Assembly (NCBI RefSeq): GCF_014397005.1
Contig: NZ_JACGWS010000014.1
Coordinates: forward strand, 1 to 64,000
Reading direction: 5' to 3'
Source of the DNA: Kordia aestuariivivens
GTDB taxonomy: Bacteria; Bacteroidota; Bacteroidia; Flavobacteriales; Flavobacteriaceae
DNA length: 64,000 bases
The notes under the pieces are model-generated. The model was given only the letters and a program-made list of their open reading frames with translations. It did not search any database and was not told where the DNA came from. Every line of letters begins with the position of its first letter. Position 1 is the stretch's first letter. Positions 1-64,000 of the stretch are shown here, in pieces. Position numbers and translations under genes: made by a program.

Positions 1-92
1 TTGGAGGTAAAAGACTTAACTGATCTTGACAATAGGTCTTAAAAATAACTTTTCTGCTCATTCTTAAAGTTAAGAATTACTTCAAAAAATTG

Positions 93-124
93 CAAAAAAA
101 AAGACTGCCTTTTCAGACAGCCTC
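93..124 (-). terminator. Rho-independent terminator of the rpsF-rpsR-rplI operon
   Basis: On the minus strand AGGCTGTC pairs with GGCAGTCT (8 bp with two G-U pairs) around a TGAAAA loop and is followed by a run of about nine T. It lies about 30 nt past the stop of the L9 gene. Bases 1-92 show nothing I can support. Confidence 0.8.
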
Positions 125-152
125 TTTCTATGAACGCTGAGCGTTTTGTGTT

Positions 153-602
153 TTATGCTTCTGCAATAACTTCGAATGGGAAATCAACAATCACATCTCT
201 GTGTAGTCTAATTTTCGCTTCGTACTTACCAGTTCTTTTTACACTTCCACCAATCACCTTTATGAATTTTCTTTCAATAGTGTGACCCGCTTTTTCAAGT
301 GCTTCTACTAAGTTGATATTGCTTACAGAACCGAAAAGTTTTGTTCCGCCTCCTGTTTTTGCAGTTATCTTAATTTCTAAGTCTAATAATGCTTTCGCAA
401 TTTTACTAGCCTCATCAACTAATTTTTGTTCTTTATATGCTTTTTGTTTCAAGTTTTCTGCTAAAACTTTTTTAGCTGAACTTGTTGCCATTGCTGCAAA
501 TCCTTGAGGAATTAAATAGTTTCTTCCATAACCGTTTTTCACAGTTACAACGTCATCTTTAAATCCTAAATTCTCAACATCTTGTCTTAAAATAAGTTCC
601 AT
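153..602 (-). CDS. rplI: 50S ribosomal protein L9
   Basis: This 149-residue protein has the length of bacterial L9. It starts MELILRQDVENLG and has the N-terminal signature with KNGYGRNYLIPQGFA at about residues 22-36, which packs on 23S rRNA. A long charged connecting helix follows (about 40-75), then a C-terminal domain with the GGGTKLFGSV segment. It is the last gene of the operon, 12 nt after rpsR, and is followed directly by a terminator. The rpsF-rpsR-rplI order is standard in Bacteroidetes. Confidence 0.97.
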   Translation of the reverse strand: MELILRQDVENLGFKDDVVTVKNGYGRNYLIPQGFAAMATSSAKKVLAENLKQKAYKEQKLVDEASKIAKALLDLEIKITAKTGGGTKLFGSVSNINLVEALEKAGHTIERKFIKVIGGSVKRTGKYEAKIRLHRDVIVDFPFEVIAEA

Positions 603-614
603 ATCGTCTCTATT

Positions 615-911
615 TTATTTTAACATATCGCCAACATATGGCATTAATGCTAAGTGACGCGCTCTTTTCACAGCTACAGACACTTTTCGTTGATATTTTA
701 ATGAAGTTCCTGTTAAACGACGTGGTAACAATTTACCTTGTTCGTTTACAAATTTGATTAGAAAATCTGGATCTTTGTAATCGATATACTTAATACCAGA
801 CTTCTTGAAACGACAATATTTCTTTGCCTTTGTTGTTTCGATGTTTAAAGGAGTTAAATACCTGATTTCTCCTTCTTTCTTTCCTTTTGCTTGTTGTTCT
901 ATTGACGACAT
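615..911 (-). CDS. rpsR: 30S ribosomal protein S18
   Basis: This 98-residue protein carries the S18 core: [16 protein letters not shown], then [30 protein letters not shown]18 binds the 30S platform beside S6. A charged N-terminal extension ([13 protein letters not shown]) makes it longer than the roughly 75-residue E. coli protein, as is common in Bacteroidetes. It lies 6 nt after rpsF and 12 nt before rplI, so the three genes should share one transcript. Confidence 0.96.
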
Positions 912-917
912 AATTTC

Positions 918-1256
918 TTAAGATTTAGCGGTTTTTTTGTTTCTTCTTCTCTCTGCCCAAGAAATTGCATGTTTGTCTAACCTTACAGTTAAATAACGCA
1001 TAATGCGCTCGTCACGTCTAAACTCTAACTCATAAGGAGTAATTACTTCTCCTGGCGCTTGGAATTCGAATAAGTGATAGAAACCACTTTTTTTGTGCTG
1101 AATTGGATATGCTAACTTCTTTAGCCCCCAATTTTCTTTTGAAATCATTTTTCCACCTCTAGAAACAACGAAATCTTCAAATTTCTCTACTGTTTCCTTT
1201 ATCTGAGTTTCAGACAAAACGGGATTTAAAATGAAAACAGTTTCATAATGATTCAT
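918..1256 (-). CDS. rpsF: 30S ribosomal protein S6
   Basis: This 112-residue protein has the S6 pattern: N-terminal MNHYETVFILNP, central GGKMISKENWGLKKLAYPI, then the HLFEFQAPGE strand and a RRDERIMRYLTVRLDKHA helix and strand. S6 forms a heterodimer with S18, which is encoded next. It is the first gene of the ribosomal operon and has a clear Bacteroidetes promoter about 30 nt upstream of its ATG. Confidence 0.97.
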   Translation of the reverse strand: MNHYETVFILNPVLSETQIKETVEKFEDFVVSRGGKMISKENWGLKKLAYPIQHKKSGFYHLFEFQAPGEVITPYELEFRRDERIMRYLTVRLDKHAISWAERRRNKKTAKS

Positions 1257-1283
1257 ATATACTATTTTTAGTTAAATTGGGCG

Positions 1284-1314
1284 CAAATATAGTGTTTATT
1301 TATTTTAAACCAAA
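1284..1314 (-). promoter_or_regulatory. Bacteroidetes-type promoter for rpsF operon
   Basis: On the minus strand TTTG (1311-1314) and TATATTTG (1284-1291) are separated by 19 nt. They match the known Bacteroidetes -33 TTTG and -7 TAnnTTTG consensus. The predicted start site lies about 20 nt upstream of the rpsF ATG. Confidence 0.75.
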
Positions 1315-1431
1315 TAATTAATAATCTTCTTTTCCGTTTAAATGCATAATAAATACGCTAAATTGTTGTGTCTTTGATTTATTTTTTATAACATTGCATG
1401 TACCCAAATTTGATAAAATCGCTTTTTGAAT

Positions 1432-2124
1432 ATGAAGCTTAACTGTATTATTGTAGATGATTCTTCTATACAGCGAATGGCTGTTGCGAAGTTGACGCTA
1501 AACCATCCATCTTTAAACCTAATTGCCGAGTATAGCAATGCTATTGAGGCTAAGAATGGATTAAAGACGAATAACGTTGATTTAATCTTTTTGGATATAG
1601 AAATGCCCGTTTTAAATGGATTTGACTTGCTTGAGTCACTAAAAAATCCACCACAAGTCATTATGGTTACTGGAAAAACTGAATATGCTTTTAAGGCATT
1701 TAGTTATGATGTGACAGACTTTTTACACAAACCTTTAACGAAAGATCGCTTTGACAAAGCTATTGCGCGTGCCCTTGAGAAATCAAATTATGGCGCAAAA
1801 AGCATGGAAGATGATGATCATATTTTTGTGAAAAGTAATTTAAAGAAGCGTAAAGTAATCTTAAGCACAATCAAATGGATTGAAGCGTTAGGTGATTACG
1901 TGAAGTTAGTTACTGACGATAGCAACATCGTGGTTTTATCTACAATGAAAGCATTTGAAAAGCAATTACCAGAGAATAAATTTTTAAGAATTCACAAATC
2001 CTACATCGTGAATTTGGATAAAGTAGATCGTTTTAACAGTAAAAATGTTGAAATTTCTGGACAATTGATTCCACTTAGTAGAAATAAGAAAGTAGAACTT
2101 TCTGAAGCGCTTTCTAATATTTAG
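1432..2124 (+). CDS. LytTR family response regulator
   Basis: The product is a 230-residue two-component response regulator. Residues about 3-115 form a receiver domain with the acidic pair in IIVDDSS, the phospho-acceptor Asp in LIFLDIEMP and the conserved Lys in FLHKPL. Residues about 130-228 form a LytTR DNA-binding domain (IKWIEALGDYVKL, FLRIHKSYIVNLDKV). I chose the ATG at 1432 over the in-frame TTG at 1426 because MKLNCIIVDD fits the family start. No histidine kinase is adjacent, so its partner must be elsewhere. A second LytTR protein, membrane-bound, lies at 36014-38608. Confidence 0.93.
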   Translation: MKLNCIIVDDSSIQRMAVAKLTLNHPSLNLIAEYSNAIEAKNGLKTNNVDLIFLDIEMPVLNGFDLLESLKNPPQVIMVTGKTEYAFKAFSYDVTDFLHKPLTKDRFDKAIARALEKSNYGAKSMEDDDHIFVKSNLKKRKVILSTIKWIEALGDYVKLVTDDSNIVVLSTMKAFEKQLPENKFLRIHKSYIVNLDKVDRFNSKNVEISGQLIPLSRNKKVELSEALSNI

Positions 2125-2244
2125 TCTTCGACTACACTTATATTTATTTCCAGTTTACATTAAAATCACTCAAGAGTGACACTTTGTATTGTATTTTGAA
2201 AAATTGAGAACCTCAATACTAATTACTCACTTCTCAATACTAAC

Positions 2245-4698
2245 TTAAACCGTATCCACGTCAATTATAATTCGCACACTTCTGTATGCTGAAATAGACA
2301 AAAAGCTCGCTTTTACGCGCTCAATAACGTCTTTTGTTTTTCCTAACGATTGTTGTTTCGGTATTTTTAATAAGATATTTTTCAAGTATAAGTTTCGAAT
2401 TCTCGCTATGGCTGGAAATTCTGGTCCCAATACATTATCTCCAAAACTATTGCGAAGCGATTTTGCAAACCAAGCCGCACTTTCATTGACACGATTGTAT
2501 TCTTTGTGCTTAAGTGTAATTTTGATCAATCTGTAAAATGGCGGATAGTGAAATTGTCGTCGATCATTGAGTTGATCGGTAAACATTGCTTCATAATTCC
2601 CTACAGAAACCTGCTGTAATATTTGATGATACGGATTGTACGTTTGCACAATAACTTTTCCTCGTTTTTTAGTTCTTCCGGCGCGACCGGCAACTTGCTG
2701 AATGAGCTGAAAACTACGTTCATGCGCTCTAAAATCAGGAAAGTTCAGCATACTATCCGCATTCATGATTCCGACTAAATTCACGTTTCTAAAATCCAAT
2801 CCTTTTGTCAACATTTGCGTTCCTACCAAGACTTGAATTTCTTGTTGCTCAAATGATGAAATGATTTTTTGATAGCCATATTTTCCGCGCGTTGTATCCA
2901 AATCCATGCGCCCTACTTTCACATTGGGTATTAATTCGAGCAACTCCTCTTCTACTTGTTGCGTTCCAAAACCTTTGGAATCCAATTCATGACTGCCGCA
3001 TGCAAAACATTGTTGCTGCATCGCAATGTGATGACTGCAATAATGACAACGCAATTGATTTTTATAATGATGAAATGTCAAACTCACATCGCAATTTGGA
3101 CATTGTGGCGATTCTCCACAGGTTTTACATTCAATAATGGGCGCATACCCACGTCTATTTTGAAATAGAATGACTTGTTCGCCATTGTCTAATGTTTCTT
3201 GAATTTCTTCCAATAAACGATCAGAAAAATGACCTTTCATACGCTTTTTACGATGCTTCTCTTTGATGTCAACTAATTCCATTTCTGGCAACAGAACATC
3301 GCCGTAACGCCTTGTAATCGTTGCTAAAGTGTATTTATTGACCTTTGTATTGTAATAACTTTCTACGCTTGGCGTTGCCGAACCTAATACTATTTTTCCT
3401 TGATGCAATTTTGCCAATACAATGGCTGCGTCGCGTGCGTGATAGCGTGGCGCTGGATCAAATTGTTTGAAAGACGTTTCGTGTTCTTCATCGACAATAA
3501 TTAACCCTAAGTTTGAAAATGGCAAAAATAAAGACGAACGCGCGCCTAATACAATTTGTGCTTTTGGTTTGTTTTCCAATACATTGTTCCAAACCTCAAC
3601 ACGTTCATGAATGGAATATTTAGAATGATAGATGGCAACTTTTTCGCCAAAATAGTATTGTAATCGATCAATGAGTTGCGCAGTTAGTGCAATTTCTGGC
3701 AACAGATATAACACCTGTTTTCCAGTTGCTATAATTTCTTCAATGAGTTTTACATAGACTTCCGTTTTCCCCGAAGATGTAATTCCGTATAACAAGCAAA
3801 CATCTTGCGTTTCAAAAGCCGTTTTGATGGTTCTGTAGGCTTCTTGCTGATATTCATTGAGCTTTTTGGAAGCTGAAACTTCATCGCCGTTGTATGTAAT
3901 TCTATCAGTTTGAATGTAATATTCATCCAAAATTTCTTTGTCAATTAATGCTTTAATAACAGCTGAACTCGCTTTGCTTTGTTCACTTAATTCCTTGACT
4001 GTGATTGTTTTTTTTGCCGTCGCTGAGAGTGAGAATAAACTCAGAATGACTTCACGCTGTTTTTTGGCTCTGCTTAATGTTTCAAGTAATTCCTGTAAAC
4101 TTTCTTCACTTGTATAATTCGCGTGAAGCTTTACGTAGCGAACTAATTTTGGCTTGTATTGCTCGTAAATTTCTTCGTATACCTGAATGACTTCTTTTTC
4201 GATCAATCGTGTTAAAACGGGCAACACATTTTTCTTTCCGAGAATGTTACTGATTTCTTGAATTTTCAATAGTGATTGATGCTGCAATGCTTCAAAAATT
4301 AAAAATTCATCATCTTTTAAGGTACTTTCATCAATTTCACTATTCTCACGTCTGGAAATAATTGTTTCACTTTCTAATAAAAAAGCACTCGGAATTGCAG
4401 AACGAAATACTTCGCCCAAACTCGACATATAATAACTCGCAATCCATTCCCAATGTTTCAACTGTTGTTTGGAAACAATAGGTTGTTCATCCAGAATTTG
4501 CTGAATGTCTTTGGCTTCATACGCTTCTGGCGCTTCTTGATGAATTTTATAGACTAATGCTGTGTAGACCTTACTTTTTCCAAACGGAACAGCCACACGC
4601 ATTCCTTGTTGTAGAAAGCGTGCTTCAGCTTCCGTGATACTATAGGTAAATAGTCGCTGAAGCGGAATTGGTAATATGACATCGATGAAATAAGTCAT
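2245..4698 (-). CDS. priA: Primosomal protein N' (replication restart helicase PriA)
   Basis: This 817-residue SF2 helicase reloads the replisome at stalled forks. The order is an N-terminal 3'-DNA-binding domain (MTYFIDVILPIP), the Walker A YGITSSGKTEVY, DEEH in IIVDEEHETSFKQ, an eight-cysteine zinc region (CKTCGESPQCPNC, then CHYC and CFACGS) inside the second helicase lobe, and motif V/VI VGTQMLTKGLDF with QVAGRAGR. A longer reading frame begins at a TTG at 4725. I prefer the ATG at 4698, which gives the usual PriA N-terminus. The stop is followed by a 120-nt low-complexity gap shared with the convergent response regulator. Confidence 0.95.
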   Translation of the reverse strand: MTYFIDVILPIPLQRLFTYSITEAEARFLQQGMRVAVPFGKSKVYTALVYKIHQEAPEAYEAKDIQQILDEQPIVSKQQLKHWEWIASYYMSSLGEVFRSAIPSAFLLESETIISRRENSEIDESTLKDDEFLIFEALQHQSLLKIQEISNILGKKNVLPVLTRLIEKEVIQVYEEIYEQYKPKLVRYVKLHANYTSEESLQELLETLSRAKKQREVILSLFSLSATAKKTITVKELSEQSKASSAVIKALIDKEILDEYYIQTDRITYNGDEVSASKKLNEYQQEAYRTIKTAFETQDVCLLYGITSSGKTEVYVKLIEEIIATGKQVLYLLPEIALTAQLIDRLQYYFGEKVAIYHSKYSIHERVEVWNNVLENKPKAQIVLGARSSLFLPFSNLGLIIVDEEHETSFKQFDPAPRYHARDAAIVLAKLHQGKIVLGSATPSVESYYNTKVNKYTLATITRRYGDVLLPEMELVDIKEKHRKKRMKGHFSDRLLEEIQETLDNGEQVILFQNRRGYAPIIECKTCGESPQCPNCDVSLTFHHYKNQLRCHYCSHHIAMQQQCFACGSHELDSKGFGTQQVEEELLELIPNVKVGRMDLDTTRGKYGYQKIISSFEQQEIQVLVGTQMLTKGLDFRNVNLVGIMNADSMLNFPDFRAHERSFQLIQQVAGRAGRTKKRGKVIVQTYNPYHQILQQVSVGNYEAMFTDQLNDRRQFHYPPFYRLIKITLKHKEYNRVNESAAWFAKSLRNSFGDNVLGPEFPAIARIRNLYLKNILLKIPKQQSLGKTKDVIERVKASFLSISAYRSVRIIIDVDTV

Positions 4699-4734
4699 GA
4701 GTTCAAAGGTACTGAGTTTGGACAAGAAGATGAA

Positions 4735-5799
4735 TTATTCTTTCGCCATTTTGTAAAGGTCAGAAGCATTTACTTTTTTTTCAGTTCCATCAGGATATTG
4801 AATGAAGTATGCATATTTTCTCTTTATCACTTTGAAGTCTTGTAATGGAAATACTTTTATATATGTTACTGCTTTTTCTTTTTTTGTTAATATCCGCATT
4901 CCCCATACACCAATTTTTCCACGATTTTCAATGATAAAACCTGCATCTTTTCCTTTTTGCAACGCGTAAAACATTAAAGATTCGTCTGCTTCAATATGAT
5001 CGTATTCAATAGCTAAAGCGATTGTTCCGTTAGCATTATACAACCCGTATTTATCTTTTTTACGAACAATTATTTTTTGATTGTGATATAAGCCATCTAT
5101 TAATAATCCGGGTGGAGTTAGACCATTCATAGGTCCTTTAGTATCTTTTCTATTACTTCCGTAAGTATTTGCAGTGACATCAACCTCAATAGGCACATTA
5201 ATTTCATCATATTCTATAGGAAGCAAGAAACTACCATCTGATTTTACGATTCCCCATTTGTAGTTGCCTCTTTTTTTCTTTGCCACCAACATCATTGGCT
5301 TTTCTCCTCGCAGTAAATACGGTTTTCCAATGCTGTCAAATTTTGCAGGAATAACATCATTATCTAATACCAATCCATATTTTTTTCTTTGCTTGTAAAT
5401 GATGTAGTTTTCACTAAAATGACGTTCTATATCATTTTCATGAGATTTTGTTCTGTGATATTCATATCCATAATTATAACTTACAAATTGAACGTTTTTA
5501 GTATTCTTTACAGGAATAATCTCGATTGTTTTCTCCGCCTTTTTCGTTTTGTTTTTTATGGAAACATAGTGTATTTCGTTTCCATTTTGAATAAACTCAT
5601 AATGAAATGCATTGAATGAAGATGGAAGCCTTTTAGATTTCTTTTTCTTGTCACTAGAATTATATCTAGAATCTCCTTCAATTTCTTGTTGAGTTTCTAC
5701 CTCTTCACCTTCTAGGACTTCATGTATTATTTGCCCAATTGAAAGATTCGCGTAAGCAAAACAGAGAAACAACATTAGTATTTTTTTAATAATTCCCAT
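4735..5799 (-). CDS. WG-repeat secreted protein
   Basis: This 354-residue protein has a signal peptide (hydrophobic LMLFLCFAYANLSIG, then Q). It has at least three WG-type repeats, recognisable as KYGLVLDNDVIPAKFD, KWGIVKSDGSFLLPIEYD and KYGLYNANGTIALAIEYD. The C-terminal part is lysine-rich. WG repeats form beta-rich extracytoplasmic domains of unknown binding function. The gene starts about 75 nt after the terminator of the upstream minus-strand gene and ends about 36 nt before priA, so it could be cotranscribed with priA. The function is unknown. Confidence 0.75.
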   Translation of the reverse strand: MGIIKKILMLFLCFAYANLSIGQIIHEVLEGEEVETQQEIEGDSRYNSSDKKKKSKRLPSSFNAFHYEFIQNGNEIHYVSIKNKTKKAEKTIEIIPVKNTKNVQFVSYNYGYEYHRTKSHENDIERHFSENYIIYKQRKKYGLVLDNDVIPAKFDSIGKPYLLRGEKPMMLVAKKKRGNYKWGIVKSDGSFLLPIEYDEINVPIEVDVTANTYGSNRKDTKGPMNGLTPPGLLIDGLYHNQKIIVRKKDKYGLYNANGTIALAIEYDHIEADESLMFYALQKGKDAGFIIENRGKIGVWGMRILTKKEKAVTYIKVFPLQDFKVIKRKYAYFIQYPDGTEKKVNASDLYKMAKE

Positions 5800-5823
5800 A
5801 ATTCAAAGGTAGGTACTTTCCAT

Positions 5824-5856
5824 AAAAAAACCACTTTTAAGCAAAGTGGTTTCTGA
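5824..5856 (-). terminator. Rho-independent terminator
   Basis: AAACCACTTT (5828-5837) and AAAGTGGTTT (5843-5852) form a perfect 10-bp stem with a 5-nt loop. Read on the minus strand it is followed by seven T. It ends the 5873-6442 transcript. Confidence 0.85.
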
Positions 5857-5872
5857 TTTTGTATAAATATAT

Positions 5873-6442
5873 TTAGAATCGATAACCGATACGTAAATGC
5901 AAATTAATGGCAACTTCGTGTTCATCAAATAGAATTACACCGTCTGGCTCAAAAAAACGTATATATCCAACACCAATACCTGTTTCGTAATTGAAATGTT
6001 TTCCAATACTACGTCGAATTCCCCAAGTAGGAACGATAGAAATATCACTAATAAATCGATACGTATTTTTATCTCTGTTGGAAATGACAAACAAATCTGG
6101 ATGATAGGTAGTCTTAATGGAGAAAAAGTTTCCGCTGTTTCCATCAGTTCGTCTTGATTTTGATTGACGCTTATCTAAGTTGTAATACCAACGCGGTTCT
6201 AGAGTAATAGCTGGAATTAACGAAAATCCATTCAGGTTGCTATTATCACTTATAAAGATTCCTGCATCCAATCCTACTTCTGTTCGTAATGCAAATTGAT
6301 TGGATAGTTTGGCTTCGTTATGCGCCCAAATTCCAAATAAACCTGTTTGTACACCAAAGATTGATTTTTCAACACTAGCGTCTTGTGCGGTGGAGATAAA
6401 GGTAATTCCGCAACAAAGTACGGTTAGCATGATTTTTTTCAT
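5873..6442 (-). CDS. Secreted protein, probable small outer-membrane beta-barrel
   Basis: The product is a 189-residue protein with a signal peptide (MKKIMLTVLCCGITFISTAQ). The rest alternates polar and hydrophobic residues with aromatic strand ends (LEPRWYYNL, NYETGIGVGYIRFFEPD) and ends LHLRIGYRF. A terminal aromatic residue of this kind is typical of Bacteroidetes outer-membrane barrels. The ATG at 6442 is preferred over an upstream in-frame GTG at 6472 because it starts right at the signal peptide. No specific family is recognised and the neighbours give no clue. Confidence 0.65.
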   Translation of the reverse strand: MKKIMLTVLCCGITFISTAQDASVEKSIFGVQTGLFGIWAHNEAKLSNQFALRTEVGLDAGIFISDNSNLNGFSLIPAITLEPRWYYNLDKRQSKSRRTDGNSGNFFSIKTTYHPDLFVISNRDKNTYRFISDISIVPTWGIRRSIGKHFNYETGIGVGYIRFFEPDGVILFDEHEVAINLHLRIGYRF

Positions 6443-6582
6443 TGATTGTGGTTTTGATTTATTATGAGACACTATGCACCAAAAATCATTCCTTTTTCAT
6501 TTTTTGTGTAGAATTAAGTCAAAAATACGGCACAAACAAACCGCTTCAGAAGAAACGGTTTTTGAGTTATGTGTAATTGATA

Positions 6583-7014
6583 TTAGTCAACGCGATACCA
6601 ATTTTGTGTTCGGTATAAAAACGCTATGTATCCACGCACATATAGTTTATCTTGATTCGCTTCATCAAGCCAAAGTTTGCATTTGTATTCTTTTCCCTTT
6701 TCAGGATCTAAAATTTTGCCACCTCTGTATTCATCATCATCTTTTTCAAGACCATTAATGATGAGCATTCCTAATACTGGCTTATCTTTTCGATCATCGC
6801 TACATTTTTCACAAACACCATCACGTTTATCTGGATTTAAAATACCCACTACTTTACCATAAATTTTGCCACTTTCCTCGTAGATTTCTACAATGGATTT
6901 TGCTTCGCCTGTTTCGTCGTCAATAGTTTTCCATTTTCCGATAATACTCTGCGCAAAGCCAACTTGAAGACTTAGCAATAGTACTGTAAGATATACGTAC
7001 GTTGTTTTTTTCAT
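6583..7014 (-). CDS. DUF2147 domain-containing secreted protein
   Basis: This 143-residue protein has a signal peptide (VYLTVLLLSLQVGFAQ) followed by a DUF2147 domain covering nearly the whole mature protein. The family signature is visible: IIGKWKTIDDETGEAKSIVEI, GKVVGIL, a CEKC pair, GLEKDDDEYRGGKILDPEKGKEY and a terminal RTQNWYRVD. DUF2147 proteins are small lipocalin-like beta proteins whose ligand is not established. It lies 17 nt downstream of the chalcone-isomerase-like gene on the same strand, so the two probably share a transcript. A weak hairpin (AAACCG/CGGTTT) about 20-45 nt past its stop may terminate it. Confidence 0.85.
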   Translation of the reverse strand: MKKTTYVYLTVLLLSLQVGFAQSIIGKWKTIDDETGEAKSIVEIYEESGKIYGKVVGILNPDKRDGVCEKCSDDRKDKPVLGMLIINGLEKDDDEYRGGKILDPEKGKEYKCKLWLDEANQDKLYVRGYIAFLYRTQNWYRVD

Positions 7015-7030
7015 GTTTTTTATTCGCGAA

Positions 7031-7597
7031 TTAGCTTCCTAACATTCCTTTTTTAAGCTTTTTGTCAGCTGGTTTGTCAGATAACCAAATTCCGAAAAGT
7101 GCTTTTTTGAACTCTAATCCTGTAATGGTTCCTTTTTTTGTTCCGTTTTTGTACACAACGACACCAGTTCCTTTGATGTATGCAATATCGAAAATATCAC
7201 CATCATTGATTTCGTCACTAAAGAATCCCTTAAATTTTTCTATTTCAGTAGCAATTGGTGCTGTGTTTCCACCTGTTGCATTTTCAAAACCATCGTTTAC
7301 AGCATTGATCATTTTACTACTTGAAATCATTCGAGAAGTAATGTGTAATTTTATTGCCATAGATTCATCTGCAGACATGATATCTTTCGCATCACTTGAC
7401 TTTTCCATTAAGTACAATCCACCTGAATATAGCTTGAACCATGCTTTCTTACGAACACCTGCTCCATTGTATACTAGTTTTTGACTTTCAAAAGTAACCG
7501 TTTCTGGAAGTGTAGCTGCTCCTATTTCAATTTGTGCATGTGAAACACTCATACCTACGATTAAAAAAGCGATGAACGCATAAATTGTCTTTTTCAT
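7031..7597 (-). CDS. Chalcone isomerase-like secreted protein
   Basis: The product has 188 residues, with a signal peptide (MKKTIYAFIAFLIVGMSVSHAQ) and a chalcone-isomerase-fold domain. Typical elements are LVYNGAGVRKKAWFKLYSGGLYL and, near the C-terminus, LEFKKALFGIWLSDKPADKKLKKGML. Bacterial members are thought to bind fatty-acid-like ligands rather than to isomerise flavonoids. They usually occur in exported form, as here. It is the first gene of a pair with the DUF2147 gene. Its promoter overlaps an 18-bp inverted repeat that also occurs before the DEAD-box helicase gene. Confidence 0.88.
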   Translation of the reverse strand: MKKTIYAFIAFLIVGMSVSHAQIEIGAATLPETVTFESQKLVYNGAGVRKKAWFKLYSGGLYLMEKSSDAKDIMSADESMAIKLHITSRMISSSKMINAVNDGFENATGGNTAPIATEIEKFKGFFSDEINDGDIFDIAYIKGTGVVVYKNGTKKGTITGLEFKKALFGIWLSDKPADKKLKKGMLGS

Positions 7598-7646
7598 TTT
7601 TATTGGGTTTATTTATATTTTTTTCGACGTGTAATATACTATTTTT

Positions 7647-7664
7647 TATTATGCAAACATAATA
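7647..7664. promoter_or_regulatory. Inverted repeat TATTATG-N4-CATAATA over the -7 box
   Basis: The 7-bp arms are perfect with a 4-nt spacer. The minus-strand -7 box TATGTTTG (7654-7661) of the chalcone-isomerase-like gene lies inside it, a position suited to a repressor site. The same 18-bp pattern recurs at 12273-12290. Confidence 0.45.
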
Positions 7665-7665
7665 T

Positions 7666-8613
7666 CTATGACTGCTGCTTTTTATTTTTTAGCATGTTTA
7701 AAGAAGCATTTAATTCAAACCCTAAGAGTAATATATTCGAATTCAACCAGATATACATCATTAGGATTAATAATGCTCCAATAGAGCCATATAGTTCGTT
7801 GTATTGAGAAAAGTTAGCAATGTATATTCCAAATAGGTATGACGTTAATACAATCAATACCGTAGTAAGCAATACGCCTGGCGAAAAGAATTTTGCTTTT
7901 CGTGCTTGATGTGTTCCAAAGTAATATAGAATGGCCGTTCCTAAATATACCATGAAGACTAAAAACGAAAATTTTGCAATGGTAACTCCTAGTTCATCAC
8001 CACTTTCAACACGAAAACCTGTTGTTTTCCCTGCAAATTCACTCAAATAAGGTATGTACAATTCTACATATCCCAATACGGCAATGGTAAAAATCAATAA
8101 CAATGCCAAAAGTATACCGACACTTAATGCGTACAGATATTGCTTGAAGAAGTTTCGCTTTGTTTGTATGTAATAAGAGTTTTCAAACCCAGCAAAAATG
8201 GCACTTACACCGTTTGCCATTAGAAATATAGAAAGCAAAAATGTAGTCGATAACAATCCGCTACGCTTATTTTTTACAATATCAACAATGATTTCATTTA
8301 AGAAGTTACCGGATTCATTCGGTAGAAATGAAGTAATTGTTTCTATAAAATTTGCTTGAAAGTTTTCAATAGGAATAAACGGCAGTAGGTTTAAAAAAAA
8401 TAATAAGGTTGGAAATATTGCCATAAAGAAACTAAACGCAACCGCGCCAGCACGAGAAGTCAATGCGCCGTTGATGATTCCGACAATATACATTTCCAAT
8501 AAATCATAGACAGACAAACCTTCAAGTCCAGGAAGTTTTACCTTCTTGAGCAAGGCTACTAAGATGTTTAGTAGTGGAATTTTAGCTAGTTTATCTTCGA
8601 TGTCTTTAGACAT
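7666..8613 (-). CDS. YihY/virulence factor BrkB family membrane protein
   Basis: This 315-residue protein has about six membrane segments after a short cytoplasmic N-terminus. The family signature is AGAVAFSFFMAIFPTLLFFLNLLPF at about residues 56-80. Later come FLLSIFLMANGVSAIFAGFENSYY and a C-terminal LYGSIGALLILMMYIWLNSNILLLGFELNA. YihY proteins were once labelled RNase BN, but that activity belongs to another protein, and their function is unsettled. Its ATG overlaps the nadC stop (TAATG), so translation is probably coupled. Confidence 0.92.
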   Translation of the reverse strand: MSKDIEDKLAKIPLLNILVALLKKVKLPGLEGLSVYDLLEMYIVGIINGALTSRAGAVAFSFFMAIFPTLLFFLNLLPFIPIENFQANFIETITSFLPNESGNFLNEIIVDIVKNKRSGLLSTTFLLSIFLMANGVSAIFAGFENSYYIQTKRNFFKQYLYALSVGILLALLLIFTIAVLGYVELYIPYLSEFAGKTTGFRVESGDELGVTIAKFSFLVFMVYLGTAILYYFGTHQARKAKFFSPGVLLTTVLIVLTSYLFGIYIANFSQYNELYGSIGALLILMMYIWLNSNILLLGFELNASLNMLKNKKQQS

Positions 8614-9473
8614 TATTCGACGGCTTTTAAGCTTAAATCTAAGTTATATACAGAATGTGTCAATGCACCTGACGAAATGTAATTTACACCACAAAGTGCG
8701 TAATCGCGAATGGTTTTTTCGTTAATTCCACCCGATGATTCCGTCAAACATTGATCGCCAATCATAGCAACTGCTTTTCGCGTATCTTCATAATTAAAGT
8801 TATCAATCAGTATTCTATACACACCTTTTGTTTGCAGTATTTCTTCAATTTCTTTTAAATCACGTGCCTCCACAATGATTTTTAAATCGAGATTATTTTC
8901 TTTTAGATATGTTTTTGTTTGCGTAATTGCTTGCGTAATTCCACCACAGAAATCTATATGATTATCTTTTAACATCACCATATCATACAATGCAAAACGG
9001 TGATTGACACCACCTCCAATTTTTACCGCCCATTTTTCCAACGCTCTAATTCCGGGTGTTGTTTTTCGAGTGTCTAATATTTTGGTTTCGGTTCCTTCCA
9101 GCAATTGTACAAACATATTTGTTTTCGTTGCAATCGCGCTCATTCGTTGCATTGCGTTCAATACTAAACGTTCAGCTTTTAGGATGGATTGCGATTTTCC
9201 TGTTACATAAAACGCAATGTCGCCATATTTTACAGTGCTTCCATCTTCGATTAAGGTTTCAACGCTCATTTCAGGATCTACATAGTTGAACACCATTTTG
9301 GCAAATTCAATTCCGGCAATAATTCCTTCATCTTTCACTAATAGTTTCGCCTTTCCCATTGCTGTATTTGGAATACACGCCAACGAACTGTGATCGCCGT
9401 CGCCGACATCTTCACGGATAGCATTTGAAATTATTAATTCTAATTCTTTTTGAAATTGCGTTTCTGAAATCAT
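8613..9473 (-). CDS. nadC: Nicotinate-nucleotide pyrophosphorylase (carboxylating)
   Basis: The 286-residue enzyme matches quinolinate phosphoribosyltransferase. It converts quinolinate and PRPP to nicotinate mononucleotide, CO2 and pyrophosphate in de novo NAD synthesis. Visible motifs are EDVGDGDHSS, AERLVLNAMQRMSAIAT, ILDTRKTTPGIRALEKWAVKIGGGVNHR, MLKDNHI, IIVEARDL, LIDNF and SSGGINEKTI. nadA and nadB are not in the window. The gene overlaps the following YihY gene by one base. Confidence 0.97.
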   Translation of the reverse strand: MISETQFQKELELIISNAIREDVGDGDHSSLACIPNTAMGKAKLLVKDEGIIAGIEFAKMVFNYVDPEMSVETLIEDGSTVKYGDIAFYVTGKSQSILKAERLVLNAMQRMSAIATKTNMFVQLLEGTETKILDTRKTTPGIRALEKWAVKIGGGVNHRFALYDMVMLKDNHIDFCGGITQAITQTKTYLKENNLDLKIIVEARDLKEIEEILQTKGVYRILIDNFNYEDTRKAVAMIGDQCLTESSGGINEKTIRDYALCGVNYISSGALTHSVYNLDLSLKAVE

Positions 9474-9554
9474 TTTTTCGTGTGAAATTAGTATTTATAC
9501 CAAAATTGCAAAGTTTAAACTGCATATCAAAATTGTAACGCATAATTATTGGAA

Positions 9555-9590
9555 AATAAAAAAGCACCACCTGAAAAGATGGTGCTCTTG
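9555..9590 (-). terminator. Rho-independent terminator of the peptide gene
   Basis: On the minus strand AGCACCAT and GTGGTGCT pair around a short loop and are followed by TTTTTTATT. It lies about 60 nt past the stop of the 64-residue peptide gene. Confidence 0.8.
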
Positions 9591-9644
9591 AGTTAAAAAA
9601 AATAGAATCATTACTATTTTTCATGTATTACATGAAAAATAGTA

Positions 9645-9839
9645 CTAGCACAACATCGATGTTGCATCACAACCAATCAAAAAGGTTAGGTCAGGACAAC
9701 TTATCAATGTTTCTGGAATGGTACAATTATAGCTTATCAGGCATCTAGAACCAGTAACTCCTCCATTAATTTCTTCTGTGTTGAAATTAGAAATTGTGTG
9801 TTTCTTGAGTTTTAACGATTTTAAATTTTGTTTTTTCAT
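9645..9839 (-). CDS. GG-leader peptide precursor (class I lanthipeptide-like)
   Basis: This 64-residue peptide has a charged leader with NLKSLKLKKHTISNFN and a double glycine (EINGG) at about residues 26-27. The predicted core is rich in Ser and Thr and holds five Cys, ending CDATSMLC. The leader matches a Bacteroidetes precursor class annotated as class I lanthipeptide or natural-product precursor. The gene has its own terminator. No LanB, LanC, LanM or peptidase-transporter gene is adjacent. Similar leaders occur at 35640-35852, 42148-42306 and 46617-46817. The assignment rests on the leader pattern; the modification is inferred. Confidence 0.7.
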   Translation of the reverse strand: MKKQNLKSLKLKKHTISNFNTEEINGGVTGSRCLISYNCTIPETLISCPDLTFLIGCDATSMLC

Positions 9840-10136
9840 TTTTAATTGAGTTTTAATTGTTAATAACTTGAGTGTAGGTAAAACGTTCTTTTTGAATCGT
9901 TTTTTAAATACGATTCGTCACAATTGCAATTGATTTTTGTACGTTTTCGAATGTTTTACGCTGTTACTAAAGTATCGCAAAAGCACTGTTATTATTACAT
10001 TTTCAGCATACTAAGGGATGAATGAAGCCAAAAGAGTTACGAATGGAAATACGCCATTTTTGTCAATTTTTGTAACTGTGATGACCGCAAATAGAAACGT
10101 GATGAATATAGTGTGATGGATTCTTGAAAATTCTCT
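9840..10136. other. Intergenic gap with no supported gene
   Basis: This stretch lies between the divergent peptide gene and rlmH. It must hold the promoter of the peptide gene on the minus strand, but I could not fix a convincing -7 box. No conserved ORF or RNA is seen. Confidence 0.4.
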
Positions 10137-10144
10137 TATTTTTG
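10137..10144 (+). promoter_or_regulatory. -7 box TATTTTTG before rlmH
   Basis: This perfect TAnnTTTG box ends 5 nt before the rlmH ATG. The predicted start site would fall at or near the start codon, which suggests a leaderless mRNA. Confidence 0.45.
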
Positions 10145-10148
10145 CCAA

Positions 10149-10622
10149 ATGAATATAAAAGTGCTCGCTATTGGACGAACGGACGATAAACAGTTGCAAC
10201 AACTGATTGATCAGTATGTGAAACGTTTGTCGCATTATGTAAAGTTTGATTTGGAAGTGATTCCCGATTTGAAAAACACTAAAAACCTCAGCGAAGCACA
10301 ACAAAAAGAAAAAGAAGGCGAACTCATTCTTAAAAAACTGTCGCCAACGGACGTTTTAGTTTTATTAGATGAAAATGGAAAACAGTTCACTTCCATTGAT
10401 TTTTCAAGCTATTTACAAAAGCGCATGAATGCTGGTATTAAGACATTGGTATTTGTGATTGGCGGACCTTACGGTTTTTCCGAGACCGTTTACGCGAAAG
10501 CGCAGGGAAAAATATCGGTATCCAAAATGACTTTTTCACACCAAATGGTTCGTTTGTTTGTCGTAGAACAAATTTATAGAGCCTTCACTATTTTACGAAA
10601 TGAACCGTATCATCATCGATAA
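10149..10622 (+). CDS. rlmH: 23S rRNA (pseudouridine1915-N3)-methyltransferase RlmH
   Basis: This 157-residue SPOUT-class methyltransferase is of normal family length. The knot that binds S-adenosylmethionine is visible as FVIGGPYGFSETVYAKA, followed by SVSKMTFSHQMVRLFVVEQIYRAF and the terminal NEPYHH. It methylates pseudouridine 1915 in helix 69 of 23S rRNA on 70S ribosomes. It is the first gene of a plus-strand operon, 12 nt before rdgB. A minus-strand frame covering its first half is a shadow. Confidence 0.97.
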   Translation: MNIKVLAIGRTDDKQLQQLIDQYVKRLSHYVKFDLEVIPDLKNTKNLSEAQQKEKEGELILKKLSPTDVLVLLDENGKQFTSIDFSSYLQKRMNAGIKTLVFVIGGPYGFSETVYAKAQGKISVSKMTFSHQMVRLFVVEQIYRAFTILRNEPYHHR

Positions 10623-10634
10623 AAAATATACTCC

Positions 10635-11213
10635 ATGAAACTCGTATTCGCCACCAACAACGCCAATAAAGTCAAAGAAGTTCAGTCTTTATTGCCTAGT
10701 CATATTACTATTTTAAGTTTGAAAGATATCGGCTGTGAAGAAGACATTCCAGAAACGCAACCAACGATTGAAGGAAACGCAATTCAAAAAGCACAATACA
10801 TAAAAGAACACTACGGTTACGATTGTTTTGCGGATGACACAGGATTGGAAGTAAACGCATTGAATGGCGAGCCTGGCGTTTTCTCGGCGCGTTATGCGGG
10901 CGAACAGCGAAATGCCGACGATAATATGAACAAGTTACTGAATGAACTTCAAGATAAAAATGATCGTTCTGCACATTTTAAAACCGTTGTCGCTTTAATT
11001 TTAAATGGACAACAACATACGTTTGAAGGAATTTGCAAAGGAAGCATTATCAACGAAAAAATAGGCGATCAAGGTTTTGGCTACGATCCTATTTTTATGG
11101 CAAACGGATTTGAAGAAACATTTGCACAAATTTCATTAGCAGAAAAAAATTGTGTGGGACATCGCGGAAAAGCGGTACAAAAGTTGATTGATTTTTTGAA
11201 TACAAACAACTAA
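10635..11213 (+). CDS. rdgB: Non-canonical purine NTP diphosphatase (RdgB/HAM1 family)
   Basis: The product is a 192-residue Ham1-fold pyrophosphatase that removes ITP, dITP and XTP from the nucleotide pool. Family motifs are FATNNANKVKEV at the N-terminus, CFADDTGLEVNALNGEPGVFSARYAG at about 70-95, and GQQHTFEGICKGSI with GFGYDPIF near 125-155. It ends with the conserved KNCVGHRGKA. It is 12 nt downstream of rlmH and 9 nt upstream of a lipoprotein gene, all on the plus strand. Confidence 0.96.
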   Translation: MKLVFATNNANKVKEVQSLLPSHITILSLKDIGCEEDIPETQPTIEGNAIQKAQYIKEHYGYDCFADDTGLEVNALNGEPGVFSARYAGEQRNADDNMNKLLNELQDKNDRSAHFKTVVALILNGQQHTFEGICKGSIINEKIGDQGFGYDPIFMANGFEETFAQISLAEKNCVGHRGKAVQKLIDFLNTNN

Positions 11214-11222
11214 TCAAACTAT

Positions 11223-12221
11223 ATGAAAATTCGATTTTTACTTTGTGTGCTAGTACTTTCTTTAGCTTCTTGCACAAAAACCATTACCGAAACTGTTATT
11301 GAAAAGGAAATAATATACCTTCAAACCATTGATGATAACTTAACAGAAGTAACTATTCCAGAATTAAACATAGAAAAGCATCAATTTAAAATAGAAAAGG
11401 TAGATTCACTAATAACTTATCAAAGACCAAAAAATTACAACAAAGCTATTTACAATACTTTTCAAAAAAAATATAAGTTTGATGATACTTTTGAAGGGAA
11501 ATTTGTGTTGCTAGATTCTGGTGCTACTCTTACAAAAAGTGCAACTATGACACATCGAAGATTTTCTTTTTTTGACAAGTATTCTAGAGACACTTATATT
11601 GTAAAAAAATTCACTAAAACATATAAAAACCTCAATTTTGAAGGATATTCAGGGATTAAACATATCTTTCAGGTATTTAATAAACCTAATTACAAAAAAT
11701 CAAATAAACCTCTATATAAAGTTAAAGCATACGGAAGTCACCTACAACTCTACGACCGAGAAGGTTATTTTGTTTGCTCTCAGTATGGTTGTTGTATGAG
11801 TTCTAATACCTATGAATTATTTGATTTACAAGGCAACTATATTCTATCATCAAATGACAATATTAAGTCTGTAAAAACAGAGAAAAACTATTATTATATT
11901 GGAATATTAAAAAATGAAATTCCTGATATACCAGTACTTTTCATCAAAGAAGCTTCTGGAAGTACAAAATACATAAGTTTCTTAAATATTAATTTTGATA
12001 ATATTTTTGAAGAACATTTCTATCTCAAATTTAAAAATCAAAAATCTCCATTTATTCCCGTAGAATCGCAAACATTATCTGAATTTGAAATTGAAAACCT
12101 TGACGATCTCGAACTTTGGTTTCCATTTAATAAAAAAGACACCCTAAAAATTCCATTCAAAAATGAAAAAGCATTCGGCGTTGACTATCCACAAATCAAA
12201 ATTTCACTTTCAGAAAAATAG
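11223..12221 (+). CDS. Lipoprotein of unknown function
   Basis: This 332-residue protein has a lipoprotein signal (CVLVLSLASC with the lipidated Cys at about residue 17). The rest is a Lys/Asn/Tyr-rich beta protein without a recognised domain. It contains YGSHLQLYDREGYFVCSQYGCCMSS, which reads like a beta-propeller blade or WG-like segment, but the similarity is too weak to name. It follows rdgB after 9 nt and is more AT-rich than rlmH and rdgB, as many lineage-specific lipoproteins are. It is probably read through from the same transcript. Confidence 0.6.
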   Translation: MKIRFLLCVLVLSLASCTKTITETVIEKEIIYLQTIDDNLTEVTIPELNIEKHQFKIEKVDSLITYQRPKNYNKAIYNTFQKKYKFDDTFEGKFVLLDSGATLTKSATMTHRRFSFFDKYSRDTYIVKKFTKTYKNLNFEGYSGIKHIFQVFNKPNYKKSNKPLYKVKAYGSHLQLYDREGYFVCSQYGCCMSSNTYELFDLQGNYILSSNDNIKSVKTEKNYYYIGILKNEIPDIPVLFIKEASGSTKYISFLNINFDNIFEEHFYLKFKNQKSPFIPVESQTLSEFEIENLDDLELWFPFNKKDTLKIPFKNEKAFGVDYPQIKISLSEK

Positions 12222-12272
12222 TAATAAATTGATTTTCAGTAAAATACACTGACTGTTTTTTATATTTTAATT

Positions 12273-12290
12273 TATTATGCTTACATAATA
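12273..12290. promoter_or_regulatory. Inverted repeat TATTATG-N4-CATAATA upstream of helicase promoter
   Basis: The perfect 7-bp arms end 19 nt before the -7 box of the helicase gene, covering the -33 region. It is the same pattern as 7647-7664. Confidence 0.45.
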
Positions 12291-12309
12291 CAATCTAAAA
12301 ATAAAACAC

Positions 12310-12317
12310 TACCTTTG
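12310..12317 (+). promoter_or_regulatory. -7 promoter box TACCTTTG of the DEAD-box helicase gene
   Basis: This is a perfect TAnnTTTG box. It places the transcription start near 12324 and leaves a 5' leader of about 117 nt. Confidence 0.65.
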
Positions 12318-12323
12318 CCGCTT

Positions 12324-12440
12324 GAAATCCCAGAGCGGGATGAAGTTATGCAGCGTCAAGGTATTTTTATTTAAGGTCGTGCGCTCCATGTAACTTCTCA
12401 ACACAGCAAGAAGCTGTACGAACCTTTTTAAGATTACAAT
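12324..12440 (+). promoter_or_regulatory. Structured 5' leader of the DEAD-box helicase mRNA
   Basis: The leader can form a long stem: GAAGTTA (12342-12348) with TAACTTC (12391-12397), continued by AGCG (12352-12355) with CGCT (12382-12385). It is GC-richer than the neighbouring intergenic DNA. Long leaders are known to control cold-induced RNA helicases in other bacteria; here that role is inferred. Confidence 0.45.
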
Positions 12441-14267
12441 ATGACAAAATTTGAAGAATTAGGTCTTCAAGACTCGCTTTTGCGTGCAATTCAGGATATG
12501 GGCTTTGAAACCCCAAGTGAAGTACAAGAAAAAGCAATTCCATTATTACTTACCGAAGACGTTGATGTAGTAGCATTAGCACAAACAGGAACTGGTAAAA
12601 CAGCCGCATTTGGTTTTCCGTTAATTCAAAAAATTGATGCGAATAGCAGAACAACACAAGGATTAATCCTTTCTCCTACACGTGAATTGTGTTTGCAAAT
12701 TACCAACGAATTAAAAAACTACTCTAAATACGAAAACATTAATGTTGTTGCTATTTATGGTGGTGCAAGTATTACCGATCAAGCAAAACAAGTAAAGAAA
12801 GGTGCACAAATAGTTGTGGCAACACCAGGACGTATGCAAGATATGATCAACCGTCGTTTGGTTGATATTTCTAAAATTGAATACTGTATTTTAGATGAAG
12901 CTGATGAAATGTTAAACATGGGATTCTATGAAGACATTACAGCCATTTTATCGCACACACCAGATGAAAAAAATACATGGTTATTCTCGGCTACCATGCC
13001 AAGAGAAGTAACTGCAATTGCTAAGAAATTTATGCATTCTCCAAAAGAAATTACGGTTGGATCGCGTAATTCTGGAACAGATACGGTAAGTCACGAATAT
13101 TACACAGTAGGTGGTAGAGATCGTTATTTAGCATTAAAACGTTTGTCAGATGCAAACCCAGATATATTTTCAGTAGTTTTCTGTAGAACAAAACGTGATA
13201 CACAAGCAGTAGCTGAAAAGTTAATTGAAGATGGTTATAATGCAGCAGCGATTCATGGTGACTTAAGCCAGAATCAACGTGATTTAGTGATGAAATCATT
13301 CCGATCACGTCAAATACAAATGTTAGTAGCAACAGATGTTGCTGCGCGTGGTATTGATGTAGACGATATTACACACGTAATTAACTATCAACTTCCTGAC
13401 GAAGTAGAAACGTATACGCACCGAAGTGGTCGTACAGGTAGAGCAGGAAAATCAGGAGTTTCGATTGTGATTGTAACAAAAAGTGAAATGCGTAAGATAA
13501 AAGCTATCGAACGTAAAATTCAACAAAAATTTGAACAAAAAACAATTCCATCTGGAATGGAAATTTGTCAAATTCAATTGTTTCACTTGGCAAACAAAAT
13601 TCACAATACGGAAGTAAACGAAGAAGTAGAAAAGTTTTTACCTTCTATCAGTGAAATTTTTGAAGATACTTCTAAAGAAGAATTAATTAAAAGAATGGTT
13701 TCTGTTGAATTTAACAGATTCTACAATTACTATAAAAAATCAAAAGATCTCAACCAAAAAGGCGGTTCTGATTCGTATGCAGATTCTGGTTCTGACAATC
13801 ACTATTCAAGAAGTGGCGGAAACTCTAACAGCACACGTTATTTCATCAATGTTGGTGAAAAAGACGGATATGACTGGATGCGTTTAAAAGATTTCTTAAA
13901 AGAAACTTTAGATTTAGGTCGTGATGATGTTTACAAAGTAGATGTTAAAGAAAGTTTCTCTTTCTTCAACACAGATGTTGAGAAAAAAGAACAAGTTTTA
14001 ACACACTTCACAGACTTTAAAGTTGACGGACGTTTTGTAAATGTTGAAGAATCAACTACTGGCGGCGGTGGCGGTGGTGGAAACCGAAGACGCTCAGGTG
14101 GCGGAGGCGGTGGATACCGTAAACGTTCTGGCGGCGGAGATAGCGGTGGCGGAGATCGCAGAAGAAGAGATAGTTCATCATCTTCTTCATCGGATGGTGG
14201 AAGAAGAAGAAGAAGCAGCGGCGGTGATAGCGGTGGCGGATTCAGAGGAAGATCAAGAAGAAAATAA
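12441..14267 (+). CDS. DEAD-box ATP-dependent RNA helicase with DbpA-like RNA-binding domain and RGG tail
   Basis: This 608-residue SF2 RNA helicase has the Q motif (GFETPSEVQEKAIP), Walker A AQTGTGKTAA, PTREL, TPGR, LDEADEMLNMGF, SAT, ARGIDVDDITHVINY and HRSGRTGRAG. Residues about 475-545 (RYFINVGEKDGYDWMRLKDF to DGRFVNVEEST) look like a DbpA-type RNA-recognition domain. The last 60 residues are a Gly/Ser/Arg-rich tail with RGG-like runs. This layout matches the CsdA/DeaD group that acts in ribosome assembly and mRNA turnover in the cold. A structured leader precedes the ATG and a strong terminator follows the stop. Confidence 0.93.
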   Translation: MTKFEELGLQDSLLRAIQDMGFETPSEVQEKAIPLLLTEDVDVVALAQTGTGKTAAFGFPLIQKIDANSRTTQGLILSPTRELCLQITNELKNYSKYENINVVAIYGGASITDQAKQVKKGAQIVVATPGRMQDMINRRLVDISKIEYCILDEADEMLNMGFYEDITAILSHTPDEKNTWLFSATMPREVTAIAKKFMHSPKEITVGSRNSGTDTVSHEYYTVGGRDRYLALKRLSDANPDIFSVVFCRTKRDTQAVAEKLIEDGYNAAAIHGDLSQNQRDLVMKSFRSRQIQMLVATDVAARGIDVDDITHVINYQLPDEVETYTHRSGRTGRAGKSGVSIVIVTKSEMRKIKAIERKIQQKFEQKTIPSGMEICQIQLFHLANKIHNTEVNEEVEKFLPSISEIFEDTSKEELIKRMVSVEFNRFYNYYKKSKDLNQKGGSDSYADSGSDNHYSRSGGNSNSTRYFINVGEKDGYDWMRLKDFLKETLDLGRDDVYKVDVKESFSFFNTDVEKKEQVLTHFTDFKVDGRFVNVEESTTGGGGGGGNRRRSGGGGGGYRKRSGGGDSGGGDRRRRDSSSSSSSDGGRRRRSSGGDSGGGFRGRSRRK

Positions 14268-14293
14268 TAATACCATAAGTGTTAATATTAAGT

Positions 14294-14321
14294 AAAAAGT
14301 GCGCCATGGCGCACTTTTTTT
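14294..14321. terminator. Rho-independent terminator (perfect palindrome)
   Basis: AAAAAGTGCGCCA and its exact complement TGGCGCACTTTTT adjoin (14294-14319), with further T. It ends the helicase transcript and could work on both strands. Confidence 0.9.
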
Positions 14322-14383
14322 AGTTTTGTTTAGTATTTTTACAGGAGAATTAGTCAAATCGGCTGATTTTAAAAATTGCATAC

Positions 14384-15157
14384 ATGAAAAAGCTTTCGTT
14401 CCTTATCCTTTTAGTATTCACCATAACTTCACTTACTGCGCAAACTGATAAAAAATTGTATGCAAAAGTTGTGAACGATTCGGATGATACTCCAATGCCA
14501 AATGTACACGTCGTAAATTTGACCACAATTAAAGGTGTTATTACAAATGAAAAAGGAGAATTTGAATTAACAGCAAAAGCCGACGATATCATATTCTTTT
14601 CTTTTTTAGGATTCAAATCAATCAAGGTTCGCGTAACGAATGACATGTTAAAGTACAAAGGTTCTTCTACAATCCGATTGACGGAATTAGCCTATGCACT
14701 TGAAAAAGTTGTTTTAACACCTTATAAACTCACAGGGTATTTAGATATTGACGCTAAAAACGTTCCTCTTCGTCCAAACTATCGTTACCGTATTGCGGGA
14801 CTTTCTACAGGATATGAAGCTGGACAAAATGCTCCTGGTGCAATTTCTAGCGTATTAGGTGCCATTTTCAATCCTGCTGATTTCTTGCAAAAAGTTTTTG
14901 GTAAGAAGCCAAAACAAATGCGGAAACTGCGTCAGATGAAGGAAGATGATGAGATTAGAAATTTATTAGCTTCAAAATTTGACCGTCAAATGCTTCGTGA
15001 GTTGCTTCAAGTTGAACGTGTAGATATTGACGAAATTCTTTCTTTATGTAATTACTCTAAAACGTTCATTACAACTGCAAATGATTTACAAATTTTAGAT
15101 GCAATTAACGATTGTTACGAAGAATATAAAATATTGAGCAGAGAAAAGAAGAAGTAA
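14384..15157 (+). CDS. Secreted carboxypeptidase-like regulatory domain protein
   Basis: The product has 257 residues, with a signal peptide (MKKLSFLILLVFTITSLTAQ) and then a carboxypeptidase regulatory-like beta-sandwich at about 23-105. The signature is KLYAKVVNDSDDTPMPNVHVVN, TTIKGVITNEKGEFEL and DIIFFSFLGFKSIKV. In Bacteroidetes this domain usually caps TonB-dependent receptors, but here the barrel is missing and a charged helical C-terminal half follows (KKPKQMRKLRQMKEDDEIRNLL). It is a complete small protein of the family rather than a truncated receptor, since the helical half is well formed. The function is unknown. Confidence 0.8.
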   Translation: MKKLSFLILLVFTITSLTAQTDKKLYAKVVNDSDDTPMPNVHVVNLTTIKGVITNEKGEFELTAKADDIIFFSFLGFKSIKVRVTNDMLKYKGSSTIRLTELAYALEKVVLTPYKLTGYLDIDAKNVPLRPNYRYRIAGLSTGYEAGQNAPGAISSVLGAIFNPADFLQKVFGKKPKQMRKLRQMKEDDEIRNLLASKFDRQMLRELLQVERVDIDEILSLCNYSKTFITTANDLQILDAINDCYEEYKILSREKKK

Positions 15158-15242
15158 ACCTTCACTCCTATTTTTTGTAAAATCTATAATTTTACTACAT
15201 TTTTTTGCCAATTTTTTATGTAAACAGATCGTTTTTGTAAAA

Positions 15243-15280
15243 AGTTATAACAACTCAATCGTTGTCGTAACTATTTTTTA
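15243..15280 (+). terminator. Inverted repeat with T run: terminator or operator
   Basis: AGTTATAACAAC (15243-15254) and GTTGTCGTAACT (15261-15272) pair with 10 of 12 positions Watson-Crick. A TATTTTTTA tract follows. It may terminate the preceding gene, 85 nt upstream, or serve as an operator for the amylase gene 90 nt downstream. Confidence 0.45.
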
Positions 15281-15361
15281 ATCGATTGTCGGTTTCATGG
15301 TATGAAAATATCATCGTATCGTTTATATTGCAATTGTTTTTATTCAATTAATACATAAAAC

Positions 15362-17002
15362 ATGAAGCAATTATCACTACTCTTTTTAGGATTTCTATTT
15401 ATTTTTGGATGCAAATCAAAACCTTCTGAAGTTGCCAAAACAACTACCGAAGTACAACCTTTTGTCTGGGAAGCTGCAAACGTATATTTTATGTTGACAG
15501 ATCGTTTTCACAATGGAAATAAAGAAAATGACATCAATTACGATCGAACAAAAGAACCTGCAAAACTCAGAGGTTTTATGGGCGGTGATATGGCTGGAAT
15601 TACACAAAAAATAAAAGATGGCTATTTTGACGATTTAGGCATCAACGCAATTTGGTTTTCGCCTGTATTAGAGCAAATTCACGATAGTACTAATGAAGGA
15701 ACAGGAAATACGTATGCGTTTCACGGCTATTGGACAAAAGATTGGACAAACTTTGATGCCAATTTTGGAACTGCCGCAGATTTTAAAGCATTAATAGATA
15801 CAGCACACGAACACGGAATTAGAATCCTGATGGACGTTGTAATGAATCATACAGGTCCTGTAACAGAAAAAGATCCTGTTTGGGATGATAATTGGGTGCG
15901 TACTGGACCAAACTGTTCGTATCAAAATTATGCCACTGCCGTAGATTGTACACTTGTTAAAAACCTTCCAGATGTATTGACAAATAGTAATGAAACTGTG
16001 ACATTACCTGCTCCACTAGTTGCAAAATGGAAAGCAGAAGGTCGTTACGAACAAGAGATGAAAGAGTTGGATGCGTTTTTCACTTCAACTGGTTTAGAAA
16101 AAAGTCCAAAGAATTACATCATAAAATGGTTGACAGATTACGTTCGCGAATATGGTGTGGATGGTTTTAGAGTTGACACGGTAAAACATGTGGAAGAAGA
16201 CGCTTGGAATACATTAAACGAACAAGCACAACTAGCGTTTACCGAATGGAAAGAAACGTATCCGGAATCAGTTTTAGATGATCACAATTTCTTTATGTTG
16301 GGCGAATTGTACGGTTACGGAATAGATTCAAAACGCTTTTATGATTTTGGCGACAAGAAAGTAGATTATTACGCAAATGGGTTTGATAATTTAATCAATT
16401 TTCAATTCAAATATGATGCAAGAGGAGATTACGAAAGTATTTTTTCTAAGTATGACGGAATTCTTCACAATGATTTAAAAGGGAAAAGCGTGATGAATTA
16501 CATCAGTTCACACGATGATGGCGATCCGTTTGATAAAGCACGAAACAAAACCTACGAATCAGCCACCAAATTATTATTAACGCCAGGAATTTCGCAAGTA
16601 TATTACGGTGACGAAACCAAGCGTTCATTAATCATTGAAGGAACTGAAGGCGATGCAACATTGCGTTCTTTTATGAATTGGGAGATGATGAATGATGCAG
16701 CAACCAAAGATTTATTAGCACATTGGCAAAAACTAGGAACTTTTAGAAAAGCACATCCTGCAATTGGCGCTGGAAAACATACAATGCTTTCCAACAGTCC
16801 GTACGTATTCGCTAGAAGCTATAAAAATGACAAAGTTGTTGTTGGATTAGATTTGGCAAAAGGAAGCAAGGAAATTACTGTGGGAACTCAATTTGAAAAT
16901 GGCATCACTGTAACGGATCATTACTCTGGGAAAACAGCAGAAGTAAAAGATGGAAAAGTGACGATTGATTCTGAGTTTTCGATTGTATTGCTACACCAAT
17001 AG
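15362..17002 (+). CDS. Alpha-amylase family (GH13) lipoprotein
   Basis: This 546-residue GH13 glycoside hydrolase has a lipoprotein signal (LLFLGFLFIFGC, Cys at about residue 17), so it should be membrane-anchored and act outside the cytoplasm. The four GH13 regions are clear: DVVMNH, GFRVDTVKH (nucleophile Asp), LGELYG (acid/base Glu) and YISSHDD. A C-terminal beta domain follows (about 460-546). The subfamily is not determined. Starch or maltodextrin cleavage is the likely role, but no SusC/SusD pair or maltose transporter is nearby. It converges with a VOC-family gene 6 nt downstream. Confidence 0.93.
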   Translation: MKQLSLLFLGFLFIFGCKSKPSEVAKTTTEVQPFVWEAANVYFMLTDRFHNGNKENDINYDRTKEPAKLRGFMGGDMAGITQKIKDGYFDDLGINAIWFSPVLEQIHDSTNEGTGNTYAFHGYWTKDWTNFDANFGTAADFKALIDTAHEHGIRILMDVVMNHTGPVTEKDPVWDDNWVRTGPNCSYQNYATAVDCTLVKNLPDVLTNSNETVTLPAPLVAKWKAEGRYEQEMKELDAFFTSTGLEKSPKNYIIKWLTDYVREYGVDGFRVDTVKHVEEDAWNTLNEQAQLAFTEWKETYPESVLDDHNFFMLGELYGYGIDSKRFYDFGDKKVDYYANGFDNLINFQFKYDARGDYESIFSKYDGILHNDLKGKSVMNYISSHDDGDPFDKARNKTYESATKLLLTPGISQVYYGDETKRSLIIEGTEGDATLRSFMNWEMMNDAATKDLLAHWQKLGTFRKAHPAIGAGKHTMLSNSPYVFARSYKNDKVVVGLDLAKGSKEITVGTQFENGITVTDHYSGKTAEVKDGKVTIDSEFSIVLLHQ

Positions 17003-17008
17003 TTTATT

Positions 17009-17374
17009 TTACACCTTTGAATGTAACGCAATTCTATTTCCTTCGGGGTCGATAAAAACAGCCATATAACCTATTTCGGGAGAAATTTGTGTTTTCCCTT
17101 GAACTATCGTTCCGCCAACTTCTGGTATAATTGCTAATTCTGTATCAACATCTTCAGAAGCAAAATATACTAAGACACCATTTGTTTTACTTGGGACATA
17201 TGATTCATGTTCTACTAACGCGCCTGTACAACTTTCTGAAGCTGGTTTTGGGGGAAACCATCCGTACAATAATCCTCCTAAATCTTGAACTTTAATAGAA
17301 ACTTTAAAAACAGTTTCGTAAAATTTTTGTGCGCGATTTATGTCAATCACTGGAATTTCAAACCAGTTTACCAT
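17009..17374 (-). CDS. VOC family (glyoxalase/bleomycin-resistance fold) protein
   Basis: The 121-residue single-domain protein starts MVNWFEIPVIDINRAQKFYETVF. It has the second half-repeat with VYFASEDVDTELAIIPEVGG and ends with YMAVFIDPEGNRIALHS, the typical VOC C-terminus. Family members bind a divalent metal and act on varied small molecules. The substrate cannot be told here. It is a monocistronic minus-strand gene, convergent with the amylase gene. Confidence 0.88.
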   Translation of the reverse strand: MVNWFEIPVIDINRAQKFYETVFKVSIKVQDLGGLLYGWFPPKPASESCTGALVEHESYVPSKTNGVLVYFASEDVDTELAIIPEVGGTIVQGKTQISPEIGYMAVFIDPEGNRIALHSKV

Positions 17375-17514
17375 ATTATTTTATGTTACGTTTACTACTT
17401 AAAGATAGCTTTTTTTTTAAAACAAAAAATTCATTCTAAATTAGAATCGAAAATAAAATACAATTGCTGTTACAAATTTTTTACTAATTTTAAATTTCCA
17501 AAATAAACAATCTC

Positions 17515-17973
17515 ATGAAATACGAAGCTAATTCTGTTGACGAATATATTGCACAACTTCCAGAAGATCGAAAAGAAGTAATAGCCAAAATTAGAAGTAT
17601 TCTTCAAGAAAATTTACCCAAAGGTTTTTCAGAAACAATTGGCTACAACATGCCATCTTTTGTAGTTTCACATGATACCTATCCAAACGGTTATCATTGC
17701 GATCCGAAACTTCCATTGCCTTTTATTAGTTTTGCTTCGCAGAAGAATTTTGTAGCGTTGTATCACATGGGAATTTATGCAAATCCTGAATTGTTAGCTT
17801 GGTTTACAACCGAATATCCTAAACATTCTAAACGCAAGCTAGATATGGGGAAAAGCTGTATTCGTTTTAAAAAAATGGACGATATTCCGTATGTCTTACT
17901 CACGGAATTGGCAACAAAAATGACACCTCAAGATTGGATTGATTTGTATGAAGCAAATGTGATAAAGAAGTAG
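17515..17973 (+). CDS. DUF1801 domain-containing protein
   Basis: This 152-residue cytoplasmic protein begins YEANSVDEYIAQLPEDRKEVIAKIR and contains ETIGYNMPSF, FISFASQKNFVALYHMGIY and GKSCIRFKKMDDIPYVLL. This is the DUF1801 (YdhG-like) pattern. The fold resembles the CyaY/YjbR group, and no biochemical role is established. It is a single gene transcribed away from the VOC gene. Confidence 0.88.
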   Translation: MKYEANSVDEYIAQLPEDRKEVIAKIRSILQENLPKGFSETIGYNMPSFVVSHDTYPNGYHCDPKLPLPFISFASQKNFVALYHMGIYANPELLAWFTTEYPKHSKRKLDMGKSCIRFKKMDDIPYVLLTELATKMTPQDWIDLYEANVIKK

Positions 17974-18217
17974 TTTTGGTTACTTCCGAGCAATTTTAGT
18001 GTTGTTATCAAAATTAATAGCAAATGAATTCATTCTAACTTTGCAATAATTTATAGGTATAGAAATCAATAAATAGTAAAGATTTTACTTTCAAAAATAC
18101 AGTTTATCTGATATTTAATTCTGAATAACTAATTGTTCAAAACATACAATCTAAAATTCTATTTTATTTTATTTTTTTACTTCTTTTGAGTAACTAATAA
18201 AATAATTAGCTTAGTTT

Positions 18218-18331
18218 ATGACCTATTTAAGTAAAAAAGATCGCATCATTACTTGGATTATAATTATCCCTTCAGTTATAACTTCTTTAGTTGCCTTAGC
18301 TTATATTGCTGAATTTCTATTCACTTTATAA
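18218..18331 (+). CDS. Possible 37-residue single-span membrane protein
   Basis: This short frame begins MTYLSKKDRIITW and continues with one hydrophobic segment (about residues 10-37, ending AEFLFTL). Positive charges precede the membrane segment, so it would sit N-in. It lies in a 400-nt gap otherwise without genes. It has no recognised relatives and could be chance. The rest of the gap (17974-18217 and 18332-18376) shows only AT-rich DNA. Confidence 0.35.
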   Translation: MTYLSKKDRIITWIIIIPSVITSLVALAYIAEFLFTL

Positions 18332-18376
18332 GTATTCATGCACTTCAGAAAAGGAGTAACATATTGGTGATCTTCA

Positions 18377-19036
18377 TCAAGAATGTAATTCGCGGTAGCG
18401 TTTTATGATATCATCAATACTTTTGATTGTTTTTTTGCACCAATCAAACCGTTTTTCTAAAATTTCATTTTCAGTCAATTGCCAAGCAATGTCAGAGTTT
18501 CGCAATAAATTCGTCACATGCTGAATAGTGATAGCGGCAGAAACAGAAATATTAAGGCTTTCAGTAAAACCTACCATTGGAATTTTTAAAAATTCGTCTG
18601 CTTGCGCTAATACTTCTTCGCTTAAACCTTCTGTTTCTTTTCCGAAAAAGAAAGCTGCTTTTTGCGTTACATCAAACTCATGTAAGTATTGAGAATCTGT
18701 ATGCGGTGTTGTCGCTATAATACGATATCCTTGCTGTTTTAGCGTATCAATACAGGTTTGTGTATTACTATATCGCTGAATATCAACCCATTTTTGTGCG
18801 CCCATCGCAATTTCCCGATCCATCTTTTTCCCCAATTGCGCTTCCACTACATGCACATCTTGCACGCCAAAAACGTCACAACTACGCAATACTGCGCTTG
18901 TATTATGGAGTTGATATACATCTTCCACAGCAACTGTAAAATGGCGTGTACGCGACGCTAACACTTTGGTAAACAGACCTCTCCTTCGTTCCGTAAGATA
19001 CCCTTCAAGATGTTCTAGTAATTCTTTGTCGATCAT
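18377..19036 (-). CDS. trmH: tRNA (guanosine-2'-O-)-methyltransferase, TrmH family
   Basis: This 219-residue SPOUT methyltransferase has the TrmH order: N-terminal RRRGLFTKVLASRTRHFTVAVEDVYQLHNTSAVLRSCDVFGV, then FFFGKETEGLSEE and FTESLNISVSAAI, which form the S-adenosylmethionine-binding knot. It is likely to methylate G18 in the D-loop of tRNA. Length and motifs fit TrmH better than the longer rRNA-directed RlmB. Its promoter box lies almost at the start codon. Confidence 0.92.
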   Translation of the reverse strand: MIDKELLEHLEGYLTERRRGLFTKVLASRTRHFTVAVEDVYQLHNTSAVLRSCDVFGVQDVHVVEAQLGKKMDREIAMGAQKWVDIQRYSNTQTCIDTLKQQGYRIIATTPHTDSQYLHEFDVTQKAAFFFGKETEGLSEEVLAQADEFLKIPMVGFTESLNISVSAAITIQHVTNLLRNSDIAWQLTENEILEKRFDWCKKTIKSIDDIIKRYRELHS

Positions 19037-19040
19037 ATTG

Positions 19041-19048
19041 CAAAACTA
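19041..19048 (-). promoter_or_regulatory. -7 box TAGTTTTG before trmH
   Basis: A TAnnTTTG match lies 4 nt upstream of the trmH ATG on the minus strand, which suggests a leaderless or very short-leader mRNA. Confidence 0.4.
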
Positions 19049-19107
19049 TCATAAAAACAGATTCGAGCAAAATAGTAACCACAATTATAAAATCGATATA
19101 ATTTGGT

Positions 19108-19115
19108 TATTTTTG
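19108..19115 (+). promoter_or_regulatory. -7 box TATTTTTG before the TPR gene
   Basis: A TAnnTTTG match lies 19 nt upstream of the ATG at 19135, a usual spacing for a short leader. Confidence 0.5.
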
Positions 19116-19134
19116 TTTTCCTAAAACATATTAA

Positions 19135-20310
19135 ATGAAATATATTTTCACTTTGCTCCTATGCTGTTTTTCTACAATCATATTTGCACAAAATTTTGCT
19201 GTAAACGATTCTATTAACGATGCTACAGTTATTGTATTTGGAGAACAACTTCAAGATTCTTTTTATGAAAAAGAAACCACGTTTTTTATAAATAATTTTG
19301 ACAAAGATGGTTTTACTAAAAAAGTGGTATTAAGTCTAGAAGAAACAAATAAGAGTCAGAAAATAAAGAAGTTTAACTCATCATTCAAAGATGGTTTTTT
19401 TAAAGGATTTGAGGCGTTTCCATTGAAAATTATCGAAAGCATGGAAAAAGACAATTCGTATGATATTGTCAACTATTATTACAACGATAGTGAACAAAAA
19501 TATCATTTGCTATTTCGTATGTTTTCAGATGAAGAAGGATTAAATTATCATGATTATCAATTAAATTATGTAAATGAAAAGTTTCTTATTGAAGATTTAT
19601 ACATCTATTCTACGGGCGAATATTTGAGTGAAACCTTACGCCAGCTATATCTTATGGCAATTCCAAAACAGTATATTGATGATATTGATATAAAAAGAAA
19701 TCGAATTGCCAATATTCTCTTTATTCTTCAATACAAAAAATTACTAGAAAAGCAAGAGTATAAAAAAGCATTTGATTTGTTGAATAATTTAGAAGGCGAC
19801 ATTAAAAATCAGAAGATCTATTATACACTGAAAATTCAAGTTGCTTCCGAGATTAATGATGTTTATTATATGGAAGCTATTGATGAATTGTTGAAAAAAT
19901 TTCCTGATGATCCTTCTACACAACTCATGGCAGTAGACTATCATGTGATGTTGAAAGATTACAATGCTACAATGGGCGCTTTAAATGCATTACAAGAAGC
20001 TACCGAAGATGATTTTATAGAATATGTAAAAGGAAATATGGCGTGGGAATTTGAAGATTATGAAGGTGCCGAAAAAGCATATACGTATATCATGAACGAA
20101 TATCCAAACTATGAAATGGCAAAAATAAGTTTGCTGTATTTGTATGATTTTTTAGAGAAACATGAAGATAATATTCTATTGCTCAATAAAATGATTGATA
20201 GTGAAGAATATACCAAACAAGATTTGGTAGATTTCATCGATGATAAAGAAAATGAATTTGAACATTTACCAAACGCTCCAATTTATAAGAAATGGAAAGA
20301 AAAAAAATAG
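19135..20310 (+). CDS. Secreted TPR-like protein of unknown function
   Basis: The product is a 391-residue protein with a signal peptide (MKYIFTLLLCCFSTIIFAQ). The first half has no recognised domain. The second half (about 195-380) is helical with TPR-like repeats, for example EYKKAFDLLNNLEGDIKNQKIYYTLKI and GNMAWEFEDYEGAEKAYTYIMNEYPNYEMA. Its last 19 nt overlap the start of the sirtuin gene in another frame, so the two should be translated from one mRNA. The link to the sirtuin is positional only. Confidence 0.65.
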   Translation: MKYIFTLLLCCFSTIIFAQNFAVNDSINDATVIVFGEQLQDSFYEKETTFFINNFDKDGFTKKVVLSLEETNKSQKIKKFNSSFKDGFFKGFEAFPLKIIESMEKDNSYDIVNYYYNDSEQKYHLLFRMFSDEEGLNYHDYQLNYVNEKFLIEDLYIYSTGEYLSETLRQLYLMAIPKQYIDDIDIKRNRIANILFILQYKKLLEKQEYKKAFDLLNNLEGDIKNQKIYYTLKIQVASEINDVYYMEAIDELLKKFPDDPSTQLMAVDYHVMLKDYNATMGALNALQEATEDDFIEYVKGNMAWEFEDYEGAEKAYTYIMNEYPNYEMAKISLLYLYDFLEKHEDNILLLNKMIDSEEYTKQDLVDFIDDKENEFEHLPNAPIYKKWKEKK

Positions 20311-20981
20311 TTATTCTTACCGGCGCAGGAATTAGCGCAGAAAGCGGAATTAAAACGTTTCGTGATGCAGATGGCTTGTGGGAAGGACATGATATTATGG
20401 AAGTTGCATCGCCTAATGGTTTTGAGGAAAATCCGGTGTTGGTATTGGACTTTTACAATCAAAGAAGAAAACAATTGAAAGAAGTTACTCCAAATGAAGG
20501 CCATAAAGCATTGGTTTCTTTGGAAGAACAATACGATGTTACAGTAATTACGCAAAATGTAGACAATTTGCATGAACGCGCAGGAAGTTCTAATATTGTG
20601 CATTTGCATGGCGAATTGTCAAAAGTGAGAAGTACTAAATCACCGTATAAAGTTTATGAGTGTACGGAAGATATTGTGTTAGGCGATTTGTGTGAACATG
20701 GCGCACAATTGCGTCCACATATTGTTTGGTTTGGCGAAGAAGTTCCAATGATTGAAACGGCTGTTGCAAAATGTATACAGGCAGAAATTTTAATTATTAT
20801 CGGAACATCTATGCAAGTATATCCTGCCGCAAGCTTGATAGATTACGTACCAAAAAACACTCGTATTTACTTTATAGATCCAAAACCTGCTGTTCCACAA
20901 AAATCATATCAAAATTTGACAGTGATTGCTGAAAACGCTTCGGTTGGTGTGCCTAAAGTGGTTAGGGAATTATTGAATTAA
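20292..20981 (+). CDS. cobB: NAD-dependent protein deacylase (Sir2 family)
   Basis: This 229-residue class III sirtuin removes acyl groups from lysine with NAD. Motifs are ILTGAGISAESGIKTFRD at the N-terminus, VITQNVDNLHERAG (catalytic region), VHLHGEL with the catalytic His, RPHIVWFGEEVP, IIIGTSMQVYPAASL and YFIDPKP. The four-Cys zinc knuckle of many sirtuins is reduced: YECTEDIVLGDLCEHG shows only two Cys, as in some bacterial Sir2 enzymes. An aromatic-rich acyl-pocket signature for desuccinylation was not established. Confidence 0.94.
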   Translation: MERKKIVILTGAGISAESGIKTFRDADGLWEGHDIMEVASPNGFEENPVLVLDFYNQRRKQLKEVTPNEGHKALVSLEEQYDVTVITQNVDNLHERAGSSNIVHLHGELSKVRSTKSPYKVYECTEDIVLGDLCEHGAQLRPHIVWFGEEVPMIETAVAKCIQAEILIIIGTSMQVYPAASLIDYVPKNTRIYFIDPKPAVPQKSYQNLTVIAENASVGVPKVVRELLN

Positions 20982-21126
20982 TTTGAAAATTGTATTCCGA
21001 GTACTTCTCGATATAAAATTTCATCATTTCATTTTAATGAACTGATGAAATTTCACTCAAAGTAACGCTCATATTATTTTTTAGCAATGAGAAATTGACA
21101 CATTATCAAATTTTCAAATTAAAAAA

Positions 21127-21603
21127 TTACTGCGGTTTTTGCTGTCCTAATGCCATAATTGCACGTGCATTTTTTACCCAATCAGCAATTTCTTGTACTT
21201 GTGTTTCGGTTAGTTTTGCATCACTATGTGTCCATAAATACGAACCAATTGGCATGTGCCCTTTTTCAATTTCTTCAATAACCTCTTCGAGTTTATGATC
21301 TTTTCGTTTCCAAGAATACGTACTCCATTCTGAAAAATTTAACTCGTCTTTTCCGTGTTTCACATGGTTAGCCATCCAATACGAAACTGGTTCTATGTTA
21401 TTATACCAAGGATAGCGCGTATTGCTTGAGTGACAATCATAGCAAGCAACCTTCAAGGTAGCTTGTACTGAAGCTGGCGGATTGGTTTCTGTTAAAAATG
21501 GTTGCAAGTCTGCAATATCACCTTCATTTTTTTCGGGCCCAAAAAATTGTAAAATTACCAATACAATTAATGCCAAAACTGCGATCTTTTTAACTATCTT
21601 CAT
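21127..21603 (-). CDS. Haem-binding domain-containing membrane-anchored protein
   Basis: This 158-residue protein has an N-terminal membrane anchor (IVKKIAVLALIVLVILQFFGP). A domain with one CYDCHSS (CxxCH) c-type haem motif follows at about residue 58, then RYPWYNNIEPVSYWMANHVKHGKDELNFSEW. This is the pattern of the Bacteroidetes haem-binding domain found in small periplasmic cytochromes. The ATG at 21603 begins right at the anchor. An upstream in-frame TTG at 21654 would overlap the divergent gene and is unlikely. The redox partner is unknown. Confidence 0.9.
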   Translation of the reverse strand: MKIVKKIAVLALIVLVILQFFGPEKNEGDIADLQPFLTETNPPASVQATLKVACYDCHSSNTRYPWYNNIEPVSYWMANHVKHGKDELNFSEWSTYSWKRKDHKLEEVIEEIEKGHMPIGSYLWTHSDAKLTETQVQEIADWVKNARAIMALGQQKPQ

Positions 21604-21639
21604 GTCGTTGTTTTTATTTGGTCTAAAAATATAAAAAGT

Positions 21640-22212
21640 ATGACGTTTGAACAACTCTATTCGGAGCTAAATTATGTTAATCATTCTCGCGAGAAGCGAA
21701 AATATTATGCTGATATTGTTTTAAACAATCTTAGTTTATTGCCAACACTCCTAAAAGTGGTATTTACTATAGACGATAAAATTTCAGCTAGAGCCGCTTG
21801 GTTATTTGAGTTTGTCGCTAGAGAAAACTTAGATGCAATACTTCCCTATTTAGATACCTATCTTGAAAAGATGCACACCGTACATTTAGATCCTGCAGTA
21901 CGACCAATGGCGAAAGTTGCCGAATATTTGATTGAAGCATATTACCATAAAGAACCTAATCAAACTCAAGAAAAGTTAACCAAAAAACAGCGCGAAAAAA
22001 TTACAGAAGCTTGTTTTGATTGGATGATAAGCGATCAAAAAGTAGCTGTAAAAGCCTATTCTATGCGTTCTTTGTATTTATTAGGAAAAGAATTTGATTG
22101 GATTCATGAAGAATTATTGATCATTTTAGAGCGCGATTACACTTCGCAAAGTGCTGCTTTTAAAGCAAGAGGGCGCGAACTCATCAAGAGAATTAAAAAA
22201 GCTAAAAAGTAA
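21640..22212 (+). CDS. Helical (HEAT-like) protein upstream of purB
   Basis: The product is a 190-residue cytoplasmic protein, entirely helical by inspection, with repeat-like segments such as ISARAAWLFEFVAREN, RPMAKVAEYLIEAYY and VKAYSMRSLYLLGKEFDW. It ends in a basic RIKKAKK tail. Homologues beside purB are sometimes labelled adenylosuccinate lyase by transfer, but none of that enzyme's motifs are present. It is divergent from the haem-binding gene, and the intervening 36 nt must hold both promoters. The function is unknown. Confidence 0.65.
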   Translation: MTFEQLYSELNYVNHSREKRKYYADIVLNNLSLLPTLLKVVFTIDDKISARAAWLFEFVARENLDAILPYLDTYLEKMHTVHLDPAVRPMAKVAEYLIEAYYHKEPNQTQEKLTKKQREKITEACFDWMISDQKVAVKAYSMRSLYLLGKEFDWIHEELLIILERDYTSQSAAFKARGRELIKRIKKAKK

Positions 22213-22242
22213 AAAATATTGAATTAAAAGCAATGGAACAAG

Positions 22243-22250
22243 TATATTTG
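22243..22250 (+). promoter_or_regulatory. -7 box TATATTTG before purB
   Basis: This perfect TAnnTTTG lies 26 nt upstream of the purB ATG, with TTG at 22219-22221 as a weak -33 element. Confidence 0.6.
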
Positions 22251-22276
22251 TATGCTTAAACAACAACACAACTACA

Positions 22277-23620
22277 ATGACCCTTACTACGCTCAACGCA
22301 ATTTCCCCTATTGACGGAAGATATCGTAACAAAACCATCACTTTAGCTAATTATTTTAGTGAAGAATCACTTATAAAATATCGTGTTTTAGTCGAGATTG
22401 AATATTTTATCGCTTTATGCAATATTCCTTTACCACAATTAGAAACTTTTGATGCTTCTTTGTTTGACGATTTGCGCAGTATTTATGAAAATTTTTCATC
22501 AGAAGACGCGCAAGCCATTAAAGAGATTGAAAAAGTAACCAATCATGATGTAAAAGCTGTTGAGTATTTCATCAAACAAGAATTTGACAAATTAGGGATT
22601 TCAAAATATAAAGAGTTTATCCACTTCGGATTAACGTCACAAGATATCAACAATACTGCCATTCCGCTTTCTATTAAAGAAGCTTTACAAGAAGTATATC
22701 TTCCTGAATTGGTTAGCGTATTAGAAAAATTGAAAGAATTGGCAACCGAATGGGCTGCTATTCCAATGTTGGCAAGAACGCACGGACAACCTGCTTCACC
22801 AACGCGTTTAGGAAAAGAAATTGAAGTATTTATTACACGTGTGGAAGCACAAGTTGAATCGATTTCAGGAATTCCGCATGCAGCGAAATTTGGTGGTGCC
22901 ACAGGAAACTTTAACGCACACAAAGTTGCGTATCCAGCAATTGACTGGAAAGCCTTTGGAAATGATTTTGTAGAGCGTATTTTAGGATTGCACCATTCAT
23001 TCCCAACAACACAAATAGAACATTACGATCATCTTGCTGGAATTTTTGATGGATTGAAACGTATCAATACTATTTTAATTGATTTAGATAGAGATTTCTG
23101 GACGTATATTTCTATGGATTACTTCAAACAAAAAATCAAAGCGGGCGAAGTTGGCTCATCTGCCATGCCACATAAAGTAAATCCTATTGATTTTGAAAAC
23201 AGCGAAGGGAATTTAGGGATTGCAAATGCGATCTTTACACATTTGTCTGCAAAGTTGCCAATTTCGCGTTTACAGCGTGATTTAACAGACTCTACGGTGT
23301 TACGTAATGTTGGTGTTCCTTTTGGACATACTGTCATTGGATTTCAGTCTACTTTAAAAGGATTGACCAAGTTATTATTGAATGAAAAGAAGTTTGCAGA
23401 AGACCTAGAAAACAATTGGGCAGTTGTTGCAGAAGCCATTCAAACGATTTTAAGAAGGGAAAGTTACCCAAATCCGTATGAAGCACTGAAAGGATTGACA
23501 AGAACTAACGAAAAGATAAATGAAGCGTCAATTGCCGAATTTATTGACACTTTAACGATTTCAGACACTATAAAATCTGAATTAAAAAGCATAAATCCAA
23601 ATAATTATACAGGAATTTAA
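22277..23620 (+). CDS. purB: Adenylosuccinate lyase
   Basis: This 447-residue fumarase/aspartase-superfamily enzyme catalyses two steps of purine synthesis, release of fumarate from SAICAR and from adenylosuccinate. Motifs are SPIDGRYRN at the N-terminus, EKVTNHDVKAVEYF, HFGLTSQDINNTA, LARTHGQPASPTRLGKE, the flexible signature loop GSSAMPHKVNPIDFENSEGN (catalytic Ser) and RESYPNPYEALKGLTR. Length matches the E. coli-type enzyme. It has its own promoter. Confidence 0.98.
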   Translation: MTLTTLNAISPIDGRYRNKTITLANYFSEESLIKYRVLVEIEYFIALCNIPLPQLETFDASLFDDLRSIYENFSSEDAQAIKEIEKVTNHDVKAVEYFIKQEFDKLGISKYKEFIHFGLTSQDINNTAIPLSIKEALQEVYLPELVSVLEKLKELATEWAAIPMLARTHGQPASPTRLGKEIEVFITRVEAQVESISGIPHAAKFGGATGNFNAHKVAYPAIDWKAFGNDFVERILGLHHSFPTTQIEHYDHLAGIFDGLKRINTILIDLDRDFWTYISMDYFKQKIKAGEVGSSAMPHKVNPIDFENSEGNLGIANAIFTHLSAKLPISRLQRDLTDSTVLRNVGVPFGHTVIGFQSTLKGLTKLLLNEKKFAEDLENNWAVVAEAIQTILRRESYPNPYEALKGLTRTNEKINEASIAEFIDTLTISDTIKSELKSINPNNYTGI

Positions 23621-23651
23621 CATTTAATGACAATTAGCGTGTTTTTTTTAT

Positions 23652-23659
23652 TAATTTTG
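23652..23659 (+). promoter_or_regulatory. -7 box TAATTTTG
   Basis: A TAnnTTTG match lies 31 nt upstream of the GTG start at 23691. Confidence 0.5.
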
Positions 23660-23690
23660 CAAAGCTAAAGAACTAACAAAATAAATCCCT

Positions 23691-24233
23691 GTGGATATCA
23701 AGCTAACACACTCGAAAGTAGACAAAAGTTTGGATGTTGCTGCGAATGTTGGACGGTTACAAATTAAAAAAGTAATCTACAACAAAGCATTCAAGTCTTT
23801 TATCAAGGACAAATACGGCTCTGGAATTCATTTCGGTAGTATGAACAACAACTTAGAAGAAATTCTCAAAAGGCTTTCGCTTGACGGGATAATGGAAGGT
23901 ATTGTTAAATTACCTTTAATAGATGTAAATACTTTGTCAGTTGTCAATGATTTGCAAAATGAATTTGCAGATTTTGACATTTATGAAAGTTTTACCTGTA
24001 CATTTTTAGCTAAAGATGGTATAAGTTCTGAGGAATTTATGAAAGGAATTGAAACGCTAAAGGAAAATTTCTTAGGTTCTTACAACAAAGAAGTACATTT
24101 AGAAATTACCCAGAAAGATTACGAAACTCGTTTGCTTACTAAGAAAAGAGAAATTAGAGAAATTAGCATTAGTATTATAATTGCTATTATTGCGCTGATT
24201 TTAATATACTTTTTCTCTAATAGGTTATTTTAA
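23691..24233 (+). CDS. Tail-anchored protein of unknown function
   Basis: This 180-residue protein has a soluble N-terminal part and one hydrophobic segment at the very C-terminus (ISISIIIAIIALILIYFF) followed by SNRLF. It looks tail-anchored, with the main domain in the cytoplasm. The start is GTG, since no ATG fits and the promoter box is at the right distance. No family was recognised. A strong terminator follows the stop. Confidence 0.6.
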   Translation: MDIKLTHSKVDKSLDVAANVGRLQIKKVIYNKAFKSFIKDKYGSGIHFGSMNNNLEEILKRLSLDGIMEGIVKLPLIDVNTLSVVNDLQNEFADFDIYESFTCTFLAKDGISSEEFMKGIETLKENFLGSYNKEVHLEITQKDYETRLLTKKREIREISISIIIAIIALILIYFFSNRLF

Positions 24234-24254
24234 ACGTAAATAATTATAAAAGAT

Positions 24255-24292
24255 AAGGCTACATGTATGCAATATACATGTAGCCTTTTTTA
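24255..24292. terminator. Bidirectional rho-independent terminator
   Basis: AAGGCTACATGTAT (24255-24268) and ATACATGTAGCCTT (24274-24287) make a perfect 14-bp stem with a GCAAT loop and T runs. It serves the convergent genes ending at 24233 (plus) and 24309 (minus). Confidence 0.92.
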
Positions 24293-24308
24293 GTTAAGTA
24301 TTCTTTTT

Positions 24309-24842
24309 TTAGTTTGTAATAAAACTTGTCAGTGCTCCAAGGTTAAAATCTCCTTGTGAAGAATTGCCCACCATTTTATACAATTCCATAAATTTATTCA
24401 TGGTCATGTCGTTACCGCTGACTCTTGCGACCGCAAAGCCCATTTCTTTATTTGATAAGAAAATAATAATCTCATCCATAGCATTTTCTTCACCTGAATA
24501 TTTGATGATTCCTTTGCTTCCAAAATTCATAAGCTCTTCGTACTTTTTCTGCTTCAAGATGGTTTTCACTCTTGTATTTTGGAGTTCAAAATCATCTTTC
24601 TTTTCTTGATCGTATTTGTATATCAATACATTTACACGATCAACAGCATCATACGCTATTTGTTGTTCTGGAGTTAACTTTAAGTTTGCAGGTTTTATAA
24701 GACTTTTTGGAATACTACTCGATGAGAAACCTACTTTTTCAGCATTTTCTAATATATAGTTTTGCAAGCTGTTTTTATCTGAACAACTGCTTATTCCAAT
24801 GGTTATAAAAACCAGTACTAAAATTGATTTTATAGTTTTCAT
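24309..24842 (-). CDS. DUF4252 domain-containing lipoprotein
   Basis: This 177-residue protein has a lipoprotein signal (VLVFITIGISSC, Cys at about 20) and a DUF4252 domain with NAMDEIIIFLSNKEMGFAVARVSGNDMTMNKFMEL. DUF4252 is a Bacteroidetes family of envelope proteins of unknown role, often beside ECF sigma factors. It is the last gene of the sigma factor operon, 99 nt after the related DUF4252 gene at 24942-25487, and ends at a shared terminator. Confidence 0.82.
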   Translation of the reverse strand: MKTIKSILVLVFITIGISSCSDKNSLQNYILENAEKVGFSSSSIPKSLIKPANLKLTPEQQIAYDAVDRVNVLIYKYDQEKKDDFELQNTRVKTILKQKKYEELMNFGSKGIIKYSGEENAMDEIIIFLSNKEMGFAVARVSGNDMTMNKFMELYKMVGNSSQGDFNLGALTSFITN

Positions 24843-24941
24843 GTGTTTTTTGATTGTTGATGATGAATGATGAATTCTTTGATACTATAAAAAAGTACGT
24901 CAATAGAGGAAACTATTGACGTACTTGAAACATATACGATG

Positions 24942-25487
24942 TTAGTTCTTTTTCTTTTTCGCGTCTTTTAAATGTTCTCCACCTGGGATATCCATTTTGC
25001 TTGTTAATTTAGAAATTTGATTTAAGTCAATATCTCCTGTTAACGATACAACAACCGTATTGATTTCTGTTTCGCTAATTTTAACTTTATCTTCAATTCC
25101 AGTGATGAACATTAATAGTTCTTTAACCTGTGTATCACTGCTTCCCGATTTTACGTAAAACATCATACGTGAACCACCTTCTCTTACTTCCATTAACTCT
25201 TCCAAGTCGTTTGAACGTCTTCCAACCCATTTTTGAAGGTCTGCTGAAATTTTAACATTGCTAGTTGCAATTGTTTTAAAACTCGTAATACTATTTACCA
25301 TTTTCAAAAATTCTTTTGCTTCTGGATCATCAGAATCGATGCCCATAGAAGCAAGCATTTTAAACATTCTTGGTTTGATAGAAACATAAGCAACTTCTTC
25401 GTTGTCTGCATATTTCTCAAAAATATTTTGTCCGAATGTAACTAATGGCAACGCCATTAAGAATACTAATACTATTATCTTTCTCAT
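24942..25487 (-). CDS. DUF4252 domain-containing secreted protein
   Basis: The product has 181 residues, with a signal peptide (IIVLVFLMALPLVTFGQ). The DUF4252 domain contains EEVAYVSIKPRMFKML, LEELMEVREGGSRMMFYVKSGSSDTQVKELLMFITG and VVSLTGDIDLNQISKLTSKM. It ends in a lysine-rich tail. It starts 3 nt after the anti-sigma-like gene. It has no lipobox, unlike its neighbour at 24309-24842, so the two paralogues should differ in location. Confidence 0.82.
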   Translation of the reverse strand: MRKIIVLVFLMALPLVTFGQNIFEKYADNEEVAYVSIKPRMFKMLASMGIDSDDPEAKEFLKMVNSITSFKTIATSNVKISADLQKWVGRRSNDLEELMEVREGGSRMMFYVKSGSSDTQVKELLMFITGIEDKVKISETEINTVVVSLTGDIDLNQISKLTSKMDIPGGEHLKDAKKKKN

Positions 25488-25490
25488 GTT

Positions 25491-25913
25491 TTAATTGTTT
25501 TCTGTTATAAAAATTTTGTTTGTTGTTTCTGTAAATTGATTTAAATGATTGATGTGACTAGCTCCATTATTAAAATTTTTGGAGACCATTGTCATTGTTG
25601 TTTTGAAATCTTCAAAAGCTTCACTAGCTAGTCGTTGTTCATTCCATTCATTAAAAAATAATCCTGTTGTGAGTAAAAATACCGCGGCAACTGAAATCCA
25701 TTTTAAATAGTTTTTTCTAGGTTTTAATGGAACATTGCGTGTTGATTGTTCTCCTCTTAAATTAGCGAAGTGTTGAAACATTGGTTGGTATTCTTGCAAA
25801 TGCGGCGCCACATTGTCTTGCGAAAAATACAACTGTAACGTTTGTTCTTCTTGAACCGTTGTTGTTGCTTCAAAATACTTCTCTAATAAATTTTCTATGT
25901 TAGCTAATTCCAT
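25491..25913 (-). CDS. Putative anti-sigma factor (single-span membrane protein)
   Basis: This 140-residue protein has a cytoplasmic N-terminal half with IENLLEKYFEATTTVQEEQTL, one membrane span (KWISVAAVFLLTTGLFF, about residues 70-86) and a short outer part. The N-terminal 'EKYFEATTTVQEE' pattern is typical of Bacteroidetes membrane proteins that follow ECF sigma genes. Its start overlaps the sigma factor gene by 14 nt, which supports a sigma/anti-sigma pair. Anti-sigma activity is inferred from size, topology and position. Confidence 0.7.
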   Translation of the reverse strand: MELANIENLLEKYFEATTTVQEEQTLQLYFSQDNVAPHLQEYQPMFQHFANLRGEQSTRNVPLKPRKNYLKWISVAAVFLLTTGLFFNEWNEQRLASEAFEDFKTTMTMVSKNFNNGASHINHLNQFTETTNKIFITENN

Positions 25914-26409
25914 AGTTGTGTTTTTTTATAAGTTCTTGTCTTATGTATTTTCTTGCTCTTGATAATGCTACGCGTATTGCGGTTGGGTTCATGTCTACTA
26001 CTTTTGCAATTTCTTCAAAATCATATTGCTCTATATCTCTGAGTTGAATAATGATTTTTTGTTGCGATGGTAGTTCATCCATAATTTGATGCACAAAACT
26101 GACACTATCTTTTAATTCTACTTCTTTTTGTAAAGATGTATTTTCGTCTTTATAATTACTATGTACTAATTTTAAATTGCTGGCTTGTTTAGATTTTAAT
26201 TTGTCTAAACAATAATTTTTAGTCATTGTCATTGCAAAAGCTTCTACATTACTATACGTACCGATCTTTGTTTTCTTAGACCATAATTTCAACAATACTT
26301 CCTGAGTTGCGTCTTCAGCTTCTTCATTAGAAACTAATAATCGCTTCGCAAGTCTGTATAACTTGTCTTTAAAAGGCATTACCATCTGTAAAAAATCTGC
26401 CTGTTTCAT
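25900..26409 (-). CDS. RNA polymerase ECF sigma factor
   Basis: This 169-residue sigma-70 family protein holds only regions 2 and 4. Region 2 has MPFKDKLYRLAKRLLVSNEEAEDATQEVLLKLW and region 4 has LPSQQKIIIQLRDIEQYDFEEIAKVVDMNPTAIRVALSRARKYIR. It is the first gene of the operon with the membrane protein and two DUF4252 genes. ECF factors of this kind usually control their own operon. The divergent S41 protease gene 133 nt away could be another target, which is inference. Confidence 0.94.
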   Translation of the reverse strand: MKQADFLQMVMPFKDKLYRLAKRLLVSNEEAEDATQEVLLKLWSKKTKIGTYSNVEAFAMTMTKNYCLDKLKSKQASNLKLVHSNYKDENTSLQKEVELKDSVSFVHQIMDELPSQQKIIIQLRDIEQYDFEEIAKVVDMNPTAIRVALSRARKYIRQELIKKHNYGIS

Positions 26410-26542
26410 TTCTATGGTTACTTAATTTCGGTTAGTTATAAGGAAGACGAGCGAGTTAATAATTTGTTACAAATAATTTTTATTTTACAATAATGTCGCT
26501 ATTTTTAGTGTTTATAAAGTAAACCCTAAGTAAGATACTGCT

Positions 26543-28051
26543 ATGATAAAGAAAATTATGAATATAAAAAAATTGCTCTTCCTATTTGTTGCTGCTTCTG
26601 TAATCACCATAAGCTGTACAGATCAGGATGATAATCTGTTTAGTGTACCTGCAAGTATAGAAGTGCAGGACTTCGTTTGGAAAGGACTAAATTTATGGTA
26701 TTTTTGGCAAGGTGAAGTTCCTGATTTAGCTGATAGTAAGCTAGATGATAGTGAAAATTACATCTCTTTTTTAAATAGTTTCCCAAATCCTGGTGATTTA
26801 TTTGAACATTTACGTGATCCTGATGATCGTTTTAGTGTGATTGTAGACAACTACGATGTATTGCAAAATTCGCAACAAGGAACTTCAGAATCAAATGGTG
26901 TTGATATTAGTTATATCTTTTTAAATAGTGGAAGCTCTGAAGTAATTGGCTATGTACGTTATATTGTACCAAACTCAGATGCAGACGGAAAAGATATTCG
27001 CCGTGGCGATATTGTATATGCTGTAAATGGACAAAGTTTATTCTATAATTCTGATACAGACAACAATTTAGATTTATTAGATCCAACAAACTATACATTC
27101 AATTTAGCGGACTTAACAGTAACTAGCGGAGTTCGTTCTATTACACCTAACGGAAGAAATATTGATTTGACAAAAACGAATATTACTGAAAATCCTATTT
27201 TGATCGCTTCAACAATTGATGTTGGCGCAAAAAAGGTTGGATATATTGTGTACAATCAATTTATTTCAAACTTTGATTCACAATTAAATGATGTTTTTGC
27301 TGATTTTCAAGGGCAAGGTGTTACCGACTTAGTATTAGATTTCCGTTACAATCCAGGAGGATTTGTAAGTTCTGCCATCAATATAGGAAGTATGGTAACA
27401 GGACAGTTTGAAGGTCTATTGTTTACACGATTTAGATATAATGATAAAATTCAGCCACAGCTAACTGACGAACAAGAAAATCGTTATTTCACTGGCACAT
27501 TAAGTTCTGGCGCGGCAATTAATGGTTTAAACTTAACGAAAGTATATGTATTAACAACTTCAAGTACTGCTTCTGCAAGCGAATTAGTGATCAATTCACT
27601 AGAACCGTATATTGATGTGATCCAAGTAGGAACAACTTCGAGAGGGAAAAATGAAGCTTCGGTTTCTTTATATGATTCACCTTCTTGGACATTTGGCGAT
27701 TCACAATTAAATTCAAATCATAAATGGGCAATGCAACCGTTAATTTCTCGCTTAGAAAATAGCGCAGGTTTTTCAAACTATACAGAAGGATTAGTACCTG
27801 ATATTGTAATTTCAGAAGATTTGACAAATTTAGGAATCTTAGGTGATGAAACGGAACCTTTATTAGCTGCTGCTTTGGCAAATATTGCTGCGGCTGGAAG
27901 ACCGTTAAACTTCAATACAACTAGAGTTGTACCAATTGATTTCATTACAGACACAAAATTGCGTAGAATTACTGGAGATCGTATGTATATCGATTTAAAA
28001 GTTGGTGACAGCGATGATGCTTTACAAAACCATAAATTGATTATTAAGTAA
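26543..28051 (+). CDS. S41 family peptidase lipoprotein
   Basis: The 502-residue protein has a lipoprotein signal (LFVAASVITISC, Cys about residue 25). A small helical N-terminal region (FVWKGLNLWYFW) follows, then a PDZ domain around residues 110-215 (VPNSDADGKDIRRGDIVYAVNG) and an S41 catalytic domain. It carries VLDFRYNPGG, the probable catalytic Ser region TSSTASASELVINSLEPYI, and GTTSRGKNEAS. S41 enzymes are C-terminal processing-type proteases. It would act in the periplasm or at the outer membrane. An in-frame ATG at 26558 is an alternative start. Confidence 0.9.
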   Translation: MIKKIMNIKKLLFLFVAASVITISCTDQDDNLFSVPASIEVQDFVWKGLNLWYFWQGEVPDLADSKLDDSENYISFLNSFPNPGDLFEHLRDPDDRFSVIVDNYDVLQNSQQGTSESNGVDISYIFLNSGSSEVIGYVRYIVPNSDADGKDIRRGDIVYAVNGQSLFYNSDTDNNLDLLDPTNYTFNLADLTVTSGVRSITPNGRNIDLTKTNITENPILIASTIDVGAKKVGYIVYNQFISNFDSQLNDVFADFQGQGVTDLVLDFRYNPGGFVSSAINIGSMVTGQFEGLLFTRFRYNDKIQPQLTDEQENRYFTGTLSSGAAINGLNLTKVYVLTTSSTASASELVINSLEPYIDVIQVGTTSRGKNEASVSLYDSPSWTFGDSQLNSNHKWAMQPLISRLENSAGFSNYTEGLVPDIVISEDLTNLGILGDETEPLLAAALANIAAAGRPLNFNTTRVVPIDFITDTKLRRITGDRMYIDLKVGDSDDALQNHKLIIK

Positions 28052-28156
28052 TATTGATTTTGAACATTTAAAAAAACTATTCTCGATACACTTTTTTATC
28101 AAAAATCACTCGAATTGACGCTTTTCTAAATACACAGCATAATCAATAAATGACAT

Positions 28157-28196
28157 AAAAAAACGCTTCTAAATTACTTTTAGAAGCGTTTTTTGT
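28157..28196. terminator. Bidirectional rho-independent terminator
   Basis: AAAAAACGCTTCTAAA and TTTAGAAGCGTTTTTT pair around a short loop. It serves the convergent S41 peptidase gene (plus) and GH64-like gene (minus). Confidence 0.92.
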
Positions 28197-28213
28197 ATCG
28201 TTAATATTTGACT

Positions 28214-29446
28214 TTATCCTACTTTCTGAATGGTTACAATTGCACCAGTTGCATCTCTATCTGCTAAGGTAGAATCGCTATGTGTTACATCATCAAAAGC
28301 AAATGCATAATCATCTTTATCAATAGCATTCGCATGTATAATTTTAGCATATACATTATAACAATCTAAAATATCTCCATTTTTTAATTTCATGGTATTT
28401 GTATAAAAATGACCTTTATACGAAATCCAATTCTTTTTTTGTTTTGTTGTCGAAGGCATTAAGAATAAAACATCATCTGTAATCTTTGGATGCGCTAAAA
28501 GTCCAACATTAAATGCAGCGCCTAAATTTTTAGCAGGCACAGATTGTGGTGTTTTATTTGGTGCTGCAAACAGGTCTGCACAACCAAAAATACTACCTTT
28601 TATTTCGTTACTTCCATTTGGCTTTTCAAAAGAAATATCTGGCAATGCTCTTCCATTGGCGTCTTTTCCTGAAAACACAAATTCTCCGCTTTTCTTCACA
28701 ACACCATTAAAAATAACACCTTGATAGCCAGGATTAAATTCTGCAATTTCAGACATATCAACTGCAATCGATTTATTTTTCCCTTCTGCATAATATTCCC
28801 AAACCGCATCTACATACGTTTGAAATGAACTTGCATCAAAATTATTGTTAATTACATTTGGAAGATCAACCAATGCCTTATTTGGTGCTATAATTCGAAT
28901 GATTCCTTTATTATTTGGATTTTGTATAATTGTTTTCCAGTTTCCAGTAAGTCCACCAGTAAACGATTTAAAAACTTCTTGTCTGCCTTTCTTAAATCCT
29001 TTTGGACCATTGGTGGTACCGTTGGGAAGTGTTTCTTGTAACTGTAAAGGAACACATAAAAAATCTACATTCGTAATATCTATATACGGAAAACCATCTT
29101 TGGGTAAAAACGAAATTTCAAATTTATCATACACAACGTCAAAACTTGGATCTGAAGGATTTCCAATATTTGGTGGCGAAATTCTGTTTGCAAATGCCAA
29201 TGCTTTTCCAAAAGAAAGATATACTATACCCGAATCTATATTGGGCATATTGATCACGTTTTTAGAAAAGTCACTCAATTTAGTAGCAACAGAAGTATCA
29301 CTCCACACTTTTTTTGTTGGATTATAAAATTGTTGTACTTTATTTCCAGCTTTAGCTGCATTGATTCCTTTGATCGTAATATATACTTCTTCTTTTGATC
29401 CTGAATTATTTACAATTGTAATTGGAAATGGATTTGGACTACTCAT
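28214..29446 (-). CDS. GH64-like beta-1,3-glucanase family protein
   Basis: This 410-residue protein resembles the thaumatin-like glycoside hydrolase family 64. It has the early PITIVNNSG strand, YDKFEISFLPKDGFPYIDITNVDFLCVPL, a central helical part (FQTYVDAVWEYYAEG), and the C-terminal segment DDYAFAFDDVTHSDSTLA, which is close to the family ending. GH64 enzymes cut laminarin-type beta-1,3-glucan. No signal peptide is visible at the N-terminus (MSSPNPFPITIV), unusual for a secreted glucanase. Whether the catalytic acids are conserved was not checked against a structure. Confidence 0.72.
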   Translation of the reverse strand: MSSPNPFPITIVNNSGSKEEVYITIKGINAAKAGNKVQQFYNPTKKVWSDTSVATKLSDFSKNVINMPNIDSGIVYLSFGKALAFANRISPPNIGNPSDPSFDVVYDKFEISFLPKDGFPYIDITNVDFLCVPLQLQETLPNGTTNGPKGFKKGRQEVFKSFTGGLTGNWKTIIQNPNNKGIIRIIAPNKALVDLPNVINNNFDASSFQTYVDAVWEYYAEGKNKSIAVDMSEIAEFNPGYQGVIFNGVVKKSGEFVFSGKDANGRALPDISFEKPNGSNEIKGSIFGCADLFAAPNKTPQSVPAKNLGAAFNVGLLAHPKITDDVLFLMPSTTKQKKNWISYKGHFYTNTMKLKNGDILDCYNVYAKIIHANAIDKDDYAFAFDDVTHSDSTLADRDATGAIVTIQKVG

Positions 29447-29530
29447 GCTAGTATGGTTTATAAGTTAGGAGTCACAAGATACTCTAACTTTCCCAAGTGC
29501 AATAGCGTATTTTTACGTAATTGATCAAAC

Positions 29531-29562
29531 AAAAAAGCCACTCTTTTGCGGAGTGGCTTTAA
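29531..29562 (-). terminator. Rho-independent terminator of the TonB receptor gene
   Basis: AAAGCCACTC (29534-29543) and GAGTGGCTTT (29551-29560) form a perfect 10-bp stem, followed by T6 on the minus strand. Confidence 0.9.
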
Positions 29563-29588
29563 TCGACTTGTACTAGTATTAAATAAAC

Positions 29589-31451
29589 TTATAGGTTTAA
29601 AGAGAATCCAATACGAACGTTAGTTCCTCTTGTAGTAAATCCTATAATCTCTGTATATTCCTCGTTGAATATATTTGAAACGGTTAAAAATCCACTTAAA
29701 CGCTTGCTAAATGTATGATTTACATTCGCGCCAAGTAAGCTGAATGATTCTAAAGTTGCATCTTGAAATGTTGAAAAGTCTGTGTCTAAACGCTCAGAAG
29801 TAAACTGATACGAAATACCTGCATTTGTTTTTGGTGTAAACGCATACGCAACATTCAAATTTGCTTTGTGCTTCGGAATCCGCAATACTTTTACATCTTT
29901 CTTTTCTGTGAAAGTATAATTTGCGTTCACTGTTAAGTTTTTAATTGGCGTTGCTGCAACTTCAAATTCAAAACCGTTTACAGTAAATTCAGCTCCTATA
30001 TTTTGATATTCTCCAGCAAACGTTACAAAATCAGTCACGACATAATCGATGAAATTTTCTTCTGTTCTGTTGAAATAAACGGCACTTACACGTAATTTAT
30101 CAGAGAACTTCACTTCTACTCCACCTTCTAATGTTGTGTTTTCTTCTGGTGATAAATTTGGATTTGCTCCAAAATTTCCAAATAATTGCGATAAAGAAGG
30201 TGCAATAAATGATGTACTATACGAAGCAAATGCTTTTGCATATCCTTTTCCGAATGGCATACGATATGATGGATTCAAGTTGTATGTAAAATGTGTTCCG
30301 TATTCGCTGTGGTTGTTTAAACGCCCACCAGCATTTACATTCAATCCAACATCAGAAACATAAACTACATTTAAGTATGGATCTACAATTGAAGACGATT
30401 GCTCTTCTAAAAACAACGTTTGGTTGTCAATATAATTTAAACCGACAACAGTATAAAACTTATTACTGAAGTTGTATTTATTAAAAACATCCAACGCAAT
30501 TGTTTCACCTTCAAACGTAGATGGAAAGTTTGATTTAAACTCTCTATCAATCTTTGTATAAGCAGCATTTAAAGTTACGCTACCATTTTTATACGTATAC
30601 TTTGGTGCAATTCCAAATCGATATTGTTCGCTTTCACTTGTAAAATCAGCATCTGCTATTGGAAAGGAACTATCAAAATCACTTTTGAATTTATCCATAT
30701 TTCCAAAAACACTTGCTTCAAAAGCATCAGAAAATTTATATCCAATACGCACATTTGTGTTGATACGAGAAAAACGATCGCTTTCTTCACCAATTACAGC
30801 CGACAATCCATCTGTATTTTGATGACCAAAACCAACAACATAACTGATTCCATCCACAGTTCCGTCAATACGAACACTATTTGAAAAATCGTTTACATTA
30901 TAATCTGAATCGTCTTGTGATTGATTCGTCCCAAAAGAACTGTTTACACGCAAAGCAATGGTGTCTTCGGAAGCTTTTTTGGTTGTAATGCTAATCACTG
31001 CGGTTGCTGCGCCACTTCCGTAGAGTGTACTCGAAGCACCTTTTACAATCTCAATCGATTCTATTTGATCCAACGCAATCAAACGTAAATCAAAATCATT
31101 TGCAATAGAAGAAGGATCATTTACCTGAATTCCATCAATCAAAATTAATACTTGACGGTTGTTTCCACCACGTACAAAATAACTCAAGTTTTGTCCTGCG
31201 TTACTTCTACTTCCTAAAATTTCAATACCACTTTTGGTGTTGATGACTTCGGCAACGGTTTTACCTTGATTTTTTTTAATTTCTTCGCTAGAAATTGAAA
31301 TCACTGTTTTTCCAGAGTTTTCACGTTTTAATGCATGACGTGAATCTGAGATGACAACTTCATCAAGTTGTTCATTTTTGTCTTGTTCTTGCGCAAATAC
31401 ACTTGTACACGCCAATAACAAAGCACTAACAGATAGTACTGTTTTTTTCAT
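29589..31451 (-). CDS. btuB: TonB-dependent cobalamin receptor (BtuB-like)
   Basis: This 620-residue outer-membrane receptor has a signal peptide (SVSALLLACTSVFAQ) and a TonB box (LDEVVIS, about residue 30). A plug domain follows at about 45-155, with GKTVAEVINTKSGIEILG, VLILIDGIQVNDPS and IEIVKGASSTLYGSGAATAVISI. A 22-strand barrel ends GFTTRGTNVRIGFSLNL. The length equals E. coli BtuB. Substrate assignment rests on the cobalamin riboswitch in its leader and the divergent ABC importer genes; sequence alone would only say small-metallocofactor receptor. Confidence 0.93.
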   Translation of the reverse strand: MKKTVLSVSALLLACTSVFAQEQDKNEQLDEVVISDSRHALKRENSGKTVISISSEEIKKNQGKTVAEVINTKSGIEILGSRSNAGQNLSYFVRGGNNRQVLILIDGIQVNDPSSIANDFDLRLIALDQIESIEIVKGASSTLYGSGAATAVISITTKKASEDTIALRVNSSFGTNQSQDDSDYNVNDFSNSVRIDGTVDGISYVVGFGHQNTDGLSAVIGEESDRFSRINTNVRIGYKFSDAFEASVFGNMDKFKSDFDSSFPIADADFTSESEQYRFGIAPKYTYKNGSVTLNAAYTKIDREFKSNFPSTFEGETIALDVFNKYNFSNKFYTVVGLNYIDNQTLFLEEQSSSIVDPYLNVVYVSDVGLNVNAGGRLNNHSEYGTHFTYNLNPSYRMPFGKGYAKAFASYSTSFIAPSLSQLFGNFGANPNLSPEENTTLEGGVEVKFSDKLRVSAVYFNRTEENFIDYVVTDFVTFAGEYQNIGAEFTVNGFEFEVAATPIKNLTVNANYTFTEKKDVKVLRIPKHKANLNVAYAFTPKTNAGISYQFTSERLDTDFSTFQDATLESFSLLGANVNHTFSKRLSGFLTVSNIFNEEYTEIIGFTTRGTNVRIGFSLNL

Positions 31452-31527
31452 TTTTTTTCGTTTTATGGGAATAAAGTATGGGTTTCCATACGCAAACTCT
31501 TATCCCGAAAGTTTGACATTAATTGCG

Positions 31528-31743
31528 AAATGTGGCAGGTCTCCTGACTTGCAATTTGTTATATACCTTCCCGAATACTCAGTGGTCATGTAGTTATAAC
31601 AACTCATCTTTGAAATGAGGTACTGAAAAAAGCTTTCAGCACATGCTTACAGTTGCGGGAACAGTCCAAGAATGGAAGCATGTTGCCTCTTCACTTGATT
31701 CCCTTTTAATTCAAACATACTAACGTAGGTTCGAAACCAAAAT
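31528..31743 (-). ncRNA. Cobalamin (B12) riboswitch
   Basis: On the minus strand the leader contains, in order, the hallmarks of the cobalamin aptamer: AAAAGGGAATC near the 5' end, CCCGCAACTGTAAGC, the B12-box-like GACCACTGAG, then GGGAAGG and AAGTCAGGAGACCTGCC at the 3' end. It lies between the predicted transcription start (about 31743) and the receptor ATG at 31451. Binding of adenosylcobalamin would be expected to lower receptor expression. Confidence 0.93.
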
Positions 31744-31749
31744 TCGGCG

Positions 31750-31757
31750 CAAAAATA
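31750..31757 (-). promoter_or_regulatory. -7 box TATTTTTG of the riboswitch-receptor transcript
   Basis: A minus-strand TAnnTTTG match lies just upstream of the riboswitch 5' end. Confidence 0.6.
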
Positions 31758-31798
31758 AACATTCTTTAGAATGTATCTACTAAAAGATGAAATAATAT

Positions 31799-31806
31799 TA
31801 CTTTTG
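31799..31806 (+). promoter_or_regulatory. -7 box TACTTTTG of the cobalamin ABC importer genes
   Basis: A TAnnTTTG match lies 22 nt upstream of the ATG at 31829. It leaves a leader of about 15 nt, too short for a riboswitch. Confidence 0.6.
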
Positions 31807-31828
31807 AAAAAAATTAGCAAAACCATTC

Positions 31829-33004
31829 ATGCCACAATTCAAATCTATTTATTGCCTTTTAATTATACTTTGTGCTTTCACTTTCTCGTGTAAAACGGAA
31901 AAAAAGGAAGCAAAAGAAACAACGAATCCGTTTCCAGTTACAACTGAAAATACAGTAAGTACAATTGCGAATGCAAAAGGTTTTACGATTGAAAAATTAG
32001 GCGACATTACACTTATTAAAGTGCTTTCGCCTTGGCCAGATGCTGATAAAAACTATACGTATGCGCTGATTCCGCGAGAAAAAGCAGCTACAATTACACT
32101 TGATCGTGATGCGTATGATGCCATCGTTTTAACGCCTGTTGAACGTATTGTAGTTACTTCAACCACACACATTCCAATGTTGGAAATGCTTGGCGTAGAA
32201 AGTACGTTGGTAGGTTTTCCTGATACTAATTATATTTCTTCTGAAAAGACAAGAGCTTTGATTGATGCTGAAAAAGTGAAAGATCTTGGGCAGAACGATC
32301 AAATTAATATTGAATTACTAATTGATTTACAACCAGAATTAGTCATTGGTTTTTCGATCAACAATACAAATCCTACGTATAAAACCATTCAAAAAGCAAA
32401 CATTCCAGTGGTTTATAATGGCGATTGGACAGAAGCAACTCCAATTGGAAGAGCTGAATGGATTCGATTTTTCGCGCCTTTCTTTCATAAAGAAGCCAAA
32501 GCGACCGAAGTTTTCAATACGATTAAACAAAATTATAACGAAGCCAAAAAACTAGCGCAACAAGCAACTACAAAACCAACCGTTTTAAGTGGCGCGATGT
32601 ATAAAGATATTTGGTATTTACCTGCGGGCGATAGTTTTCAGGCACAATTTTTAAAAGATGCAAACGCTGATTATCTTTGGAAGGATTCCGAAGGAACTGG
32701 AAGTTTGTCGTTAAGTATTGAAAGCGTGTTGGATAAAGCTGCAGATGCCGAAATTTGGATTGGACCCGGACGTTTTAAAACCTACGAAGACCTAAAAAAA
32801 GCGAGTGAATTATATGCGAAATTTGATCCTTTCAAGCATAAAAAAGTATTTACTATTGGAAATACAATTGGCGAAACTGGTGGAACTATCTATTACGAAT
32901 TAGCGCCAACACGACCTGATATTGTATTGAAAGACCTCATCAAAGCAATTCATCCAGATTTATTACCAACGTATGAACCTTACTTTTTTAAACCTGTAAA
33001 CTAA
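31829..33004 (+). CDS. btuF: Cobalamin ABC transporter substrate-binding lipoprotein (BtuF-like)
   Basis: This 391-residue protein has a lipoprotein signal (LLIILCAFTFSC, Cys about 21). The class III periplasmic-binding fold follows: VERIVVTSTTHIPMLEMLGVESTLVGFPDTNYIS, LGQNDQINIELLIDLQPELVIGFS, and ELAPTRPDIVLKDLIKAIHPDLLP near the end. Such proteins deliver cobalamin or iron-siderophore to ABC importers. The cobalamin choice comes from the divergent riboswitch-controlled receptor. Its stop codon directly abuts the TTG start of the permease gene. Confidence 0.88.
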   Translation: MPQFKSIYCLLIILCAFTFSCKTEKKEAKETTNPFPVTTENTVSTIANAKGFTIEKLGDITLIKVLSPWPDADKNYTYALIPREKAATITLDRDAYDAIVLTPVERIVVTSTTHIPMLEMLGVESTLVGFPDTNYISSEKTRALIDAEKVKDLGQNDQINIELLIDLQPELVIGFSINNTNPTYKTIQKANIPVVYNGDWTEATPIGRAEWIRFFAPFFHKEAKATEVFNTIKQNYNEAKKLAQQATTKPTVLSGAMYKDIWYLPAGDSFQAQFLKDANADYLWKDSEGTGSLSLSIESVLDKAADAEIWIGPGRFKTYEDLKKASELYAKFDPFKHKKVFTIGNTIGETGGTIYYELAPTRPDIVLKDLIKAIHPDLLPTYEPYFFKPVN

Positions 33005-34036
33005 TTGGCTAATCAACCCACATATCGACTCACGTTTATAGTGCTTAGTGTATTGCTAATCGGTTGTTTTCTGATGAATATTAGTCTAGGTTCAGTATCA
33101 ATTCCGTTGAAAGGAATTTTTGCTGCATTTACAGGTGGCGAAATTGATAAAGAAACGTGGCGCATTACCATTTTAGACATTCGCTTACCAAAAGCAATTG
33201 CAGCGATGTTGGTTGGTTTTGGCTTGTCGTTAAGTGGTTTGTTGATGCAAACGCTATTTAGAAATCCACTTTCTGGACCTTTTGTTTTAGGATTGAGTTC
33301 GGGCGCAAGTTTAGGTGTTGCTTTATTAATTATGGGTGCATCTGCATTTGGCGGTTTTTTTGCATCCCTTTTATTATCGAGTTATAGTTTGGTCATTGCG
33401 GCAAGTATTGGAAGTTTCTTGGTATTACTTACGGTAATGGCGGTTTCGTATCGCGTAAAAGACACCATGTCGATATTGATCATCGGATTGATGTTTGGAA
33501 GCATTACAGGCGCTATTGTAAGCGTTCTGACGTACTTTAGTGATGCTGAAGAGTTGAAACAGTTTATGATGTGGACATTGGGTTCGTTAGGAAATTTAGA
33601 TTGGCAGGAATTGAGTATTCTTAGCTTTTTAGTATTTCTCGGAATCGGATTGAGCGTTTGGGCTATAAAATCATTGAATGCGTTTCTTTTAGGCGAAAAT
33701 TACGCACGTAGTTTAGGAATTGATATTAAGACATCACGTATTGTCATTATTATAGCGACTAGTTTGATGGCAGGAAGTTGCACCGCTTTTGTAGGTCCGA
33801 TAGCTTTTGTTGGATTGGCAGTTCCGCATATTACACGTTTGTTTTTTAATACTACGAATCATAAAATTTTAGTGCCCAGTGTTTGTTTGATTGGTGCAAT
33901 TTTGATGTTAATTTGCGATAGTATTGCGCAAGTTCCGTTTAGTGAAATGACGTTACCAATTAATGCCATTACGTCAATTATTGGCGCGCCCGTAGTGATT
34001 TGGTTGTTGGTTCGTAAACGGAAGATGATTTTTTAA
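33005..34036 (+). CDS. btuC: FecCD/BtuC-type ABC transporter permease
   Basis: The 343-residue inner-membrane permease has about ten membrane segments and the FecCD family motifs: RLPKAIAAMLVGFGLSLSGLLMQTLFRNPLSGPFVLGLSSGASLG at about 55-100, GSITGAIVSVLTYFSD, and the coupling region TAFVGPIAFVGLAVPHITRLFF. It forms the membrane channel of the importer. The start is TTG directly after the upstream stop. No ATG precedes the first membrane segment (LTFIVLSVLLIGCFLMNI), so TTG is needed to keep it. Confidence 0.93.
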   Translation: MANQPTYRLTFIVLSVLLIGCFLMNISLGSVSIPLKGIFAAFTGGEIDKETWRITILDIRLPKAIAAMLVGFGLSLSGLLMQTLFRNPLSGPFVLGLSSGASLGVALLIMGASAFGGFFASLLLSSYSLVIAASIGSFLVLLTVMAVSYRVKDTMSILIIGLMFGSITGAIVSVLTYFSDAEELKQFMMWTLGSLGNLDWQELSILSFLVFLGIGLSVWAIKSLNAFLLGENYARSLGIDIKTSRIVIIIATSLMAGSCTAFVGPIAFVGLAVPHITRLFFNTTNHKILVPSVCLIGAILMLICDSIAQVPFSEMTLPINAITSIIGAPVVIWLLVRKRKMIF

Positions 34037-34171
34037 TACTAGATCGCTTCACTCTTAGAATCGCTATCGCTTTTGGTATTTTGGTATCGCTACGCTGTTA
34101 GACTTCTTGGATTGTTAGACTTTTAACTCATAACACACAACTCATAACTGACAACTCAAAAATAAAAAATG

Positions 34172-34179
34172 TAATTTAG
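34172..34179 (+). promoter_or_regulatory. Possible -7 box TAATTTAG before the ABC ATPase gene
   Basis: This near match to TAnnTTTG lies in the 204-nt gap between permease and ATPase. Its TAA also forms an in-frame stop right after an in-frame ATG (34169-34171). Confidence 0.35.
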
Positions 34180-34240
34180 CATTCACAAAATAATTCCTAT
34201 CAAAACAACAACTACATATCCTGTTTTACGCGTTTCGCAA

Positions 34241-34996
34241 TTGAGCATTGGTTATCAAGAGAAAGGTAACACGAAAGTGATTGCAGAAGCGATTGATTTT
34301 AAAGTTTCAAGAGGAAAATTAGTTGCGTTGGTTGGAGCAAACGGAATTGGAAAGTCTACATTATTGCGAACATTGGCAAAGATTCAACAACCAATTTCTG
34401 GAGAGATTTTATTGCAGAATAAAGCACTTCACGCCTATTCTAATGGTGATTTGGCAAAAGAGATTAGTTTGGTATTAACCGAACAATTACCTTCTAAAAA
34501 TTTGACGGTTATTGAGTTGATCGCGCTCGGTCGTCAACCGTATACCAATTGGATTGGAAACCTTTCGAAGAACGATCACGCGATTGTGGAAAGTGCCTTA
34601 GAGAAGACAAATTTACTCGAATTTAAAGATAGAAAGTGTTATACACTTAGTGACGGACAGTTGCAAAAAGTAATGATTGCACGTGCGTTGGCGCAAGATA
34701 CGTCCATGATTATTCTGGATGAACCGACAACACATTTAGACATGTATCACAAAGCATACGTGTTGAATCTTCTGAAAAGATTAGCGCACGATACACAAAA
34801 AACGATGTTGTTTTCTACCCATGAAATCGATTTGGCGATTCAGTTGTGTGATGAAATGATTGTGATGAATGATGGCAAGGTATTTTCTGGAACACCCTGC
34901 GAATTGATTAGTCAAGGTGTTTTTGAAGCTTTATTTCCAAACGATCTCATTACTTTTGATGCAACTTCGGGAAGTTTTAAAGTGAAGAATACATAA
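34241..34996 (+). CDS. btuD: Cobalamin ABC transporter ATP-binding protein (BtuD-like)
   Basis: This ATPase of at least 251 residues has Walker A GANGIGKSTLL, the Q-loop region VLTEQLPSKNL, signature LSDGQLQKVMIARAL (LSDGQ in place of LSGGQ), Walker B MIILDEPTTHLD and the switch His in LFSTHEIDLAI. It powers the importer with the BtuC-like permease. The only ordinary start codon is the TTG at 34241, yet the in-frame codons before it encode VLRVSQLSIGYQ, the usual first strand of ABC ATPases. Translation therefore probably begins further upstream at a rare start codon, between 34175 and 34205. Confidence 0.9.
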   Translation: MSIGYQEKGNTKVIAEAIDFKVSRGKLVALVGANGIGKSTLLRTLAKIQQPISGEILLQNKALHAYSNGDLAKEISLVLTEQLPSKNLTVIELIALGRQPYTNWIGNLSKNDHAIVESALEKTNLLEFKDRKCYTLSDGQLQKVMIARALAQDTSMIILDEPTTHLDMYHKAYVLNLLKRLAHDTQKTMLFSTHEIDLAIQLCDEMIVMNDGKVFSGTPCELISQGVFEALFPNDLITFDATSGSFKVKNT

Positions 34997-35020
34997 ACTT
35001 TTAGGTTTTACCTAAAAAGA

Positions 35021-35130
35021 AAAAACGCCTTATCAAGCGATAAGACGTTTTATTCTAAACTAACCAACCATGTAATACGACTCTTTTACTTCAAGTAACC
35101 AGCTCTGTGTAACGTCATCATCATACTACA
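35021..35130 (-). ncRNA. Candidate small RNA, copy 1 of 3
   Basis: This minus-strand unit runs from a sigma-54-like element (35141-35160) to a terminator hairpin (35021-35052). The hairpin stem is CTTATC/GATAAG plus AAAACG/CGTTTT around an AAGC loop. The middle contains AGAGCTGGTTACTTGAAG and GAGTCGTATTACAT, shared with copies 2 and 3. Alternatively it could be a mobile repeat or a tiny peptide gene (mini-ORF 35086-35124). Expression is inferred. Confidence 0.55.
35086..35124 (-). CDS. Conserved mini-ORF in small-RNA copy 1
   Basis: A 12-codon frame encodes MMMTLHRAGYLK and ends in TAA. The same frame occurs in copies 2 and 3, with the third differing in five residues but keeping length and stop. 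It starts near the predicted transcript 5' end. It may be a translated micropeptide or chance. Confidence 0.3.
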   Translation of the reverse strand: MMMTLHRAGYLK

Positions 35131-35140
35131 TAAACTATAT

Positions 35141-35160
35141 TTCAACTTCCGTGCCAAAAC
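35141..35160 (-). promoter_or_regulatory. Sigma-54-like -24/-12 element, copy 1
   Basis: TTTTGGCACGGAAGTTGAA on the minus strand has GG and the TTG guanine 12 nt apart, the spacing of sigma-54 promoters. The usual C after TTG is an A. The identification is inferred. Confidence 0.5.
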
Positions 35161-35221
35161 GGAATCTTTTTTCTTAAATTCTACAAGGTTTTTGTTAAAA
35201 TTATAGCTGATTTTTAAAGAG

Positions 35222-35335
35222 AAAAAACACCTTGCAAGCGCAAGGTGTTTTTTTTACTAACTAACCAACCAAAATGTAATACGACTCTTTTACTTCAAGT
35301 AACCAGCTCTGTGTAATGTCATCATCGTGTTACAT
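35222..35335 (-). ncRNA. Candidate small RNA, copy 2 of 3
   Basis: It has the same layout as copy 1. The terminator stem is CACCTTGC/GCAAGGTG with the same AAGC loop and T8. The body is nearly identical to copy 1, including AGAGCTGGTTACTTGAAG. It lies in tandem about 90 nt upstream of copy 1's promoter on the same strand. Confidence 0.55.
35290..35325 (-). CDS. Conserved mini-ORF in small-RNA copy 2
   Basis: An 11-codon frame encodes MMTLHRAGYLK. It differs from the mini-ORF of copy 1 by a synonymous Thr codon (ACA for ACG) and one fewer Met. Translation is not proven. Confidence 0.3.
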   Translation of the reverse strand: MMTLHRAGYLK

Positions 35336-35345
35336 TAAACTATAT

Positions 35346-35363
35346 GTCAATTTCCGTGCCAAA
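35346..35363 (-). promoter_or_regulatory. Sigma-54-like -24/-12 element, copy 2
   Basis: TTTGGCACGGAAATTGAC on the minus strand has the same 12-nt spacing between GG and the TTG guanine as copies 1 and 3. Confidence 0.5.
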
Positions 35364-35573
35364 ACGATTTTGAAATAGAAAAATAGTTGTTTTTATTTTG
35401 AGCAGCGACCAACTAATGCTAGTTGTTCCTTAAAGATTCTTACCAAAAAATATCAACGACATTTTTTAAAGAAGAAATTACTGTGTTTAATTTTCATATT
35501 GAACTCACGCTAAATAATATCAGCTTTTTGTTAAGAATGAAAAGTAGTTTCTCAGTAAAAAGCTTCATAAAAC

Positions 35574-35604
35574 AAAAAGGTCGGAAGAAAAACTCTCCCG
35601 ACCT
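35574..35604 (-). terminator. Rho-independent terminator of the peptide gene
   Basis: AGGTCGG (35578-35584) and CCGACCT (35598-35604) pair. On the minus strand the stem is followed by TTTTTG. It lies about 35 nt past the peptide stop. The rest of 35365-35573 shows no supported feature. Confidence 0.8.
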
Positions 35605-35639
35605 AGAATTAGCCGCAATTTGTGTTTTTAGTTGTTGTT

Positions 35640-35852
35640 CTAATTTGGGCAATAATATGAATCGCAACCTCCAAATCTAGAATCACACCAATTTACTTTG
35701 GTATCATTACAACCTGGTTTATTCTGTGTTAATGGCACTTCTACTGGCTTACACGATAAATAACCAGAAACTGCTCCTCCTTTTAATACTTCGTGTAAAT
35801 TACTAATGGTTTTTCTAGTAAGTGTCAATGATTTTAAATTCTTTTTTTTCAT
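35640..35852 (-). CDS. GG-leader peptide precursor (class I lanthipeptide-like)
   Basis: This 70-residue peptide has the leader KKKNLKSLTLTRKTISNLHEV and a double glycine in LKGG (residues about 24-25). The core is rich in Cys, Ser and Thr (SGYLSCKPVEV, then four more Cys up to DSYYCPN). The leader is nearly the same as that of the peptide at 9645-9839. I start at the ATG at 35852, as the frame upstream lacks the conserved start. It lies between two candidate small RNAs and the membrane LytTR regulator gene on the same strand. No modifying enzyme is nearby. Confidence 0.7.
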   Translation of the reverse strand: MKKKNLKSLTLTRKTISNLHEVLKGGAVSGYLSCKPVEVPLTQNKPGCNDTKVNWCDSRFGGCDSYYCPN

Positions 35853-36013
35853 AATGTTTATATTTTTAGTTAATAATTGATATTTCAAATGTATATGCTA
35901 CAAAGAAATAATTCATTGATTTTGTAGCGTTTGTGCTGGTTTACCCTATAAATAGTGACGGTCAAAAAATGGCGTGTGACGAAATAGAAGGTTTTAGGGA
36001 TGAAATTATTTTT

Positions 36014-38608
36014 TTAAAAAATTAAATTGTTCAGTTCGGCTGTATACGAATTACTCACTGGCAATTTTTCATCATTTATAATGACTTCCTTGCTGTTTTT
36101 TTCGGCTACTTTGTCTATTCGGATAATGTATGAACGGTGAATTCTTAAGTACTCTAAAGGATCTGGTGTACGATTTATAAATTCTCCTATTTTAGTCCGC
36201 ACGATGTAATTTTTACTTTCTGTTATTATTTCGATGTAGTTTCCAGAAGATTTCACATAGAGTATTGTATTCGCTTTGATTCTAATTTCTTTGCCAGCAT
36301 CTTTGAATGAAAAGTACTTTTCTTTGCGCTTGATCTTTTTTATGAGTAATCGCAATAATTCTCTAATGATATGTCTGTTGTACGACAATATTCTATATTT
36401 AAAAAAAACATATATGAGTAGCAACGCAGATAGTATTCCTGAAATTACAAACCAAGCTTGTTTCCAAAATGGTGCTTTTATAGAAATAGGAATTTCTATA
36501 AATTGTAAATTTTCAGCTTTTTCGGAAGTAGTTGCGGCAACTTTTAGTGTATAATCGCCATAAGGTAACGCTGGATACGGTATTTGACGGTTTTTTGTAA
36601 AATACCATTTATCATCCAATCCTTCGAGCTTGTATTTATAGAGTAATTCGCCCGATTCTTTAAAAGAAATGCCTTCTACCAAAAATTCTACTCTGTTTTC
36701 TTTATGAGAAAGATTTTCTAGTTTTTCCATACAAACGCGAACGTCATTTACATAAGACGCTTTGATTTGAAGATGATAGGAATTTGTTTCTTCTTTTTTA
36801 TCAAATACACTTTTCGGAGCGTATATCAATCCTTTTTGTGAAGCAATCCAAACCGTATCATTAATCACTTCCACATCACTTATTCCGTCATTTAGCGAAC
36901 CACCAGAGCTTTTTAATCCTGTAATTTTATAACTGCCGTCTGCCAAAAATTTTATTTTATTCAATCCAGAATTTGTACAAACCCACAGTTCGTTTTTATT
37001 TTCAATATACAGTTCATTGATAATATCGCTCGACAATCCGTCTTGCTTTGTAATCGTACTAATTTCGGCTGTATCCGCGTTATAAATAATAATTCCAGCA
37101 CCTAAGGTTCCAAAATAAATTTCATCTTTTCTTTCATTAAAATCAACATCATCTATTCTATTTTTAAATATTGGAGCCAATGTATCTAAAGAAGTTATTT
37201 CATCATTTTTTAAAATATAAGCTCCGGAAGGTGTTCCTAAATAAATTTCGCCATTTCTAATACAAGCATCATGAATTCTCATGGCAGTGTTAACACTTTT
37301 CACCGAATCGTTTTTAATAGCTGCCAAGTGTTTTAGTTGCGATATAATAATGCCCTCTTTTGTAGGCTCAGATAGTTTTAATGAGTAAAATTTACACAAG
37401 GAATCTCTAATTTCTTCTTTGTTATTCTGTTTATTTTTCTTGTAAAATGTTGCGCCAGAATACACATATAATTCGTTGTGAAGACTATCAAATTCTACAA
37501 AAGCTTTTTCATAACTTTTAGAGCTATATTCAACATACGATTTTTTAGTTCTAGTAAGTACTCTTTCTACATCTCCGTTATCATACCCAATATATAGTTC
37601 ATTTGCTGAATTTTTTGTCAATGAATTTATGGGAGCATTAATCAGGTTTTTAAAAACTCTTATTTTAGGATCTTTGCTATAAAAAACTCCTGAATTTAAT
37701 GTTGAAAACCAATAACCACCTTCGTTATCAATTAAAAAATCTGTAACGGATTTATTTGCTAAAAACCTTTCTACTATATTTCCTTTGAGATCTACAATGG
37801 CTGCACCTCCAAAATGATACCCTACAAAAAAATGAGTTGCATCAATTACTTTTAACATAATTGGCATTTTTGAATCATCAAGCTTTGCTATTACTTCTCC
37901 TTTAGCATTCGCTACAAACACACTATTCTTGTAGCTGTAAACAACATGATTTCTATCTGGTAAGACAATCGGGTAATTATTAGTATCAAATATTGTTTGA
38001 AATTCTAAGGAATTAGGAGTAATCTTTCTACTTTCATTTGCGTAATAAGCAAAATAAAAATCATTTTCACCTAACACTAAATAAACTACTGGAGACTCTT
38101 TATCCTTATTCGCTTCGGGTGTTTCTAAAACGTTTCCTTCTTTAGAAATAACTAATTTACCAATGGTTTTATCACTACTAAGATGTAAATTATCTTGATC
38201 GTCAATATATAAACTGGTAATGTGTTGGATATCTTGAAACTGTTGTTCATGTTCAAGGATGTGATTATAACTATAAGAGATGAATCCATTAAAATTTTCA
38301 TTAAAATAGAATAACTTACTATCTAATGTTGCACAATAGATATCGCCATTTTTTTGTGGATAAAAATCTAAAACAACATTATTCAACACGCCATCTTGAA
38401 CGCCATATTTTTTGAATTCATATCCATTGTAACTTGCCAAACCTCTATCGGTTGCATACCAAATAACTCCGTTACTCGCTTGGTACATATCGTACACTTG
38501 CAAACTAGGAAGTCCATCATTAATTCCAAATTCTTTAAATATAGTATTCTGAGAAACTAAAAATTGGCTGCATAACAGCAAAGCAAAAAGAACAGTTTTT
38601 TGAATCAT
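36014..38608 (-). CDS. Membrane-bound LytTR transcription regulator with propeller sensor
   Basis: The 864-residue protein has a signal peptide (FALLLCSQFLVSQ) and a long periplasmic two-component-regulator propeller region (about 20-600, blades such as GLPSLQVYDMYQASNGVIWYAT and GLSSDIINELYIENKNELWVCTNSGLNKI). A Y_Y_Y domain follows (LLYKYKLEGLDDKWYF to GDYTLKVAATTSEK), then one membrane span (FVISGILSALLLIYVFFKYR, about 725) and a cytoplasmic LytTR DNA-binding domain (ILYVKSSGNYIEIITESKNYIVRTKI, YLRIHRSYIIRI). No kinase or receiver is present, so it should act as a one-component sensor at the membrane. It lies upstream of the 35640 peptide gene on the same strand. Confidence 0.9.
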   Translation of the reverse strand: MIQKTVLFALLLCSQFLVSQNTIFKEFGINDGLPSLQVYDMYQASNGVIWYATDRGLASYNGYEFKKYGVQDGVLNNVVLDFYPQKNGDIYCATLDSKLFYFNENFNGFISYSYNHILEHEQQFQDIQHITSLYIDDQDNLHLSSDKTIGKLVISKEGNVLETPEANKDKESPVVYLVLGENDFYFAYYANESRKITPNSLEFQTIFDTNNYPIVLPDRNHVVYSYKNSVFVANAKGEVIAKLDDSKMPIMLKVIDATHFFVGYHFGGAAIVDLKGNIVERFLANKSVTDFLIDNEGGYWFSTLNSGVFYSKDPKIRVFKNLINAPINSLTKNSANELYIGYDNGDVERVLTRTKKSYVEYSSKSYEKAFVEFDSLHNELYVYSGATFYKKNKQNNKEEIRDSLCKFYSLKLSEPTKEGIIISQLKHLAAIKNDSVKSVNTAMRIHDACIRNGEIYLGTPSGAYILKNDEITSLDTLAPIFKNRIDDVDFNERKDEIYFGTLGAGIIIYNADTAEISTITKQDGLSSDIINELYIENKNELWVCTNSGLNKIKFLADGSYKITGLKSSGGSLNDGISDVEVINDTVWIASQKGLIYAPKSVFDKKEETNSYHLQIKASYVNDVRVCMEKLENLSHKENRVEFLVEGISFKESGELLYKYKLEGLDDKWYFTKNRQIPYPALPYGDYTLKVAATTSEKAENLQFIEIPISIKAPFWKQAWFVISGILSALLLIYVFFKYRILSYNRHIIRELLRLLIKKIKRKEKYFSFKDAGKEIRIKANTILYVKSSGNYIEIITESKNYIVRTKIGEFINRTPDPLEYLRIHRSYIIRIDKVAEKNSKEVIINDEKLPVSNSYTAELNNLIF

Positions 38609-38997
38609 TACAGGAGTGATTTTTTAAAAATTATAATACTCAACTAAAAGAGTACTATTGGTGGTTTATAAAAAACTGGGGGCTTCTAATTACTCAGATG
38701 CAAATTGCGACGAGAAAATAGAAGGATTTGTTTTTCATACTAAATGTTAATGTTACATCAAACCTAAAGTAAAAAGTAGGGAGAACAAACAGTTATAGCT
38801 GATGTTTTATAAAAGATCATTACAGATAATCATTAAAAAAATACTGATAATCAAACAGTTATAAAATTCATAAAGAACAAAAAACTTAAAATATCATATT
38901 TTTGAAAAACTAAAAGTTGACTGAATATCAACAACGGAAAAGAATGATTTTTGAATTATATAAAGGAATTGATTACTAAAAATCATCAAAATGTATT
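38609..38997. other. AT-rich gap with no supported gene
   Basis: No conserved ORF is seen. The string AAACAGTTATA occurs twice, about 63 nt apart, and a TATTTTTG box (near 38897) points right without a clear gene. A small-RNA copy follows at 39002. Confidence 0.4.
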
Positions 38998-39001
38998 GCA
39001 T

Positions 39002-39115
39002 AAAAAACACTTCACAAGCGTGAAGTGTTTTTTAAACTAACTAACCAACTAAAATGTAATGCGACTCTCTTTAATTCGAGTAACCAGCTCTGTCTAATGT
39101 CCTCACCGCGTTACA
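39002..39115 (-). ncRNA. Candidate small RNA, copy 3 of 3
   Basis: It has the same order as copies 1 and 2 but is more diverged. The terminator stem is CACTTCAC/GTGAAGTG around the same AAGC loop, with T6. Against copies 1 and 2 the stem bases changed on both arms, which supports a real RNA hairpin. AGAGCTGGTTACT is kept. Confidence 0.55.
39071..39106 (-). CDS. Conserved mini-ORF in small-RNA copy 3
   Basis: An 11-codon frame starts with GTG, reads RTLDRAGYSN after it, and ends in TAA. It lines up codon by codon with MMTLHRAGYLK of copy 2. Translation is not proven. Confidence 0.25.
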   Translation of the reverse strand: MRTLDRAGYSN

Positions 39116-39125
39116 ATTTATCATA

Positions 39126-39143
39126 TCCAACTTCCGTGCCAAA
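39126..39143 (-). promoter_or_regulatory. Sigma-54-like -24/-12 element, copy 3
   Basis: TTTGGCACGGAAGTTGGA on the minus strand has the same 12-nt spacing. About 25 nt further upstream lies an inverted repeat TTGAATT-TT-AATTCAA (39167-39182) of unknown role. Confidence 0.5.
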
Positions 39144-39209
39144 AATAAATTTATATGTTTTTTTATTTGAATTTTAATTCAATACATTTAATGTTTAATA
39201 CTTAAGTTA

Positions 39210-39710
39210 TTGAAAACAATATTAGAAACCGAACGTTTGCGCTTGCGCGAATTCAAATTGAGTGATGCTGATTTTATATTGCAATTGGTAAACACACCAT
39301 TGTGGATTCAATTTATTGGCAATAAAAATATTCGAACGCATGGAGTTGCTGAGGAATATATTCAAAACAATCTGCAAAAAAGTTATAAGAAAAATGGTTT
39401 TGGTTTGTGGTTGATGGAACTCAAAGAAACTTCCAAATCCATTGGCATGTGCGGTTTAGTCAACAGAGAATCACTCGACGATGTAGATATTGGTTTTGCC
39501 TTATTGCCAAGCTACGAACGGAATGGATATACGTTTGAAGCTGCAAAAGCAACACTCAACTATGCCAAAGAAACACTAAACATTGACAAGATTGTTGCCA
39601 TTACCGATCCAAAAAATGTAGCTTCTATTGGATTGCTGAACAAAATTGGATTACAATTTGAAAAAGAAGTACACTTATCAGAAGATGATGTTGTATTATT
39701 GTTTTCCTAA
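39210..39710 (+). CDS. GNAT family N-acetyltransferase (RimJ/RimL-like)
   Basis: This 166-residue protein starts MKTILETERLRLREFKLSDADF, the usual opening of RimJ/RimL-type acetyltransferases. It has IGMCGLVNRESLDDVDIGFALLPSYERNGYTFEAAKA, where the acetyl-CoA loop is expected, and ends with NVASIGLLNKIGLQFEKEV. The start codon is TTG; no ATG gives this N-terminus. The acceptor is unknown. It overlooks the divergent small-RNA copy 3. Confidence 0.92.
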   Translation: MKTILETERLRLREFKLSDADFILQLVNTPLWIQFIGNKNIRTHGVAEEYIQNNLQKSYKKNGFGLWLMELKETSKSIGMCGLVNRESLDDVDIGFALLPSYERNGYTFEAAKATLNYAKETLNIDKIVAITDPKNVASIGLLNKIGLQFEKEVHLSEDDVVLLFS

Positions 39711-39748
39711 CAACTTTTATACATGATACAAATACTAAGAAACTAAAC

Positions 39749-40234
39749 ATGAAAAAAGAACTTTTATATCTCGCATGCGTTATACTCGGTATTATTCTTA
39801 TTGATGGTTTACAATTTGGATTTGATATTTTTTCTGGAGATACAACTATTGATTTTAATGTACACGATACATACTTCGTGACTTCAACTGTATATGTAGC
39901 GGTATTTTCAATACTACTCTTGACCTCAGCTATCTATTTTGCGCGACTCGTATTTACTCGATTTAAAAATAAATTTGCCAACTACACATTCTTAGTTTGT
40001 AATGCATTATTGATTTTATCTCTAATTTTAATTTGCATATTTCTTGGAGATTTTAATGCATTAATTCGTGGAGATGTGAATGAGACAACAACTAGAGAAT
40101 TTGCGACTTCTATGAATAAAGTCATAGCTAATCTTCTATATTCAGCCTACTTTGCCATCATTTTAGCTCTTTTTCTTGAAATTATCGTGATTTTTAAAAC
40201 CCGAAGGTTACATCAGGATGCATCCACAATTTAA
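39749..40234 (+). CDS. Small four-span membrane protein with a VHDTYFV motif
   Basis: This 161-residue protein has about four membrane segments (LLYLACVILGIILIDGLQF, VYVAVFSILLLTSAIYFA, TFLVCNALLILSLILICIFLG, LLYSAYFAIILALFLEIIVIF). Just before the second span it has NVHDTYFVTSTVYV, which resembles HDTYFVVAHFHYV of haem-copper oxidase subunit I. The haem-ligand histidines of that stretch are absent (Thr and Tyr instead), so it is not an oxidase. The function is unknown. Confidence 0.65.
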   Translation: MKKELLYLACVILGIILIDGLQFGFDIFSGDTTIDFNVHDTYFVTSTVYVAVFSILLLTSAIYFARLVFTRFKNKFANYTFLVCNALLILSLILICIFLGDFNALIRGDVNETTTREFATSMNKVIANLLYSAYFAIILALFLEIIVIFKTRRLHQDASTI

Positions 40235-40393
40235 AAAAGGAATTCAAATCAGTTCCATAGTATATGGTCTTTGCTTTTGCATTTCATTTATTGTACTTGA
40301 ACGTTGAGAATACGTAATTGTGAGGTATTAAAAAATCATAATTCAAAAATCTACAATCAATACAAAATACTATCTTTACGCAAAATCAAATTC

Positions 40394-41827
40394 ATGTCAG
40401 AAATCGTTATCTATATAATCCTTATTGTGGTGTTTTTAGCCGTTGGTATTTTCTTAGGAATGTACATCGGAAATCTAAAAACGAAAGCAAAACAAGAAGG
40501 TTTGCACGAACGCAATCGCCAAATACAATCACAATTTGACGATTTGAAGGTATTGATGGATGCTGAAAATGTAAAACAAGACGAGGCGTTTCAACAGCAG
40601 TTGAATAGTATCAAAGAAAATTTATCCAAAACTGAGCAAGATCGCGAAGAAATTCGTCGAGAAAAAGATTTTTTAAATGTAGAACTCGCACGTAGAAATT
40701 CTGAATTTGAAAGTTTACAAAAACAAAACATAGAACGTGACGAAGCTTTAAAAACCCAGCAAGAACAACTTCGAAAAGATTTTGAGCTACTCGCGAATAA
40801 AATTCTAGAAGAAAAATCATCAAAATTTACAGAACAAAACAAAGAGAATATTAAAAATATTTTAACGCCACTGCAAGAGAAGATTCAACACTTTGAAAAG
40901 AAAGTGGAAGACAGTCAAAAGGAAAACATAAGTATTCATTCCGCTTTGCGCGAAAAACTATCGGAACTAAGCAAAGCCAACATTCAAATCAGTCAAGAAG
41001 CTGTCAATCTAACGAAAGCCTTAAAAGGTGACAGCAAAATGCAAGGAAATTGGGGCGAATTGGTCTTAGAACGTGTGTTAGAAAAAAGTGGTTTAGAGAA
41101 AGATCGTGAGTATGTAGTGCAACAAAATTTCTCGCGTGAAGATGGTTCGCGTGCATTACCGGATGTGATTATCAATTTGCCAAATAACAAAAAAATGGTC
41201 ATTGATGCGAAAGTTTCATTAACGGCGTACGAACGATATGTAAATAGTGAAGATGAAGAACGCGAACTTAATCTAAAAGAACATTTAATCTCTATCAGGC
41301 GTCATGTAGATCAACTATCTGCGAAGAAATATGAAGATTTATACGAAATGGAAAGTCCCGATTTTGTATTGATGTTTGTTCCGATTGAACCAGCATTTGC
41401 GATTGCAATTAATGAAGATAATACTTTATACAACAAAGCTTTTGAGCAAAATATTGTCATTGTCACGCCAACAACATTACTCGCTACATTACGTACCATT
41501 GATACCATGTGGAACAACGAAAAGCAACAACGAAACGCAATAGAAATTGCACGACAAGCGGGTTCGTTGTATGATAAATTTGAAGGTTTCATGACAGACC
41601 TCATCGGAATTGGTAAAAAGATTGACGCGACAAAATCTGATTATTCTTCCGCGATGAACAAGCTCTTTGAAGGTCGTGGAAATATCATCACAAGCATTGA
41701 GAAGATAAAGAAAATGGGCGCGAAAGCTAAAAAGTCACTTCCTGATGCAATTATCAAACGTGCAGAAACTGAGAATTTACAATTAGATCAACAGCAAGAA
41801 GACGAAGAACCGAGACGACTTCTTTAG
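40394..41827 (+). CDS. rmuC: DNA recombination protein RmuC homologue
   Basis: The 477-residue protein has an N-terminal membrane anchor (IVIYIILIVVFLAVGIFLGMYIG), a long coiled coil (about 25-190, Glu/Lys/Gln-rich) and the RmuC nuclease-like domain. The domain shows MQGNWGELVLERVLEKSGL, LPDVIINLPNNKKMVIDAKVSLTAYERYV, VLMFVPIEPAFAIAI and VIVTPTTLLATLRTI. The D...DAK pattern fits the PD-(D/E)XK-like fold proposed for RmuC, which limits DNA inversions. I chose the ATG at 40394 at the membrane anchor over a TTG at 40304. Confidence 0.93.
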   Translation: MSEIVIYIILIVVFLAVGIFLGMYIGNLKTKAKQEGLHERNRQIQSQFDDLKVLMDAENVKQDEAFQQQLNSIKENLSKTEQDREEIRREKDFLNVELARRNSEFESLQKQNIERDEALKTQQEQLRKDFELLANKILEEKSSKFTEQNKENIKNILTPLQEKIQHFEKKVEDSQKENISIHSALREKLSELSKANIQISQEAVNLTKALKGDSKMQGNWGELVLERVLEKSGLEKDREYVVQQNFSREDGSRALPDVIINLPNNKKMVIDAKVSLTAYERYVNSEDEERELNLKEHLISIRRHVDQLSAKKYEDLYEMESPDFVLMFVPIEPAFAIAINEDNTLYNKAFEQNIVIVTPTTLLATLRTIDTMWNNEKQQRNAIEIARQAGSLYDKFEGFMTDLIGIGKKIDATKSDYSSAMNKLFEGRGNIITSIEKIKKMGAKAKKSLPDAIIKRAETENLQLDQQQEDEEPRRLL

Positions 41828-42147
41828 TATTCAGTCTCAGTTTTCAGTTTTAAAAACGTCTAACCTTCTAATAATCCAAGAAGCCTACTAATCGTCATTT
41901 CGAGTGATTTTTGAAATGAAATGAAGAAAATTGTATCTGGAAATAGTTGTTTCTCATTACTCAATACTAAGATCTCAATACTATAAAAAAACATCCGTTT
42001 TACTAACACATATTATCTAATTTACGTTTCCTTCGTTTTTTATTCTACAATTTCAGTGATAGCTTGCAGTAGTAATCAATACTTCTTGATTGCTAAGGCG
42101 AAGCCGAAAACCTTTCTCAGAGTAGGCATTTTTTAAACTGTTTAATC
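41828..42147. other. Intergenic gap with low-complexity repeats and a possible leader
   Basis: The left part holds CTCAATACTAA-type strings and a segment related to one at about 34090. The right part, before the peptide gene, has a small hairpin AATCAA/TTGATT (42074-42091) and GGCGAAGCC (42097-42105), perhaps part of the peptide mRNA leader. No ORF is supported. Confidence 0.4.
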
Positions 42148-42306
42148 ATGAAAAAAAGAACGCTTAAAAAACTAACATTTCACAAAAACGTGATTTCATC
42201 GTTCAATCCAGAAACTATAAAAGGCGGCGGCTGGACTTCTAGTTTATTTTATCCGCCTGGAGCATATGGTTGTCACTTTGCTTGCAAAATTCCAACTGGA
42301 GATTAA
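42148..42306 (+). CDS. GG-leader peptide precursor (lanthipeptide-like)
   Basis: This 52-residue peptide starts MKKRTLKKLTFHKNVISSFN, followed by PETIKGGG. The GG is at about residues 26-27. The core is short: WTSSLFYPPGAYG, then two Cys, ending KIPTGD. The leader spacing matches the other three precursors in the window. It is flanked by a strong terminator. No processing genes are nearby, so the modification type is open. Confidence 0.65.
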   Translation: MKKRTLKKLTFHKNVISSFNPETIKGGGWTSSLFYPPGAYGCHFACKIPTGD

Positions 42307-42317
42307 GAATTTAAAAA

Positions 42318-42360
42318 ACAAAAAAACACCTTATCAAATTTGCTGATAAGGTGTTTTTGT
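42318..42360. terminator. Bidirectional rho-independent terminator
   Basis: AAAAACACCTTATCA (42322-42336) and TGATAAGGTGTTTTT (42344-42358) form a perfect 15-bp stem. It serves the peptide gene (plus) and the lipoprotein gene ending at 42393 (minus). Confidence 0.92.
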
Positions 42361-42392
42361 AACGTTGCCGTTCATTGGGTAAGCAATTCATA

Positions 42393-42971
42393 TTAAGCAT
42401 TTTTTACCGTGATTGCTACCGCTTTCCCTGGCGCTAAATCATTGGTTACTTTTACTTTTGCTAAGTGCTTCATTAATTGCTGATCTTTTTTCCATTCGCC
42501 ATTTACCAATAAAGCTACTTCATATATCGTTCCTTCAGTTGTCAACTTTACTCGTAAACCTTCATACGTTGCATTGTATGTTTTCATTGCGCTTGCGTAG
42601 TTTGTTTCAAACCAAAGTTCTGCTTCTTGCGCTCTTTTTGCCAATTCTTCTGGTGATGCTGCTCTTTTTTTCTGTGCAGCTACTGCTTTTGCTAATGACT
42701 CTTTCAATGACAATTCTGCTGCTGCAATACTATCGCTTACACGTTGCGCTTCTGCAATTTCCATCAACTTAATATCATTCAATATTTTTGAATACGAAAT
42801 ACAATCTTCCATTGCTTTTTCTTCAAATTGAGTCGTTGTTTCTTGTGGTATTGTTTCTGTGATTACTACTTCTTCAGCAACTATTGTTTTTGTGTTTTCT
42901 TTTGTTGAAGTGTTGCAAGCTACAAATGTCATTGCTACTAATCCTAAGGCTGTAAATGTTGTACGTTTCAT
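42393..42971 (-). CDS. Lipoprotein sharing a C-terminal domain with the nearby VIT/VWA protein
   Basis: The product has 192 residues, with a lipoprotein signal (LVAMTFVAC, Cys about 19), a Thr/Glu-rich linker and an Ala/Glu/Arg-rich helix (about 70-120). It has a C-terminal domain of about 70 residues (WFETNYASAMKTYNATYEGLRV to KAVAITVKNA). That domain matches the last 70 residues of the protein at 44187-46325. No known family is recognised. The gene has its own terminator. Confidence 0.6.
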   Translation of the reverse strand: MKRTTFTALGLVAMTFVACNTSTKENTKTIVAEEVVITETIPQETTTQFEEKAMEDCISYSKILNDIKLMEIAEAQRVSDSIAAAELSLKESLAKAVAAQKKRAASPEELAKRAQEAELWFETNYASAMKTYNATYEGLRVKLTTEGTIYEVALLVNGEWKKDQQLMKHLAKVKVTNDLAPGKAVAITVKNA

Positions 42972-43112
42972 AATTGTTTATTTAAAGTGTTATACTTGAT
43001 TTATAGTTCAAATATGCGACGAAACTGAAGAACAATTTGGGTAGCTTTAGTATTCGTTAGGAGTTATCTAGAATTCGTTGAAGATTGGTGAAATTGGTGT
43101 TTTTTCAAATAG

Positions 43113-43153
43113 AAAAACGTAGCAAAAACATTTAAAAATTTCCTGCTACGTTT
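43113..43153 (-). terminator. Rho-independent terminator
   Basis: AAACGTAGCA (43115-43124) and TGCTACGTTT (43144-43153) pair with a 19-nt loop; on the minus strand TTTTTC follows. It ends the 43172-46325 operon. Confidence 0.78.
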
Positions 43154-43171
43154 ATATAATTATTTATAAAA

Positions 43172-44182
43172 TTACACTTTCGTATAACTCTCAGTATGAA
43201 TATCTATTGGTGAATATTCAGTTTTATTATTCGATTTCATCACTGGTTGCATCACGCATAAAACGGTTGTTTTTCCTTTGATTGTTAAGGTATTTCCACG
43301 AATTTTTGTTAACCATCTAAATTTTTCTATCGGAATATTGAATTCCATGATGGCGTTTACTAAATCTTCATTTTCGGAAATCCAATCCATAATTTGTTGT
43401 TTAGTTGAAAAATTTGGAATGTCTGAAGCTTCTTCAAACTCAAATTCCCATTCCACCGGAATATTGAAACGATACGTATGCAATTCGCCTGGCAATTGCT
43501 CAGCGCGCGTTTTTAAAACGGTTTCCCAATCAGCTTTTACGGTTGGATATTTCTGTTTGAATTCGCTTGCTAACATTCTCGGTCCGGGCGAATGTGCCGT
43601 TGGATAATAGCCGTAATAGGTTTTTGCTAAATAATGTTCCGCATATTTTCCGCCAAATACATTAAACAATTCTGATGCGTAAATGTGTAGTGTTGCATCA
43701 TGCGTAAATGCTTTTTTCAAGCTTATCAACAAGGTTTTATTTTTGCCCAATCCACAGGAATGAAAGATGATTTTTAAGCCTTTCGGCAAGAAGTTTTCAG
43801 CTAACGGAACGATTTCTTTGTTTTGTAAAGCTTCCGCTAGATTCGTTTCTGTGATGCGTTCGCCAGTTTCACTCGTTTTCATCGACAAACCGCGCCACGG
43901 ATTGCTGTGACTTACAATGTGAATATCACTATATAATTTGGAATCGTAATGCAAACGCAGCCACGTTAGAATTTCTGCCAAACTAAACACCTTTTCAACT
44001 ACTTGATAGTTCTCGTTGTCAAAATACTTTTTCGCATTGGTATAATAGGTATTATCGCCTTCATCAAATCCTGCAATGAAAACTAATGGTTGTGGTTTTC
44101 CAACTTCAAGTTGCGTTGTTTCAGTTCCCGCGAAAGCGGAAACCGAAAAACATAATAATACTAAGATAAATAGCTTTTTCAT
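43172..44182 (-). CDS. Secreted protein with caspase-fold-like His and Cys motifs
   Basis: The product has 336 residues, with a signal peptide (MKKLFILVLLCFSVSAFAG). Two hydrophobic strands end in candidate catalytic residues: DIHIVSHSNPWRG (His about 94) and LKIIFHSCGLGKN (Cys about 147). This strand-HS and strand-SC pattern resembles clan CD cysteine peptidases such as caspases, gingipains and CHAT proteins. It could also be a non-peptidase alpha/beta domain. It starts 4 nt after the VIT/VWA gene, so the two are cotranscribed. The ATG at 44182 is preferred over an upstream in-frame start that would overlap that gene. Confidence 0.55.
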   Translation of the reverse strand: MKKLFILVLLCFSVSAFAGTETTQLEVGKPQPLVFIAGFDEGDNTYYTNAKKYFDNENYQVVEKVFSLAEILTWLRLHYDSKLYSDIHIVSHSNPWRGLSMKTSETGERITETNLAEALQNKEIVPLAENFLPKGLKIIFHSCGLGKNKTLLISLKKAFTHDATLHIYASELFNVFGGKYAEHYLAKTYYGYYPTAHSPGPRMLASEFKQKYPTVKADWETVLKTRAEQLPGELHTYRFNIPVEWEFEFEEASDIPNFSTKQQIMDWISENEDLVNAIMEFNIPIEKFRWLTKIRGNTLTIKGKTTVLCVMQPVMKSNNKTEYSPIDIHTESYTKV

Positions 44183-44186
44183 TTGA

Positions 44187-46325
44187 CTAATTTTTGATTG
44201 TAATCGTAACTCCTTTTCCAATCGTAAACACTTCTTTCGCAATCATCAAATTGAGTTGTTCTAGCACGACTTCATTCATAATCCAAGTTCCATTTACTAA
44301 GATTTCTACTTTTAAGATTTCGCCATTCTCTCCAATTTCTACACGAATACCATCGTACTTTTTTAAGTATTTCTTAATGAATTCTGTATAGTTTTCTTTA
44401 AACCAAGTCGTTGCTTTTTCATTAGCAGTTTTTACAGTTCTTTTTTTCTTTTTGATCACCGTTTTTCCTTTTACAGAAGCTGCTGCACCAACTGCGCTGT
44501 TATTCACATTTTTTGGCATTGGCAAGGGTTGTTTTACCACTTTTCGATTTCCGCTGTTATTCACAACTTCATTGTCCACTGCAACAAATGATGTGTATTG
44601 CGTAACCAAGTTATACTTCAATCCAAGCTCAATGACTTGTTGTTTGGTATTATCATTAAAACGTCTTTTATAATCGTCCAAACGCTCTATTTTTTTGCGC
44701 GCCCATAAGTAGCGAAGTGCTTCGTTGTCTTTACTCAACATTCCATCGGCAACTTTGAATTCTTTTTGAAAAACGCCGTTTCCACTTTGTCCCGTAATCG
44801 TTAATGTTCCAGTTGCTTCTCCTCTGTATTTTCCAAAAATTAAAATGGGACGCGATGCAAATACATCCGGAATGCTACTTGGCGTAACATCATACACATC
44901 AAAACCTTCTGCTTTGATGCGAATTTGCGTTAATAAAGGCGATTTAATGTAGTTTCTGAACTTTTCGGCAACTGCATTGGCTTCGCTCATTTCTGTCGCA
45001 ATAAACGATTCGCTGTTGCTTACTTTTGCCATGCCTTCTAATAAATATCGGTTCACGCTCGATCCAATTCCGAAGGTAAATACGTTTGCTTGTCCAAGAT
45101 TTTTTTCGATAAGTTCAAATGCTTGGCGTTCCACACTTACGTATCCGTCCGTAATTACTACCATTGATCGTGCACTTTTTGCGTCCATTCGTGGTAATTG
45201 ATACGCTCTTTTGAGTGCTTTTATTAATTGCGTTCCGCCACCGCCGCGTTCGTTTGTTAAGAAGTTGATTCCTTTTTGAATGTTTTCTTTGGTACACGCC
45301 AATGGTTTGTCTGATAAAACAATCGAACCGCCTGCAAATAGTAGAATGTTGTAATGATCAGTTTCTGGTAAATTGACTAATAAATTGCGTAATAATTTTT
45401 TAGAAACTTCCATCGGATATCCATTCATAGAACCCGAAACATCCACGATGAAAAGATATTCTTTTGCTGTCGTTTTTAGGTTGGCAGAAGCTTTTGGCGG
45501 TTCCATCATATACGCGAAAAATTGTTCGCCTTTGTCTTCGTATAATAATAATCCCGCTTGAATTTCGTTGCCACGCATGTTGTATTTTAGAATGAAATCG
45601 CGATTAGACGGATTTTTGTTTTCTTCTCTTAACGAGATTTCCGCAATGCGCGTGTTTGGATACTGAACCTTAATTTTGTGCGTGTTTGATGAAACATCTG
45701 CGATTGGAATTCCTGAGTTGATTTGAACGTTTAAGTCAAAATCAAAAGTATCAGCCACACCTTTTTTTGTATACGGTTGATTGAATGTTTTTTCGCCAGA
45801 CGTGTTTTCGCCTGTAAATCGTGGTCCGACAACTGTTGGAAATACAAATTCGTAGGTTCCTGCTGTTGGCACTAATAATTCTGTGTAATAAATATCAATC
45901 GTAACTTCATCATTTTGCATGATGTTTCCAACGTTCATTTGAAACACATTTGGACGATGTTGATCGAGTTTTGCTGCTCTTTTCCCTGCTTTTAGGGCTT
46001 TGTCATAAACACGTTGCGCTTCTTGCTTTTCATATATTTTTGCGTTGATGGTTCTGTCACCAATTGTCATTTGCATTTTGTGTACAGCCGCTTGTGTTGA
46101 TAATGGAAAAATGTACTTTGCTTCTATCGGAATGTTTCCTTTGTTTTGATAGGTTTGCGCAATATGAATGTGTGCAATGTTTCCCGAAATTTTCACATCA
46201 ACGTTTGTTGATTTCAATGGAATCACAGCGTTTGGCGTGAGTACTTCTAAATACGGGCTTTCCGTTTTTTGTGCAAATCCAAAGCTGGAAATGAGCGCGA
46301 TGATGATGATAAAGATATGTTTCAT
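44187..46325 (-). CDS. VIT and von Willebrand factor A domain protein
   Basis: This 712-residue protein has a signal peptide (IFIIIIALISSFGFAQ). Next is a VIT domain (about 20-150, VDVKISGNIAHIHIAQTYQNKGNIPIEAKYIFPL and MNVGNIMQNDEVTIDIYY) and a VWA domain with an intact metal site DVSGSMNG (about 310) and VVITDGYV. A linker and a C-terminal domain (about 640-712) shared with the lipoprotein at 42393-42971 follow. VIT-VWA proteins bind ligands through a bound metal, and roles in Bacteroidetes are unclear. The start at 46325 matches the signal peptide. It heads the operon with the caspase-like gene. Confidence 0.88.
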   Translation of the reverse strand: MKHIFIIIIALISSFGFAQKTESPYLEVLTPNAVIPLKSTNVDVKISGNIAHIHIAQTYQNKGNIPIEAKYIFPLSTQAAVHKMQMTIGDRTINAKIYEKQEAQRVYDKALKAGKRAAKLDQHRPNVFQMNVGNIMQNDEVTIDIYYTELLVPTAGTYEFVFPTVVGPRFTGENTSGEKTFNQPYTKKGVADTFDFDLNVQINSGIPIADVSSNTHKIKVQYPNTRIAEISLREENKNPSNRDFILKYNMRGNEIQAGLLLYEDKGEQFFAYMMEPPKASANLKTTAKEYLFIVDVSGSMNGYPMEVSKKLLRNLLVNLPETDHYNILLFAGGSIVLSDKPLACTKENIQKGINFLTNERGGGGTQLIKALKRAYQLPRMDAKSARSMVVITDGYVSVERQAFELIEKNLGQANVFTFGIGSSVNRYLLEGMAKVSNSESFIATEMSEANAVAEKFRNYIKSPLLTQIRIKAEGFDVYDVTPSSIPDVFASRPILIFGKYRGEATGTLTITGQSGNGVFQKEFKVADGMLSKDNEALRYLWARKKIERLDDYKRRFNDNTKQQVIELGLKYNLVTQYTSFVAVDNEVVNNSGNRKVVKQPLPMPKNVNNSAVGAAASVKGKTVIKKKKRTVKTANEKATTWFKENYTEFIKKYLKKYDGIRVEIGENGEILKVEILVNGTWIMNEVVLEQLNLMIAKEVFTIGKGVTITIKN

Positions 46326-46458
46326 AGTGTTGGAATTTTTAAAGTTTTGTTCTTGATGAATCAAATATCCTATGAAACTGTGGTAGAATGTGTGTCGTTT
46401 TAGTATTCGTTGGTTGTTGTTTAGTATTCGTTTGAAATCTATCTATATATTCTCAAAA

Positions 46459-46500
46459 AGAATTTAATTTTCAGCGAGTTTCATCTCACGGAAGTGAAAG
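46459..46500 (+). repeat. 41-bp dispersed element, copy 1
   Basis: It contains TTTAATTTTCAGCGAG followed by TTTCATCTCACGGAAGTGAA, and differs from copy 2 (46960-47000) at one base. It lies 116 nt upstream of the peptide gene at 46617. Confidence 0.8.
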
Positions 46501-46616
46501 TGAAATTGTAACAATCTTTTAAAGTATTACTACTACTTAAATGTTAAGTATGGCGTTACCGTAAGTGATTGATGATTTGTTTTTCTAATTTAAAGATCTA
46601 ATCAAAATTTTATATC

Positions 46617-46817
46617 ATGAAAAAAAAGAGTTTAAACAGACCATTTACTTTTGACAAGCTTGAATTTAAAAAAGAGGTAATTTCAGAACTTAATCCTAAA
46701 ATTACCAGAAGAGTTGTCGGTGGAGGTATTTGCAACGACACAAATTGTACTATGGATCCGTGTCCTGACTTCTTAAATACGAGAATATACAGTGGCGGTG
46801 GCGGTATTCCTGACTAA
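46617..46817 (+). CDS. GG-leader peptide precursor
   Basis: The 66-residue peptide starts MKKKSLNRPFTFDKLEF, then has KKEVISELNPKI and a triple glycine in VVGGGIC. Its core carries three Cys (CNDTNCTMDPCPD) and ends in SGGGGIPD. The leader is longer than in the other three precursors but keeps the K..IS.LN..I pattern before the glycines. A 41-bp repeat lies upstream and a UUCG-loop terminator downstream. No modification gene is near. Confidence 0.6.
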   Translation: MKKKSLNRPFTFDKLEFKKEVISELNPKITRRVVGGGICNDTNCTMDPCPDFLNTRIYSGGGGIPD

Positions 46818-46824
46818 TATAGCG

Positions 46825-46852
46825 AGAGCGAACTTCGGTTCGCTTTTTTTGT
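46825..46852 (+). terminator. Rho-independent terminator with UUCG loop
   Basis: AGCGAAC-TTCG-GTTCGCT is followed by seven T. It ends the peptide transcript 10 nt past the stop. Confidence 0.9.
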
Positions 46853-46959
46853 TCTTTCTTCACATTTACAAATTCATGTGTATTGCTAATTTTATACATA
46901 CTTGTTTAGCAAAAAAACTACACGTACACACTTTCGATACAATTTCTTTATTCAGCGAA

Positions 46960-47000
46960 AGAATTTAATTTTTAGCGAGTTTCATCTCACGGAAGTGAAA
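46960..47000 (+). repeat. 41-bp dispersed element, copy 2
   Basis: It is identical to copy 1 at 40 of 41 bases and lies 88 nt upstream of the HEAT-repeat gene at 47089. Confidence 0.8.
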
Positions 47001-47088
47001 AAAAATAAAAATTAGATACTAGTAGTACAAGTGTTCGTCCTATTTTTATTAGATTTAGATTCACATAATGTAATTAATTATAAAAAGT

Positions 47089-48321
47089 ATGTGCCAAGCT
47101 AACAATCGAATTATTTTCTGTAGTTGTGTCGATAAAAATGAAGATCCTTCTACTCATGAACTTACAGTGTATTACACTTGGGATTTAGTACGATATCTTG
47201 GTTCTAGAGAATCTAAGGTAAGAGGGAAAATTATGATGCCTAAAAAAGATTTGGGAAATGGAATCACTTTAGATGCTATTCGTGACCAATTAAATTCAGA
47301 CGTTACTACTTTTGATTTTGATTATGAACCTTCGGAAAGAGATTGTTTACGGTTAGAAATATCTCATCCAATAGAACGATTTAGATATTTTAAGTTAATT
47401 TTTATTGATGGACAATGGACATCTGGCGCAAATGATGTTTTTACTTCCATTACCGAAGAAATAGGCCGCGGTAATATAAAAAGAAATATAAATTCTTCTC
47501 TAAAAGACCAATGGGTTACTATTACAAAAGATACTATAGAAATACTTTTTGAGAAGCTTCTAACAACTACCGATTCCTCAAAACAATGGGATTGTATTGC
47601 GGAATTGGTACAACGAAAACCTGAAACTTCTTTTTATAAAGGACATGTATTAATTACTTCGAATTCATATATGGAAAGGCTTGTTGGTACTCGTATCTTT
47701 GTCAAACTTTATGATTCAGATTATGAACCAGAGAAAGTTTTGAATATTTTTTTTGACCTGTTAAAGTCAGAAGAAGAGGAAGAAATTATTAGTCTTATAC
47801 TAAGCGTAATAGGTAATGATAACATGAATTTTAGTGAGCAACAAATTGAATTTCTCTGCAAATTTAAAAGCTACGGAGATGATGTAAAAGATAGTTTGAT
47901 GACTGCTATTTCCGATCTTTACAACGAAAAAGTAATTGACGTTTTTATTGAATTATCAAAAGATAAAAATGTTGAGATACGAGAAACAGCAGTATTTAAT
48001 TTAGGACATTTGACAGAAGTAGATAGTGCAAAAATTAAGGAGGCACTTTGGAATAGCGTTCAGGATAAAAACAAACAAGTAAGACATTATGCTATAGAAG
48101 CCTTGTCTGAACGTAAAAATGAAGATATAAAAGATATTTTATTGAAAGAACTTGAAACTATTGATAGACATGGCAACCTTATCTTAGATGCAATTGAAAA
48201 TTTGAATAATAAGAGTTTTATTCCGCATATTGAACTACAAATTGAAAAGCATAAAAACACTGCAAATCACCTCACTAAATTACTTCAAAGGACATTAGAT
48301 CATTTAAAATCAATAACGTAA
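47089..48321 (+). CDS. HEAT-repeat protein of unknown function
   Basis: This 410-residue protein is likely cytoplasmic, with no signal peptide. Residues 1-150 form an unrecognised mixed domain (ELTVYYTWDLVRYLGSRESKVRGKI). Residues about 155-400 are helical with HEAT-type repeats, clearest as FIELSKDKNVEIRETAVFNLGHLTE and ALWNSVQDKNKQVRHYAIEALSERK. HEAT arrays bind other proteins or nucleic acids. Copies 2 and 3 of the 41-bp element flank the gene. Confidence 0.7.
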   Translation: MCQANNRIIFCSCVDKNEDPSTHELTVYYTWDLVRYLGSRESKVRGKIMMPKKDLGNGITLDAIRDQLNSDVTTFDFDYEPSERDCLRLEISHPIERFRYFKLIFIDGQWTSGANDVFTSITEEIGRGNIKRNINSSLKDQWVTITKDTIEILFEKLLTTTDSSKQWDCIAELVQRKPETSFYKGHVLITSNSYMERLVGTRIFVKLYDSDYEPEKVLNIFFDLLKSEEEEEIISLILSVIGNDNMNFSEQQIEFLCKFKSYGDDVKDSLMTAISDLYNEKVIDVFIELSKDKNVEIRETAVFNLGHLTEVDSAKIKEALWNSVQDKNKQVRHYAIEALSERKNEDIKDILLKELETIDRHGNLILDAIENLNNKSFIPHIELQIEKHKNTANHLTKLLQRTLDHLKSIT

Positions 48322-48353
48322 TAGAATTATACTACTATAGTTCGTTAAAATAA

Positions 48354-48394
48354 AAATTTAATTTTCAGCGAGTTTCATCTCACGCAAGTGGAAA
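48354..48394 (+). repeat. 41-bp dispersed element, copy 3
   Basis: It differs from copy 1 at three positions (for example CACGCAAGTGG for CACGGAAGTGA). It lies 35 nt upstream of the thioesterase gene at 48429. Confidence 0.78.
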
Positions 48395-48428
48395 TGATTG
48401 ATTATTTTTAGCAGCTAAATCAAGTATT

Positions 48429-48980
48429 ATGAGCATCCGATATAAGTCTGCAGCAGAATCAAGAATTACGATTTCCGAATTGATGTTGCCATCACATTCA
48501 AATTTTAGCGGAAAGATTCATGGAGGTTATATTCTTTCATTACTCGATCAGATTGCGTTTGCGTGCGCTTCCAAACATTCAAGAGCGTATTGTGTGACGG
48601 CTTCTGTTGATACAGTCGATTTTTTGAATCCGATAGAGATTGGCGAATTGGTAACGATGCGCGCTTCTATTAATTATGTGGGACGAACTTCGATGGTTGT
48701 TGGGATTCGCGTTGAAGCGGAAAATATTCAGACAGGCGTCGTAAAACATTGTAACTCCTCTTATTTTACGATGGTTGCACGTGATGATGATGGTCATAGC
48801 CTTGAAGTTGACGGTTTAGTTTTGGATGATTTAACGACCATTAAACGTTTTTTGAAAGCCTTGAAACGTATGGAAATGAAGCGTAAACGTACAGACGAAT
48901 TTGATCATGAAGATTTTACTCCTGATGATTATATGAAAGAATTAGAAAAGTATAAGGTGAAAGTTACGTATCGTGAATAG
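48429..48980 (+). CDS. Acyl-CoA thioesterase (hotdog fold)
   Basis: The 183-residue protein has the hotdog thioesterase pattern: SHSNFSGKIHGGYILSLLDQIAFACASKHSRAYCVTASVDTVDFLNPIEIGELV with the helix and catalytic region, then VGRTSMVVGIRVEAENIQTG and YFTMVARDDDG. It is like cytosolic acyl-CoA hydrolases of the YciA/BACH group. A charged C-terminal helix follows (about 140-183). It probably hydrolyses medium- or long-chain acyl-CoA. Confidence 0.9.
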   Translation: MSIRYKSAAESRITISELMLPSHSNFSGKIHGGYILSLLDQIAFACASKHSRAYCVTASVDTVDFLNPIEIGELVTMRASINYVGRTSMVVGIRVEAENIQTGVVKHCNSSYFTMVARDDDGHSLEVDGLVLDDLTTIKRFLKALKRMEMKRKRTDEFDHEDFTPDDYMKELEKYKVKVTYRE

Positions 48981-49009
48981 TGCACTTCGACTTTGCTCAG
49001 TGTGAAAGT

Positions 49010-49051
49010 TTTGAGTTTTGAGTTTTGAGTTTTGAGTTTTGAGTTTTGAAA
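49010..49051 (+). repeat. Tandem 7-mer repeat (TTTTGAG, about 6 units)
   Basis: Six head-to-tail TTTTGAG units lie between the thioesterase stop and the end of the T9SS gene. No coding frame crosses it. It is a probable slippage hotspot. Confidence 0.92.
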
Positions 49052-49057
49052 AGTAAC

Positions 49058-49387
49058 TTATTTCTTAACGAAACGCTTGGTAATTGATTTTTTATCAGTA
49101 ATTACTTTTACCAAGTAAATTCCAGATTTCCAAGAAGTAATATCAACTGCATTGTGCATTGTTGTTAGTTTTCCTGTGTAGATTTTTCTTCCTAATAAAT
49201 TGTAGATTTCAACTGTCGCTTCTGTTTTTTGCGCAAGTCGAATGTTTAACTCGTTAATTCCTGGATTTGGTGAAATGTTGAAAACAGTTTCTTGGGTAAC
49301 ACCAATTTGAGTGCTATTGCTGTTTTGTGCGATAGCAATAGTGCTTAAAGAGAATAATAGGATAAAAAAGAGTATTTTTTGCTTCAC
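49058..49387 (-). CDS. T9SS type A sorting-domain mini-protein
   Basis: This 109-residue protein is a signal peptide (ILFFILLFSLSTIAIAQ), about 15 residues of linker and then a complete type IX secretion C-terminal domain: VFNISPNPGINELNIRL, ATVEIYNLLGRKIYTGKL, VDITSWKSGIYLVKV and TKRFVKK. Such domains normally sit at the end of large secreted enzymes and direct export through the outer membrane. Here there is almost no cargo. It may be a remnant or a small secreted peptide. Confidence 0.87.
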   Translation of the reverse strand: MKQKILFFILLFSLSTIAIAQNSNSTQIGVTQETVFNISPNPGINELNIRLAQKTEATVEIYNLLGRKIYTGKLTTMHNAVDITSWKSGIYLVKVITDKKSITKRFVKK

Positions 49388-49586
49388 GCGTATTCGATTT
49401 GGTGCATTTATTACAAATGTAATAATTATTTACAATACTATCTTCATTTTAACATTCTATATACATTTTTTTTAAACTTTATCAGTAAAACTACGTGGTT
49501 CTGTTTTCGCGTAAAAGTAATCTTACGTGAACTTTTTTTTAGTCGTTACTTTGTGTATTAGTATTAACCGATTAAGAAAAAAAGCT

Positions 49587-50870
49587 ATGAATCCAACAAG
49601 TGAACTATTACAACAAATATATAGTCTCTCCTTTTCTACAAATTCAGCATCAAATTTATCATGGAGTCAAACCGATTGTAAAAGCGGAATGATTGAAATG
49701 CAAGCGTACGTTACCAAAGTCGCGAAAGATGTATTGACTGAAACAGCATCAATTATTGGTGATTGGAAAGCAATTTGGGGACCAATTGTATATGCAAACG
49801 ATCCAACTTCTAATTCTGTACATGCCGATAATACCATGGGAATGTATTACAATGCAAGTGAAAATGTTGTAGTAATTTCTATTGCGGGAACGAATGTAAA
49901 CTCACCTTACGGTTGGATTGTAGAAGATTTTTCGGTACATAAAACAAAATCTTGGGAATTGGTTACTGGTGCTAAAAATTCTGGAAATATCTCTTTAGGA
50001 ACGTATACTGGCTTAGAAATTTTACTAGACATGAAAGATCATAACAATGATACCGTTGTGACTGCCTTGAAAAACTTTCTAACTTCAAATCCTGATTTAT
50101 CGGATGTACAAGTTGCTGTTGCTGGTCATAGTTTAGGAGGCGCATTATCGCCAACTTTGGCTTTGTATTTATTAGATACAAAACATCATTGGGATTCGAA
50201 CGGGAAAACTTCTATTGGTGCTTTTCCAACAGCTGGTCCAACACCTGGTGATGAAGGTTTTGCTTCGTATTATGAGAAAAAAATCAAAGCGAAAGATATT
50301 TATTATTTAAGTCAACACAACGGAATTGATGTCGTGCCACATGCGTGGGAAAAAAGCGATATTGAAAAGATACCAACCATTTATAGTGATCATATTGTGC
50401 AACCAAGTGATGCAAATCCATCAGAAACCTTAACAGGAACGTTGGCAAGTGTTGCGGCATTGAATGCATTGGCAACTAAGAATATTATTGGTGTTCCAGT
50501 AAATCGCTATCAGCAAATATCGCCATCAACTACATTGAATGGAACTTTTGATACTACTATTGACGATCTCGTTTCTAAGCAATTAAAGTATATAGAATTA
50601 GTACTTCCATTAGCGCTTGGAAAGTATGCTGTGTATTTACGTAATTTAGTGCGTTTTGCGGCACAAGCAGGAACACAACATACAGTAGCGTATCATTCAT
50701 TATTGAATATTAAACCATTTATGACTGCATACAAACATATTTTAAATGCCAACAAACCTAGTGGTATTGTTGTTCATGAGCCTTATGTGTATGCTGTAAA
50801 AGATATTGCGAAAGTTGATTTACAAAAAATTGATGAAGCTGCGATGCAGTTAGCGAAAGATCATCACTAA
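49587..50870 (+). CDS. Lipase family (class 3) alpha/beta hydrolase
   Basis: This 427-residue hydrolase has the nucleophile elbow VAVAGHSLGGALSPTLALYLL (Ser about 190) and a class 3 lipase neighbourhood (NVVVISIAGTNVNSPYGWIVEDF). A likely acid is in YYLSQHNGIDVVPHAW, with His candidates after it. No signal peptide is seen at the ATG 49587, so it would be cytoplasmic unless exported in another way. An upstream TTG at 49527 adds a hydrophobic stretch (FFLVVTLCI) but is weaker. Likely substrates are lipid or ester; the enzyme class is certain, the substrate is not. Confidence 0.85.
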   Translation: MNPTSELLQQIYSLSFSTNSASNLSWSQTDCKSGMIEMQAYVTKVAKDVLTETASIIGDWKAIWGPIVYANDPTSNSVHADNTMGMYYNASENVVVISIAGTNVNSPYGWIVEDFSVHKTKSWELVTGAKNSGNISLGTYTGLEILLDMKDHNNDTVVTALKNFLTSNPDLSDVQVAVAGHSLGGALSPTLALYLLDTKHHWDSNGKTSIGAFPTAGPTPGDEGFASYYEKKIKAKDIYYLSQHNGIDVVPHAWEKSDIEKIPTIYSDHIVQPSDANPSETLTGTLASVAALNALATKNIIGVPVNRYQQISPSTTLNGTFDTTIDDLVSKQLKYIELVLPLALGKYAVYLRNLVRFAAQAGTQHTVAYHSLLNIKPFMTAYKHILNANKPSGIVVHEPYVYAVKDIAKVDLQKIDEAAMQLAKDHH

Positions 50871-50916
50871 CCTTTTTTAAGGTAGTGACTAACCAACCAT
50901 TTTTTATTATTAAAGG

Positions 50917-50962
50917 AAAATGCTCCTAAAGAATCGTACAGATTTGATGGGAGCATTTTTTA
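50917..50962 (+). terminator. Rho-independent terminator (shared hairpin type, copy 1)
   Basis: AAAATGCTCC and GGAGCATTTT pair with a 23-nt inner part that includes GATTTGATG, followed by T6. It ends the lipase transcript. The inner sequence recurs in three other terminators at 51634, 54633 and 55271. Confidence 0.8.
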
Positions 50963-51025
50963 TTTGGGTTGAGGATTGGTTGTTAATATTATATAATTTA
51001 TTTTCATACGTTTTGTAAAATATTA

Positions 51026-51376
51026 TTATTTTATCCAGCGATATTTTCTAACCAAGTCTCCTTTTTTCGTTTCAAAGTTTCTCTTGTCTTCATTTAAAAC
51101 TTTTTTCAAAATCCAACCAGCATCTTTTCCAGCACCTTTAATTGCAGAGTCATCAGTTTTTCCTTTAGATTTATGTTTGTCAAATAGTTTTATCATTGGT
51201 GTTCCGCTCCAGTTAAAATTTTCTCCACCAAAAAGATCACGTGCAGAGAACCATTTTTCCTCTTTGTTTTTACACCAACAATATACTGCTCCTTGCATGT
51301 AATCACAAATTCTTTTAATTACTTCTGGTTTCAAATCTTTTACTTCTCTAATTTTTGAATCTGATATTAAAGTCAT
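51026..51376 (-). CDS. Small conserved-looking protein of unknown function
   Basis: This 116-residue, strongly basic protein has no signal peptide or membrane span. Notable segments are MQGAVYCWCKNKEEKWFSARDLFGG, GTPMIKLFDKHK, and DAGWILKKVLNEDKRNFETKKGDLVRKYRWI at the end. It looks like a complete small globular domain, perhaps nucleic-acid binding given its charge, but no family is recognised. It is monocistronic on the minus strand. Confidence 0.5.
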   Translation of the reverse strand: MTLISDSKIREVKDLKPEVIKRICDYMQGAVYCWCKNKEEKWFSARDLFGGENFNWSGTPMIKLFDKHKSKGKTDDSAIKGAGKDAGWILKKVLNEDKRNFETKKGDLVRKYRWIK

Positions 51377-51633
51377 TCGGTTTATTTGTTTTTAAAGTTT
51401 TACAATGTATGCATACAAATAATTTCTATTTATTACTTTCCATAAAATTAAAACAAACAACACACATAAAATTGTGGTTTCCCGCAATCAGATGCAATTT
51501 CAATCTTAAACATAGAAAAGAAAAATGTCTTTGCGAGCGCCAGCGAAGCAATCTCAACTTTAGTATTCATGAAACAGACTGCCACGTCACTATCGCTCCT
51601 CGCAGTGACGCAAAATATAACAGTGCAAAAACC
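51377..51633. other. Gap with a repeat-derived stem-loop
   Basis: It holds TGCGAGCGCCAGCGAAGCAATCT (about 51532-51554), a form often seen as intergenic repeat in Flavobacteriaceae, and a hairpin CGTCACT/AGTGACG (51585-51610). No ORF is supported. Confidence 0.4.
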
Positions 51634-51680
51634 AAAAAATGTTTCCAAAAAAATCATTGTGATTTGATGGAAACATTTTC
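51634..51680 (-). terminator. Rho-independent terminator (shared hairpin type, copy 2)
   Basis: AAAATGTTTCCA and TGGAAACATTTT pair with an inner AAATCA/TGATTT stem. T6 follows on the minus strand. It ends the MoxR ATPase gene. Confidence 0.8.
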
Positions 51681-51719
51681 TATTTGAGTGTATTCTAAAA
51701 TCCTTTTAAGGTGCTGTGC

Positions 51720-53171
51720 TTACAGGAAATGTTTACTTAAGCCAGCCGAATCGAATTTGAAAGCAGTATCATTTTCCGACTTATCTAGTTTATTATTGAT
51801 CGTTAACGCCCACAAAACCAATTCCATACAAAAAACTTGATCTTCTTTGCTTAAATCGCCAGCATGTTCTTTTATGATTGCTGCTAAAGGCGTCACAGCG
51901 TTGAGATTCGCATAAAATTCTTCATCTGTATCCGTATAGTTCAATTCAAGAAAGTTGTTTTCGAACCAATCAACAACGTCAGTATAGGTTGTTTTTACAC
52001 CTTGCTTTTCTAGTTTAGGAACTCGTGGAAAGATCTCTTCAAACTGTGTCATTACAGCATTGTCAATCAGGATTTTTGCTACCTCATCCGCACCTTCTTG
52101 TTCGCCTTCATACACCAATTCGATTTTTCCCGTGATGGACGGAATAATCGACATGAAATCAACTAAACGAATGGTGGTTTTTTCAGCTCCAGTTTCAATC
52201 AGACGCAATTTAGCAGCTGCCATCAAGTTTTCCATGGCACTAATAGTTAAACGTGCACTGACACCACTTTTGGCATCTACATATTCGCTGTTACGCGCTG
52301 CAAAGGCAACTTCTTCCAACAAGTCTTTTGCCATATTAGGAATTTGAATTGCCAATTTGTCTTTGCTTGAAACGCGTGCTTCTTGCTCCGTAATTTTTCG
52401 CGCCAACGCAATTGATTTTGGATAATGCGTAAATATTTGAGATCCAATTCTATCTTTTAAAGGAGTCACAATGCTTCCTCTATTGGTGTAATCTTCTGGA
52501 TTTGCGGTGAACACGAATTGAATATCTAACGGCATTCGCAGTTGAAATCCACGAATTTGAACATCACCTTCTTGTAGAATGTTAAACAAGGATACTTGAA
52601 TCCGTGCTTGTAAATCAGGAAGTTCGTTAAGTACAAATATGGAACGATTCGCACGCGGAATCATACCATAATGCAAAACGCGTTCGTCCGAATACGGCAA
52701 TTTTAAAGTCGCGGCTTTGATAGGATCAATGTCGCCTATTAAATCAGAAACGTTCACATCTGGCGTCGCTAATTTTTCAAAGAAACGATTGGATCGATGT
52801 ATCCAAGAAATTGGAGTTTCATCACCATGCTCAGCGATTAGATCTCTTGCAAATTTGGAAATTGGTTGAAATGGACTGTCGTTGATTTCAGAACCTTTTA
52901 CAATTGGCATGTATTCATCGAGCAACTCCACCATACTTCGTGCGATTTTGGTTTTTGCTTGTCCACGCAAACCCAATAAGTTGATGTGATGTCCAGCCAA
53001 AATCGCCTTTTTCAATTGTGGAATTACGGTATCTTCATAGCCCCAAAGTCCTTCAAATACTGGCTCATTTGCTTTAATGCGCGCAATTAAGTTCGCCTGA
53101 ATTTCTTCGTTGATGGTTTTATCTATAAATCCCGAATCTTTCAATTCTTTAAATGTGATTTCTTTTTTCAT
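51720..53171 (-). CDS. MoxR/magnesium-chelatase-I-like AAA+ ATPase
   Basis: The 483-residue protein has an N-terminal AAA+ domain with LLGLRGQAKTKIARSMVEL (Walker A variant), FVLNELPDLQARIQVSLFNILQEGDVQIRGF (Walker B region), FTANPEDYTNRGSIVTPLKDRIGSQIF (sensor 1), and a helical C-terminal half. It resembles bacterial ChlI/MoxR proteins that act as chaperones with VWA partners. The VWA gene lies just upstream on the same strand, supporting a MoxR-VWA system. No chlorophyll pathway gene is present, so a true magnesium chelatase is unlikely. Confidence 0.9.
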   Translation of the reverse strand: MKKEITFKELKDSGFIDKTINEEIQANLIARIKANEPVFEGLWGYEDTVIPQLKKAILAGHHINLLGLRGQAKTKIARSMVELLDEYMPIVKGSEINDSPFQPISKFARDLIAEHGDETPISWIHRSNRFFEKLATPDVNVSDLIGDIDPIKAATLKLPYSDERVLHYGMIPRANRSIFVLNELPDLQARIQVSLFNILQEGDVQIRGFQLRMPLDIQFVFTANPEDYTNRGSIVTPLKDRIGSQIFTHYPKSIALARKITEQEARVSSKDKLAIQIPNMAKDLLEEVAFAARNSEYVDAKSGVSARLTISAMENLMAAAKLRLIETGAEKTTIRLVDFMSIIPSITGKIELVYEGEQEGADEVAKILIDNAVMTQFEEIFPRVPKLEKQGVKTTYTDVVDWFENNFLELNYTDTDEEFYANLNAVTPLAAIIKEHAGDLSKEDQVFCMELVLWALTINNKLDKSENDTAFKFDSAGLSKHFL

Positions 53172-53250
53172 GTATTTTTAATTCTTTTTCAATTAATAAT
53201 TTGAATATTTATTAAATGTAAGTGTAACGTTTTTTTGCAATTTTATATAT

Positions 53251-53326
53251 CTGTCAAATCGAGCGCAGTCGAGATTCGATTAAAAGAAAGTTTTCTTTAG
53301 CTTCTCGACTGCGCTCGAAGTGACAG
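53251..53326. repeat. Large inverted repeat between VWA and MoxR genes
   Basis: Arms of 24 nt (53251-53274 and 53303-53326) pair at 22 positions around GACTGCGCTCGA, with an AAAGAAA/TTTCTTT inner part. It is of the flavobacterial intergenic hairpin type. Confidence 0.85.
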
Positions 53327-53343
53327 CTAGTTTTCATCTTCAT

Positions 53344-54486
53344 TTAAATTCTTTTTATTCTATTTTTTTCGTAATCTTCAAAAATCATTTGTCCTAAACC
53401 TGATAAACCTGTTAGAAAGGCTTTCCCTCTATTTTGTGCGGTAAATAGTTCTATAAAATGACGCAGATATGGATCTTTGGCAATCATAAATGTGGTAATC
53501 GGAATTTTTAATTTCCTTGCTTGTGCTGCTTTGTTTAAACATTTTGAAACAATCATTTCGTCCAAACCATTGCTGTTTTTGTAAAACTCTCCTGATGGTA
53601 ACCGAATACAACTTGGTTTTCCATCCGTAATCATAAAAATCTGCTTGTTTGTGTTTCGTTTTCTACGAAGAATGTCCATTGCTAATTCCAATCCGGCAAC
53701 AGTATTTGTATGATACGGACCCACTTTTAAGTATGGTAAATCCTTGATTTTAATCGGCCACGCTTCATTTCCAAATACGATAATGTCTATGGAATCTTTG
53801 GGATATTTTCGATTGATCAATTCCACCAAAGCCATTGCCACTTTCTTCGCGGGTGTAATGCGATCTTCTCCGTATAAGATCATGGAGTGACTGATGTCAA
53901 TCATCAACACCGTACTCATCTGTGATCTGTGCTTGGTTTCTTCAACAATTAAATCATTTTCAGTGAGTCGAAGATCCCCTATTCCATTATTGATTTGTGC
54001 ATTTTTTAAACTCTCCGTCATGTTCACTCGCGACAAATCGTCTCCATATTGAAATGAACGTGTATCGCCATCACGTTCGTCACCGACACCAATTTTTGTA
54101 GTGCGATGATTTCCGATGCCACTTTTTTTGAGCTTTCCAAAGATTTGATCTAACGCATATTCGCGCAAAGCGGATTCTAGTTTGGCAGTTAATATGTTTT
54201 TACCTTTTCCAGTGCCTGTGTTGCCTTTTTCGGGATCAATTTCTTCTTTGATATATCCGCGTTTCTTGAGATCGTTTTCAAAGTCTTGAAGTGAATATTC
54301 TTCGTTGAAGATTTCATATTCTTTGTCGAGCATCTCAAGCCATTCAAACGCTTCTTCGATATCGCCTGAGGTATGCGTTAGTACATCTTTGAAAATGTTA
54401 AACACGCGATCAAAATGTGATATATCTTCTGGAGTGTGTTTACTAAACGTAAACCCTTTTCCGTAATTAAACTTCCTGTTTTCCAT
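53344..54486 (-). CDS. VWA domain protein, partner of the MoxR ATPase
   Basis: The 380-residue protein has a helical N-terminal part (FNIFKDVLTHTSGDIEEAFEWLEML). The VWA domain at about 190-370 has the intact metal-binding motif DISHSM (in MIDISHSMILYGEDRITPAKKVAMAL) and IFMITDGKPSC. It is cytoplasmic, with no signal peptide. With the ATPase at 51720-53171 it forms the gene pair typical of MoxR-VWA assemblies, which insert cofactors or assemble complexes. The client is not evident nearby. Confidence 0.88.
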   Translation of the reverse strand: MENRKFNYGKGFTFSKHTPEDISHFDRVFNIFKDVLTHTSGDIEEAFEWLEMLDKEYEIFNEEYSLQDFENDLKKRGYIKEEIDPEKGNTGTGKGKNILTAKLESALREYALDQIFGKLKKSGIGNHRTTKIGVGDERDGDTRSFQYGDDLSRVNMTESLKNAQINNGIGDLRLTENDLIVEETKHRSQMSTVLMIDISHSMILYGEDRITPAKKVAMALVELINRKYPKDSIDIIVFGNEAWPIKIKDLPYLKVGPYHTNTVAGLELAMDILRRKRNTNKQIFMITDGKPSCIRLPSGEFYKNSNGLDEMIVSKCLNKAAQARKLKIPITTFMIAKDPYLRHFIELFTAQNRGKAFLTGLSGLGQMIFEDYEKNRIKRI

Positions 54487-54632
54487 GTGGAAACTATTTC
54501 TTTTTCAGTTTATCTGGATTCAAATCGTAAAGATTTACGCCAGATTGTTCTTTTTTTATAAAAATACGGGAAAGATTGCAGATAGGCAATTTGTGTAGAA
54601 GCGATTCCTTCTTATTTTAAATCGTTTTAAAC

Positions 54633-54678
54633 AAAAATGTTTCCAAGAAATCACGAGAATTTGATGGAAACGTTTTAT
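54633..54678 (-). terminator. Rho-independent terminator (shared hairpin type, copy 3)
   Basis: ATGTTTCCA and TGGAAACGT pair, with AAATC...GAATTT inside, followed by TTTTTG on the minus strand. It ends the EthD gene. Confidence 0.72.
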
Positions 54679-54712
54679 AATTGAAGCGTTAGCAGCTAGA
54701 TTATTCTATCTA

Positions 54713-55036
54713 TTAAACCATCACTTCACTCACTTGTATTATAGGTTCAATGTTTGTGAAGTTTGGTAAATCGCCCATTATTTTATCAGCATTTGGTCCA
54801 AAAGCATTTTCGAAGTCTGCTACAGAATTGAAATACATATTCCCCATTCCTGCATACGGCGCCAAAGATCCGGGAGCACCGCCACCAATTCCCTTTTCAA
54901 CAGTTGCACCTTTGAGCGCGTCACCTAATAGTGCACCAACCATTGGTAAATGTGTATTACAGTAGTAATCCATGTCAAATTTTTTCCCAGCTGAGTTTGG
55001 GTATACTACACTTACTTTAATTGAACCTTTTTTCAT
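54713..55036 (-). CDS. EthD family protein
   Basis: This 107-residue small dimeric alpha/beta-barrel protein has KVSVVYPNSAGKKFDMDYYCNTHLPMVGALLG, where EthD proteins have the Y..TH motif, and MGNMYFNSVADFENAFGPNADKIMGDLPNFTNIEPIIQVSEV. Family members help degrade ethers or act as small monooxygenase-like proteins, often with no known substrate. It is a single gene. Confidence 0.88.
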   Translation of the reverse strand: MKKGSIKVSVVYPNSAGKKFDMDYYCNTHLPMVGALLGDALKGATVEKGIGGGAPGSLAPYAGMGNMYFNSVADFENAFGPNADKIMGDLPNFTNIEPIIQVSEVMV

Positions 55037-55270
55037 TTTAATATATTTTTAGATTATTGTTTATAATTTTAGAACTATTTGATTGAGAATTATTATCGTG
55101 ATGTGCAGCAAAATTCCTTTTATTTACTATAAATGTAACGCAAAGATTGCAGATACATCGTGTGGTTTTCGTTAATACTAGCGTTTATCTTTAATAAGAG
55201 TATCATTGGACAGCGCTCAATGTGACACATCTCGATAGCTTCGCTTGGTATTTTCAATTAAAAAATATAA
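55037..55270. other. Intergenic gap with no supported gene
   Basis: It contains the promoter side of the EthD gene and a fragment GGACAGCGCTCAATGTGACA (about 55209), related in style to the hairpin repeat at 53251. No ORF is supported. Confidence 0.4.
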
Positions 55271-55314
55271 AAAAATGTTTCTATGAAATCAACGCGATTT
55301 CATGGAAACATTAT
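55271..55314 (-). terminator. Rho-independent terminator (shared hairpin type, copy 4)
   Basis: ATGTTTCTATGAAATC and GATTTCATGGAAACAT pair almost perfectly with T7 on the minus strand. It ends the NRPS operon. Confidence 0.85.
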
Positions 55315-55352
55315 AGTTTTTCTGTCGTATGTTAAGTCTGGTGATTGGATTG

Positions 55353-56033
55353 TTATAAAACTAGAATGGACTCAAAGTGTACTTTTTTTATCGTTACTTT
55401 TTTAGAATCCCTGAAATTGATATCCATCGTTTTTTTTGCCAGTATAGCTAAGTAACTTTTATATTTTTTATCCAAAAAGACTTCTTTAGTTATGAATGAA
55501 GAATCTTTTACCACTGTTTTTCCATTTATGATTTCAATTTTTTTTAGTGGAATTGATAAGCCTTCTCCATGTGCTTTGACTACAGCTTCTTTTTTTGTCC
55601 AATATTCGTAAAAAGCATTCGTTTTATTTTCGCTTTCATTAACTCTTTTCCATTCGTAAGCAGTCATTTGACTTTTAAAGCTTTCAATTTTTATTTCATT
55701 AATTAACTCCAAATCAATTCCAACCTCAAATCCTTCAGTTATAGCGCAAACGACTATATTTCCTGAATGAGAGATATTGAATTTTAAATTTGAGTCTACA
55801 AAAAATGGTTTGTTGTAATCTGTATATTCCAGTTGATAGTCATCAAAGTTTTTATTTAATTTGTTCATACCATGTACCAAAAGTAATCTTCCCAATAGCG
55901 ATAGTTGAGCATCTTGCCATCTACGATATCTATGAATTTTTTGTTGGTAGATTTCTGGAAATCTGAACAAATGTTTTTCAATTAATTCTTTATGGCTTTT
56001 TTCATGAATGTAAGCGTAGTAAATATGAATCAT
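55353..56033 (-). CDS. 4'-phosphopantetheinyl transferase superfamily protein (Sfp type)
   Basis: The 226-residue enzyme transfers phosphopantetheine from CoA to carrier domains. It has LQFN-type N-terminal KFNISHSGNIVVCAI, GIDLELI (magnesium-binding Asp) and WTKKEAVVKAHGEGLSIPLKKIEI. The size and motifs match the Sfp group that serves NRPS enzymes. It overlaps the stop of the ATP-grasp-like gene by one base (TAATG) and is the last gene of the operon, so it should activate the carrier domain of the NRPS encoded three genes upstream. Confidence 0.93.
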   Translation of the reverse strand: MIHIYYAYIHEKSHKELIEKHLFRFPEIYQQKIHRYRRWQDAQLSLLGRLLLVHGMNKLNKNFDDYQLEYTDYNKPFFVDSNLKFNISHSGNIVVCAITEGFEVGIDLELINEIKIESFKSQMTAYEWKRVNESENKTNAFYEYWTKKEAVVKAHGEGLSIPLKKIEIINGKTVVKDSSFITKEVFLDKKYKSYLAILAKKTMDINFRDSKKVTIKKVHFESILVL

Positions 56034-58813
56034 TATAGAATAAGGGTTTCAAAGAATAATCGTTCGTATACAATGGCTTCGACTGCTCCTGACGCAGAAT
56101 TAATTACTCCAATATCTGTTTTTTCTTCTGACATTCTAACCCAAACTCCTCCATAGTTTTCTCCAAAACCAAACGCTCCCCAAATTAATTTGTGAGGTGT
56201 CCATTCTCCTATTTTGTTTGGAGCAATGTTACTATTGGAATTGCAAAACTCTTGTGCGATAAAGGTACTTGTGTTTTCAGCTAAGTTAATGGCTTCTTCC
56301 CATTCTTTATCGGTCAGAAATTTTCCAACAAAAACATCTTCCCCTTGAGATCCATTAGAAGCTTTTATAACAAGGTTTTCTTTGTTATTTTTTAATACTT
56401 GGGCAAATAATTCCGTTTTCCCTCTATATAAAACTTTACTGTTCGGCGTTATTTTCTTTGTCCAAGGAATACTGTTTAGTACTAGGTCATTATCTTCTTC
56501 AGAAAAAGCTTGTTGCTCGGCTAATGTTCTTAATAGTTCAAGATTTCTTTTATCCCCGTACATAATGGTTCCCAAATGATCAGGGAAATAGAGATTCCCA
56601 ATAAAAAATGCTCTAAAAACATCTGGCGGCAAGTCTTCTTTGTTTAAAGTTAAGATAGCTAGTCCGTGTATTAAAAGGTCGTCTTTATACAATTTACCAT
56701 TCATTAGATGTAATGAGGAATAATCTGCAACGCATACACGTCCTTTTAAGCCTCTTTTAGATAATTCTTGCTGAAATAATTCATTTAAAAAATCTTCAGT
56801 ATTTTTATAAATACTCGTATCATCTGCAACTCCTAAGCACATAAACACATTAATTGTATCATCGTCGGGTAGTTTTATTTTTATAAGGTTGTCTATTAAA
56901 AAATTGATATAATATAATTGCGTGTTTCTTGACTCGTAAAAATGCTCTGTTTCCGTATCATTAAGAATAGTATGTTGATCGCGAATAATATGATCAAAAG
57001 ACTGTACTTGCCAACCTCCTATTGCAGATCCAACATTGGCTTCTAATATTTTGAACTCGTTATCCGAATATGTTAAGTCCAATCTACATCCTATTTCAAT
57101 CTTCTTTTGATGGCATAACATGGCATATTGCGCTAACATATTGTCTCCATTAAAATAAAAATCAGCTATTTTTTTTAAATCATTTTTAAAGTATAGTTCT
57201 GGGATTTGTTGAATCATTTTAGGAATACGCACGCATAATTCTTTTAGTTTATCTACTATATCAGTATCAATAATTACGGGCCAAGAAGATACTGGATAAT
57301 GATATTCTTGAAGCAATTTTGGCAATTTTTTGGATGTTAAGTCTACAAAAGCAGGAAGGTTTTTAGAAGTATTAGACATCAACTGGTTATACGCTTCTCC
57401 TAATATACTATTGGTTATTTCTTTCTCTTCGTTGTTTGTATGATGATTTACGGATATTTCTTCATATACTATTACTTCTACAGCGCCCGTTGCTGCATTG
57501 ATTGCGCCCAAAGCATTTTCCTTAGCTGCCATTCTTACCCATGTTCCTCCATATGCATCTCCAAACCCAAAAGCGCCCCAAATCAGTGAATGTGGTGTCC
57601 ATTCGTTATTTTTATTTGGCGCTAGTAAATAATCTGAAGGAATGTATTCTTGAACGATATACTTCTTTTCATTGATCGCTTTTTTTATTGCATCCGACCA
57701 AGCTTCTTTAGATAAAAATTTTCCTATAAATACATCATTTCCTTGCAATCCATCAGCGACTTTGATGACGAAATCATCCTTTTTTTCTTGTAATAATACT
57801 TCTAAGATATGTTCACTTCCTTTATATAAAGTTGTCGTTTCGTTTATAAGAACTGACCAAGGAATGTATGTTAGTATTTTTTCATTTTCACTAGCACTGA
57901 ACTTTCCTTCTTCTGCTAGTCTACGAAGTAGTACTAAGTTACGTTTATCTCGCAACATCCCAACTCCTTGATGATCTGGGAAATAAATTGCATTCATCAT
58001 AAATGCTCTAAAAATGTCAGGAGAAATATCTTTTAAAGCGAAGTCGGATATTAGTACAACATGTATTCGCTTATCCTTATAAGTCAGTACATTGTTTTTT
58101 AACTTCACCTCAGACATTCTATTTATTATTACGCTTCCTTTCTTCTTATATTTTCCAATTTCATTATTAAATATCTCATTATAGAAATTTTCTGCTTCTT
58201 TATATGCAATCAAATCCTTTTCATAAAATTCCGTTCCTACCATAAAAATATTAATCTCTTCTTCGCCTTCAGACATATATGAGATTGCTTTTTGAATAAT
58301 AAAATCAATGTAAATTTGTTGTGTAGGCATTGCAACAATTCCTAGTTCTCCATTACTCAACTCTGGATGCATTCCACTTATAACTGGTTCAAAATTTTGA
58401 AATTCCATACCTCCTAGTGAAGAACCCGCATTTACTTCTAATACTTTAAATCCTGTTGTGGTTTTTATGAGATCTAAACGACAACTTATATCTATTTTTT
58501 TCTGGCTACATAATATAGCAAAGTGTGCTAAGGTTTCATTACCGTCAAAATAGAAATCAGCGATTTTTTTAGTGTTATTTTCAAAATATAATTCAGGTAT
58601 TTCCTGGAGTAATTTTGGAATTAAAACACAGCATTCAGCTAATGCTTCACTATCTTTTTTGGGTAAGATAACTGGCCAAGATGATATAGGATATTTAAAA
58701 TTTCTCAGTATTTCAGGAACTTCTTCAGCGTTTGTATTGATGAGCGCTGGAAGTGCTTTTTTTGAAGCATTTATGATAAGGTTCTGATAGTCAAATAAAA
58801 TAGTTTTTTCCAT
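56033..58813 (-). CDS. Tandem-duplicated ATP-grasp-like protein in the NRPS operon
   Basis: This 926-residue cytoplasmic protein is two copies of one ~450-residue unit (about 1-470 and 475-926). Each unit has SSWPVI, IPELYF, KKIADFYF, a CRLDL-LEVNAGSS / LEANVGSA segment, then VIKVADGLQGNDVFIGKF / VIKASNGSQGEDVFVGKF and EWTPH-LIWGAFGFG. The last block resembles the ATP-binding half of ATP-grasp enzymes, in the circularly permuted order seen in glutathionylspermidine-synthase-like proteins. Such enzymes form peptide or amide bonds from carboxylates. A ligase or tailoring role beside the NRPS is inferred. Confidence 0.7.
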   Translation of the reverse strand: MEKTILFDYQNLIINASKKALPALINTNAEEVPEILRNFKYPISSWPVILPKKDSEALAECCVLIPKLLQEIPELYFENNTKKIADFYFDGNETLAHFAILCSQKKIDISCRLDLIKTTTGFKVLEVNAGSSLGGMEFQNFEPVISGMHPELSNGELGIVAMPTQQIYIDFIIQKAISYMSEGEEEINIFMVGTEFYEKDLIAYKEAENFYNEIFNNEIGKYKKKGSVIINRMSEVKLKNNVLTYKDKRIHVVLISDFALKDISPDIFRAFMMNAIYFPDHQGVGMLRDKRNLVLLRRLAEEGKFSASENEKILTYIPWSVLINETTTLYKGSEHILEVLLQEKKDDFVIKVADGLQGNDVFIGKFLSKEAWSDAIKKAINEKKYIVQEYIPSDYLLAPNKNNEWTPHSLIWGAFGFGDAYGGTWVRMAAKENALGAINAATGAVEVIVYEEISVNHHTNNEEKEITNSILGEAYNQLMSNTSKNLPAFVDLTSKKLPKLLQEYHYPVSSWPVIIDTDIVDKLKELCVRIPKMIQQIPELYFKNDLKKIADFYFNGDNMLAQYAMLCHQKKIEIGCRLDLTYSDNEFKILEANVGSAIGGWQVQSFDHIIRDQHTILNDTETEHFYESRNTQLYYINFLIDNLIKIKLPDDDTINVFMCLGVADDTSIYKNTEDFLNELFQQELSKRGLKGRVCVADYSSLHLMNGKLYKDDLLIHGLAILTLNKEDLPPDVFRAFFIGNLYFPDHLGTIMYGDKRNLELLRTLAEQQAFSEEDNDLVLNSIPWTKKITPNSKVLYRGKTELFAQVLKNNKENLVIKASNGSQGEDVFVGKFLTDKEWEEAINLAENTSTFIAQEFCNSNSNIAPNKIGEWTPHKLIWGAFGFGENYGGVWVRMSEEKTDIGVINSASGAVEAIVYERLFFETLIL

Positions 58814-58831
58814 ATTTTTTCTGTTTTTGTA

Positions 58832-60787
58832 TTAAATAACTCCCCAATAAAAAAGATATGTGGCTAAGAGTATATTTGAAAATAGTATTGAAAATAGTAT
58901 ACTTCGATTCGTTATTTTTTTTACGCTTATCGCGAAGTATAAAATGGTGGTTATAAGCAATCCAAAGAATAGCAATACAATCCAAAAGATATAGTTGAAT
59001 CGATCGGGCAATCCTACTGCTAGAATGAAATAATTATAGTTAGCTATTTCTTGGATAGACATTATTAAACTTATAAGGCTACCCAACCCAACAATTGAGG
59101 TTATAATAGTTAATAATCGAATTATTTTGTCTGAACTACGAGCGTATTTTTTTCTAAAAAAGTTAATCGTATGCACTAATATATATATCAACATAATTCC
59201 TAAAGCAATGAAAAGCGGAAATAGAAAGATAGGCTCATTAGCGCTAAGACTGTTTCCCATCCTAGAAACTCCCACATTAGGTTTTATGTTTGTCACAAAT
59301 ACTACTTTTTTTGCTTTTTCAAAGGCATTTACATCTATGGTTTCATGAGGGTTTGTCGTAAATTTGGTAGTTACGTCATTTCCAATTCTGGTGAAACCTG
59401 GAACATGCCCATAGGTTTTTCCAATGATATTGTATGCGCTTTTAAAGTTATTGGCTGTGTTTTCTCCATTGTTTTGAGGTGTGATAGGATCATATTCACC
59501 TGAAAATAGAAGCACTGGAAATGATGTTTCTTTTAACGTTTTTAGCGATTCGCTTTTAGATACAGAATCTATGTGTATTCTATTGAGATTCCATTTTTCA
59601 CAAACTTTGAAGTCTGATTTGTAAAATGATATTCCTCCATTGAGCTTGTCAAATTGAGCCGCATTTTCTTTATAGGCATCAAAATTGTTAACAGGTAAAA
59701 CTTCATTACAGCTCACACAATAGTAAACTCCATAGTCCATTTGAATTAAACTAGACAATGCAGGTACTAAGTTTCCTAATGTTCCTTTGTTTTTTTCGTG
59801 AAATTGATAAATCAGCAGCGGAATCATTTCTACTAATTGTTTGTTATATAGTGCTTGATGGATTGCTATTTTAAAATCTTCTGCATTAAATGTAAACCCA
59901 CCTGATGCTATCAAATTTTCGTCTACTGCTACTGTGATTGGTTCCTTTTCAAGAGCGGCTATAACTTCATAATACATTTTTTCTAAATCAGGATACGCAG
60001 CTTTACAATTAGGATCCGCTTCACATCCCGTAAATACTTTGCGTAAAGTGTTTATATAGTTTGATGTGTTTTTTGTGTAGTATGTTGTTATGTCATCTAT
60101 GGATGAATCCAATATTAGAGATTTTATATCTTCTGGAAATTCGCTTGCATATATTTGCGCAATGTATGTTCCGTAGGAAGCTCCATAAACATTCCATGCA
60201 TCATAACCCAATTTCTCTTTTAACACATGTAAATCTTTAGCAATGGATTTACTGTTGTAAGCTTCTATATCAATGTCATTTTTGATAAGTTTTTCTTTGC
60301 ATGATAAGGCAATGCTCGTTTTTTGCTTTTCATCTTCTTCTGCAGATTGATTTTTTGCCAGTATTTCTAATAATTCTTTTCCAAGATTGGGGCATAATCT
60401 GGGAGTTGAAAATCCAGTGCCTCTAACATCAAAGAGTACAATGTCATGAGTTTTACGCAACGGATGCATCAGCCAAGACCAAATAGTTGCTATACCGCTT
60501 GATCCTGGTCCACCTTGAATGAAAACAACAGCTTTCGCATTTTCGTTTTTAGCGGTATTTTTTAGTACCGTAACTGCTATTTTTATTTTTTTACTGTTTT
60601 CTTTCTCCCAATTTTCAGGAATCGTTAGGTATCCCCAAACTATGTTATCATTCTGAAGTTCTTCATAATTATAAAAAGGAGCCGTATTTTCGAAAGCTAT
60701 ATTTTGAGCTTTCATGCTACTTGTAGTTAGAAAGAGAAGCAATGCGTACGTTAAGGGCACACACAATTTTTTTATAGTTTTTATCAT
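58832..60787 (-). CDS. Secreted alpha/beta hydrolase (S33-type) with C-terminal membrane domain
   Basis: The 651-residue protein has a signal peptide (YALLLFLTTSSMKAQ) and an S33/tripeptidyl-peptidase-like alpha/beta hydrolase: FIQGGPGSSG, NVYGASYGTYIAQ with the nucleophile Ser (about 203), VLLFSGEYDPITP (acid) and TYGHVPG (His), through about 500. Four membrane spans follow (LFPLFIALGIMLIYILV to FSILFSNILLATYLFY). Similar hydrolases occur in NRPS clusters and may cleave or release products. It lies 20 nt after the NRPS stop and 18 nt before the ATP-grasp-like start, so it is within the operon. Confidence 0.88.
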   Translation of the reverse strand: MIKTIKKLCVPLTYALLLFLTTSSMKAQNIAFENTAPFYNYEELQNDNIVWGYLTIPENWEKENSKKIKIAVTVLKNTAKNENAKAVVFIQGGPGSSGIATIWSWLMHPLRKTHDIVLFDVRGTGFSTPRLCPNLGKELLEILAKNQSAEEDEKQKTSIALSCKEKLIKNDIDIEAYNSKSIAKDLHVLKEKLGYDAWNVYGASYGTYIAQIYASEFPEDIKSLILDSSIDDITTYYTKNTSNYINTLRKVFTGCEADPNCKAAYPDLEKMYYEVIAALEKEPITVAVDENLIASGGFTFNAEDFKIAIHQALYNKQLVEMIPLLIYQFHEKNKGTLGNLVPALSSLIQMDYGVYYCVSCNEVLPVNNFDAYKENAAQFDKLNGGISFYKSDFKVCEKWNLNRIHIDSVSKSESLKTLKETSFPVLLFSGEYDPITPQNNGENTANNFKSAYNIIGKTYGHVPGFTRIGNDVTTKFTTNPHETIDVNAFEKAKKVVFVTNIKPNVGVSRMGNSLSANEPIFLFPLFIALGIMLIYILVHTINFFRKKYARSSDKIIRLLTIITSIVGLGSLISLIMSIQEIANYNYFILAVGLPDRFNYIFWIVLLFFGLLITTILYFAISVKKITNRSILFSILFSNILLATYLFYWGVI

Positions 60788-60807
60788 GTTATAATTGGTT
60801 TTTTTAT

Positions 60808-63800
60808 TTAAAAATTAAAATCGATATCTATTATTTTTTCTTTTTCAAAGTCTAAATCAATATTTATATCTTTTATCAAAACATCCGGATTCTCTACTAC
60901 TTCTTTTAATAGTATTTCAAGTTTCAGTACTAAAAGTGCTATCGTTTCCGAATTATATTTTTCCGTATCATAATAGATTGAACCGTGAAAAAAGTTTTCA
61001 TTTACTGAAAAATCTATTAATAGTGGTAATCTGTTATATTTTGCATCAATAGGATATCTGCGAACCGTTACTGTTTCTGATAAGTATATATTGTCGTAAT
61101 CATAGGTTTGGTTTTGCAAAACAATAATGGCTTCTAGTCGCAATTCGTTCATGATAGTTTGCGACATATCTTGATGCTCATCTATGACTAATATATTGTC
61201 GTGAGTTTCTCTTAGAAGCTCTGAAAAAGATTGATTTTCATTTATTTTTGTTCTTAACGGAAGTGTTTTTACAAACATTCCTATATGGTCATTGAGTTCA
61301 GAAAAAACCCTGCCAGAATTTATTGTTCCAACACATATATCTGTATGTTCATATAGCTTATGTAGTAGTACATTAAATGCTACAACAAGTAGTGAGTGCA
61401 ATGATACTTTTTGCTTTAACACCAGTTTATTTAAAGGTTCTAGCAAATTTAAGTTCCAATCAAAAAGATAAAATGAACCCGTGTATTCTTTATTTGAATA
61501 TTCTTTGTCATAAGGAATTAGGTTATTCCATGAGTAATCCGCTAAATAATTGCTCCAATATTGGCTATTTCGTTCTTCATTATTCGCTTGAACCGTGTTT
61601 TGCCAGGCTACAAAGTCTTTAAATTGGAAGTTTAACTTTTCTTCGTGTACATTTTTTTTATCAAATGCAGCTTTATAATACTGTGCAATTTCTTTGATTA
61701 ATACTTCTAAAGACCATCCATCCATAATAAGATGATGTGCAGCAAAAACTAAGGTTTCTTTTCCTTCTTCATCTTTAAATAATCCTACTTTGAATAGTAA
61801 TTCGTTCTCTAAATCAAATTCACTATTCACATATTCTCTTAGTTTATTTTTTGAAGCAGCAACAGACGTTTCAAATTCATCTATTTTGAAAGCGACATCT
61901 TGAATATCCAATACTTTTTGGCAGGCAACTCCATTGACTTCTATAAAGTTTGTTCTTAATATTTCAAACTTATTGATTGTTTTTAAAAAAGCATAATGCA
62001 AGGTTTCTTTGTCTATTTTCCCTTCTATTGCATACGCTGCAAACATATTGTAGGCTATTGATTTTTCGGGAGCTAAGGATGCAATCCAAATAGCATACTG
62101 AGGGCTCGTTATTGGGTAATAAGGTTTCTTCTCTTGTACAACTATTTTTCGATGGCTTTTTTGCGTATTTGTAGTAAGATACCTTGCTACTTCTTGAAGC
62201 GTTGGTTTATCAAAGATTGTTTTTAATGATAATGTATTTTGAAACTCCTTTTCTATTTTATTTATAAGTTTTACTGCATTTAAAGAATGCCCGCCTAGTT
62301 CAAAGAAATTTTCATTTAAGCCAATATTACGTTCTAATTTTAGAACGTCTTCATAGATTTTTGACAACCGTATTTCTAAATTAGACGAAGGCTGAATGAA
62401 TAGTTCTGCATCATACGATTTCTCATTAAGTTTTTGTGTGGATAGTGCTTTTCTATCTACTTTTTTGTTAGGTGTTAAAGGAAATTCATCCACCAAAGTA
62501 ATGGCATACGGAATCATGTACTTCGGGAGTTGACTCGATAGAGTATTAAGTACTTCTTTAGAATTAAATTCTTCATTTTCTTTTTGAACATAAGCGACTA
62601 GAAATGCTTCTTGATCACCCCTTTTCTTAGCCACTACTACCGAAGATTTTACAGTTTCTATGGCGTTAAGTTTTGTTTCAATATCTCCTAGTTCAATTCG
62701 ATAGCCTCTTATTTTTACTTGATTGTCGTTTCTCCCTAAAAAAATGATTTCTTTTTCTTCATTCCATTTTCCTAAATCGCCCGTGTTATAGATTATTTCT
62801 CCTTTATTGAATGGATTTTTAATGAAACGCTCTTGCGTCATTTCTAAATTCCTGTAATAGCCTTTTGCCAAGCCTTTTCCTCCTATGTAAATGATTCCCG
62901 GAGCATATTTAGGAACAAGTGACAACTCATTGTCAAGAATGTATATTTGAGTATTTTGAATGGGAGTTCCTATGTTTGACGATTGCTCTGCTTCCACTAC
63001 TCGTTTGCATGTAGACCAAATAGTCGTTTCTGTGGGCCCATACATATTCCAGACTTCGCTACAAGTTTTGATTAGTTTATCGGCTAATGTTTCACTTAGT
63101 AAATCGCCTCCACAGAGTATTTTTAATGTTTTATTTCCAGTCCAGCCTGCATTGAAAAGCATTTGGTAAAAACTTGGTGTAGCTTGCATTACAGTAGGCT
63201 GAACGCTGTTTATGGTTCGGATTACCTCAAACGGGTTTTCTAAAACATCATCGGTAACAATGTACGTTGTTCCTCCACAAATTAATGGTACGAAAAATTC
63301 AAGAATAGAAATGTCAAATGATTGTGTTGTCACAGATAATAATACATCTTCTTTATAAATTCCGGGAGATTTTTGCATTCCTATTAAAAAGTTTAATAAG
63401 GCATTGTGATTTATTTCTACACCTTTAGGATTGCCCGTAGAACCTGAAGTGTAAATGATGTACGCCGAATTATCTCCTTCAATTGCTACATTTGTTTGGT
63501 GCATTTCTGTATCATTCACAAATAAATCATCAAGAATACTATTGCTTTTACCTAAATAAGTAGCATGCGTTTTATCTGAGATGATGAGAGGTACTTTACT
63601 GTGTTCTACAATATGATTAAGCCTGTTTACAGGAAATTTTGGATCCAATGGAATATAAGGCCTCCCAGATTTCATAATTGCCAGGATTCCAATGATTAGT
63701 TTGGCAGAACGAGGCATTAACATAGCTACTGGTTCTCCAACACCGATCCCAGTTTTTAATATGTGTTGCATTGCACTATTAGAAAGTGCCTCTACTTCTT

Positions 63801-64000
63801 TATAGGTGTACGTATGTTCTTTATCTTTTAGTGCAATTGCATTTGGAGTCTTTTTTGCCTGTTTTTCAATATAACTTAGAACCGTTTCTTTTTCAGAATA
63901 CTGAAAGGCTGTGTTATTGAAATCGTATAAAAGTTCTTGCTTTTCTTGCGTTTTTATATAATGGTATTCACATAGTTTACGATTAGGCTCTTTTATGATT
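60808..64000 (-). CDS. Nonribosomal peptide synthetase, 5' part beyond the window
   Basis: The frame is open to the right edge, so at least 1064 residues are encoded here. Near 63900 it reads LLYDFNNTAFQYSEKE, the end of a condensation domain or its linker. An adenylation domain follows (YIIYTSGSTGNPKGVEI, NMYGPTETTIWS, NTGDLGKW, QVKIRGYRIELGDIE, PNKKVDR), then a carrier domain (FFELGGHSLNAV, Ser for phosphopantetheine). Last is a condensation domain with the active HHLIMDGWS. It ends there with no thioesterase or reductase. The substrate of the adenylation domain was not deduced. It heads a run with the hydrolase, ATP-grasp-like and transferase genes. Confidence 0.95.
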   Translation of the reverse strand, partial: IIKEPNRKLCEYHYIKTQEKQELLYDFNNTAFQYSEKETVLSYIEKQAKKTPNAIALKDKEHTYTYKEVEALSNSAMQHILKTGIGVGEPVAMLMPRSAKLIIGILAIMKSGRPYIPLDPKFPVNRLNHIVEHSKVPLIISDKTHATYLGKSNSILDDLFVNDTEMHQTNVAIEGDNSAYIIYTSGSTGNPKGVEINHNALLNFLIGMQKSPGIYKEDVLLSVTTQSFDISILEFFVPLICGGTTYIVTDDVLENPFEVIRTINSVQPTVMQATPSFYQMLFNAGWTGNKTLKILCGGDLLSETLADKLIKTCSEVWNMYGPTETTIWSTCKRVVEAEQSSNIGTPIQNTQIYILDNELSLVPKYAPGIIYIGGKGLAKGYYRNLEMTQERFIKNPFNKGEIIYNTGDLGKWNEEKEIIFLGRNDNQVKIRGYRIELGDIETKLNAIETVKSSVVVAKKRGDQEAFLVAYVQKENEEFNSKEVLNTLSSQLPKYMIPYAITLVDEFPLTPNKKVDRKALSTQKLNEKSYDAELFIQPSSNLEIRLSKIYEDVLKLERNIGLNENFFELGGHSLNAVKLINKIEKEFQNTLSLKTIFDKPTLQEVARYLTTNTQKSHRKIVVQEKKPYYPITSPQYAIWIASLAPEKSIAYNMFAAYAIEGKIDKETLHYAFLKTINKFEILRTNFIEVNGVACQKVLDIQDVAFKIDEFETSVAASKNKLREYVNSEFDLENELLFKVGLFKDEEGKETLVFAAHHLIMDGWSLEVLIKEIAQYYKAAFDKKNVHEEKLNFQFKDFVAWQNTVQANNEERNSQYWSNYLADYSWNNLIPYDKEYSNKEYTGSFYLFDWNLNLLEPLNKLVLKQKVSLHSLLVVAFNVLLHKLYEHTDICVGTINSGRVFSELNDHIGMFVKTLPLRTKINENQSFSELLRETHDNILVIDEHQDMSQTIMNELRLEAIIVLQNQTYDYDNIYLSETVTVRRYPIDAKYNRLPLLIDFSVNENFFHGSIYYDTEKYNSETIALLVLKLEILLKEVVENPDVLIKDINIDLDFEKEKIIDIDFNF

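Follow-up and report, generated by a model that had tools for sequence, protein, structure and literature searches.

Predicted small RNA genes with sigma-54-type boxes in Flavobacteriaceae and a 3′ module common to them and to mRNAs

The Qrr sRNAs of Vibrio are sigma-54-driven, are encoded by several gene copies and act in quorum sensing in an Hfq-dependent manner. The R1 region of GcvB, an Hfq-dependent enterobacterial sRNA, is G/U-rich and unstructured and pairs with C/A-rich start regions, and CpxQ of E. coli is Hfq-bound. The units described here resemble Qrr in being multicopy sRNA genes with a sigma-54 promoter, which is predicted in the units, and differ from it in that no Rfam match was obtained for them. 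Nearer relatives of the host have also been studied. FopS of Bacteroides was induced by bile salts and was deposited in Rfam, according to the available part of PMC11697453. In Flavobacterium psychrophilum, the accessible sections of PMC9723704 list GroESL, Lon, DnaK, GrpE-DnaJ, HtpG, ClpB, Skp, lipoproteins and the sRNA Rfp36 behind sigma-54 (SM4) promoters with -24/-12 elements, a list that fits a heat/envelope-stress regulon. Rfp36, which co-clusters with the gliding operon and exported proteins, is like our units in being an sRNA behind such a promoter, and Rfp18 of the same organism is like them in being a conserved structured sRNA (PMC9723704, same sections); homology was established for neither.

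The three units and their relatives

The DNA analysed was a 64,000 nt stretch of Kordia aestuariivivens (NZ_JACGWS010000014.1, positions 1 to 64,000), hereafter the window. A sequence-only reading had placed three minus-strand units at 35021-35158, 35222-35364 and 39002-39145, and all three were found there with the layout it described (Table 1). The letters TTTTGGCACGGAA were the same in all three units, with TTG following at fixed spacing; AGAGCTGGTTACT, GTCG and ATTACAT were kept, and a terminator hairpin stood at the end of each. The changes on both arms of the terminator stems and the base after TTG (A, A and G in units 1, 2 and 3) were also as that reading gave them. It had further assigned all three hairpins the loop AAGC; the loop is indeed common to them, but AAGC is its plus-strand spelling and the loop of the RNA is GCUU. 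The most conserved feature, which it had not stressed, was TTTGGTTGGTTAGT ahead of the terminator, with one substitution in unit 3 and the form TGGTTGGTTAGT in unit 1.

Table 1. Features of the window and two further units of the same genome
Feature	Position	Strand	Remark
Unit 1, sigma-54-type box and sRNA gene	35018..35159	-	predicted RNA ~35132 down to 35018
Unit 1, -24/-12 box TTTGGCACGGAAGTTG	35143..35158	-	
Unit 1, motif TGGTTGGTTAGT	35059..35070	-	unpaired in fold
Unit 1, terminator hairpin	35020..35053	-	RNA loop GCUU
Unit 2, sigma-54-type box and sRNA gene	35219..35364	-	predicted RNA ~35337 down to 35219
Unit 2, -24/-12 box TTTGGCACGGAAATTG	35348..35363	-	
Unit 2, motif TTTGGTTGGTTAGT	35260..35273	-	unpaired in fold
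Unit 2, terminator hairpin	35222..35253	-	
Unit 3, sigma-54-type box and sRNA gene	38999..39144	-	predicted RNA ~39117 down to 38999
Unit 3, -24/-12 box TTTGGCACGGAAGTTG	39128..39143	-	
Unit 3, motif TTTAGTTGGTTAGT	39040..39053	-	one substitution; unpaired in fold
Unit 3, terminator hairpin	39002..39033	-	
Regulator-propeller, Y_Y_Y and LytTR protein gene	36014..38608	-	between units 2 and 3
Stand-alone unit, same genome	C14:58223-58357		R2 105.3 bits
Diverged candidate unit, same genome	C1:608317		carries TTTGGATTGGTTAGT and terminator

A search of the 5.46-Mb genome with unit 2 retrieved the other two units at E values of 3.5e-38 and 2.8e-34, so their likeness is not due to chance. The same query also found a diverged copy on contig C14 (E 3e-5). 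With this copy and the diverged candidate on contig C1, the claim of a three-copy family did not hold. The gene between units 2 and 3 has relatives on two named Kordia contigs, each with four units in the same neighbourhood.

A covariance model (R1) built from the three window units found relatives in Flavobacteriaceae. A second model (R2) was built from 42 copies; the corresponding alignment (A3) took in 42 of 48 unit copies, without five in tandem and one that lacked a promoter; the plus-strand match was likewise omitted. Units 2 and 3 scored 128.9 and 116.5 bits with R2. Matches of at least 50 bits were present in 89 of 199 Flavobacteriaceae genomes and, among the matches listed, which went down to 40.9 bits, in at least 111 of the 199 at 40.9 bits or more; some of those between about 41 and 52 bits were mRNA 3′ UTRs and not stand-alone genes. 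The best score outside the Flavobacteriaceae, in a 296-genome sample of the phylum, was 37.3 bits, which was taken as the noise ceiling, and one sampled genus of the Flavobacteriaceae (g128) came near it with a best score of 39.5 bits. The RNA family is thus found in about half of the 199 Flavobacteriaceae genomes and does not rise above noise in the sampled rest of the phylum. In seven genomes, between two and four copies scored 60 bits or more.

Comparison of the units with Rfam 15, with Flavo-1, Qrr and FopS included as far as it contains them, gave no family at its cut-off. In the whole window only Cobalamin and DUF805b exceeded their gathering cut-offs, both away from the units, and a scan of 34900-39300 at E<=5 returned nine matches, all under cut-off; the one with the lowest E value was Atu_C9 (E 0.0011, plus strand, 24.9 of 40 bits). 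At 19 loci from relatives, Cobalamin alone was over cut-off in Rfam 15. The RNA family was not met in the literature searched, and a search for literature containing the sequence letters gave, among the matches listed, no title on a flavobacterial RNA. The two window matches were a Cobalamin riboswitch (RF00174, 82.7 bits) at 31517-31756 (-), which by eye precedes a TonB-receptor-like gene (29589-31451), and a DUF805b RNA (RF02914, 38.2 bits, gathering 35.6) at 42094-42128 (+). A short Cys-rich ORF without a Pfam or NCBIfam match adjoins unit 2 (35640-35888); judged by eye, we take it to resemble a lanthipeptide-type precursor.

At 33 of 40 loci a gene for SPFH (PF01145) or DUF819 (PF05684) was found nearby, oriented opposite to the sRNA gene. 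The C14 copy of the Kordia genome, on another contig than the window, is beside an SPFH gene. As most relatives have their copy in this place, those of the window are best read as expansions that arose in Kordia. In some further genera (L386, L388, L389 and L391) the unit was directly upstream of the gene for an exported S/R-rich protein, each with its own box, and in L390 and L392 the module closed an upstream gene.

That the units are repeated DNA or a mobile element and not RNA genes might be suggested by the tandem copies and by a loose plus-strand match of 34.1 bits at 35135-35261. This is disfavoured and very improbable, as the promoter-to-terminator order is conserved, the same divergent neighbours recur at the 33 of 40 loci, the stems covary and there was no phage match.

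RNA structure and the sigma-54-type box

The predicted RNAs of the window units are 115-119 nt long and consist of a 5′ hairpin, then an unpaired UUUGGUUGGUUAGU and then an intrinsic terminator. The fold of unit 1 had a z-score of -3.86 and none of 200 shuffles was equally stable; for units 2 and 3 the z-scores were -2.67 and -2.30, with 3 and 6 of 200 shuffles equally stable, and the centroid fold of unit 3 was without the 5′ hairpin. The length of this hairpin was very variable, the distance from the predicted start to the motif being 22 to 74 nt. The motif UUUGGUUGGUUAGU is a G/U-rich 14-mer that was exact in 47 of 56 aligned copies, and it was unpaired in the three window folds and in many, though not all, single-sequence folds.

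In the R2-fitted alignment 93.0% of cells were paired and 18 of 19 pairs were changed on both sides; none of 500 shuffles scored as high, and slid controls were 44-62% paired. The 93.0% figure rests on an alignment fitted to the model itself. For the terminator alone, 12 of 12 pairs had changes on both sides and 99.1% of cells were paired; it thereby satisfies the yardstick for an intrinsically terminated sRNA gene, a conserved hairpin with a U-run and compensatory changes. RNAalifold on a MAFFT alignment recovered the terminator only (10 of 12 pairs changed on both sides), so that support for the 5′ hairpin comes from the fitted alignment and the single folds. A reduced form was seen at one locus (L393): about 10 nt separate TTG from the motif there, which puts the predicted start at the motif (by eye). 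From this single arrangement, motif and terminator together look like the core of the RNA.

A TGG[C/T]A-N6-TTG box with constant spacing, mostly TTTGGCAC, preceded 55 of 56 aligned family copies, and the predicted start lies about 12 nt past it, at the 5′ arm of the hairpin. The yardstick for sigma-54 was -24/-12 elements of the TGGCAC-N5-TTGC(A/T) type at fixed spacing, which the family meets. The base at -12 was A in 19, T in 17, C in 12 and G in seven of the 55 members; because it varies so freely, the missing C at -12 in the window is no objection to sigma-54.

These data bear on the earlier proposal that the units are small RNAs with sigma-54-like promoters and that paired stem changes reflect a selected RNA structure. 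Both parts gained support from comparison: the model built from the three copies led to further homologues in Flavobacteriaceae in which the stems also covary, and the box stood before nearly all family copies and before unrelated module-bearing genes as well. Two outcomes that would have counted against the proposal, an absence of homologues with covarying stems and homologues lacking the TGGCAC element, were looked for and not met (18 of 19 pairs doubly changed; box in 55 of 56 copies). The sigma-54 inference is further backed by a flavobacterial transcriptome, the available part of which places start sites at -24/-12 promoters of comparable genes and of an sRNA (PMC9723704).

RpoN (PF04552) was encoded in 199 of 199 Flavobacteriaceae genomes, that of K. 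aestuariivivens included, and its presence was rejected as a correlate of the RNA family because a protein universal in the sample is uninformative. No common upstream activator site was seen when the regions upstream of the loci were inspected by eye. A palindrome of the ATGATATCAT type, found upstream in many loci, adjoins the divergent SPFH gene, and none was seen at the DUF819-type loci. Upstream of an OmpH/Skp-like gene of the Kordia genome stands TTTTGGCACGATATTTTC, the -12 part of which is imperfect (by eye).

The 3′ module on mRNAs

In 35 genomes chosen because they scored high with R2, the exact 14-mer UUUGGUUGGUUAGU occurred at 85 sites and the reversed pattern at 10. Thirty-nine of these sites were sRNA copies and 46 lay outside sRNAs, 33 of the latter at an mRNA end ahead of a terminator (by eye). 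The 33 ends belonged to an exported S/R-rich protein of ~400 aa (20; two tested, no Pfam match), a lipoprotein (three; one tested, no Pfam match), ClpB (three, in three genomes), short exported proteins (two, one with a sub-cut-off DUF4890 match), an EF-hand protein (one) and a small ORF with a conserved stretch behind it (four). The remaining 13 sites fitted no mRNA-end class; two lay within ORFs, eight were other sites, and three were in target orientation directly upstream of an ORF (by eye). Loci of four genera (L156, L164, L168 and L196) had a conserved CTGTCCCCAATCGAG stretch and then the motif with a GCCCG..CGGGC terminator, the stretch coming after a small ORF (~40 aa in L164, by eye).

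The S/R-rich protein genes (20 of 20) and lipoprotein genes (three of three), all of which had been selected by the module, also had the box ahead of their start, mostly around -50. In the three clpB genes with the 3′ motif, TGGTA-N6-TTG was found upstream at the same spacing (3/3). Relatives of two families were then fetched by protein with the motif disregarded, and the 30 best loci per family were taken; these are the best-scoring relatives only, and distant ones are under-sampled. Pooled, the box was present at 56 of 56 readable loci (of 60) and the 3′ module at 46 of 56. For the lipoprotein, which is present in 128 of 199 Flavobacteriaceae genomes, 28 of 30 loci (L326-L355) were readable, L331 and L340 not being parsed; the box was found at 28 of 28 and the module (two mismatches at most, within 90 nt of the stop) at 22 of 28, compared with a mean of 0.26 for permuted motifs, the best of 500 reaching 20. 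The S/R-rich protein was present in 79 of 100 genomes and 28 of its 30 loci were readable (L369 and L374 were not parsed); here the box was found at 28 of 28 and the module at 24 of 28, 22 of them exact, and permuted motifs gave a mean of 0.37 and a best of 23, with none of 500 as high. The lipoprotein of L182 had no Pfam or NCBIfam match; L182 and L220 were also in the lipoprotein set with a sigma-54-type box.

In the genome of K. aestuariivivens the lipoprotein gene has the box and a TTTGGTTGGTTATTTAG 3′ UTR with a terminator, and the S/R-rich gene has the box, a degenerate 3′ end and no module. As only one of the five box-led genes examined in this genome, that for the lipoprotein, carries the module, it characterises only part of the regulon. 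The module occurred without the box in two genes for short exported proteins and in one for an EF-hand protein. An sRNA-like unit of the Kordia genome (L006, C43:25569-25729; R2 34.3 bits) has AGTTTTGGTTGGTTAAT and a terminator behind an apparently sigma-A-type TATATTTG box, so the link between module and sigma-54 is not a strict one. Judged from sequence, the same 14-mer and terminator also make up the putative 3′ UTR of mRNAs for envelope and stress proteins whose genes have the same box. This link between the RNA family and mRNA 3′ UTRs goes beyond the sequence-only reading, which missed it.

The module might be no more than a cis-acting 3′-end element that controls termination or decay of sigma-54 transcripts, with the stand-alone RNAs as by-products, and it does adjoin the terminator in the sRNAs aligned and in the majority of mRNA cases, which agrees with this. 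We consider this unlikely: stand-alone units are kept over many genera, some of them in tandem, with a covarying 5′ hairpin, and generic genes lack the element, as no 8-mer of it lay 100 nt or less from any of the 342 CDS ends sampled in the Kordia genome.

Proposed explanation and comparison with known systems

Our main reading, to which we assign a probability of roughly one half, is a sigma-54 stress regulon with a post-transcriptional arm composed of stand-alone and mRNA-borne 3′ modules, similar to CpxQ and FopS. The three units would be paralogous sRNA genes transcribed by sigma-54 RNA polymerase, as inferred from the box, and the G/U-rich UUUGGUUGGUUAGU would be the working part, ending both stand-alone sRNAs and envelope/stress mRNAs. 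Upon stress both kinds of transcript would appear; UUUGGUUGGUUAGU would then pair with C/A-rich (ACUAACCAACCAAA-like) translation start regions of other mRNAs and lower their translation, and mRNA-borne modules would act as 3′-UTR-derived sRNAs, as CpxQ does from cpxP. The whole would be the post-transcriptional arm of the flavobacterial sigma-54 envelope/heat-stress response. The family, the box, the structure with its paired changes, the shared 3′ module and its co-occurrence with the box rest on sequence. Transcription, stress induction, trans action and pairing are inferred only; there are no transcript data, and no target or RNA-binding protein has been shown.

The tests for pairing targets did not firmly support pairing. 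Exact 10-mer complements of the motif numbered 14 in the Kordia genome (sRNA copies included) against 19 for the reversed pattern, and samples of genomes G171 and G000 showed no significant excess of complementary 7-9-mers at start codons. Strong duplexes numbered 32 in G171 against a shuffled mean of 16.2, below the highest of 30 shuffles (36), and 32 in G000 against 24.9. In two genomes a pairing preference for exported-protein mRNAs was extreme, with 3 of 150 shuffles in each, and it failed in three more (62, 46 and 36 of 150 shuffles); with the genomes combined, 6 of 150 shuffles were as extreme. As the three replicate genomes lacked it, this preference was not counted as support. For TonB-receptor (susC-type) mRNAs 14 of 150 shuffles were as extreme, with only five genes. 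Hfq (PF17209) had no match in 11 genomes of the genus and was over cut-off in 0 of 21 genomes. Separately, G171 had 39 forward and 10 reverse matches to ACTAACCAACCAA with at most one mismatch (control 5 and 6), a strand bias that is unexplained.

These results leave room for another account, in which the motif is the site of an RNA-binding protein and the stand-alone sRNAs titrate this protein or share it with motif-bearing sigma-54 mRNAs. CsrB acts in this way on CsrA. It is a serious rival because the motif runs in the same sense in both sRNAs and mRNAs and is not complementary between them; a GGUU unit is repeated in the motif, 14 nt are exact in 47 of 56 rows and the pairing-target tests gave no support. 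An RRM protein binds single-stranded regions of Bacteroides sRNAs, as stated in the available part of PMC11697453. No such protein was identified here, however, and a site for titration need not stand directly before the terminator at an RNA end, as the motif does in the aligned sRNAs and in most of the mRNA cases. We regard this account as possible without favouring it.

Returning to the sigma-54 regulon with its post-transcriptional arm, a broader form of the proposal is that one common 3′ module (UUUGGUUGGUUAGU and terminator) tags many coding and non-coding sigma-54 transcripts in Flavobacteriaceae as an Hfq-independent post-transcriptional network; this we hold tentatively, at somewhat less than even odds. 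If it is true, stand-alone sRNA genes and mRNA 3′ UTRs share a scattered RNA tag that acts as one network, and a motif common to sRNAs and to the 3′ UTRs of same-box genes would be unusual in its breadth. The Flavobacteriaceae are major marine and soil bacteria. Now that the RNA family, the class of its promoter, a nearly invariant core and the partner protein genes have been named, sigma-54 stress control without a detected Hfq becomes testable.

The likeness to GcvB R1 is confined to the G/U-rich unstructured stretch, and no homology is claimed. FopS is closer: as far as the available part of PMC11697453 describes it, FopS, like the units, comprises multicopy paralogous Bacteroidota sRNAs with an unpaired conserved stretch before the terminator, and one member, like the module, derives from an mRNA 3′ end. 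It differs in having housekeeping-sigma-type promoters and the conserved stretch at the 5′ end, in binding RbpB and in repressing a susC mRNA (PMC11697453, same part). CpxQ, in the accessible portion of PMC4817254, is similar to the module in that it is an sRNA out of the 3′ UTR of an envelope-stress mRNA (cpxP), and it differs in being Cpx-driven. Unlike CpxQ, the module described here, for which no Hfq was detected, is also carried by stand-alone sigma-54-box genes and by several mRNAs.
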